Virus record (IMG/VR): IMGVR_UViG_3300021185_000673
Location: 1-28,114 of that record
DNA: 28,114 bases
From: a virus
Strand: one strand, 5' to 3'
Below the pieces are notes generated by a model that was not told the DNA's origin, ran no database searches, and saw only the letters and a list, made by a program, of their open reading frames with translations. Positions 1 to 28,114 of this stretch are shown here, piece after piece; within the stretch, counting starts at the first letter, position 1; each line of letters starts with the position of its first letter. Position numbers and translations under genes: made by a program.

Positions 1-168
1 TGCGGCATCCAGTTCGAGATTACCAGCTTGATATTGCTCTCTTGCTTCGCGAAAGTATTCGTAATACTTCTCCGAACCTACACGGAAAATGTTGTTCTCA
101 ATAAGAGAAGAACAAGTCCCACAACATTCAGGAGTTCCACATTTGTCGTGTTCGTTAAATCTTTTCAT
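1..168 (-). CDS. Partial Cys-rich hypothetical protein, N-terminal 56 residues
   Basis: This is an open frame starting at ATG 168 and running off the window edge without a stop, so only the N-terminus is visible. It begins MKRFNEHDKCGTPECCGTC, with four cysteines between residues 10 and 19 (C10, C15, C16, C19). These could bind a metal or form disulfides. The rest is charged and probably helical. The ATG shares one base with the TAA stop of the preceding gene (TAATG), the coupling seen at many junctions here, which supports it as a real gene. I do not recognise the family. Its place at the end of the structural block suggests a late gene, but that is inference. Confidence 0.65.
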   Translation of the reverse strand, partial: MKRFNEHDKCGTPECCGTCSSLIENNIFRVGSEKYYEYFREAREQYQAGNLELDAA

Positions 169-908
169 TAGTTATCCACCAGTATTAAATCAAATATTGC
201 ACCGACCTCTGAAGTCGCACCAGCCTTTGCACGAATCTCAATATCTGTCTTCTCGTCAATTTCAAGAGGAACAGGATAGTGATAGTGAACAGAGTTTGCG
301 AATGTTCCGAACATTGCTTTTACTTGCCACGCACCTTGTGCCGCGCCGTTTCTAGTTCTAATCATAAATGATGCTTCTTGGTTCTTACTTAGTGAACCAT
401 GAAAGTCATCAAGATATGCAGTCTTACCAGCGGGAACTGTATAGACTGCCATGAGTGTTTGACCACCATTCCCGCCACTTATTCTCGCAACATTATTACC
501 ACCGATAGAGGCAGTGATGTTACCCTCATTTGTGCCACTTGAACCAGCGGTCAGGACTCTTATTCTGAAAACACGATAGAATGATGCAGTGGTCGTGACT
601 GCGGCAGTTCCGTTCATTGTAACAGTCTCTGTTAGACTATTATAATCAGCATCAAGACCTTCGACCTCAACCGTCCTTGCACCTGTGTCTCCATCATCAT
701 CGTTTGCGTCAGCAGATACCAGAGAGACAACACCCGCACTTGTTGGATAATATTGGTCACCACCCAAATCGGTGACAGTTTCAAAAGATGTTCCAACCGC
801 AGTATTGTAACCAAACTTATTGACATGCGATGTTTCAGCCACTGCTCCACGAGCAATCGCAATCGCTTCACCTAACGAACCGTCTCCAAGATAGTGCGAC
901 TTCGACAT
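168..908 (-). CDS. Probable virion structural protein
   Basis: The product has 246 residues, starts MSKSHYLGDGSLGEA and is rich in Gly, Ala, Thr, Ser and Asp. The composition suggests a mostly beta structure. No signal peptide or membrane segment is seen. There are Asp-rich turns (ADANDDDGD near residues 67-75) and Gly-rich loops, such as SGGNGGQ in the middle. Proteins of this look are commonly annotated as structural proteins in marine T4-like phages, and I assign it on that resemblance and context rather than on a diagnostic motif. It starts two bases after the stop of the 339-residue gene and overlaps the following Cys-rich ORF by one base. A decoration, neck or tail-associated role cannot be separated from sequence alone. 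Confidence 0.6.
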   Translation of the reverse strand: MSKSHYLGDGSLGEAIAIARGAVAETSHVNKFGYNTAVGTSFETVTDLGGDQYYPTSAGVVSLVSADANDDDGDTGARTVEVEGLDADYNSLTETVTMNGTAAVTTTASFYRVFRIRVLTAGSSGTNEGNITASIGGNNVARISGGNGGQTLMAVYTVPAGKTAYLDDFHGSLSKNQEASFMIRTRNGAAQGAWQVKAMFGTFANSVHYHYPVPLEIDEKTDIEIRAKAGATSEVGAIFDLILVDN

Positions 909-910
909 TC

Positions 911-1930
911 TTATCTACCTAATATTTTCTTGATGTCAGCAAGTGACTTGATGGACTTTTGGAATTTCTCTTTATCATTAGGCTTTGTCAATGAATTAAA
1001 ACGTGCCAGCGCTGCTTGCGCTTGAGCGCGAGAGACTTTTCCTTTTCCTCGTTCAAATTCAACTTCTGTTCCTGTTGATAAGTCAGCCGCTTTACGCAAC
1101 TGCATGATGATGTTTTTGTTCGCTGACTTGCGGTCATCATCAGATGCCTCAGTGTCTTTGTCTTTCTTAGTCGTTGCCATACCGCGAGTTGCACTGCGAG
1201 ACTTCATGCTTTTCATTGCATCACGATATGCACGAGACTCTTCGACAGACTCACCAAGAACACTAATCTTCTTCATGAAACTTCTGTCCTTTGCAAAGCG
1301 GTTAGCAATACCAAATTGTTTCATTACTTTTGCGATTGCTTCTTTCTCGCTTCTTGCTTGAACAGTAGCACCGCCTTCGCCTTTGATGTTGACTTTCCAT
1401 TTACCTTCTTTGATTTCAGGTTTCTCATGAGTATAACCCATCTTCTTCATACGTTCATGGTCTTCGGGTTTCTCTGCTTTGTAACCTTTACCAGTCTTCG
1501 GGTCATACATCATGTGTGGTTCAAAGTCATCCTCTTTCATCTTCTCTTTCTTTGAGATAGCGATAGCGGCTTGTTGTGCTGGAGAGACTGCTTCGACTTT
1601 GACTTTGTTTCTCGTAACTTTAGACATTGCCATGACACCATCAGCGTCATACTTGTCGAGAACCTTATCAAGCATCTTACCTTTTGGCATTGAGTTGATG
1701 GTTGCGAGTTTTTTAATCTTACCGATACCAACCGATTTGTATACAACAAACGTATCTTTTGCCTCTTCAATAGATTCTTTCTTAGGCATCAATGCTTTAA
1801 TCGTTTTGACATCAAGTTTCATCTTCTTGGCAATCTGTTGAGCAGACATACCACGTTCAATGTAACCGTGCAGTTCTTTCATGCGACCTTCGTTCAGAGT
1901 CTTTTCTGTGAGTTTTTTAAAAGTTTTCAT
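911..1930 (-). CDS. Conserved marine-phage protein with N-terminal HTH-like segment
   Basis: This is a 339-residue, very Lys-rich protein. Residues about 25-48 (GMSAQQIAKKMKLDVKTIKA) look like a helix-turn-helix of the kind that reads DNA. The middle carries HMMYDPKTGKGYKAEKPEDH at about 140-158, a stretch I associate with marine T4-like phage proteins. It is followed by a short beta-rich unit (GKWKVNIKGEGGATVQARSEK). The C-terminal third is charged, helical and low in complexity. No enzyme motif is visible. The start shares one base with the stop of the 75-residue gene upstream. It belongs to the structural or morphogenesis block behind the late promoter at 6831. A scaffold, DNA-binding or internal head role is possible but unproven. 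Confidence 0.6.
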   Translation of the reverse strand: MKTFKKLTEKTLNEGRMKELHGYIERGMSAQQIAKKMKLDVKTIKALMPKKESIEEAKDTFVVYKSVGIGKIKKLATINSMPKGKMLDKVLDKYDADGVMAMSKVTRNKVKVEAVSPAQQAAIAISKKEKMKEDDFEPHMMYDPKTGKGYKAEKPEDHERMKKMGYTHEKPEIKEGKWKVNIKGEGGATVQARSEKEAIAKVMKQFGIANRFAKDRSFMKKISVLGESVEESRAYRDAMKSMKSRSATRGMATTKKDKDTEASDDDRKSANKNIIMQLRKAADLSTGTEVEFERGKGKVSRAQAQAALARFNSLTKPNDKEKFQKSIKSLADIKKILGR

Positions 1931-2157
1931 TATGCTAAATCCTTATCGTGGTTCAGACCACCTTTTTTCTTTTTTACGATGAACGCATTTACTCTTGCGT
2001 ATCCCCACTGTTGAGGAGTTGTGCCTGGTCTATGACCAGTTTTCCATGCGGCAACACCACGGTTATAAACTTTTCTTAATGTATCGACAGAGATACCAGA
2101 CTTCTTAGACTTGTCTGCCAACGCCCCTTCTTCGATATACTGACTAAACTTAATCAT
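1930..2157 (-). CDS. Small conserved marine T4-like phage protein
   Basis: The product is 75 residues and starts MIKFSQYIEEGALADKSKK. Its core, VYNRGVAAWKTGHRPGTTPQ followed by QWGYARVNAF, is a pattern I associate with small proteins and C-terminal domains of marine T4-like phage structural-region genes. No catalytic motif is evident. The C-terminus KKKKGGLNHDKDLA is basic, then acidic. The ATG overlaps the TGA of the nucleotidylyltransferase gene (ATGA), and its TAA overlaps the next ATG (TAATG), so translation is probably coupled on both sides. Function is unknown; a role in head assembly or packaging would be inference from position only. Confidence 0.7.
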   Translation of the reverse strand: MIKFSQYIEEGALADKSKKSGISVDTLRKVYNRGVAAWKTGHRPGTTPQQWGYARVNAFIVKKKKGGLNHDKDLA

Positions 2158-3776
2158 TTTGTCTCTCTATTCTTTGCTTTTGCACGGGCGATTCTTGCAC
2201 GGTCGAGCATCGCATCATGTTTCTTTTTATCTTGTTCTTTTTCTCTATCAATAGCTGTTTTTGCCTGTTTGACAGCATCTTCAGTCTGAGCCCGAACACC
2301 ACGAAAGTCTTGCTTAGGGAAGACTGTTTTCGATTTACCTGTTCGTGGTTTATCAAGACCCAAATGTTTTGGTAATTTACCTTTTTTGATAAGGTCTTGC
2401 ATGAAGTCGATAACGAGACGAGGACGTTCAACACCGATACCACGCAAGAAATCAAATGCACCAGTTGAACCAGCCTTTGGATTCTTGCGTCTCCAATTCA
2501 GATATTTACGCAACACGTTTTCGTATTTCTTTTTGTTATAGACCTTCTTGTCCATCCACTGGTCAAACGCTGGCATCAAAGTTCCACCATAGCCTTTGTC
2601 ACCGAATGCACCAGTCTTACCAAAGAACTTCTCGTCTACACCTTCCATTGGTGTATCCTTCTTATACTTCTTGACTAGTTTATCTGTGCCTTCTTCGCCA
2701 GCACCAGACTCACCATACATTGCCTTGAATGACCTAGTATACTTGGACGGTTTGGTCTTCGCACCCTTGTCGCCTGGCGCTGGTTTATATGCAGACGCAT
2801 CATCATCGTCCTTTGCAGTGCCTTTCTTGAAGTGTGCGGCGCGTTTCTTCTTGGTCGCGACAGACATATCGTCACCTTCAGCGTCTTTCGCATAATACTT
2901 CTTAGGTTGTGTCCCCTTGACATCCTTACCAATCTCAGAGTCTTGAGGTGCTTTCTTCTCAACCAGTTCTACTGCGTCCAACCACTTACGAAGTTTCTTG
3001 TCACCACATTCAACGATGACATAGTTCGCACCCAGAACAGATACGATACCGACTTCATCACTTTCTTTGACAACAACAGTATCACCAATTTCAAACAACT
3101 CACCAGAGACATATGCCTCACGAGTGTCATCCAGTTTACCTAAGTCGATGTGTCGTTTGAAGGAGCGTTCCTCTTTCAGACCCATACCCTTGCGAACATC
3201 ATTGAAGAGTCTGCGAGTGTCCTTGTCGGACATAGAGTTTGGAATACCCTGTGAGAATACTTGATAGTCATTGTCTGATACAGCTTGACGCATCTTACTT
3301 GCAGACATACCCTCAACACCTTCTGCATCAGGGTCGCGTCTACCAGCAGATACAACATCAATTGATTCGAAGTTATAGAATCCGTGACGCGCCTTCTTAC
3401 CGTTGTATTTGTTCAACAGGACTTCAAAGGTTCTTAACTGGTCGCCACCGACAACCATTGTGATTCTCTTATAACCCATGTCATACAGTTTGGTGGCAAT
3501 GTCGATTGCGTTTCTTGCAGTCTTATCTACGATGATGTTACGACCATTCTTTGGGAACATCTTGCGTAGGTGTTTAATTTTATCTGAGTATGACAGGGGG
3601 TTTTTCTTTGCGTCTTGGGACTGCGACACATAAATCTTATAGTCTGCACCCTTAGACTTCTTGACCAAAGAGTCAATCAGTTTGCCATGACCAATCGTTG
3701 GTGGATTCATCCGACCAAATGTAAAGAAGACTTCACGTTCTTCTTCTACCAAATATTGACTGAAATTCTTAATCAC
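2154..3776 (-). CDS. Nucleotidylyltransferase-domain protein (HxGH-like superfamily)
   Basis: I choose the GTG at 3776, giving 540 residues, rather than the longer frame to 3851. The product then begins MIKNFSQYLVEEEREVFFTF, the usual start of this phage group, and overlaps the upstream stop by only a few bases. The N-terminal domain (about 16-165) has GRMNPPTIGHG (residues 21-31; TIGH is the HxGH-type nucleotide-binding motif) and MSASKMR near 157-163, equivalent to the ISxTxxR motif. These are hallmarks of cytidylyltransferase or NMN adenylyltransferase-like enzymes. A small beta domain follows, containing FEIGDTVVVKESDEVGIVSV and KLRKWLDAVEL. The C-terminal half is long, basic and unassigned. 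Substrate is unknown. Its place among structural-block genes, together with the ligase-like protein, suggests a late role rather than housekeeping NAD synthesis. Confidence 0.8.
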   Translation of the reverse strand: MIKNFSQYLVEEEREVFFTFGRMNPPTIGHGKLIDSLVKKSKGADYKIYVSQSQDAKKNPLSYSDKIKHLRKMFPKNGRNIIVDKTARNAIDIATKLYDMGYKRITMVVGGDQLRTFEVLLNKYNGKKARHGFYNFESIDVVSAGRRDPDAEGVEGMSASKMRQAVSDNDYQVFSQGIPNSMSDKDTRRLFNDVRKGMGLKEERSFKRHIDLGKLDDTREAYVSGELFEIGDTVVVKESDEVGIVSVLGANYVIVECGDKKLRKWLDAVELVEKKAPQDSEIGKDVKGTQPKKYYAKDAEGDDMSVATKKKRAAHFKKGTAKDDDDASAYKPAPGDKGAKTKPSKYTRSFKAMYGESGAGEEGTDKLVKKYKKDTPMEGVDEKFFGKTGAFGDKGYGGTLMPAFDQWMDKKVYNKKKYENVLRKYLNWRRKNPKAGSTGAFDFLRGIGVERPRLVIDFMQDLIKKGKLPKHLGLDKPRTGKSKTVFPKQDFRGVRAQTEDAVKQAKTAIDREKEQDKKKHDAMLDRARIARAKAKNRETK

Positions 3777-4251
3777 TCTTCTTTGCGCCTCTTTTTCTTG
3801 CGAGCTCTGACTTACGAACCGTTGGAAGAAGTTTCTTCGCGATTCTGTCAATGCGTGAACCCATTTTACTTACACGCTTCTCAATCTCTGCGCGGCGAGC
3901 TACTGACAACTCAGACTTATCTATACCCTTAGTAATCTTCTTGACGATTGCTCCACGGGCCTGACGGCGAGCGCGTTTCTTTAACGTATCCATATTCGCA
4001 ACACGGCGTGCTGCAATCTTACGTCCTCGCGCAATCTTCGCTTTATTCTTCTTGAGATTTCTTGCCAGTTTACGGCGTTGTTGGACAGTGAGTGCTTCTG
4101 TCTCTATAGGCGCGTGGGTGGAAGAATACTCTGCATCCGTTCCTGCACCGATATCACGCTTACGTTTCTTTGCGTTATATGCCTGTTGAGGGTCACCCGT
4201 TTGGGTGTAGTCAACGTTGATAAAAGTCTTCAGGCTCATTGGTTTAGCCAT
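3769..4251 (-). CDS. Highly basic conserved phage protein
   Basis: The product has 160 residues, is extremely rich in Lys and Arg and is predicted to be mainly helical. It starts MAKPMSLKTFINVDYTQTGD and continues with long basic helices such as RKLARNLKKNKAKIARGRK and ARRAEIEKRVSKMGSRIDR. I recognise this as a type found beside the nucleotidylyltransferase gene in marine T4-like phages; no enzymatic motif is visible. It could bind nucleic acid or condense DNA in the head, but that is inference from charge. Its TAA lies within the first codons of the next gene (GTGATTAA), so translation of the two is probably coupled. It starts four bases after the stop of the ligase-like gene. Confidence 0.7.
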   Translation of the reverse strand: MAKPMSLKTFINVDYTQTGDPQQAYNAKKRKRDIGAGTDAEYSSTHAPIETEALTVQQRRKLARNLKKNKAKIARGRKIAARRVANMDTLKKRARRQARGAIVKKITKGIDKSELSVARRAEIEKRVSKMGSRIDRIAKKLLPTVRKSELARKRGAKKSD

Positions 4252-4255
4252 TTTA

Positions 4256-5491
4256 TTACCTCTTCGGTTTATCCCATCCCTTCAGTATGTCAGGACTGAA
4301 GTTATTATACGAAAATTCTAAGCGGTCAACCAACTTGACCGCATCACCACCTAATTTGTCAATAGCAACGAAACCTTCTGCACCAGTGCGAACCTTGTAA
4401 CCTTTTGTGGTTTGCACAAATGCATCATAATTTGAAATACTATTAAGTTTATTTATAAGTTTTAATTTCGCTAATACAATACTTTTTTGTAAATCAAACA
4501 TGTTTACGAGAGATTTCTTATTCTTTGGAGAGAAAAACTTCATGATTTCATCAAGTTTCTGCTGTTGAACCATGCGACCCTTCTCTGACTTACGTTTCTC
4601 CATCTCTTTGACAAACTTGTCATTGACCCACTTGATGAGTCCTGTCACATGTATGCGACTATCTGGAATGACCTGACCCTCACGCACAAAGGTATTATTG
4701 TATTGTTCAATCAATTGTGCGAGTCCTTGGTTCTTTTCAAGTTCACGGAGTGTCGAACCAGCGATACTGTTGAACAACTTACCAGCCGTTGACAGATGCT
4801 TGGTCACCTCGGCAGTCTCTTTCTTATCCATAGTAGCGCCACCGACATCACGCAACATTGCATCCTGTGACCAGACATTCTTAGATTGTTTGAACTTAGA
4901 TACGTCAACACCATACGAGGCTTTCAACGACTCGAAGTCATTACCTTTATATGTAGTGTGCCATACAATACCAATCTGTGCCTTACGAACAGCATCAGCT
5001 TGGTCATATGGGATTGCATAGATGATTGTGTTTGGATGAAAGGTTGTATACTTCTCACCATCGATGACTTCATTCTTAACATCTTCTTTCGAGAACAAGA
5101 AGTCTCCCTGAATAATACCTTTAATACCAAGGTCTGGAAGATAACGTAGTGCAGCTTTCATCTTGTCTGCAAGGTCACCCGACATCTCTGCATCAATCTC
5201 TGCGGCAGACTTATAGATTTTAGGGTTCTTGGCAAAGATGCCCTTCTTCGCAACAAAAAAGTTACCGTCACTAGGGTCTTGTCCTGCGAAGATTGCAGGC
5301 GCACCATCCCACTTGACCGACAGTTTCGAACTGGTCTCACCCGCAAGCATGTCACGGAGTTCACGCAATGCATTGATTGCCTGACGAGTTCCGTTCACAC
5401 CACCATAGAGAACCTTGTCCTCGATATGAGTCATGTGAGTATTCTTTTGCTCACGGAGAAAATCTGGGAAGTGAAGTATCGTGGTGGTCAT
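4256..5491 (-). CDS. Ligase-fold nucleotidyltransferase-like protein (possible DUF6267 family)
   Basis: This is a 411-residue protein. It is probably the marine T4-like phage family annotated as DUF6267, though I am not certain of that accession. The ligase and capping-enzyme motif series can be read in order. Motif I is KWDGAPA (Lys60, Asp62, Gly63; Lys60 would carry AMP), followed by AKKGIF near 81-86. A motif III-like IIQGDFLF is at 126-133. Motif IV is EGFVAID from 372 and motif V is KLVDR at 386-390. It is therefore probably an ATP-dependent DNA or RNA ligase-like enzyme or a relative that has lost joining activity. About 190 residues between motifs III and IV are atypically long and unassigned. 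It overlaps its upstream neighbour by TAATG and sits next to another nucleotidyltransferase. Confidence 0.65.
   Translation of the reverse strand: MTTTILHFPDFLREQKNTHMTHIEDKVLYGGVNGTRQAINALRELRDMLAGETSSKLSVKWDGAPAIFAGQDPSDGNFFVAKKGIFAKNPKIYKSAAEIDAEMSGDLADKMKAALRYLPDLGIKGIIQGDFLFSKEDVKNEVIDGEKYTTFHPNTIIYAIPYDQADAVRKAQIGIVWHTTYKGNDFESLKASYGVDVSKFKQSKNVWSQDAMLRDVGGATMDKKETAEVTKHLSTAGKLFNSIAGSTLRELEKNQGLAQLIEQYNNTFVREGQVIPDSRIHVTGLIKWVNDKFVKEMEKRKSEKGRMVQQQKLDEIMKFFSPKNKKSLVNMFDLQKSIVLAKLKLINKLNSISNYDAFVQTTKGYKVRTGAEGFVAIDKLGGDAVKLVDRLEFSYNNFSPDILKGWDKPKR
4450..4457 (-). promoter_or_regulatory. Possible internal T4-type late promoter
   Basis: TATAAATA reads on the minus strand inside the ligase-like gene, in the codons for an LINKLN-type stretch in an AT-rich patch. 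It is identical to the late-promoter octamers before other operons here and could boost the basic protein gene starting 199 bases downstream. It may be chance given the AT-rich codons. Confidence 0.3.
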
Positions 5492-6789
5492 TACATTACC
5501 TTCAAATGGACTGCGGAGTCTTTGGTTTGGGATTTAGCAATACGGTAAAGATATTCGATTACCTGTTGTTCTCTACCTTCGATTGCGGTAAACAGTTCGG
5601 TTACCATATACTTAGACATCAACCAATCAACCTGTTTTCCCTCTAGTTTTTTGATGAACTGTTCTTTGGTCATCTTTGGATTATTGCTCATCGAATAGTT
5701 CTGATAGAACTGAGTGTAGAACTTATCAGGACTTGATTTGAAAAGACGTTCAATCACCTTCTTATCAGTCAGAGGTCTACCGACTGCGAGTTTCATTGCC
5801 TCACTGATACCACCGTATGATACCTTACCATGCTTTGCTTTAGTAGCGACAATCTCACATTGGAAGGTTGGGAAGGTTCGGAACTGAATCTGACCTTTAC
5901 CAGCAAAGTATAGATAACCATCTTTGGCAGCAAAGAACTCTCTCTTGCCGTATGTCTTGGTTGTAAACTTCGGCGCTTTGAACGGCTTCTTATAGTTCAC
6001 CTGAACCAGTTTTGGTTTCTTACCAATTTTCTTGAGAGAGATGCCTATGATATCTCTCTCCGCATATGCCTTCAACAACTCGCTATTGAGTTCCGAGATA
6101 CTCGATGCGTTGAGAATATTGTATTCGTTCTCTGCGCCTCTCGCAACTGCCCAGATATCTGCGGGAGTCCACTTGTTTACGTTCTTAAATATTTTCTCTT
6201 GTCGATTAAGTTCTTTGAATTTGTTCTCAAGTGCATCAACCCACGAAGAACCACGATGCCATGTATACTCTTTGCGTTTGAGTGCCTTATGTAATAGTCT
6301 TGCACCGTTGATAGATGATGCAATCCAACCGTCATCTGACAGAAGGATTTCATCTATCTTCGCGTCACTGTTTACCTTTGCGTATGCAGCCTTCAAGTCA
6401 TCAGGGGAGAACTTTGTATTTGGATTGTCCCAGATTACTTGTGCATATACACATTGTGCGGATTCGGTTGCACGGGTCTGGTCTGCACCACCACCCGAAC
6501 CACGAGTTCCACCACCGAACTCCTGAGACTTCTTGAGTTTACCGAATGCGAACTCTTCGCCGTCCAGAGTTTTGAGGGGTTTCGCACCTAGACCCTTCTT
6601 ATTGCCTGTGCGGATTGCTTTCTCAACTGCGGCATCATATTGGATTACGACTTTATCACCAGTGGTCAACTCAAATGGTTCACCCATTTTCATCTTTTGA
6701 ATGAAAAGGTCGGCACGATACTCACGGTCTGGACGGATTATTTCCGCAAACGAGAGTGTGCTTTCGTTGAGTTGATTAAGTGATAACAT
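5491..6789 (-). CDS. Conserved phage protein of unknown function, possible nuclease-like fold
   Basis: The product is 432 residues and begins MLSLNQLNESTLSFAEIIRP. Visible landmarks are a Gly-rich loop GGGTRGSGGGADQTRATESA near residues 90-110, WTPADIWAVA near 214-223 and GISLKKIGKKPKLVQVNY near 257-274. A polar segment next to an I-S-L-K strand resembles restriction-endonuclease-like folds, but I cannot locate a convincing PD-(D/E)XK set, so this is only a hint. It is the first gene after the late promoter at 6831-6824 and leads the structural block. Its stop shares a base with the ligase-like start. There is no signal peptide or membrane segment. Alternative readings include a structural protein or DNA-interacting late factor. 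Confidence 0.6.
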   Translation of the reverse strand: MLSLNQLNESTLSFAEIIRPDREYRADLFIQKMKMGEPFELTTGDKVVIQYDAAVEKAIRTGNKKGLGAKPLKTLDGEEFAFGKLKKSQEFGGGTRGSGGGADQTRATESAQCVYAQVIWDNPNTKFSPDDLKAAYAKVNSDAKIDEILLSDDGWIASSINGARLLHKALKRKEYTWHRGSSWVDALENKFKELNRQEKIFKNVNKWTPADIWAVARGAENEYNILNASSISELNSELLKAYAERDIIGISLKKIGKKPKLVQVNYKKPFKAPKFTTKTYGKREFFAAKDGYLYFAGKGQIQFRTFPTFQCEIVATKAKHGKVSYGGISEAMKLAVGRPLTDKKVIERLFKSSPDKFYTQFYQNYSMSNNPKMTKEQFIKKLEGKQVDWLMSKYMVTELFTAIEGREQQVIEYLYRIAKSQTKDSAVHLKVM

Positions 6790-6823
6790 TGATTTCCCAT
6801 TTATACAAATAGTATTATACCAC

Positions 6824-6831
6824 TATTTATA
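6824..6831 (-). promoter_or_regulatory. T4-type late promoter of the structural block
   Basis: The octamer TATAAATA, the T4 late-promoter box, lies in a 37-base gap and slightly overlaps the end of the exonuclease gene. The start point would be near 6818, giving a short leader to the ATG at 6789. It is well placed to drive the co-directional genes from 6789 down to position 1. A TATAATACT segment in the same gap could also serve as a sigma70 -10 element. Confidence 0.7.
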
Positions 6832-7507
6832 ATAAAATGGAAGTCGAATCTTGCTCTTCGTTATACTTTTTGATGGTGTCACGCAAAGAATTTATCCAGT
6901 TATCACGATGTTCGACAAAGATTTGTGGTTTATCCATGCCATCAACACTGATGATAGTCACCAACTGTGTGATAGGTTGACCCGTGCGTTCTTCCCACAT
7001 GATAGCATATGCGGCTTCCTGCATGAAGTAGTTGTTAATCCAACTCTTCTGTTTCTTCTTCATTGCAGTCTTGAAGTCGATGATAGACAGTTTACCATCA
7101 AACTCAGCAACACAGTCAACACGACCAGCAACACCCAAGTGTGTAGAGTAGAGCGGTGCTTCCTGTGCGTAGACAGTTCCAATCAAACCATCAAGAATTG
7201 GTTTCATAACATTGAATGAGTGAATGATGTCTGGAGTATAACCGTCTTTGTAGTTCGGGTCATTGTCGATATACTTCTCAGTGATTTCGTGAACACGAGT
7301 TCCGCGACCCGATGCACGACCAGAGATTTTGTTTGCCTCTGCTTCACCGACACGTTTACGCCACTTTGCGATAGAGTCACGAGATAGAATAGACAGGACA
7401 GTTGTGATAGATGGAAGGTCGATTCCCTCTGGCGTTTTGTATTTGCGTCCAGAGTCGGTTGTCACCGCATTCATTTCAGTTAGTTCTACTTGTTCATGAT
7501 TAAACAT
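6827..7507 (-). CDS. PD-(D/E)XK exonuclease, RecB/Cas4-like
   Basis: This 226-residue protein shows the RecB-family nuclease core. His73 lies in GRGTRVHEI, Asp131 in AGRVDCVAEF, and Asp144 with Lys146 in IIDFKTA. A QEAAY motif is at 163-167, matching the QxxxY motif of the family. A single-domain enzyme of this length resembles mitochondrial MGME1-like and phage exonucleases that trim single-stranded DNA ends during recombination or genome maintenance. The cytoplasmic role would fit UvsX-based recombination encoded elsewhere in the window. It starts at ATG 7507 and overlaps the preceding metalloprotease gene by eight bases. No helicase domain is attached. Confidence 0.8.
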   Translation of the reverse strand: MFNHEQVELTEMNAVTTDSGRKYKTPEGIDLPSITTVLSILSRDSIAKWRKRVGEAEANKISGRASGRGTRVHEITEKYIDNDPNYKDGYTPDIIHSFNVMKPILDGLIGTVYAQEAPLYSTHLGVAGRVDCVAEFDGKLSIIDFKTAMKKKQKSWINNYFMQEAAYAIMWEERTGQPITQLVTIISVDGMDKPQIFVEHRDNWINSLRDTIKKYNEEQDSTSILL

Positions 7508-8081
7508 TTCGTATATTTTCCATTTTATTTCGTGCTGCTTTCCACTGAGTATATGTCAATGGTTGACGAGCCTTACCACATTTGAGTTTGCGTTTGGCGA
7601 ACTCTTCCTTGAGTATCTTCTTGGCATCTGCACCGATGAATGCACCGACCAGTTCCAACAAGGCACGGCGGAAAGAACGACCATGATGCATGTGACCCAA
7701 ACAATGTGCCAACTCATGCAACAGAGTGTATTCGTCCAACCCTGCTTTACTATCTAGTGTCACTGACCAACCGTCAGTCCAACCAGCGGTGCCACGACCC
7801 GTGTTGCGTTCTTTGAGAACAACTGCGGGTCGCTTCATGAGGTTACGGTCTGTGCGACTTTCTAGTTTCCAGACCTTCTGCCACTTCTTGGTCGCATAGA
7901 TTTGCTTCGCACGTTTCTGTGCTTCTTTCAGATTTTCAAACTCTTTGACTTTGACACGTTTCTGAAACGCCCACTCTGCTTGATAGGTCTTAGACTTCTC
8001 TGAGTCTACTCGACCACCACCACCTTTGTTCTGCTTATGACGGTGTTTGCGTAGATACTCATTATATTGCTGTTTAAGCAT
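7500..8081 (-). CDS. Putative zinc metallopeptidase with HELAH motif
   Basis: The 193-residue product contains LLHELAHCLGHMHHGRSF (from residue 121). Its HExxH core at His122-His126 and downstream His132/133 in HHGRSF are suited to bind zinc, in the SprT/TIGR04338 style of putative metallohydrolases. The N-terminus (QYNEYLRKHRHKQNKGGGGR) is basic and low in complexity, and an AGWTDGWSVTLD strand precedes the helix with the motif. There is no signal peptide, so it would act inside the infected cell. It overlaps by eight bases a second gene with an HExxH motif, so the pair may be functionally related. Substrate is unknown; a peptidase, a DNA-protein crosslink protease or a non-peptidase zinc protein are all open. 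Confidence 0.7.
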   Translation of the reverse strand: MLKQQYNEYLRKHRHKQNKGGGGRVDSEKSKTYQAEWAFQKRVKVKEFENLKEAQKRAKQIYATKKWQKVWKLESRTDRNLMKRPAVVLKERNTGRGTAGWTDGWSVTLDSKAGLDEYTLLHELAHCLGHMHHGRSFRRALLELVGAFIGADAKKILKEEFAKRKLKCGKARQPLTYTQWKAARNKMENIRNV

Positions 8082-8514
8082 TCAGAACCTCCAGTGCTTT
8101 CAGTTTGACTTCCTCTTCACGACCATACGCATCGATTTCCCAAGGCTGGTCATCATACTTGACGTTGGTATAATACTCACCGTCCCACTGCTGGGCTTTG
8201 ACAAGACACTCATCTACAATTTGCAGACCATGGTCGATGAGACGACCAGTTGCCATTTGTTGAGCGTGAATCATCTCATGAGCAATGTTGACTTTGATAG
8301 TCTCAATATCAAGAGCCTCACCTTGAACGTGCGTAGCAATCTCGATATCGATATCATCAGCATCACCGTAGCAGTAACCACCAGCATCACCATCACACTT
8401 CTTCATCAAGTCAATGCGAAGGTCACCCTCATGACTGTCAAGATTGAGAATCACAGCAACTGCGTTGATGTAATCCTCAACCTCATAACCATTGTCTTCC
8501 AAATAAATATTCAT
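8074..8514 (-). CDS. Putative zinc metalloprotease-like protein with HEMIHA motif
   Basis: I use ATG 8514 because AGAGAGG lies 6 bases upstream, giving 146 residues beginning MNIYLEDNGYEVEDYINAV. Residues about 76-85 hold NIAHEMIHAQ, an HExxH zinc-binding motif. A later GLQIVDECLVKAQQWDGEYY may supply a further ligand. The protein is strongly acidic with no signal peptide, and the fold resembles minimal SprT-like or toxin-type metalloproteases. Cys-containing KKCDGDAGGYCYGDADD might bind a second metal. The promoter at 8570-8542 lies directly upstream. Translation then runs into the second metalloprotease gene through an eight-base overlap. Enzymatic activity is unproven. Confidence 0.65.
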   Translation of the reverse strand: MNIYLEDNGYEVEDYINAVAVILNLDSHEGDLRIDLMKKCDGDAGGYCYGDADDIDIEIATHVQGEALDIETIKVNIAHEMIHAQQMATGRLIDHGLQIVDECLVKAQQWDGEYYTNVKYDDQPWEIDAYGREEEVKLKALEVLNA

Positions 8515-8541
8515 AACAACCTCTCTTCTCACTATACCTTT

Positions 8542-8570
8542 ATAGTATCAGCTTGGGCAGAAATTGTCAA
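8542..8570 (-). promoter_or_regulatory. Sigma70-type extended -10 promoter
   Basis: The -35 is TTGACA (8570-8565) and the -10 is TACTAT (8547-8542). The 17-base spacer ends in TGA, an extended -10 element. The start would be near 8535 and a 5' leader carries AGAGAGG before ATG 8514. It serves the two metalloprotease-like genes. Confidence 0.75.
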
Positions 8571-8599
8571 GAACTTTCTTTCATAACAATATCAATGGC

Positions 8600-9178
8600 T
8601 TAGACAGGAGCTCCAGTCACTTCAAGACTTTCCAGAACTTTTAGGACATTCTGTGGAGATGATTCACCATATGGGTCTTCACCATGATTGTCCCCAAAGT
8701 CTGGTTCTGGTAAGAATGCCTCGACCACACCATTATCAACAATCATTGCATAACGCCATGAACGATACCCGAAACCAAGATTTGCTTTGTCAACCAACAT
8801 ACCCATCTTGCGAGTAAACTCACCCGAACCATCTGGCACAACTTTCACATTGTCCAGTGCTTGGTCTTGAGCCCACTTGTTCATCACAAACGAATCATTC
8901 ACAGAGATACAGTATACATCGTCGATACCATAGTCGGTAAACGCACCTTCGTCCATCAGTTTCTCAAAGTCTGGTAACTGATATGTCGAACACGTTGGAG
9001 TGAATGCGCCTGGCAGTGAGAACACTACGACACGCTTCTTGATATCCGCACTACCAAACAGAAACTCACTGTTCACTGTCTGCCAACGATATGGGTTGTC
9101 CCCACCGATTGATTTGTCCCGCACACGAGTTTGAAAGTTTACTACGGGTAATTTTGTGCCTTTATTCATCGTCTTCAT
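8600..9178 (-). CDS. Peroxiredoxin, Prx5/PrxII type
   Basis: The 192-residue protein matches type II peroxiredoxins. The peroxidatic cysteine is Cys63 in PGAFTPTCSTYQLPDF, with a second Cys90 in DVYCISVNDSFVM that corresponds to the resolving cysteine of plant-type PrxII enzymes. Arg142 in GFGYRSWRYAMIVDNG is the conserved arginine. It would reduce peroxides using thioredoxin or glutaredoxin in the infected cell. The start ATG 9178 has AAGGGAAA upstream, and the second Met (M4) is a less likely start. It overlaps the possible 44-residue ORF by 17 bases. Peroxiredoxin genes are unusual in phages, so this may be an auxiliary metabolic gene that protects infection from oxidative stress. Confidence 0.9.
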   Translation of the reverse strand: MKTMNKGTKLPVVNFQTRVRDKSIGGDNPYRWQTVNSEFLFGSADIKKRVVVFSLPGAFTPTCSTYQLPDFEKLMDEGAFTDYGIDDVYCISVNDSFVMNKWAQDQALDNVKVVPDGSGEFTRKMGMLVDKANLGFGYRSWRYAMIVDNGVVEAFLPEPDFGDNHGEDPYGESSPQNVLKVLESLEVTGAPV

Positions 9179-9296
9179 TTTCCCTTATACGCCACGGACG
9201 AACATCTTCGCCAGCTTCATCATAGTTAATTATATCATCTGGAATTGAAATAAAAAAACTTCCTACCAAATCCAAAAATTTATTAATAATCTGCAT
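9162..9296 (-). CDS. Possible 44-residue acidic small protein
   Basis: A frame of 44 codons starts at ATG 9296, inside the end of the 2OG oxygenase gene, and stops with TAA at 9164-9162 inside the peroxiredoxin start region. It begins MQIINKFLDLVGSFFISIPD and ends in acidic IRENEDDE. GGAAA lies upstream of the ATG. It fills the 104-base gap between two genes, a gap otherwise unusually long for this genome, and its overlaps on both sides resemble other coupled genes here. I see no known family, so it remains a candidate only. Confidence 0.4.
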   Translation of the reverse strand: MQIINKFLDLVGSFFISIPDDIINYDEAGEDVRPWRIRENEDDE

Positions 9297-9924
9297 CTAA
9301 TTTCCAATCAATCACAAGATGGATTCTTTCACAATCGGTAGGGTTAACTACAGAATGTTCTATGGTATGGTCAATCATATAAACCTTACCAGCTTCCATA
9401 TGTATTTCATCTCCACCATTGTATAATTTAATGTCTGGATGAGTAATAATAGGAATATGTATGCGTTTTTTATCCGCTGTTCTCTGGTCTGCATGTGGGT
9501 CAATCTTAGAGTGTGGATTCATTAGATTGAACATGAACATCATAAATTTACCTTCGCCCAACTCTTTACTAAGAAGATTGTTAATATCGTTGAAAAACTT
9601 TTCATCATAATACTTCTCGTAAAATTTACCCTTGATTTGAACGTCATTGTTTGGATTTCCTGAGTTTAGAAATTTAATAATATCGTTACCAATATCAAAG
9701 TCTTTTACAGCATCCTCTAAAGTATCATAGACACCTTCATATTTACCACCCACACAATACATAAGAGGGAGTCTGTCTAACTCTCGAAAGAAAGGAATAT
9801 ACTTTTTACTGAATGTTGAAAACTCATCCATCCAATCTAAGTCATCAATGTCAGAGAAAAGGTCAACGTAATAACTTACGTCAACCTCTCCCAGAACTTT
9901 GATAGTTTTAAGATGCGAGTGCAT
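9283..9924 (-). CDS. 2OG-Fe(II) oxygenase, aspartyl/asparaginyl hydroxylase-like
   Basis: I take ATG 9924 as start (213 residues), overlapping the end of the DUF932 gene by 17 bases; a TTG six bases earlier is possible. The double-stranded beta-helix motif set is visible. His144-x-Asp146 lies in KIDPHADQRTADKKRIHIP, the distal His190 in IEHSVVN, and Arg200 in RIHLVIDW would bind 2-oxoglutarate. The spacing and the PHADQR start resemble aspartyl/asparaginyl beta-hydroxylases. It probably hydroxylates a protein or small molecule in the host cytoplasm; the substrate is unknown. Codon and base use look AT-rich relative to neighbours, especially in its AT-heavy 3' half, a mild hint of separate origin. 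It follows the DUF932 gene in the same promoter unit. Confidence 0.75.
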   Translation of the reverse strand: MHSHLKTIKVLGEVDVSYYVDLFSDIDDLDWMDEFSTFSKKYIPFFRELDRLPLMYCVGGKYEGVYDTLEDAVKDFDIGNDIIKFLNSGNPNNDVQIKGKFYEKYYDEKFFNDINNLLSKELGEGKFMMFMFNLMNPHSKIDPHADQRTADKKRIHIPIITHPDIKLYNGGDEIHMEAGKVYMIDHTIEHSVVNPTDCERIHLVIDWKLDADY

Positions 9925-10876
9925 ATTCAACTGCTTTCTCGACAGCTTTGACTTTGCGTGTTTGGTTTACACCGAACCAAGCAGAAGTAAGACGAGTGTC
10001 TGCCTCACGACCCATTTCGTGGTCAGTCAGATAAGTGACACTATTTAGTGCCTGCCACCAAGTCCCACGACCAAACTCTGCGCCTGGCTGTGTTTCGAGG
10101 ACTTCATATGCTTTCTTTGCATTACTAGTTAAGTCTTCGATAGTCTTGACACTGACTTCCTTCTTACCCTGATAGGTGCGAGGGAATACTTCGTTGTAGT
10201 AGTTAATCAACGCATCCATATCGAAACGTTTGGTTGAGAGGAACTCTGCTGCTTCTTTATATTCAGCAAACTTCTCGTGTGCAACACCAAGAGTCTCTTT
10301 CACAGAGTCGGGATTGAATGCGGTGCGGTGATTCAGTGATACCGACTTCGCAACCTGTTGACCCAATGAAAGTGAAAGAGTGTTGTTACACACCACACGA
10401 ATGGGTGTGAACCGAATATCGATTGACTTACCATACATGTGTGGGTTAGAGAACAAAAGATACGAATCAACTTGGTCTTCACCAAGAATGGTGAACGAGT
10501 CTTTCACTTTCGCAAGAGCCCAAACCATCTGTCCACCTTTGAGTGAACCAGCAGTATGCATCTCCATATCACCAGCAAGAACATATTCAGAGAAGAAGTT
10601 GAATGCTTCGTCATTCTGAACAGGATTCCATTTGTCACCAACGACATCAAGAACCTTATTGTCTGATGAACGGACAAGGGCTCGTTTGCCCTCTACTGTT
10701 GCACCCGAACCTGTGACCATGACCTGTTTGCCAACTGTCCAGTCGAGTCCTGCTTTTGCTTGAATTTGTTGTGGAGTTAGGTCATTCGAGACTTCTGTGC
10801 CGAGTCCGTGCCATGGAACTTCTCCAGCATATGCCATTTGTGCTTGACCATCAATAATTTCTACTTCGTGTGACAT
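9908..10876 (-). CDS. DUF932 family phage protein
   Basis: The 322-residue product fits the DUF932 phage/plasmid family (TIGR03299-like). It starts MSHEVEIIDGQAQMAYAGEV and has the typical PWHGLGTEV near residue 21. Later come KWNPVQNDEAFNFFSEYV and FTPIRVVCNNTLSLSL, the family's signature stretch, and GTWWQALNSVTYLTDHE near the end. The molecular function of DUF932 is unsettled, although family members are common in plasmids and phages. The sigma70-like promoter 10939-10911 sits just upstream and AAGGAAAT lies ahead of the ATG. It is followed by the hydroxylase gene with a short overlap. No membrane segment is seen. Confidence 0.85.
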   Translation of the reverse strand: MSHEVEIIDGQAQMAYAGEVPWHGLGTEVSNDLTPQQIQAKAGLDWTVGKQVMVTGSGATVEGKRALVRSSDNKVLDVVGDKWNPVQNDEAFNFFSEYVLAGDMEMHTAGSLKGGQMVWALAKVKDSFTILGEDQVDSYLLFSNPHMYGKSIDIRFTPIRVVCNNTLSLSLGQQVAKSVSLNHRTAFNPDSVKETLGVAHEKFAEYKEAAEFLSTKRFDMDALINYYNEVFPRTYQGKKEVSVKTIEDLTSNAKKAYEVLETQPGAEFGRGTWWQALNSVTYLTDHEMGREADTRLTSAWFGVNQTRKVKAVEKAVEYALAS

Positions 10877-10910
10877 GATATAATTTCCTTTACTCTCTGA
10901 TTATGTTATT

Positions 10911-10939
10911 ATAATAACACAAACTTATAGTAAAGTCAA
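10911..10939 (-). promoter_or_regulatory. Sigma70-type extended -10 promoter for DUF932 operon
   Basis: The -35 is TTGACT (10939-10934) and the -10 is TATTAT (10916-10911). The 17-base spacer ends in TGT (extended -10). The TGA inside TTGACT is the stop codon of the upstream 2OG gene. A leader of about 28 bases precedes ATG 10876. Confidence 0.75.
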
Positions 10940-11436
10940 GCGTTTTTTCCAAAGAAAGTTAAAGAAACTCTATCTTTTCCACCGAAGCAGGGATTGTGTA
11001 GAGTTTGTGCGTCGAAGGAGATTGCACGATTCTCTTTCCATTCAACATACTCGTCTTTGATTGTTGTTCCTTGTCCTTTACCACCTATCATATAGAGGAC
11101 ACCAGAGCGCTCAAAGTTTCGGTCAATATGTTGAGGAATCTTGTCACCATATGTCCGTAGTTTCTTAAATTTCTCTACAGGGTGACGGAAGAATGTCATG
11201 AGTTCTACTTCTATACCCAAGTCTTCTCTTATTTTATTGGTTATCTCTTCAAACAAGTTTTTGAGGTTGTCACTACGATAACAATCAATCCAATCCTGCA
11301 CAGCGTAGTATGCGCCACCACGTCTTTCACCGTAGTCATACGCACTATACATTCTACACTCTTCGTAAGCCTGTAACAACTCTTCAAAAGAGTTTTGGTC
11401 TAGAAAGTTATCAACTACTTGGACTAAAGATTTCAA
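10936..11436 (-). CDS. 2OG-Fe(II) oxygenase-like protein
   Basis: The frame has 166 residues and a TTG start at 11436, backed by AAGGAAG six bases upstream and by the family-like start KSLVQVVDNFLDQ. The metal triad is His103-x-Asp105 in KIPQHIDRNFERSGVLYMI, then His147 in LHNPCFGGKDR; Arg156 could bind 2-oxoglutarate. It is a compact phage-type dioxygenase. It overlaps the cyclase gene by 26 bases and is the last gene of the curli-FecR-cyclase operon, which ends where the DUF932 promoter begins. A connection with the curli module, for example modifying the secreted protein, would be speculative. A hydroxylase, demethylase or halogenase role is open. Confidence 0.65.
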   Translation of the reverse strand: MKSLVQVVDNFLDQNSFEELLQAYEECRMYSAYDYGERRGGAYYAVQDWIDCYRSDNLKNLFEEITNKIREDLGIEVELMTFFRHPVEKFKKLRTYGDKIPQHIDRNFERSGVLYMIGGKGQGTTIKDEYVEWKENRAISFDAQTLHNPCFGGKDRVSLTFFGKNA

Positions 11437-13228
11437 TGGTTTCTTCCTTACCCTTCACCTTGATATCACCAATCTTCTTGGTTGGCATATCAATCTGGTC
11501 ATTCGTATAAGATGATATGATAGTCTTGTAATTTATATAGTCGCCCCGTGCGGCAGTGGCTTCTAGTCTTGCTGCAAGGTTGACCGCATCTCCAATAACT
11601 GAGTAATCAAATCTGGATTCAGAACCCATGTTGCCAACAATACAGTCCCCAGTATTAACTCCAGTCCCCACGTTGATAGGAGGGAGACCAGCTTCTTCAT
11701 ATTTTTTTCTAAGTTCATTGGTCTTTTCCTCAATCTGAATAGCAGACTTCACTGCCATCTCTGCGTGGTTGAGACAAGGTAACGGTGCGTTCCAGAATGC
11801 CATGATGCAATCACCCATATACTTATCTATAGTTCCACCATTGTCTTGAATGATTTTAGTCATCTGATTCAGATAATCATTGATAAGATGCACGAGCCCT
11901 TCGGGGTCATCGTTGTTTTTGTAGTGTTCTGATATCGGAGTGAACCCACAGATGTCCATAAACAGGAATGTCATCTCTTTGCGTTCACCACCCAGTTTCA
12001 TCAGCGATGGGTCTTTGGCTAACATGTCAACCATGTCAGGACTTAGATAAGTTCCGAACTGACCTTTAATCATTTGCTTTGCTTTGAACTGCGTATAGAA
12101 CTGAACAAACGAACCGTGTGCAAAGATTATAACAAATGTTATAACGGGGAAGATTGGGTCGAGTAACATATATGTTACATCAAACATATGTGATGCACCA
12201 TACACGAAACTTGAACTAATCAACACAAATAATCCACCCGAAATCACGATAGAGAGTTTAGATAACATGAATAGTATCACTATCGATACCACTATCGTTG
12301 TGAAAAGTTCATAAAACTTAAACTCTGGCATTCGTGTGATAGTCACACCATCAATCATCGTCTTCAACAGGTTTGCCTGAATGTCGTGGGGATACATCGC
12401 ACCAACAGGAGTCGATACAACAGATGTCCCCTTGAAGGTCGCACCCAGTATTGCAATGCTTCCCGCTGGTATCTGGTCTATCTCTGTGAAGGAATATCTC
12501 TTGAACTCGTTCCAGAATGCGATACGCACATTACTATTATCGTCTGTCTGAACTACATCGAACTTCGGTATGCGAACAAATCGTATTCCATAATCGTCTG
12601 TCTTGACTTGATAGGATACATCACCCGCAGCCACACGAAGGATATCCAATGCAAAGGCAGGATACATGCGTCCCTCAAAGTTCTCAATCAAAGGGACTCT
12701 CCGTGTGATACCATCAATGTCTTGTGTAGATGACATTGTTCCGTAACCGATTGCAGCGTCCATGATTTCAGGTCGCGCAAATAACATACCCTCAAGTTCA
12801 GGTCGGAACTCTACTGCGTCTCTTTCACCAAATGTTGCTACACCTACAGGTTTTGGTCGGGAGTCTATGTTCGTCTTATCGTTTGGTGCAATGGATACTA
12901 CTGCGTTCATATCAAACAACGCATCAGCAAGTGCGTCATCACCACCGAACCTGTCTGGTTCTGACAACAAGATATTGATACCCAGTATCGAGTTATTGAG
13001 TTTTACCAACTCATCTGCCATCGTTTCGCGGGGAATAGGATACTGACCGAACTCCTCTAGGGTCAGCTCGTCAATATCAATAAGGACAATCTGTTCTGAT
13101 TGTTTAGCGTCCTGTCCTCTCTGCATCGAGTCAAAGAAAGACAGTCTTGCGCTTTCGAGTAGAAAGGGGTCAAGCAGTCTCAGGGTTACCATCAACCCCA
13201 GAGTGATAAGGACGTGCCACGTTTTCAT
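11411..13228 (-). CDS. Membrane CHASE2-domain class III adenylate cyclase
   Basis: The 605-residue protein has an N-terminal hydrophobic anchor (about 6-24) followed by a CHASE2 extracellular sensor (about 30-300). Membrane segments follow (about 306-325, 328-345, 355-375), then a class III cyclase catalytic domain (about 415-600). Catalytic residues are present. Metal Asp425 is in FLFMDICGFTP, Asp473 in KYMGDCIMAFW, substrate Lys469 precedes it, Ser543 in YSVIGDAVN is the position that holds Thr/Ser in class IIIb enzymes, and Asn550 and Arg554 complete NLAAR. This predicts active ATP to cAMP conversion with a Lys/Ser pair rather than the guanylate pattern. The ATG overlaps the FecR TGA (ATGA). 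Homodimerisation is expected for this family. A phage-borne membrane cyclase is unusual. Confidence 0.9.
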   Translation of the reverse strand: MKTWHVLITLGLMVTLRLLDPFLLESARLSFFDSMQRGQDAKQSEQIVLIDIDELTLEEFGQYPIPRETMADELVKLNNSILGINILLSEPDRFGGDDALADALFDMNAVVSIAPNDKTNIDSRPKPVGVATFGERDAVEFRPELEGMLFARPEIMDAAIGYGTMSSTQDIDGITRRVPLIENFEGRMYPAFALDILRVAAGDVSYQVKTDDYGIRFVRIPKFDVVQTDDNSNVRIAFWNEFKRYSFTEIDQIPAGSIAILGATFKGTSVVSTPVGAMYPHDIQANLLKTMIDGVTITRMPEFKFYELFTTIVVSIVILFMLSKLSIVISGGLFVLISSSFVYGASHMFDVTYMLLDPIFPVITFVIIFAHGSFVQFYTQFKAKQMIKGQFGTYLSPDMVDMLAKDPSLMKLGGERKEMTFLFMDICGFTPISEHYKNNDDPEGLVHLINDYLNQMTKIIQDNGGTIDKYMGDCIMAFWNAPLPCLNHAEMAVKSAIQIEEKTNELRKKYEEAGLPPINVGTGVNTGDCIVGNMGSESRFDYSVIGDAVNLAARLEATAARGDYINYKTIISSYTNDQIDMPTKKIGDIKVKGKEETIEIFSPSS

Positions 13229-14331
13229 TGTTTGATATTTATGGTAGAACTACCACCACCGTTTACGGTGATAGGGTCAAACTCTCGCCCTTCTGTGTCA
13301 AGGGTTATTGTTGTCTCTTCGTTGTTCGACACAGATATCTCTACGATGTTCTGCACATTTCGAATTAAAGTGACTTTCACACCATCGACAACCGTGTTGA
13401 TTTGTGTGTCTCCATCAAACCCTTCTAGTGTCCCTTCTACAAGCGTTTCGCCTTTGTCGTCTTTTTCTTTCAACAACTCTGCGTCTAGGTCAGAGTATGT
13501 GTCAAGTAGATTTGTCAGGAAGTCCACATCCAGATAGTCAATGTCTAGTTCTGTGAACTCCAGATAATCACGTCCTAGTTCATCATCTTCGAGTAGTTGC
13601 TCATCGAGAAAATCGATATCAAGAGGATTGATATTCCTACGGCTGTTCAATGACGTATAGAACTCTTGTTCTGTCATTCTCTCTTTAGGTGGATTGATAA
13701 TCAAAATGTTATCCAGCATATCTAGAGTCAAGTCTAGAATAGCAGGATTGCTGGGAGGCATTTCACTCACAGAGGTTGTGGTGGATTGAAACGGTTTATT
13801 CAATACCACCTCACCAGTCATAGTTGCAACAATAATCTCACCCGATGATATCCCATTCACATCGGGCAACAACACTACAAGTGTGCGACCAAACTCGTCT
13901 ACGGTCACAGTAAAGTCTGTGCCGCGAATACCGATTGAGGCAGTCGGTGTTCTCAATCTAATATTCTCTTTTTCAATCGTCCCAAGTTTACCTGTAATGA
14001 AACGAGCAGTTCCCTGCGCGAATGTCATTGCAAGGTCAGACTTGCTTGGGTCATCATCAAACACCACATTGTCAATCACAATGCGTGTGTGTTCGGTCAT
14101 GCGAAGTTTCGAATCATCGACAAACTTCACCTGCATACGCCCCTCGCCTGTGCGAAGGTCGTCTTTTGATATTATATCGAACCCTTTTTCAGGTTCGAGT
14201 TCATTGGTATCTCTTACAACTTGTCTCCAGCCGACTGCTCGGTCAATGAGACCTACATCCTTACTGACAGCCGGTAGCGGTGCCAGAATCAGACTGAGCG
14301 ATGCATAGAGTATTATCCGTGGTAGCGTCAC
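13225..14331 (-). CDS. Periplasmic FecR-domain protein
   Basis: I prefer GTG 14331 (368 residues; GAGGG five bases upstream) over TTG 14343. It overlaps the end of the curlin-like gene by 71 bases. A signal peptide of about 23 residues (RIILYASLSLILAPLPAVS) targets it to the periplasm. The FecR domain is plain at about 45-145: LRTGEGRMQVKFVDDSKLR, then GTARFITGKL, and TPTASIGIRGTDFTV at 128-142. The C-terminal half is acidic and repetitive (LDIDFLDEQLLEDDELG, LDIDYLDVDFL), ending in a Gly/Ser/Thr-rich tail, so it may bind Ca2+ or act as a spacer. FecR proteins often sit beside CHASE2 cyclases in bacteria, and the pair here probably works as an envelope sensor. No transmembrane anchor other than the signal peptide is seen. 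Confidence 0.85.
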   Translation of the reverse strand: MTLPRIILYASLSLILAPLPAVSKDVGLIDRAVGWRQVVRDTNELEPEKGFDIISKDDLRTGEGRMQVKFVDDSKLRMTEHTRIVIDNVVFDDDPSKSDLAMTFAQGTARFITGKLGTIEKENIRLRTPTASIGIRGTDFTVTVDEFGRTLVVLLPDVNGISSGEIIVATMTGEVVLNKPFQSTTTSVSEMPPSNPAILDLTLDMLDNILIINPPKERMTEQEFYTSLNSRRNINPLDIDFLDEQLLEDDELGRDYLEFTELDIDYLDVDFLTNLLDTYSDLDAELLKEKDDKGETLVEGTLEGFDGDTQINTVVDGVKVTLIRNVQNIVEISVSNNEETTITLDTEGREFDPITVNGGGSSTINIKQ

Positions 14332-14998
14332 CTGAGCCCTCAATTTGTATGTCTAATGTATCAGACTGCAACGTTGACTCTTGTTTGATATCAATGTCCC
14401 AGTAGTTTGTTGTTCCAACGCCATCGATTGTTGTAGAGTGACCATCATATCCGTCACCATCATAATCGATTGTTACATTACTTCCTAAGAAGTCAATGCT
14501 GTTTGTTGCGTTGTTGATGTCAATATCAGCAGTTATGCTGTTATAGTCACCGTCAACAATCCAGTCAACATCTGCGCCCGTGGCTTGGTCGTTATTACCA
14601 ACGCTCAAGTCCAGTGTGTTATTACCACCATCCAAATCGATTACTACATTACCGCTACCAGCACCATAGGTGTCAGTTCCGTCAATGTCGATTGTGACTG
14701 TGTTGGTGTCGCCATCGATGTCTAAATCAACATCGGTGTTGTCACCTATAATAGCACCAAGAACTTTGTTGGTATCACCAACGGTATCGATACTCAGATT
14801 GATGTTATCACCATCAACCTTCATTTTGGTCGTGTCATTAGCGTTATTGCTAATTACGTTGCCACTACCATCTTGAGTAATGTCGATATCTGCACCAGAC
14901 CCTACTTGGTCGATGTAGACCGCATTATCAGCCCATACAGGCGATGTCCCTGCGTTTACTAGGAACAACATCACAAATATTCTTTGCAAAGTGTTCAT
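14261..14998 (-). CDS. Acidic curlin-like secreted protein
   Basis: The ATG at 14998 has AGGAGAG five bases upstream and lies one base after the CsgG-like stop, giving 245 residues. A signal peptide ends after VWA (residue 23). The start of the mature chain reads NAVYIDQVGSGADIDITQDG, with Gln31 and Gln42 and the Q-x-G spacing of curlin repeats. The rest is a long run of approximate repeats with Gly-Asp-x-Asn and I-x-I-D turns, very rich in Asp, Asn, Thr and Gly, typical of a beta-solenoid that might bind Ca2+. Two cysteines (232, 244) sit near the C-terminus. It is the likely substrate of the CsgG-like pore just upstream. It differs from classical CsgA in having few Gln and in its high acidity. 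A secreted fibre, adhesin or amyloid is possible. Confidence 0.75.
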   Translation of the reverse strand: MNTLQRIFVMLFLVNAGTSPVWADNAVYIDQVGSGADIDITQDGSGNVISNNANDTTKMKVDGDNINLSIDTVGDTNKVLGAIIGDNTDVDLDIDGDTNTVTIDIDGTDTYGAGSGNVVIDLDGGNNTLDLSVGNNDQATGADVDWIVDGDYNSITADIDINNATNSIDFLGSNVTIDYDGDGYDGHSTTIDGVGTTNYWDIDIKQESTLQSDTLDIQIEGSGDATTDNTLCIAQSDSGTATGCQ

Positions 14999-14999
14999 T

Positions 15000-15812
15000 T
15001 TACTCTCCTGTGAATGTCCAGAACTGTTTTCTGTTTCCAAGTTCTATCAGTTCTAAGACACCTGTTTCAATAGCCCGTTGAGTGGCAATCGAAACGCTTT
15101 CGTTACGGGCAGTTCCAGACTCTATCTCAACGAGTCTAGTTCCCTGTTCTACATACCGAAATACATCTCCGCCAAATGCGACAGATAGTATGGTCTTACT
15201 TGTTATGACATCAAGCAATACCTCACCAGTCGCAACACTTATCAACCTCATGTTGATTGTCACCGTGTCACGACTAAACTCTCGTGAAGAACCGATGCCA
15301 AGATATCTTGCACCCGAGCCTCCACTTTCGGTAGAGTGGTCATATCCCACAATACCGCCTGCAATAATCATACCAGCGAATGTCAATGCTGGTAGTTTCT
15401 TTGCGCCATCTCCGTCATAAGAACTTCGTGTCTGTCTTATGAGTTGTCTTTCTTTTGTCAACCAGTCCAATGCAGTCCTATCGACTACCTTGAAGAAGTT
15501 ACCATTAGATGCACGAGTCAAAGCACGAATCAGATATACATCTGGTGCTTGAGTGACTGCGGTGCTGAATGATGTCCCACCGCTTGCGTTCTGTCTTTTC
15601 TGCCCTGTTTGGTCGGTGAACGAATAAATCGCTACCGTTGGTTTTCTTATCGGAGGTTCAATGTTCTGTAATTGTTCTGTAAGAAGATTTGATTGAACTT
15701 TGACTGGTTCTGGTTTCGCTGGTATATCCCAACTCGTTCCACCTAGAGTGGTGCAACTAGAAACCAAAATCGCCGATAGGAATAACAATGACAGTTTGGC
15801 TACCATCTTCAT
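15000..15812 (-). CDS. csgG: CsgG-like outer-membrane curli secretion pore
   Basis: The 270-residue lipoprotein has a lipobox VSSC with Cys20 after a hydrophobic signal, predicting outer-membrane anchoring. Key CsgG segments are AIYSFTDQTGQ (61-71), SFSTAV (81-86, with a Phe at the constriction-loop position), ERQLIRQTR (121-129), IAGGIVGYD (150-158), GGSGARYLGIG (164-174), INMRLISVATGEVL (186-199), SKTILS (205-210) and RAIETGVLELIELG near the C-terminus. These cover most of the family length. It would form a nonameric secretion channel in the outer membrane. The gene overlaps the CsgF-like gene upstream by 56 bases and is followed after one base by the curlin-like gene, so the order CsgF, CsgG, substrate is compact. 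A CsgG in a phage is exceptional. Confidence 0.9.
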   Translation of the reverse strand: MKMVAKLSLLFLSAILVSSCTTLGGTSWDIPAKPEPVKVQSNLLTEQLQNIEPPIRKPTVAIYSFTDQTGQKRQNASGGTSFSTAVTQAPDVYLIRALTRASNGNFFKVVDRTALDWLTKERQLIRQTRSSYDGDGAKKLPALTFAGMIIAGGIVGYDHSTESGGSGARYLGIGSSREFSRDTVTINMRLISVATGEVLLDVITSKTILSVAFGGDVFRYVEQGTRLVEIESGTARNESVSIATQRAIETGVLELIELGNRKQFWTFTGE

Positions 15813-16290
15813 CAGTTACCGTTAACTCCACTTTGTTTTCTACATCATCTTTCACATATGAGATACCCGCACCCTCAATCTCAAATTCACCTTGATTGGT
15901 TGGGTTCTCACCGAACATCTCTTCTACGAGTTGTCTGGACAGTGTAGAGTAAATTCGACTTTCTACGTTTCGTATAAACTTAGCAAGTGTCGTATTCTTT
16001 GCGTCTCGTTCTAATTGTTTTTGTAAGTCTTCTAATTCTTGTTCTAATGCTTGTTTGCGTGATGTCTCTTGATTCTCAATCGTCAGATAGTGTGATGATT
16101 GATTGACACCATTGAATGATGGCGACTTGAAGTTGTGTTCGATTGGCGCGCCTATCGCATGACCTATAGACAGACCCCAACAGATACCAACTGAAAACCA
16201 CAATACTGGACTAAAGATTAACTCTGATTTAGTCTTTCCTGACTTGGCCAGCATCTCCCATGCGGTTTGTTCTCTACTCGTTCTCTTCAT
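15757..16290 (-). CDS. csgF: CsgF-like curli pore accessory protein
   Basis: The product has 177 residues; a hydrophobic signal (about 28-47, ILE-like segment VLWFSVGICWGLSIGHAIGA) is followed by a mature chain starting around HNFKSPSFNGVNQSSH (52-67). The FKSPSFNG motif parallels the FxNPxFGG N-terminal peptide of CsgF that plugs into the CsgG pore. A helix LAKFIRNVESRIYSTLSRQL and a C-terminal beta unit ending VELTVTDEDGSQTVIVIPIG match the remainder of CsgF. A longer linker between signal and helix includes a coiled-coil-like LEQELEDLQKQLE. GAGG lies seven bases before ATG 16290. It is predicted to sit at the cell surface and gate or anchor fibre growth. An extended N-terminal cytoplasmic stretch of about 25 residues is unlike standard CsgF. 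Confidence 0.75.
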   Translation of the reverse strand: MKRTSREQTAWEMLAKSGKTKSELIFSPVLWFSVGICWGLSIGHAIGAPIEHNFKSPSFNGVNQSSHYLTIENQETSRKQALEQELEDLQKQLERDAKNTTLAKFIRNVESRIYSTLSRQLVEEMFGENPTNQGEFEIEGAGISYVKDDVENKVELTVTDEDGSQTVIVIPIGDFGF

Positions 16291-16522
16291 CGTCCTGCCT
16301 CTTCATCTCGATTGCAGTGTCTAACTTCTGTTGCAATCGTATAATGTCATTGTCAAGCATACGAATACGGTCAATCAGACCGATAAGAGTTTTATGGGTT
16401 TCACCCAGATACGCCTCAACCTTCTCCGTAATGGTCTTCCATACGAAGTAAATCATATACAGCATACCAACTGCTGCAACGATAGGGAATCCGAAATCTT
16501 TAATTGCTGTTACTATATCCAT
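16274..16522 (-). CDS. Small membrane protein with C-terminal coiled coil
   Basis: The 82-residue product, from ATG 16522, begins MDIVTAIKDFGFPIVAAVGM. One membrane segment (about 12-30) is followed by a charged helix with heptad-like spacing, IGLIDRIRMLDNDIIRLQQKL, and an acidic tail QDDEENE. ATG 16522 overlaps the previous stop as TGATG. It resembles its upstream neighbour (one membrane segment, then a helix with the DRIxxLxxD type of pattern), suggesting a duplicated pair. Holin-like or pore-associated roles are possible, since it precedes a secretion pore in the same operon, but no known family is recognised. It is not a classical T4 holin. Confidence 0.65.
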   Translation of the reverse strand: MDIVTAIKDFGFPIVAAVGMLYMIYFVWKTITEKVEAYLGETHKTLIGLIDRIRMLDNDIIRLQQKLDTAIEMKRQDDEENE

Positions 16523-16803
16523 CAATCACGTCTCGCATCGTTCTTACCATCTGCTCTGGATATGCGACCTAAGTCAGGCCGAATACCCAGAACAACACAC
16601 ATGGTAGTGTCGATGCGAATCATGTCGTGATTCATAGTTTTAACCCTATTGTCCAAAGCACTTACAATTCCGTGGATTGATTGAACCTGACCGATTACAC
16701 CTTCCATAATGTATCGTAACGTCAGGAACATAAAGAACCCACCGATGAGTGCTGCGGCAATAGGAAATCCCAGTTCTGCAATCAAACTGAATATTTCATT
16801 CAT
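16522..16803 (-). CDS. Small membrane protein, first gene of the curli-like operon
   Basis: I use ATG 16803 (93 residues) rather than GTG 16812, which sits too close to AGAGG. The product starts MNEIFSLIAELGFPIAAALI; a hydrophobic segment (about 10-30, AAALIGGFFMFLTLRYI) is followed by a polar helix HGIVSALDNRVKTMNHDMIR and a basic tail RADGKNDARRD. The segment ELGFPIAAA parallels KDFGFPIVAA in the next gene, so the two appear to be paralogues. It is the first gene behind the late promoter at 16840-16833. One transmembrane segment and a helical tail suggest an inner-membrane helper, possibly holin-like. Assignment beyond that is open. Confidence 0.65.
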   Translation of the reverse strand: MNEIFSLIAELGFPIAAALIGGFFMFLTLRYIMEGVIGQVQSIHGIVSALDNRVKTMNHDMIRIDTTMCVVLGIRPDLGRISRADGKNDARRD

Positions 16804-16832
16804 ATCGCACACTTACCTCTTTATCTCATTCC

Positions 16833-16840
16833 TATTTATA
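16833..16840 (-). promoter_or_regulatory. T4-type late promoter of the curli-like operon
   Basis: TATAAATA reads on the minus strand with a predicted start near 16827, about 24 bases ahead of ATG 16803. It is the only clear promoter between the tmRNA terminator and the operon 16803-10936, so the curli-FecR-cyclase genes appear to be expressed late. Confidence 0.8.
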
Positions 16841-16860
16841 AGGAAAAAGGTCTCTATGAA

Positions 16861-16891
16861 CAAAAAAATGAGACGCTAACCGTGGCGTCTC
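16861..16891 (-). terminator. Rho-independent terminator after tmRNA
   Basis: A hairpin with a 7-base stem (GAGACGC / GCGTCTC, 16891-16870) and 8-base loop is followed by a run of seven T residues on the minus strand. It ends the tmRNA transcript and separates it from the late promoter at 16840. Confidence 0.85.
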
Positions 16892-17182
16892 GCGGGTCTA
16901 TTGCGCGACCAACCGTTGGGGATTACTCCTAATAATTAGTGGGGACTTCTGTTGCTAGGCGTCCCCTGACCCCGAAGATTACGCCGCTAGGCGAATATCC
17001 TCATGTGCGAAATTATCGTTTGCACTTACGTTGTTTCTTACGGTTAAGGTCGCTTGCACACCTATTCTCCACTCACCTATTCAATACCTGTCGAACCTAT
17101 TTCGCCCCCTCAGAGAGAGTTTGGTGGAGGCGGTGGGTATTGCACCCACGTCCAGTATACCTTTTAGTTCGCTTCAACGAAT
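16892..17182 (-). ncRNA. ssrA: Circularly permuted two-piece tmRNA (ssrA)
   Basis: Transcription order is the acceptor piece first. It ends in the T-arm GTGGG-TGCAATA-CCCAC (17149-17133), the acceptor 3' strand CGCCTCC (17132-17126), discriminator A and an encoded CCA (17124-17122). A 12-base spacer (17121-17110) follows, then the coding piece starting GGGGGCG at 17109. GGGGGCG pairs with CGCCTCC in a 7-base acceptor stem with one G-U. The coding piece opens GGGGGCGAAATAGGTTCGAC, the usual tmRNA 5' signature. It encodes the tag and continues into pseudoknot-like stems (GGGGAC 16966-16961 with GTCCCC 16946-16941). Outer boundaries are approximate: 17182 from the late promoter, 16892 from the terminator. 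The RNA would rescue stalled ribosomes with SmpB and tag nascent proteins. Permuted genes are known in Alphaproteobacteria, some Cyanobacteria and some Betaproteobacteria. Confidence 0.93.
16979..17023 (-). other. tmRNA tag-peptide reading frame
   Basis: GCA at 17023-17021 is the predicted resume codon. The frame reads ANDNFAHEDIRLAA followed by TAA (16981-16979). The hydrophobic LAA end is the expected protease degron recognised by ClpXP-type proteases, and ANDNFA is reminiscent of alphaproteobacterial tags. The central HEDIR is acidic/basic and unlike the Caulobacter tag EEFAV. Confidence 0.9.
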
Positions 17183-17187
17183 ACCTT

Positions 17188-17195
17188 TATTTATA
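17188..17195 (-). promoter_or_regulatory. T4-type late promoter of the tmRNA
   Basis: TATAAATA on the minus strand overlaps the TAA stop of the 68-residue gene (GGAGTATAAATA). The predicted start near 17182 falls just before the tmRNA acceptor piece, so the tmRNA would be made late in infection. Confidence 0.75.
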
Positions 17196-17397
17196 CTCCA
17201 AGAATATTTCCTACTTTACTGATGTCAAGAGTTCCGCCATTCCGCATATGTTCCTCTACCTGTTCGAAGTAGAATGCGGCATCATCGTGGCCAAACTCAT
17301 TAAGAACTTCTTTACACTCTTTGAAGAACAACATAGTCTTCATCAGATTACCGTCACCCATAGGTTTAGATTTTTTACCAGCTCTTTGATTAGACAT
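17191..17397 (-). CDS. Hypothetical small protein
   Basis: A 68-residue product with ATG 17397, one base after the previous stop, and AAGGTCAG upstream. The sequence starts MSNQRAGKKSKPMGDGNLMK and contains a helical FFKECKEVLNEFGHDDAAFY and EHMRNGG. It is basic in front and acidic in the middle, with no signal or known motif. Its stop codon is embedded in the late promoter of the tmRNA. Function unknown. Confidence 0.6.
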   Translation of the reverse strand: MSNQRAGKKSKPMGDGNLMKTMLFFKECKEVLNEFGHDDAAFYFEQVEEHMRNGGTLDISKVGNILGV

Positions 17398-17398
17398 T

Positions 17399-17590
17399 CT
17401 AACTGACCTTTCTCAAGTCGGTCTGGATTTCTTCCCAGAGTCGAATGGTCGTATCATATGCGAAACTGCGAATCTCAGGACGAGTGTCAAACTCATCCCA
17501 GACTTTTGCTTTCACGACCTCAACTGGTTCGTTGTAGTTGTTCTCAGCAATCTCTTGACACTCAAAAACAAATTTTCCCATCTTACTCAT
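17399..17590 (-). CDS. Hypothetical small protein
   Basis: A 63-residue, moderately acidic product starts MSKMGKFVFECQEIAENNYN and ends TIRLWEEIQTDLRKVS. Predicted to be helical; no motif that I recognise. The ATG shares one base with the TAA of the 94-residue gene upstream, and the TAG ends one base before the next gene, so it belongs to a coupled set of four unknown genes (18164-17191). Function unknown. Confidence 0.6.
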   Translation of the reverse strand: MSKMGKFVFECQEIAENNYNEPVEVVKAKVWDEFDTRPEIRSFAYDTTIRLWEEIQTDLRKVS

Positions 17591-17874
17591 TAGACAACCT
17601 CATCAATTACATTATATAAAGCGTGTTCTGTATGACCACCGACATGCCACTCAGTGACAGCAGAAGCAGTTTTCTCTTCTTTCCAGTCATAGATTGTCGC
17701 AAGAGTTCCATCAGTGAACTTCATAGCCCATTCTACTTGAACCTTACCATCAGTCTGTTCTGGTGTGAACCGAACAGGTTCTCCAAAGGTCTCTACAAGA
17801 CGGTCATAAGAAGCATTGATTGTCCCTTGGAGACATGTCCCCGCGATATCATAATTACCAGTTACATAGTTCAT
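17590..17874 (-). CDS. Hypothetical small protein
   Basis: I choose ATG 17874 (94 residues) because GAGGAAAGG precedes it and the promoter 17931-17903 lies immediately upstream; the longer frame would extend into that promoter. The product begins MNYVTGNYDIAGTCLQGTIN and has an aromatic-rich centre, VQVEWAMKFTDGTLATIYDW, then SAVTEWHVGGHTEHALYNVI. It looks like a small mixed alpha/beta fold with no signal peptide. I do not recognise the family. It heads a short operon of three unknown genes ending at the tmRNA. Confidence 0.65.
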   Translation of the reverse strand: MNYVTGNYDIAGTCLQGTINASYDRLVETFGEPVRFTPEQTDGKVQVEWAMKFTDGTLATIYDWKEEKTASAVTEWHVGGHTEHALYNVIDEVV

Positions 17875-17902
17875 AAACTTTCCTTTCCTCAGTTTCATAT
17901 TC

Positions 17903-17931
17903 AATATAACATGGTAGAACAGATATGTCAA
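17903..17931 (-). promoter_or_regulatory. Sigma70-type extended -10 promoter
   Basis: The -35 is TTGACA (17931-17926) and the -10 is TATATT (17908-17903). The 17-base spacer ends in TGT. The TGA of the -35 is the stop of the 78-residue gene upstream (17930-17928). It drives the small genes 17874-17191. Confidence 0.8.
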
Positions 17932-18164
17932 GCGCTTTTTTCCATTTCAAGCATCTTTTTTTCGATGTCGTTTAGAGGTTCTTTCTCATTCTGCATATCA
18001 ATTGCAACCTTACGGGCTTCAACAAGACGTGTGACTCTGCGTTTCACAGACTTAGGAACTGCACCACCATTAGAGTATTTTTCACCCCACATGGCGAGTT
18101 CACCATCAATGTAGTTGACACCCTTGATTGCGGCGTCTGTTGTGCGTTGTAGTTTTCTATTCAT
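17928..18164 (-). CDS. Hypothetical basic small protein
   Basis: A 78-residue product starts MNRKLQRTTDAAIKGVNYID and is rich in Lys, Arg and Glu. It has a helical core KSVKRRVTRLVEARKVAIDM and an acidic tail NDIEKKMLEMEKSA. No motif is recognised. AAGGAA lies upstream, and the start is one base after the beta-ketoacyl synthase stop, so it is co-transcribed with that gene. The TGA stop is part of the next promoter's -35 box. Function unknown. Confidence 0.6.
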   Translation of the reverse strand: MNRKLQRTTDAAIKGVNYIDGELAMWGEKYSNGGAVPKSVKRRVTRLVEARKVAIDMQNEKEPLNDIEKKMLEMEKSA

Positions 18165-18165
18165 A

Positions 18166-19281
18166 TTATATTCCTTCTACTAATATTGATGCGTTTTTAC
18201 CACCGAACCCCATACTGTTCTTCAGTGCGTATTTGTGTTTTCCTACATTAAGTTCGGTAGGAATATCTAAATCACAATCATTGATGTTGTGATTGTATGG
18301 GATGATATTATTGTTCAAACAATTCAGAGTGTAAATCAGTTCTACGACACCACTTGCTCCAATACAATGTCCAAGTTTAGACTTAAAAGCAACAACCTTT
18401 GTATTAGGAATTGTTTCTCTAATCGCATTGTATTCAATCTCATCACCCAAAGGCGTTGATGTTGCGTGTGCGCTAACAAATGAGATTTCTGATATATCAC
18501 CACAAAGTGCAGAGTTCATTGCACGTTTGATACCTTTAGCTTCAGGGTCGGGCGCGACTGGATGACCAAAAGCCGCATCATTAGACAAACCAACTTCGTG
18601 AATGTAACCATAAATTTTTTGGCCATTCTGTTTTGCGAGCTCTTCTCTTTGTAACACAAGACAACCAGCACCTTCACCCATAATAAAACCGTCACGAGAC
18701 TTATCAAATGGTGCAGAGTGTGTTCCTAGTGCGCCAAATGATGCATACCAATTCAGGTCTAGTTCTGATGTCGCAGCATCAGAAGCGCCCACCACAACAT
18801 AATCATACTCATCAACAAGACGCTTAGCATAATCAATATTATATAAAGAAGATGCACATGCTGCATTCAGACCCGTGGAAACTCCATAAAAATCATAGAT
18901 GCGACAGATAAGTCCTGATAAAAAATCAGCAGGGAGTTGTGTAGTATCTCTGGGTTTAGACCGCTTACCATTAAGAGTGTTTAACATAATTTGTGAACGT
19001 TTCTTTGTCCCATTAGTCACACTGGAATGTATTACCGCAACCTTACTAGAGTATGGAACATCAATCAATGCCTGTTCAACTGTATGTAAAGCCATCTTAC
19101 TTGATTTGGTTAGTGACTGATATAAAGTTGATTTGAGATTCTCAGGTATCAACAAATCATAATCCGAATAGAAACATCCATCAGGCTCATGTTTCTTCAT
19201 CAGATAGTTTGCGAGACACAAATCTGGATTATTACCCAGAGTGTCAACCAAACCCATACCAATGATAGCGACCCTATTCAT
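18166..19281 (-). CDS. Beta-ketoacyl-ACP synthase (KAS I/II, FabF/FabB-like)
   Basis: The 371-residue protein has the thiolase-fold KAS architecture. Catalytic Cys142 is in NAACASSLYN, His272 in SAHATSTPLGD and His305 in SKLGHCIGASG, with Lys300 just before. The C-terminal Gly-rich NSMGFGGKNAS (355-365) is typical of the family. All three catalytic residues remain, so decarboxylating condensation of acyl and malonyl-ACP is predicted. It is shorter than the usual 410-residue enzymes, with the N-terminal part trimmed. A phage-encoded KAS could redirect host fatty-acid elongation, secondary-metabolite-like chains or membrane lipid composition. The ATG shares one base with the preceding stop (TAATG). 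No other fatty-acid genes are visible. Confidence 0.88.
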   Translation of the reverse strand: MNRVAIIGMGLVDTLGNNPDLCLANYLMKKHEPDGCFYSDYDLLIPENLKSTLYQSLTKSSKMALHTVEQALIDVPYSSKVAVIHSSVTNGTKKRSQIMLNTLNGKRSKPRDTTQLPADFLSGLICRIYDFYGVSTGLNAACASSLYNIDYAKRLVDEYDYVVVGASDAATSELDLNWYASFGALGTHSAPFDKSRDGFIMGEGAGCLVLQREELAKQNGQKIYGYIHEVGLSNDAAFGHPVAPDPEAKGIKRAMNSALCGDISEISFVSAHATSTPLGDEIEYNAIRETIPNTKVVAFKSKLGHCIGASGVVELIYTLNCLNNNIIPYNHNINDCDLDIPTELNVGKHKYALKNSMGFGGKNASILVEGI

Positions 19282-19616
19282 TAGTCTCTTCCTTCTTTAT
19301 CATGAACATGTAATTGAATGAGTGCGTAGTGCAACACTTTGAGGATGTCTTTGCGATTGTAACCATCCTTGTTACCATATCGTTGTGCATACTTCATGAT
19401 GTTACCGATACAGAACCCATCACCATGACCACCGTCGATAATAAACTCAGTTGCTTGAAACTTGTTCTTAGAATAGTGTTCACCATATGTGTTGTTTACA
19501 TAAGCAGTCAACTCACTAAGATATTTGTTTTCATCATATTTGTAATCTAATAGATTACTAACATATACAGGCGTTCCATCGAACCCCGCTTTGAGATTTA
19601 CTTTTTTACTATTCAT
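19281..19616 (-). CDS. DUF3310-like phage protein
   Basis: I choose ATG 19616 (111 residues), supported by AGGTGGAAG upstream and the TAATG overlap with the endolysin stop. The product begins MNSKKVNLKAGFDGTPVYVS and contains ATEFIIDGGHGDGFCIGNIM, KYAQRYGNKDGYNRKDILK and VLHYALIQLH. The pattern GFxxGNxxKY, followed by Arg and a Lys/Asp helix, resembles DUF3310, a phage family often near nucleotide metabolism genes. The function of DUF3310 is unsettled. The promoter 19756-19728 lies within the endolysin gene upstream. Assignment is by pattern only. Confidence 0.6.
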   Translation of the reverse strand: MNSKKVNLKAGFDGTPVYVSNLLDYKYDENKYLSELTAYVNNTYGEHYSKNKFQATEFIIDGGHGDGFCIGNIMKYAQRYGNKDGYNRKDILKVLHYALIQLHVHDKEGRD

Positions 19617-20212
19617 TACTTCCACCTATAAAATATATGTTCACCAATCTGACCTACCATGTGCATACCCTTTGCAGTTGCCCAACGAGGACTTACATAG
19701 GTTGCATGATAGTGTGTCGCACCTTCTGTTATACCACGAAACTCGTCGTGTGTCAAGAACATTCTTGCGATATACTTAGATTTCTCCCATGCCTGGCCTG
19801 GCCGAGGGTCATCACTGCGTCCATCACAATACCACGAGAACTGACAACGATTACGGCGTGGGTATTGTTCACCATCACTACCCGTATATGTCTTTGACTC
19901 ATAGACCACATCACAAACAGTATTCGGCCAGCGAGGGTCGTTGACACGGTTCTGCGTCACATCTGCGACTGCATACAACCCTGCGTCAAGTTCATTCCGT
20001 GCCTCGTGATACAGGTTCAGTGCCATACATAACATGTCTTCTTCTGTGTAAGACAGTTCTTCGATAAGTAGTGTTTCGGATGAGTCTGATATGTGTTGGA
20101 CAACAACTTCCTTGTCCTTCAACAACACCTCAACACCAAGATTAAAAACAGAGATGATGGATAACGCTAGTAACAATACTAGGGCAATCCGTGTGATATT
20201 TTGATTTTCCAT
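19616..20212 (-). CDS. SleB-type cell-wall hydrolase (endolysin)
   Basis: I take ATG 20212 (198 residues); a longer GTG frame would include the promoter. An N-terminal hydrophobic segment (about 7-27, TRIALVLLLALSIISVFNLG) suggests a signal-anchor (SAR-type) membrane start. The hydrolase_2/SleB domain follows at about 60-198: MALNLYHEARNE (catalytic Glu70), VADVTQNRVND, CQFSWYCDGRSDD, TEGATHYHATYVSPRWA and IGEHIFYRW. It should cleave peptidoglycan and would be the phage lysis enzyme, released from the membrane at the end of infection. Its promoter at 20247-20219 places the predicted start on the ATG itself. It is separate from the curli-like operon, and no obvious T4 lysozyme (gp e) is in this window. 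Confidence 0.88.
   Translation of the reverse strand: MENQNITRIALVLLLALSIISVFNLGVEVLLKDKEVVVQHISDSSETLLIEELSYTEEDMLCMALNLYHEARNELDAGLYAVADVTQNRVNDPRWPNTVCDVVYESKTYTGSDGEQYPRRNRCQFSWYCDGRSDDPRPGQAWEKSKYIARMFLTHDEFRGITEGATHYHATYVSPRWATAKGMHMVGQIGEHIFYRWK
19728..19756 (-). promoter_or_regulatory. Sigma70-type extended -10 promoter within the endolysin gene
   Basis: The -35 is TTGACA (19756-19751) and the -10 is TATAAC (19733-19728). The 17-base spacer ends in TGG. It has the same design as the other promoters here and could start transcription of the DUF3310-like and KAS genes despite lying inside coding sequence. Confidence 0.6.
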
Positions 20213-20218
20213 TCTAGT

Positions 20219-20247
20219 ATTATACCAAAAGACCTTAGATTTGTCAA
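20219..20247 (-). promoter_or_regulatory. Consensus sigma70-type promoter of the endolysin gene
   Basis: The -35 is TTGACA (20247-20242) and the -10 is TATAAT (20224-20219), a perfect consensus. The 17-base spacer ends in TGG (extended -10). The TGA in the -35 is the stop of the upstream 2OG-like gene. The start would fall at about 20212, the A of the endolysin ATG, implying a leaderless mRNA. Confidence 0.85.
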
Positions 20248-20906
20248 GCACTTTCTATCTCAAATATTAGGTCTTGTATCGCGTCATACGCTTGGTCATG
20301 TAGTTCTGTGTTCTTTCCATAGGGAAACTTAAACGCAAGAGTGAAACGAGGACATTCAGTCCACGCAGCGTGCCAACAGTGGTGTTCTTCTTCGTCCTTA
20401 CGACCAAATCGATACCACCGAGCCTGCCACCCTTTGACATCTTCGTGTTTGACAAACTCATCATTCTTCTTATCATAATAAGTAAAGTATCCATCACCAC
20501 TCTCACTCCATGTGAGAATGAGTTGATACCCAAAAGCATTCCAGTTTGTGTGCCAACCGACAAATCCTTTGGGTGGATAGTATGATGTCAGAGAGTTATT
20601 GTTTGCACCGAAGATACGAACCAGTTCATTCTTAGTCCATAGTTTGAGTGGTTCGAATATTTCGGGTCTTTTCTTTGCACCATGTGACACCTGAAACCCG
20701 TATCCCTCTTCAGGAAATCCAATGTGGTCTCGTTTCATAACTTCCCACAGATGGTCGGGTTTACAATACTGTTCACCCTCTCCGATTGGAGCAGGGCCAA
20801 GATGCGAACTAAGTTCTACCATCGCATCGGTATGCGGTAAAAACTTATCAAGTGTGTCATCCAGAGTTTTGAGAAACTCTTTGTTACGGATTACAATCTC
20901 AGTCAT
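20244..20906 (-). CDS. 2OG-Fe(II) oxygenase-like protein with HxN in place of HxD
   Basis: The 220-residue product resembles phage dioxygenases of the double-stranded beta-helix type. Around the first strand, PPKGFVGWHTNWNAFGYQ carries His119-Thr-Asn121 where the family normally has His-x-Asp. The distal histidine is probably His179 in HCWHAAWTE, and Arg187 in CPRFTLAFKF could bind 2-oxoglutarate. An Asn in place of the Asp could weaken iron binding or leave an open site, as in halogenases, where Ala or Gly is usual. Substrate is unknown. It ends in the endolysin promoter and overlaps the ThyX gene by eight bases. No signal peptide. It might instead be a structural relative with lost activity. 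Confidence 0.6.
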   Translation of the reverse strand: MTEIVIRNKEFLKTLDDTLDKFLPHTDAMVELSSHLGPAPIGEGEQYCKPDHLWEVMKRDHIGFPEEGYGFQVSHGAKKRPEIFEPLKLWTKNELVRIFGANNNSLTSYYPPKGFVGWHTNWNAFGYQLILTWSESGDGYFTYYDKKNDEFVKHEDVKGWQARWYRFGRKDEEEHHCWHAAWTECPRFTLAFKFPYGKNTELHDQAYDAIQDLIFEIESA

Positions 20907-21552
20907 TCAATGCTTTCACGATGTCGGGAAAGTGAACATCGATAATCTCCCAACACTTGTCGGCAATCAGTGCGTGTTCCTTCTGCGTTCCGTTACCACG
21001 GCGAAGTTCACAATAGTGAATCCAACTACGCAATGTGCCTGACATATACAATGTCGATTGGGTTAGTCCTTCGGGTAACAAGGCACGAGCCTGTTCCTTC
21101 GCAATACCCTTTGCAAGTGCGTCTTGATATGCGAGGTCTGCCTGACCCTGCACCTTCTTCTGTTGCATCTGCCACCACTCGTTCAGGTCACGGTCATCAG
21201 TCTCTACAGAGTTCTGACGGTTCTTCTCATCCTGTAGTCGTGCCTCACGAGTCTCAAACTCAGTCGCTACAGCATACCGTTGAGAGAACTCTTGGAACGA
21301 GAATGAACGGTGACGCAAAATCTGACGTGCGATGTCGCGTGTTGTTTTGATTTCCATAGTCATATGCACCATCTCAAATGGTGACCAGTGTTGTTCTCGA
21401 ATCAAGTAACGTAATAACTTGGGTGCGGTCTCAGTATTATTCTGATTGGCAGGATTACTGACCCGTGCGGTATATGCAATCAGGTCTGCGGCAGTCTTAC
21501 AATCTGTGATTGCGGACGGTTTACTCAATGCGATAAGATTAACTTCGCTCAT
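20899..21552 (-). CDS. thyX: FAD-dependent thymidylate synthase
   Basis: The 217-residue protein has the full ThyX signature RHRSFSFQEFSQRY at 80-93 (RHRxxSxxxxSQRY) plus a late Ser and conserved stretches LPEGLTQSTLYMSGTLRSWI and EIKTTRDIARQILRH. The length fits the family. It methylates dUMP to dTMP using methylene-tetrahydrofolate and FAD, supplying thymidine nucleotides for phage DNA synthesis. Many alphaproteobacterial and marine phages carry ThyX instead of ThyA. The start ATG overlaps the upstream stop (ATGA), and its end overlaps the 2OG-like gene, so it is in the same transcription unit. No unusual feature is seen. Confidence 0.97.
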   Translation of the reverse strand: MSEVNLIALSKPSAITDCKTAADLIAYTARVSNPANQNNTETAPKLLRYLIREQHWSPFEMVHMTMEIKTTRDIARQILRHRSFSFQEFSQRYAVATEFETREARLQDEKNRQNSVETDDRDLNEWWQMQQKKVQGQADLAYQDALAKGIAKEQARALLPEGLTQSTLYMSGTLRSWIHYCELRRGNGTQKEHALIADKCWEIIDVHFPDIVKALND

Positions 21553-22247
21553 TTCAAATACTCCAAAACTTGGTCAACGGTTAATGTCTTAAAATCTAGA
21601 CCAAAATTAATTCTAACACCTGTGTCACTCTCTCTATGAACAGAGTGCCACTCCCTGTGATTGAAAACAATCCACTCATTTTCTTTCAACGTTGTTGATA
21701 CTACAACATCTAACTTTTTCATATCAGGTATGTAATACTCTTCGTAGTGAATAAATGGTTCGGTCTCTCTATACCATTTGGTAATTTCACCCTCACCCTG
21801 TAATAGACAAAAGAAACTGGCCTGTCGCGCATGACCGCGATGAGGGTATAAGATTTCACCACCATCTTGAATTTGCACAACAGGTATGATTTCATCCATC
21901 GGAATACCAACAAGTTTGTGCGTCTCTTCTTTGATATGTTGTGTCATATCATCAGGAAGGTCATATTGGTCGATAGTGATTTTACTCTTAATACCAAACT
22001 CGCGAACCATCCTGATTTGACGGCGTTTCCATTCTCGTGCCTTGTCAGCGCCGTAACGTTCACGGATTAGATGCCACTCAGTCCAGTCTTTACGGTCAAT
22101 GAAATGAAAGTCACGAGGACGAAGTGTCATTACATCATGATACTTAGAGTCGGAATTGGCAACTTCATGAGACCACTCAAGGCATTGTGCTTTCACATCA
22201 CTCAAAAAGTCCTTTGGTATATTTTTTAGAATATCCATATATGTCAT
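21549..22247 (-). CDS. Putative cupin/2OG-like hydroxylase
   Basis: The 232-residue product has AAGGAAT before ATG 22247, supporting the start MTYMDILKNIPKDFLSDVKA. Segment VVQIQDGGEILYPHRGHARQ (123-142) and a later FNHREWHSVHRESDTGVRIN (195-214) resemble the two His-containing strands of a double-stranded beta-helix. Candidate ligands are His136, His139, His201 and Arg212. The usual HxD is missing, so this could be a cupin, a degenerate 2OG enzyme or a different fold. No signal peptide or membrane segment is present. It neighbours a second 2OG-like gene and ThyX, and overlaps its neighbours by four bases on each side. Confidence 0.45.
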   Translation of the reverse strand: MTYMDILKNIPKDFLSDVKAQCLEWSHEVANSDSKYHDVMTLRPRDFHFIDRKDWTEWHLIRERYGADKAREWKRRQIRMVREFGIKSKITIDQYDLPDDMTQHIKEETHKLVGIPMDEIIPVVQIQDGGEILYPHRGHARQASFFCLLQGEGEITKWYRETEPFIHYEEYYIPDMKKLDVVVSTTLKENEWIVFNHREWHSVHRESDTGVRINFGLDFKTLTVDQVLEYLK

Positions 22248-22465
22248 TTGTTATTCCTTAGATACTCTGATGCTTCTTTGATATCATAGTCTGTGATATG
22301 TATGTCATGTTTACTACGCATATATTCCAGCGTTTGTTTCAATGCGATTGCAGAACCCTCTGCGAGTCCCTCGTCCAGTCCTCGTTGAAAACCACGAAAG
22401 AGACCGAACCAGAAAGAAAAGAATACTGTCGCAAGGACAATGATTGTGTGTAATAAGGCTTCCAC
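22244..22465 (-). CDS. Small membrane protein
   Basis: The 73-residue product begins MEALLHTIIVLATVFFSFWF, with one hydrophobic segment (about 4-22) leading into FGLFRGFQRGLDEGLAEGSA, a Gly-rich helix. It ends in a charged helix ALKQTLEYMRSKHDIH. The form is that of a small single-pass membrane protein with a cytoplasmic helical tail. It might be a membrane anchor or holin/antiholin-like protein. I do not recognise a family. It starts two bases after the helicase stop and overlaps the next gene by ATGA, so it is co-expressed with replication genes. Confidence 0.6.
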   Translation of the reverse strand: MEALLHTIIVLATVFFSFWFGLFRGFQRGLDEGLAEGSAIALKQTLEYMRSKHDIHITDYDIKEASEYLRNNK

Positions 22466-22467
22466 GT

Positions 22468-23838
22468 CTACTCCATCTTAAAATCTTTGAATCGTTCTGC
22501 GGCTTCTGACTTATCAAATGCAGGACGGTCATCCACTACGGGGTCATCCGCATCGTCATCATCAGTGAGTCGCATCTTAGCACGGTCAACCTTCAGAGTA
22601 AACCGTTGGTATTTGGTCGGGTCGTTGTATCTGTTCTTCAACTGTTTGACCATAATCTTACCCATCGAGTTCAGTTCATCGTTTGAGACGAGGGCGAACA
22701 TGAGGTCTGCGGTAGCGGGTAGTCCAAAAGATTCGGACGTGTCTTCAAGCCCAACATCGTCATTAGAATAACCAGAACGAGTCGTTTGCGTTGCAGACAT
22801 AATCGGAACGTTGAACTCGACTGCGAGTCCTCTAAGTTCCTCTGCAATACTTTTAATGTATGAATATGAGTTGATAGCACCGCCCATTCCTTTCATTCGA
22901 CTTGACGCACAGATATTTAGATAGTCAATAAAGATGAGTTCAGGAACAAAGTTCTTCTTCAGTTTCAGTTCATTCAACAACGCACGGAAGTGAGATGTGT
23001 TTGCCTGACCCGTAGGATATTCTTTGATAATAAGTTTACCATTGGTCTTGGCAGATAGTGTAGACACCTTGTCAGTGAACATATCCTTTGACAGGTTCTC
23101 CAACTGGTCAATCGGAACATTCAACAGGTTCGCATCAATACGTTCTGCGATACGTTCCTCTGCCATCTCCATAGTGATATACAATACATTGCGGCCCTGC
23201 GACAATGCAGATGCACCCACATGACACATGAACAATGATTTACCGACACCCGTTCCTGCGAGTGCAATGTTCAGCGTCTTGTTAGGCAAACCACCCTTGG
23301 TAATCTGATTGAACAGGTCAAGGTCAAAAGGAACACGTTCTTCCTGTTGGTGATAGAAATCAAACCGTTCATCTACATTCTCCAGATAGTCGTGACCGAT
23401 GTTGGTATCAAAGGTCACACCCAGAGCCTTACTCAGAACATCAGGTATTGCGTTCTTCTGTAGGTTTGCATGTTTGCCATCAATGATAGAGATACTCTCC
23501 ATCACTGCGTTGAACACTGCACGGTCTTGACACCACTTCTCAGTGCGTTCAATCAACCACTCAAGGTTCTCAGGTTCGTGTGTAAAGATGTTAGGGAGCA
23601 GTTCAACTGCGATGCGATAGTCTTCTTCACTCAGACGGTTGTTCTGGTCTATCTCAATCTTGAATGCTTCGAGAGTCGGAAGTTTATTGTAATCCGAAAC
23701 AAATTTCGCAATCTCTTTGAACAGACCTTTGTAAACACCTTCGAAATAATCCGGCGCAATAAACGGAAGAACTTTACGCATGTATTCTTCATTAGTCAGT
23801 AAATTCCTCAGAACTGTCTGTTCCAAATTGATATTCAT
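22468..23838 (-). CDS. Replicative DNA helicase, DnaB/gp41-like
   Basis: The 456-residue product has the DnaB family C-terminal RecA-like core. The Walker A motif GTGVGKS is at 195-201 (NIALAGTGVGKSLFMCHVGA), Walker B LIFIDYLNICA at 301-311, and SATQTTRSGYSNDD forms the later conserved motif. The N-terminal domain (about 1-150) is helical. It would be the ring helicase that unwinds phage DNA at the fork, equivalent to T4 gp41. The start ATG 23838 has GAGGAAC upstream and overlaps the 135-residue gene by 47 bases. A dedicated promoter lies at 23974-23946, inside that gene. A UvsX-type recombinase is encoded just upstream in the transcription order. Confidence 0.95.
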   Translation of the reverse strand: MNINLEQTVLRNLLTNEEYMRKVLPFIAPDYFEGVYKGLFKEIAKFVSDYNKLPTLEAFKIEIDQNNRLSEEDYRIAVELLPNIFTHEPENLEWLIERTEKWCQDRAVFNAVMESISIIDGKHANLQKNAIPDVLSKALGVTFDTNIGHDYLENVDERFDFYHQQEERVPFDLDLFNQITKGGLPNKTLNIALAGTGVGKSLFMCHVGASALSQGRNVLYITMEMAEERIAERIDANLLNVPIDQLENLSKDMFTDKVSTLSAKTNGKLIIKEYPTGQANTSHFRALLNELKLKKNFVPELIFIDYLNICASSRMKGMGGAINSYSYIKSIAEELRGLAVEFNVPIMSATQTTRSGYSNDDVGLEDTSESFGLPATADLMFALVSNDELNSMGKIMVKQLKNRYNDPTKYQRFTLKVDRAKMRLTDDDDADDPVVDDRPAFDKSEAAERFKDFKME

Positions 23839-24199
23839 TATCTAGTTCCTCTAACATATCTTCATGGACAAGCACTTCGCCTGTCTTATCATCACGAGCA
23901 ATCATACTACCATCAGTAAGAGATGTCTCGATTATTGAATTTAGTATTCTACCACAATATTCCTGTAATGTCAAGTCTTCCATTGTCAGGTCAGGGTCAG
24001 GACTGAATACAACCTCAGAGTTGAAACTCAGGTATCCGTTCACATCTTTGGGGCCTTCACCCTCGAACTTGATGTTCCCGAAACGAATAATCGTCTCAGG
24101 AAACTCTTCAAGTATGCGAACATCCCAGTTCTTCTCATCATCTTCCTGTGGAATAATCTGATAGTGAATATCTTCACTCAGTTTGTCTAGGTCAATCAT
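23792..24199 (-). CDS. Acidic hypothetical protein between UvsX and helicase
   Basis: The 135-residue product is strongly acidic. It starts MIDLDKLSEDIHYQIIPQED and has a middle segment NIKFEGEGPKDVNGYLSFNS and an acidic tail ELDNEYQFGTDSSEEFTD. GGAGG lies 4-5 bases before the ATG, which is very strong. It overlaps the stop of the 26-residue microprotein by ATGA and the helicase start by 47 bases. No enzyme motif is seen. The position between recombinase and helicase suggests a replication accessory role such as gp59-like loading, but similarity to gp59 is not visible, so this is inference. It also contains the helicase promoter. Confidence 0.6.
   Translation of the reverse strand: MIDLDKLSEDIHYQIIPQEDDEKNWDVRILEEFPETIIRFGNIKFEGEGPKDVNGYLSFNSEVVFSPDPDLTMEDLTLQEYCGRILNSIIETSLTDGSMIARDDKTGEVLVHEDMLEELDNEYQFGTDSSEEFTD
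23946..23974 (-). promoter_or_regulatory. Sigma70-type extended -10 promoter for helicase
   Basis: The -35 is TTGACA (23974-23969) and the -10 is TAGAAT (23951-23946). The 17-base spacer ends in TGG. It lies inside the acidic gene, about 100 bases ahead of the helicase ATG 23838. Confidence 0.7.
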
Positions 24200-24276
24200 C
24201 GTCCCTCCAAATATACTGATACAACAATCGCGAGACCGACAATGAAAATCAAACCTAAGAAATCATTCAACGGCAT
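24196..24276 (-). CDS. Probable 26-residue membrane microprotein
   Basis: A 27-codon frame (26 residues) lies between uvsX and the acidic gene. Its ATG 24276 sits within the last codons of uvsX and its TGA overlaps the next ATG (ATGA), so it bridges the two genes by coupled translation. The product begins MPLNDFLGLIFIVGLAIVVS and ends VYLEGR; a hydrophobic stretch of about 17 residues predicts a single membrane helix. The SD for the following gene (GGAGG) is inside its last codons. Small coupled membrane proteins are easily missed. It could be a tether or regulator, but function is unknown. Confidence 0.55.
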   Translation of the reverse strand: MPLNDFLGLIFIVGLAIVVSVYLEGR

Positions 24277-25297
24277 CGACAATCTCATCCATGTCTACTT
24301 TTTGCGCCAGTCCGATTGAGTATTGCGCTTTGATGAAGTCTGCAAAGTCGGTGTTCTCGAAGATGGGTGTCCAAAATTCCTTCGTGAGTGTTTCCTTCTG
24401 ACGAACTTTCGCCTCGTCACCAGCGACACTATACCAACCATTAGATGGTTTAACAACATAACCGCCAGCCAAAGCAACATCAAGGAGACCACTAAACTGC
24501 TGGACGCCACCTTCCCAAGAAACAGAGATAGGGATTTTACTTTTCTCTTTAACATAACGAGACTTCTCTACATTGATTACAAAGTGATAACCTTTGATTT
24601 CTGTGCCAACCTTGTCTTGTTGGCGACCCAGAATCCAGATGTTGTCAGCACTGTAGTAGATACCTGTGCCACCACCTACGATGTCTTTCGGGAAGAGACC
24701 AATCTCTTTGTATGTGTGGTTGACGGCCAGCATTGGAATGTTCTTCATAGTCAGGTATGGGGTTATCATACGAAACAAACCTTTCAATGCTTTAGCACGA
24801 GACATATCTGCAACCGACTTTTCATTGATTGCATCTTCGAGTTCTTTCTTAGATGCAAGGTTACCAATGGAGTCGATGACAACGATGACATTATCTTCTC
24901 GTGTCAGTTCCTCAAGTTGACCAATAATGTCAAACTTGAGTTCCTCTACATTCGCAATCGGCGTATGCAGAACTCGGCTAGTGTCAATCCCGAACTGCTC
25001 GAAGTAAGATTGGGGTGAACCAAACTCACTATCATAGAAAAGCAGAACTGCATCTTTCTTCTCTCTCAGATATGCACCTGCCATAAGCAGGGCAAAAGAG
25101 GTCTTAAAGTGCTTACTTGGGCCTGCAAGGACTGTAAGTCCTGGCGTGACACCACCGTCAATACTACCAGATAGGGCAACGTTCACCATTGGAACATCTG
25201 TTTGCACCATATCTTTTTCAGTAAAGAATTTACTCTCCGACAGAATCTCCGTCGTTTTGATTTTCGAGTTCTTCTTCAGTTTGTCCATAATCGACAT
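24263..25297 (-). CDS. uvsX: UvsX-type RecA-like recombinase
   Basis: I use ATG 25297 (344 residues) as start because GAGG lies nine bases upstream, whereas ATG 25318 has no SD. The protein shows Walker A GPSKHFKTSF (59-68, unusual SKHFK form found in T4-like UvsX), Walker B NVIVVIDSIGNLAS, and late motifs GGGTGIYYSADNIW and INVEKSRYVKEKSK. The length is close to T4 UvsX. It catalyses strand exchange on ssDNA and supports recombination-dependent replication with the helicase downstream. The promoter 25379-25351 lies in the dehydrogenase gene upstream. Overlap of 68 bases with that gene fits the compact layout. Confidence 0.95.
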   Translation of the reverse strand: MSIMDKLKKNSKIKTTEILSESKFFTEKDMVQTDVPMVNVALSGSIDGGVTPGLTVLAGPSKHFKTSFALLMAGAYLREKKDAVLLFYDSEFGSPQSYFEQFGIDTSRVLHTPIANVEELKFDIIGQLEELTREDNVIVVIDSIGNLASKKELEDAINEKSVADMSRAKALKGLFRMITPYLTMKNIPMLAVNHTYKEIGLFPKDIVGGGTGIYYSADNIWILGRQQDKVGTEIKGYHFVINVEKSRYVKEKSKIPISVSWEGGVQQFSGLLDVALAGGYVVKPSNGWYSVAGDEAKVRQKETLTKEFWTPIFENTDFADFIKAQYSIGLAQKVDMDEIVDAVE

Positions 25298-26123
25298 TGT
25301 TTGATTCCTCACGTTCATCTAATTCATATTGTTTACGATATTCATTGTTAATACTAACACATTTCTCAAGTAATGTCAAGCCCCTATCGAAAGCTGTAAA
25401 CGCTCTTGTGTCTTTGGGGAAACATGCGCCGCCGAACCCACGTTTACCATCATAGCCTGGCACACGAGTGTGTCCTGCACCAATTCGGTCATCTCTACCA
25501 ATCCCACGAATAACTGTAGGATAGTTAGCACCAAATTCTGTAATCGAATCATAAAGTTGATTGAAGAAGGTCACCTTTGTCGCGAGGAAAGAATTCACAC
25601 CATACTTAACAAATGCAGCTTCGACAGCCGTCATGAAGTGATATTCTTTCGCATTACATAAACTGAAGTTTCTATAGATATCAGCGACTGCTCTACAGGC
25701 GTCAATCGAACCACCAATGATATGATAATCTGCGTTTACAAATGCTTCCTTTGCACTAGACTCAGTTAGAAACTCTGGGTTGACAACAACCCTCTTTTCG
25801 GTTTCTTCGTCAAATGCAGATTCGACGAGTCGTGCAATAATATCAGGGGTCACCGTTGATTTAATAACAACACCACCCTGTGTATGTTCGACCAGTTTTA
25901 GTGTGGCATCCTCAACAATACTAGCGTCGATTCTACCATTCTTACCCATTGGAGTAGGAGCACAGATGAATGTTAGATTGGGATTCCATTCAACTAATTC
26001 ATCAATGGTTGTTCCATGTTTTGGGTCAACATAAAACTTTTCAACCTGTGGATGTGTAAATGCGTAGTCAACCGCCTGACCCACAAATCCATGACCCACA
26101 ATACCAATTTTTAATTTAGACAT
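25230..26123 (-). CDS. Shortened UDP-glucose/GDP-mannose dehydrogenase-like protein
   Basis: The 297-residue protein starts with a Rossmann NAD site, KIGIVGHGFVGQAVDYAF (GxGxxG at 8-13). Residues typical of UDP-sugar dehydrogenases follow: ICAPTPMGKNG near 53-63, NPEFLTESSAKEAF near 115-128, KYGVNSFLATKVTFFNQ with Lys173 and Asn177, and catalytic Cys234 in RGFGGACFPKD. These predict NAD-dependent oxidation of UDP-glucose or a related nucleotide sugar to its uronic acid in two steps. At 297 residues it lacks the C-terminal UDP-binding domain of about 120 residues normally present, and ends in an acidic tail instead. It overlaps its epimerase neighbour by TAATG. Activity of such a shortened form is uncertain. 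Confidence 0.8.
   Translation of the reverse strand: MSKLKIGIVGHGFVGQAVDYAFTHPQVEKFYVDPKHGTTIDELVEWNPNLTFICAPTPMGKNGRIDASIVEDATLKLVEHTQGGVVIKSTVTPDIIARLVESAFDEETEKRVVVNPEFLTESSAKEAFVNADYHIIGGSIDACRAVADIYRNFSLCNAKEYHFMTAVEAAFVKYGVNSFLATKVTFFNQLYDSITEFGANYPTVIRGIGRDDRIGAGHTRVPGYDGKRGFGGACFPKDTRAFTAFDRGLTLLEKCVSINNEYRKQYELDEREESNNVDYGQTEEELENQNDGDSVGE
25351..25379 (-). promoter_or_regulatory. Sigma70-type extended -10 promoter for uvsX
   Basis: The -35 is TTGACA (25379-25374) and the -10 is TAGTAT (25356-25351). The 17-base spacer ends in TGT. It lies within the dehydrogenase coding region, about 47 bases ahead of the start at 25297. Confidence 0.75.
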
Positions 26124-27061
26124 TAATTAACCTCATAATATTCTTTATACCATCGAACAAATGCCTCAACGCCTTGTTCGATATTTACAACGGGTTCATA
26201 ACCCAACTTTTTAAGTTTATTTGTATCACTCCAAGTCTCTAGAGTGTCAGCTGGGTGTTGAGGAACGAGTTCAATGTCCGCTTCTCTTCCCAACTCTTTA
26301 CTTATACACTCAATAAAGTGCATCAGTTCTACTCGTTTACCACGACCAATATTATAGATTTCATTGGTCGGTGTATCACCAAACAGAACTGTTTTTATAC
26401 CACTCACGATATCACCAACATAAGTGAAGTCACGGCGCATATCACCGTAGTTATATGCTTGAATGGGTTGACCCTTCACAATCTTATCTGTGAATTGGAA
26501 GAGTGCCATATCTGGTCTACCCCACGGGCCATAGACGGTGAAGAACCGAAGACCCACATTGTTCAAACCAGAAATTTTGAATTGACATTCGTTCACCCAT
26601 TTACTATATGCATATGCATTGAGTTGATGACCAGTTACTTGGTCTTCTACCCAACCTGTAGGTGGTATGGGTGTCCCACCATAGACAGAACTAGTAGATG
26701 CATAGATGACCTTCTGAACATTATACATCTTACAAACTTCAATAAGATTCCATGTTGCATCCACATTATCCTGATGATACAAACGTTCCTTACCAAAAGA
26801 GTCACGCACATTCGCACGAGCGGCAAGATGAATGACAATGTGTGGTTTGATTGTATTGAACGCTCGGTCAAGGTCATCAAAGTCCTTGAGGTCACATTCA
26901 TATACTTCGTGTCCAAAGTATTCCACACGATTCTTCTTCAGTGCAGGGTCATAGAAGGTATTGTAATTATCGAGTCCGACAACATCGAACCCATCTTCCA
27001 AGAGCGAATCCGCAAGGTGACTCGCGATGAAACCTGCACCCCCTGTTATTAATATTCTCAT
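26123..27061 (-). CDS. NAD-dependent UDP-glucuronate 4-epimerase-like protein
   Basis: The 312-residue short-chain dehydrogenase/epimerase has TGGAGFIASH (6-15) for NAD binding, YASTSSVYGG with catalytic Ser/Thr near 123-124, and Tyr150-x-x-x-Lys154 in NAYAYSKW. The segment VYGPWGRPDMALFQF and GDMRRDFTYVGDIVSG are typical of UDP-glucuronate 4-epimerases, so it would convert UDP-glucuronate to UDP-galacturonate. It is immediately upstream of the dehydrogenase in the same unit, so the two enzymes form a short uronic-acid pathway that could build or modify surface or DNA-linked sugars. The stop and start overlaps are TAATG on both sides. Related 4,6-dehydratase activity cannot be excluded. Confidence 0.85.
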   Translation of the reverse strand: MRILITGGAGFIASHLADSLLEDGFDVVGLDNYNTFYDPALKKNRVEYFGHEVYECDLKDFDDLDRAFNTIKPHIVIHLAARANVRDSFGKERLYHQDNVDATWNLIEVCKMYNVQKVIYASTSSVYGGTPIPPTGWVEDQVTGHQLNAYAYSKWVNECQFKISGLNNVGLRFFTVYGPWGRPDMALFQFTDKIVKGQPIQAYNYGDMRRDFTYVGDIVSGIKTVLFGDTPTNEIYNIGRGKRVELMHFIECISKELGREADIELVPQHPADTLETWSDTNKLKKLGYEPVVNIEQGVEAFVRWYKEYYEVN

Positions 27062-27993
27062 TATCCGTTCCTATAAATGTATTCGAGAGCTCTGTCTGCT
27101 TCTTTATCTAGTGGTCGGTTTTTATACCAGTTGCCAGTCTCACGGTCAAGTTCACCACACATCTCAGATATCTGTGAGGCAGTGATAGGATAACCTTTGG
27201 ATACTGCGTTACCCGCAACCGCAACCATAATCTGATACATCTTGTGATACCAACCAGTCCCAGCAATAGACCGATACTCCTGTTCTAACTTCTTAGGAAA
27301 GAACGGACAGTCACGATATGATGTCCAACTATAGTCGGTGTTATCTAGGGAGTTCTTACGATGCTCCATAACTGCCTTCTGTAGTGCGGGTGGTAGTCTG
27401 TCCATAAAGGTCTTACCCTGCGTCTCAACATACGAGTGTTTGTTCATCAACATATCAGGGTCGAGTTTGACACCATCGTTGGTGAAGATGAAACTATGTG
27501 CGTTAGGATACTGGGCGGGAACATAATACATACGCGACAGGTCTTTGGTCTGTTCGTCACCCAGACCTTTGAACTGTTTGTTCATTGCGAACCAGAAATG
27601 AGATAAGTCCTTTGACTCTACACATCGAGTGAGGGGGAAGACGAGTCGAAACTTGGGGTGGGACTCTGTGGAAGATGCGGTTGAATAACATACATAATAA
27701 TATTGTCCAAACATTCCTCTAAGGTCGGACTCCAAGTCCTGTCTAGGAATGTAAGCGTCAACATCAAGACAAGCCCAACCACCCCAATACTCAACGTTCT
27801 TATTAGACCTTGTTCCCTCAGTAACATAACGAGCAGGACTAATGAGAGGAGAACTGTTACTACCACCTTTCTCACCTTTCCGATTTGACAAAGAATACAA
27901 CAACGACTCAAACTCATCCCATGTGTCGAACTCTTGGACACGATGAGTCTTGTTGTCAAATGTATTCTTGAATATAGTTAGAGAGTATTTCAT
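27061..27993 (-). CDS. PrimPol-like (archaeo-eukaryotic) primase
   Basis: I take ATG 27993 (310 residues); six codons upstream are part of the promoter leader. The N-terminal part has GGWACLDVDAY with Asp77-x-Asp79, which fits the DxD metal-binding motif. STASSTESHPKFRLVF (about 104-119) may give the His motif, and KDLSRMYYVPAQYP (150-163) resembles the third conserved motif. This is the layout of AEP/PrimPol-type primases in plasmids and phages. It would make primers for phage replication, replacing the DnaG-type gp61 primase usual in T4. The C-terminal part (about 185-310) is a helical domain that may bind DNA or helicase. The promoter 28028-28000 precedes it. Confidence 0.65.
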   Translation of the reverse strand: MKYSLTIFKNTFDNKTHRVQEFDTWDEFESLLYSLSNRKGEKGGSNSSPLISPARYVTEGTRSNKNVEYWGGWACLDVDAYIPRQDLESDLRGMFGQYYYVCYSTASSTESHPKFRLVFPLTRCVESKDLSHFWFAMNKQFKGLGDEQTKDLSRMYYVPAQYPNAHSFIFTNDGVKLDPDMLMNKHSYVETQGKTFMDRLPPALQKAVMEHRKNSLDNTDYSWTSYRDCPFFPKKLEQEYRSIAGTGWYHKMYQIMVAVAGNAVSKGYPITASQISEMCGELDRETGNWYKNRPLDKEADRALEYIYRNG

Positions 27994-27999
27994 TATGTA

Positions 28000-28028
28000 A
28001 TAATACCACAATCAGGCAGTTTTGTCAA
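28000..28028 (-). promoter_or_regulatory. Sigma70-type extended -10 promoter for primase operon
   Basis: The -35 is TTGACA (28028-28023) and the -10 is TATTAT (28005-28000). The 17-base spacer ends in TGG. The TGA of the -35 is the stop of the gene at the window edge. The predicted start falls at the primase ATG 27993, implying a leaderless or nearly leaderless mRNA. Confidence 0.75.
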
Positions 28029-28114
28029 TAGAATAATTCAAAGTCCCTTGCATACGCTTGTTCTACTAACGATTTTTCTGTGACGGTTAGTTCTCTGGGG
28101 GGATACTTACCAAC
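28025..28114 (-). CDS. Partial hypothetical protein, C-terminal 29 residues
   Basis: An open frame enters from the window edge and ends with TGA at 28027-28025. It reads GKYPPRELTVTEKSLVEQAY followed by ARDFELFY. The stop lies inside the primase promoter, like other genes in this window, which supports it as real. Too little is visible to assign a function. Confidence 0.6.
   Translation of the reverse strand, partial: VGKYPPRELTVTEKSLVEQAYARDFELFY

Follow-up and report, generated by a model that had tools for sequence, protein, structure and literature searches.

The window analysed here is an entire IMG/VR record (IMGVR_UViG_3300021185_000673; 28,114 bases), which is a fragment of a larger genome. 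It encodes a beta-ketoacyl-ACP synthase (ketosynthase, KS) in the following surroundings, all on the minus strand.

17928..18164, minus strand: 78-aa protein directly after the KS gene, at the place occupied by a desaturase in sister phages
18166..19281, minus strand: beta-ketoacyl-ACP synthase (thiolase fold, FabF/FabB type), 371 aa, assigned by Pfam, structure and alignment
19281..19625, minus strand: DUF3310 protein, whose stop codon shares a single base with the KS start codon (TAATG)
19616..20251, minus strand: SleB-like cell wall hydrolase (endolysin), a conserved neighbour upstream of the KS gene
20244..20906, minus strand: 220-aa conserved phage protein with 2OG-oxygenase-like motifs, seen by eye only
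20899..21552, minus strand: ThyX thymidylate synthase, a conserved neighbour
22468..23838, minus strand: DnaB-like phage replicative helicase, T4-like context
24263..25318, minus strand: UvsX recombinase, T4-like context

Phage-type genes flank the KS gene (UvsX, DnaB, ThyX, DUF3310, SleB-type endolysin, primase, and epimerase). As judged by DnaB, the nearest named phage was C48C1 of the Kyanoviridae (78%), which shares with the window the gene order primase-epimerase-UDP-glucose dehydrogenase-UvsX-DnaB. From this gene set and the common order it follows that the window phage, an aquatic one, is T4-like. C48C1 itself gave no KS match, and no named phage matched the window at the DNA level. T4-type gp23 capsid matches were found in 5 of the 28 viral KS records searched, four of them strong. 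The DUF3310 gene was close to the KS gene in 20 viral loci. The 220-aa protein had no family match. The 78-aa protein, 83-88% identical (BLAST) in close relatives, was considered as an ACP on account of its suitable size and rejected, as it has neither an Asp-Ser-Leu motif nor a family match.

Several other features of the window were recorded. A 232-aa gene with a weak cupin match (21549-22247, minus strand) has no counterpart at the same position in L006 or L012, both of them close relatives. A permuted two-piece tmRNA of the alphaproteobacterial type was detected at 16938-17232 (minus strand; 120 bits in Rfam), having been missed by ARAGORN, and was present in L005 and L006 as well; two-piece tmRNAs have been described for marine phages (PMC9004378). 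The tmRNA type hints at an alphaproteobacterial host. Curli-type genes lie at 14261-16290 (minus strand) and encode CsgF, CsgG, and a further product whose curlin-repeat match is weak and below the cut-off; a FecR-domain protein (13225-14343) comes next. Partial curli operons are on record for pelagimyophages in the available part of PMC7029224. Finally, a 605-aa protein encoded at 11411-13228 (minus strand) combines a CHASE2 sensor with an adenylate/guanylate cyclase catalytic domain and matches PHROG 35576 (unknown function); such a signalling enzyme seems out of the ordinary in phages.

The KS reading frame spans exactly 18166..19281 and starts with ATG. Both KS domains were recognized well above their Pfam cut-offs (Ketoacyl-synt_C, E = 1.3e-21; ketoacyl-synt, 4.8e-21), and together with the thiolase fold they place the protein in the KS superfamily (PF00109/PF02801). 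Its best solved relative was FabF from Escherichia coli (E = 3e-40), and the AlphaFold2 model (pLDDT 92.4) resembled FabF and FabB most closely among PDB folds, with TM about 0.9. The sequence-only reading had described a phage KS with intact Cys142, His272, His305, and Lys300; these residues are indeed all present at those positions, in agreement with Pfam, the FabF alignment, and the model, and constitute a complete Cys-His-His triad plus Lys. Across 32 viral relatives Cys142 and His272 were invariant, and Lys300 and His305 were conserved in at least 90%. When 41 viral sequences were aligned with E. coli FabF, the catalytic Cys and first His were found in 41 of 41 and the Lys and second His in 40 of 41, the missing residues being gaps and one sequence, L010, ending at the contig end. 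This conservation is far beyond chance. The gate elements are likewise present: Asp265, Asn396, Phe400, and Asn404 of FabF correspond to D235 (the loop-2 Asp), N355, F359, and N363, the gate loop reading G358-F-G-G-K-N363. Triad, Lys, and gate residues are those of the elongating KSs (KAS I/II), whereas the score against the FabF equivalog TIGR03150 was 203 bits, short of the cut-off of 493.75.

Other identities were rejected. Pfam domains, active-site conservation, and the predicted structure rule out a chance reading frame or a broken gene. A KAS III (FabH) enzyme is contradicted by the triad, which is Cys-His-His and not Cys-His-Asn, and by PF08545, which remained below its own cut-off. Chain-length factors lack the active-site Cys; as Cys142 is present, the earlier assignment to condensing enzymes rather than to chain-length factors stands. 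Thus, the gene is a genuine, intact phage ketosynthase of the elongating type.

The number of viral relatives recovered depended on the query: a single sequence found 2, a three-sequence alignment 9, and a seven-sequence alignment at least 102 IMG/VR contigs encoding KS relatives. Eighty of the 102 matches were retained, with identities of 35-57% among them. The same seven-sequence alignment, searched against one genome per species for 84,980 cellular species, returned KSs of many phyla with a best identity of about 30-40%, and the identity of the window KS to bacterial FabF/FabB was about 28%. Except for L010, viral KSs measured 371-408 residues, compared with 401-426 for cellular ones, and differed from FabF by several short deletions. 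As the relatives are similarly short, 371 residues is normal for the family, at its short end; the supposition of a reduced form is not borne out, since full-length relatives of this size carry every active-site element.

Profile searches and phylogeny separated the viral KSs from the cellular ones. The window scored 452 bits with a viral profile built without its subclade, and no cellular KS in the set exceeded 286 bits; conversely, a cellular KS profile gave the window 225 bits and cellular KSs 516-694 bits, its own training rows included. In two maximum-likelihood trees, for which no root was inferred and in which the viral branch is long, the viral KSs formed one clade with full support (100/100) opposite E. 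coli FabF, FabB, and KS paralogues. A phylogenetic check against FabF and FabB had been proposed from the sequence, and its outcome was neither: under partial cellular sampling (a motif search plus about 700 genomes), the window KS fell outside the cellular FabF/FabB clade and apart from the sampled paralogues, in the separate viral clade. At E<=1e-88 the viral profile matched none of 385 genomes in an alphaproteobacterial class draw and none of 296 in a Bacteroidota phylum draw. Within the cellular sample used, the clade is apparently virus-only, and a closer cellular lineage is possible. KS matches in the named phage collection were set aside: their identity was low (26-38%), several were annotated fabB or came from unannotated or fragmentary records, and they are probably bacterial DNA within phage records.

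The viral gate loop has its own signature, GFGG(K/R)(C/S/N), as against GFGG(T/H/Q)N in cellular KSs. At the position of FabF Thr403, Lys or Arg was found in all 40 readable viral sequences; the position of Asn404 held Cys or Ser in 36 of the 40, and the window retains Asn. Cellular KSs carry Thr, His, or Gln followed by Asn at these two positions. Asp265, Phe400, and Asn396 were conserved across the 41 viral KSs, Asp265 being Glu once. Asn404 and Asp265 hold the gate loops of FabF together, according to the available part of PMC7138838. Because residue 404 is replaced in most viral KSs, their gate chemistry probably differs from that of FabF. The position of FabF Ile108, the pocket gate, was Ser, Thr, or Ala in most viral sequences; with so small a residue there, the deep acyl pocket seems accessible. 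The ACP interface of FabF consists of two basic patches, regions 1 and 2, in the same available text (PMC7138838). Region 2 persists, with Lys or Arg at the positions of Arg127 and Lys128 in 35 and 39 of the 41 viral sequences, respectively; the viral clade has not kept region 1 (Lys65/Arg68/Lys69). Given the loss of the region 1 patch and the replacement of Thr403 and usually Asn404, the substrate or carrier of the viral KSs may differ from that of ordinary fatty acid synthesis.

Comparison with close relatives pointed to exchange of the KS gene between phages. Along 18210..19280, identity between the window and L006 dropped to 57-72%, whereas the flanks were about 84-97% identical; the drop began about at the KS start and recovered at the KS end. 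Synonymous differences from L012 and L006 affected 4-12% of sites in UvsX and DnaB but 65-76% in the KS gene, the amino acid identity of which to these two relatives was 53-57% (L012 being represented by its first 142 residues only). For the 78-aa gene, which lies across the KS gene from UvsX and DnaB, the difference from L006 was 16% of synonymous sites. Fast protein evolution as the cause of the divergence is disfavoured, because synonymous sites, too, are near saturation in the KS gene, and those flanking it in the close pair are not. We therefore deduced gene exchange, in which the KS allele was probably swapped whole, as a cassette between near-identical flanks. Non-synonymous change in the KS gene was far less than synonymous change, consistent with purifying selection. 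Whole-allele exchange is seen in genes under diversifying or host-matching selection, and its occurrence here suggests selection for different alleles, for example matching different host ACPs or lipids.

Directly behind the KS gene, and in the same orientation, 14 of 82 viral loci carry a desaturase gene that abuts on it or overlaps its end. Desaturase matches occurred in 14 of the 28 viral records searched, many of the rest being fragments. In the reciprocal scan from the desaturase side, a viral KS adjoined 21 of the 33 closest viral desaturases, partly on the same contigs as the loci found from the KS side. The KS-linked desaturases scanned belong to PF00487, carry three histidine boxes, and have acyl-CoA desaturases as their solved relatives. 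At least two desaturase types, mutually 28% identical, occupy the KS-adjacent place; the desaturase of L018 had no tblastn match among 50,697 phage records. The 28-kb window shows no desaturase, and the 78-aa gene stands at this place. No desaturase was found there in the window's subclade (L004, L005, L007, and L010), which is nested in the tree among KS-desaturase phages; the desaturase was thus most simply lost from, or relocated away from, the KS-adjacent place in this subclade. Only 1 of the 28 viral records gave an ACP family match, a doubtful one within a 331-aa frame, and no recognizable carrier protein was found among the window proteins scanned. In L001 (499-3383 and 7543-9962), the viral KS gene has near it genes for two radical SAM-like proteins, a MaoC-like hotdog protein, a desaturase, and an Asp_Arg_Hydrox protein with weak LpxO/OlsC matches, which could be a fuller lipid-modifying module. 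In L054 and L073, four tandem paralogous genes (184-206 aa, cluster c99) lie immediately upstream of the KS gene.

The fold, the active site, the phage context, the clade, the frequent desaturase coupling, and the near-absence of a recognizable phage ACP support a reading to which we assign a probability of roughly 0.6: the protein is probably an active elongating KS of a virus-specific clade, which would use host ACP and alter membrane acyl chains. We infer the steps of acyl transfer and condensation, and the passage from enzyme class to infection phenotype, as follows. During infection host acyl-ACP would donate acyl groups to Cys142 of the KS, which would condense them with host malonyl-ACP, assisted by His272, His305, and Lys300; host reductases and dehydratase would complete the elongation cycle, and the acyl chains of the infected cell would become more abundant, longer, or different in their unsaturation. 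In sister lineages, the KS would share its acyl pool with the adjoining desaturase, to which it is probably coupled in translation; in the window's subclade the desaturase may have been lost or may be encoded in a part of the genome that the record does not cover. As the KS is often encoded beside a desaturase, KS-carrying phages probably rework host membrane lipids in infection. A change of host lipids for virion release had been suggested from the sequence; the lipid role is plausible, and the link to virion release found no support.

Three other explanations were weighed. The KS might have been recruited to a specialized product (a polyketide-like, hydroxylated, or amino-acyl compound, or a competitor-excluding surface lipid or LPS acyl group) rather than to bulk elongation. 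The distinct GFGG(K/R)(C/S) loop, the lost region 1 patch, the MaoC-like, LpxO/OlsC-like, and radical SAM proteins near the KS of L001, and allele swapping resembling that of surface-active genes all speak for such a role; yet most loci lack the extra genes of L001, the recurrent partner is a plain desaturase, and the window proteins scanned included no recognizable carrier protein. We consider it unlikely, if the most credible of the three. Phages often produce inhibitors of host enzymes, and the KS could accordingly work against host FabF/FabB or ACP, as a decoy or antagonist that binds ACP, forms mixed dimers, or throttles lipid synthesis. The lack of a dedicated phage ACP (one doubtful match in 28 records) would fit, but a decoy would not need the catalytic Cys, His, Lys, and His that have been retained over very deep divergence, and coupling to a second lipid enzyme, the desaturase, also argues against this improbable role.

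Least probable of all is an ordinary, recently acquired host fabF carried as random cargo. Although the best Pfam and NCBIfam matches are FabF-type, the equivalog score (203 against 493.75 bits), the best cellular identity of about 30-40%, the 100/100 viral clade, and the lack of viral-profile matches at E<=1e-88 in the 385 alphaproteobacterial-draw and 296 Bacteroidota-draw genomes oppose it, and it was rejected on trees and profile scores. An active elongating KS acting on host ACP remains our preferred reading. A bolder reading is more tentative and, in our estimate, falls well short of an even chance: the KSs of many T4-like aquatic phages might form an old virus-only family, frequently with a desaturase as partner, in which the gate loop has been rewired and ACP docking altered, and which makes acyl chains foreign to the host, its alleles being swapped between phages to suit host or competitor.

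The sequence-only reading held that such enzymes are very rarely phage-encoded, which is at odds with the 102 or more contigs from one collection and with earlier reports. The combination of fabF and a desaturase in phages is already known: the available text of PMC7029224 reports fabF and a stearoyl-CoA desaturase for the freshwater pelagimyophages of group PMP-D. Judged by description only, PMP-D resemble the present family as myophages of aquatic alphaproteobacteria with a FabF-like KS and a desaturase; in that text they are without curli-type genes, whereas the window phage has these and no desaturase in its 28 kb. The same available text treats PMP-D fabF in one sentence and contains no clade, active-site, or operon analysis. 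Rhodobacteraceae (roseobacter) prophages carry fabG-acpP-fabF in host-like order, as far as the accessible portion of PMC8224337 describes them; they share a phage-associated FabF, but the viral KSs studied here are solitary or desaturase-coupled, reside in T4-like phages, and have no clear ACP. Accessible parts of PMC10653327, PMC5704599, and PMC12783922 report fabF from viromes.

With bacterial FabF (KAS II, TIGR03150) and FabB (KAS I) the window KS shares the fold (TM about 0.9), Cys-His-His-Lys, Asp265, Phe400, the GFGG gate, and the region 2 basic pair; it differs by its identity of about 28%, its separate clade, the lost region 1 patch, and several short deletions. Cyanophage lipid desaturases, reportedly treated by Roitman et al. 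(as cited in PMC8224337), resemble the KS-linked desaturases as a case of phage-encoded acyl desaturation. The virus-specific KS clade, its gate signature, and the desaturase coupling were not described in the accessible portions of the literature examined, which covered few subscription papers.

Phage fatty acid genes are usually catalogued singly, as cargo borrowed from the host. The condensing enzyme described here appears instead to represent a stable viral gene that has diversified and has signature residues of its own and a recurrent desaturase partner. If it is active, aquatic T4-like phages would control both chain elongation and desaturation of the host membrane, and the viral KSs would allow ideas on KS gating and ACP recognition to be tested on enzymes of non-cellular origin.
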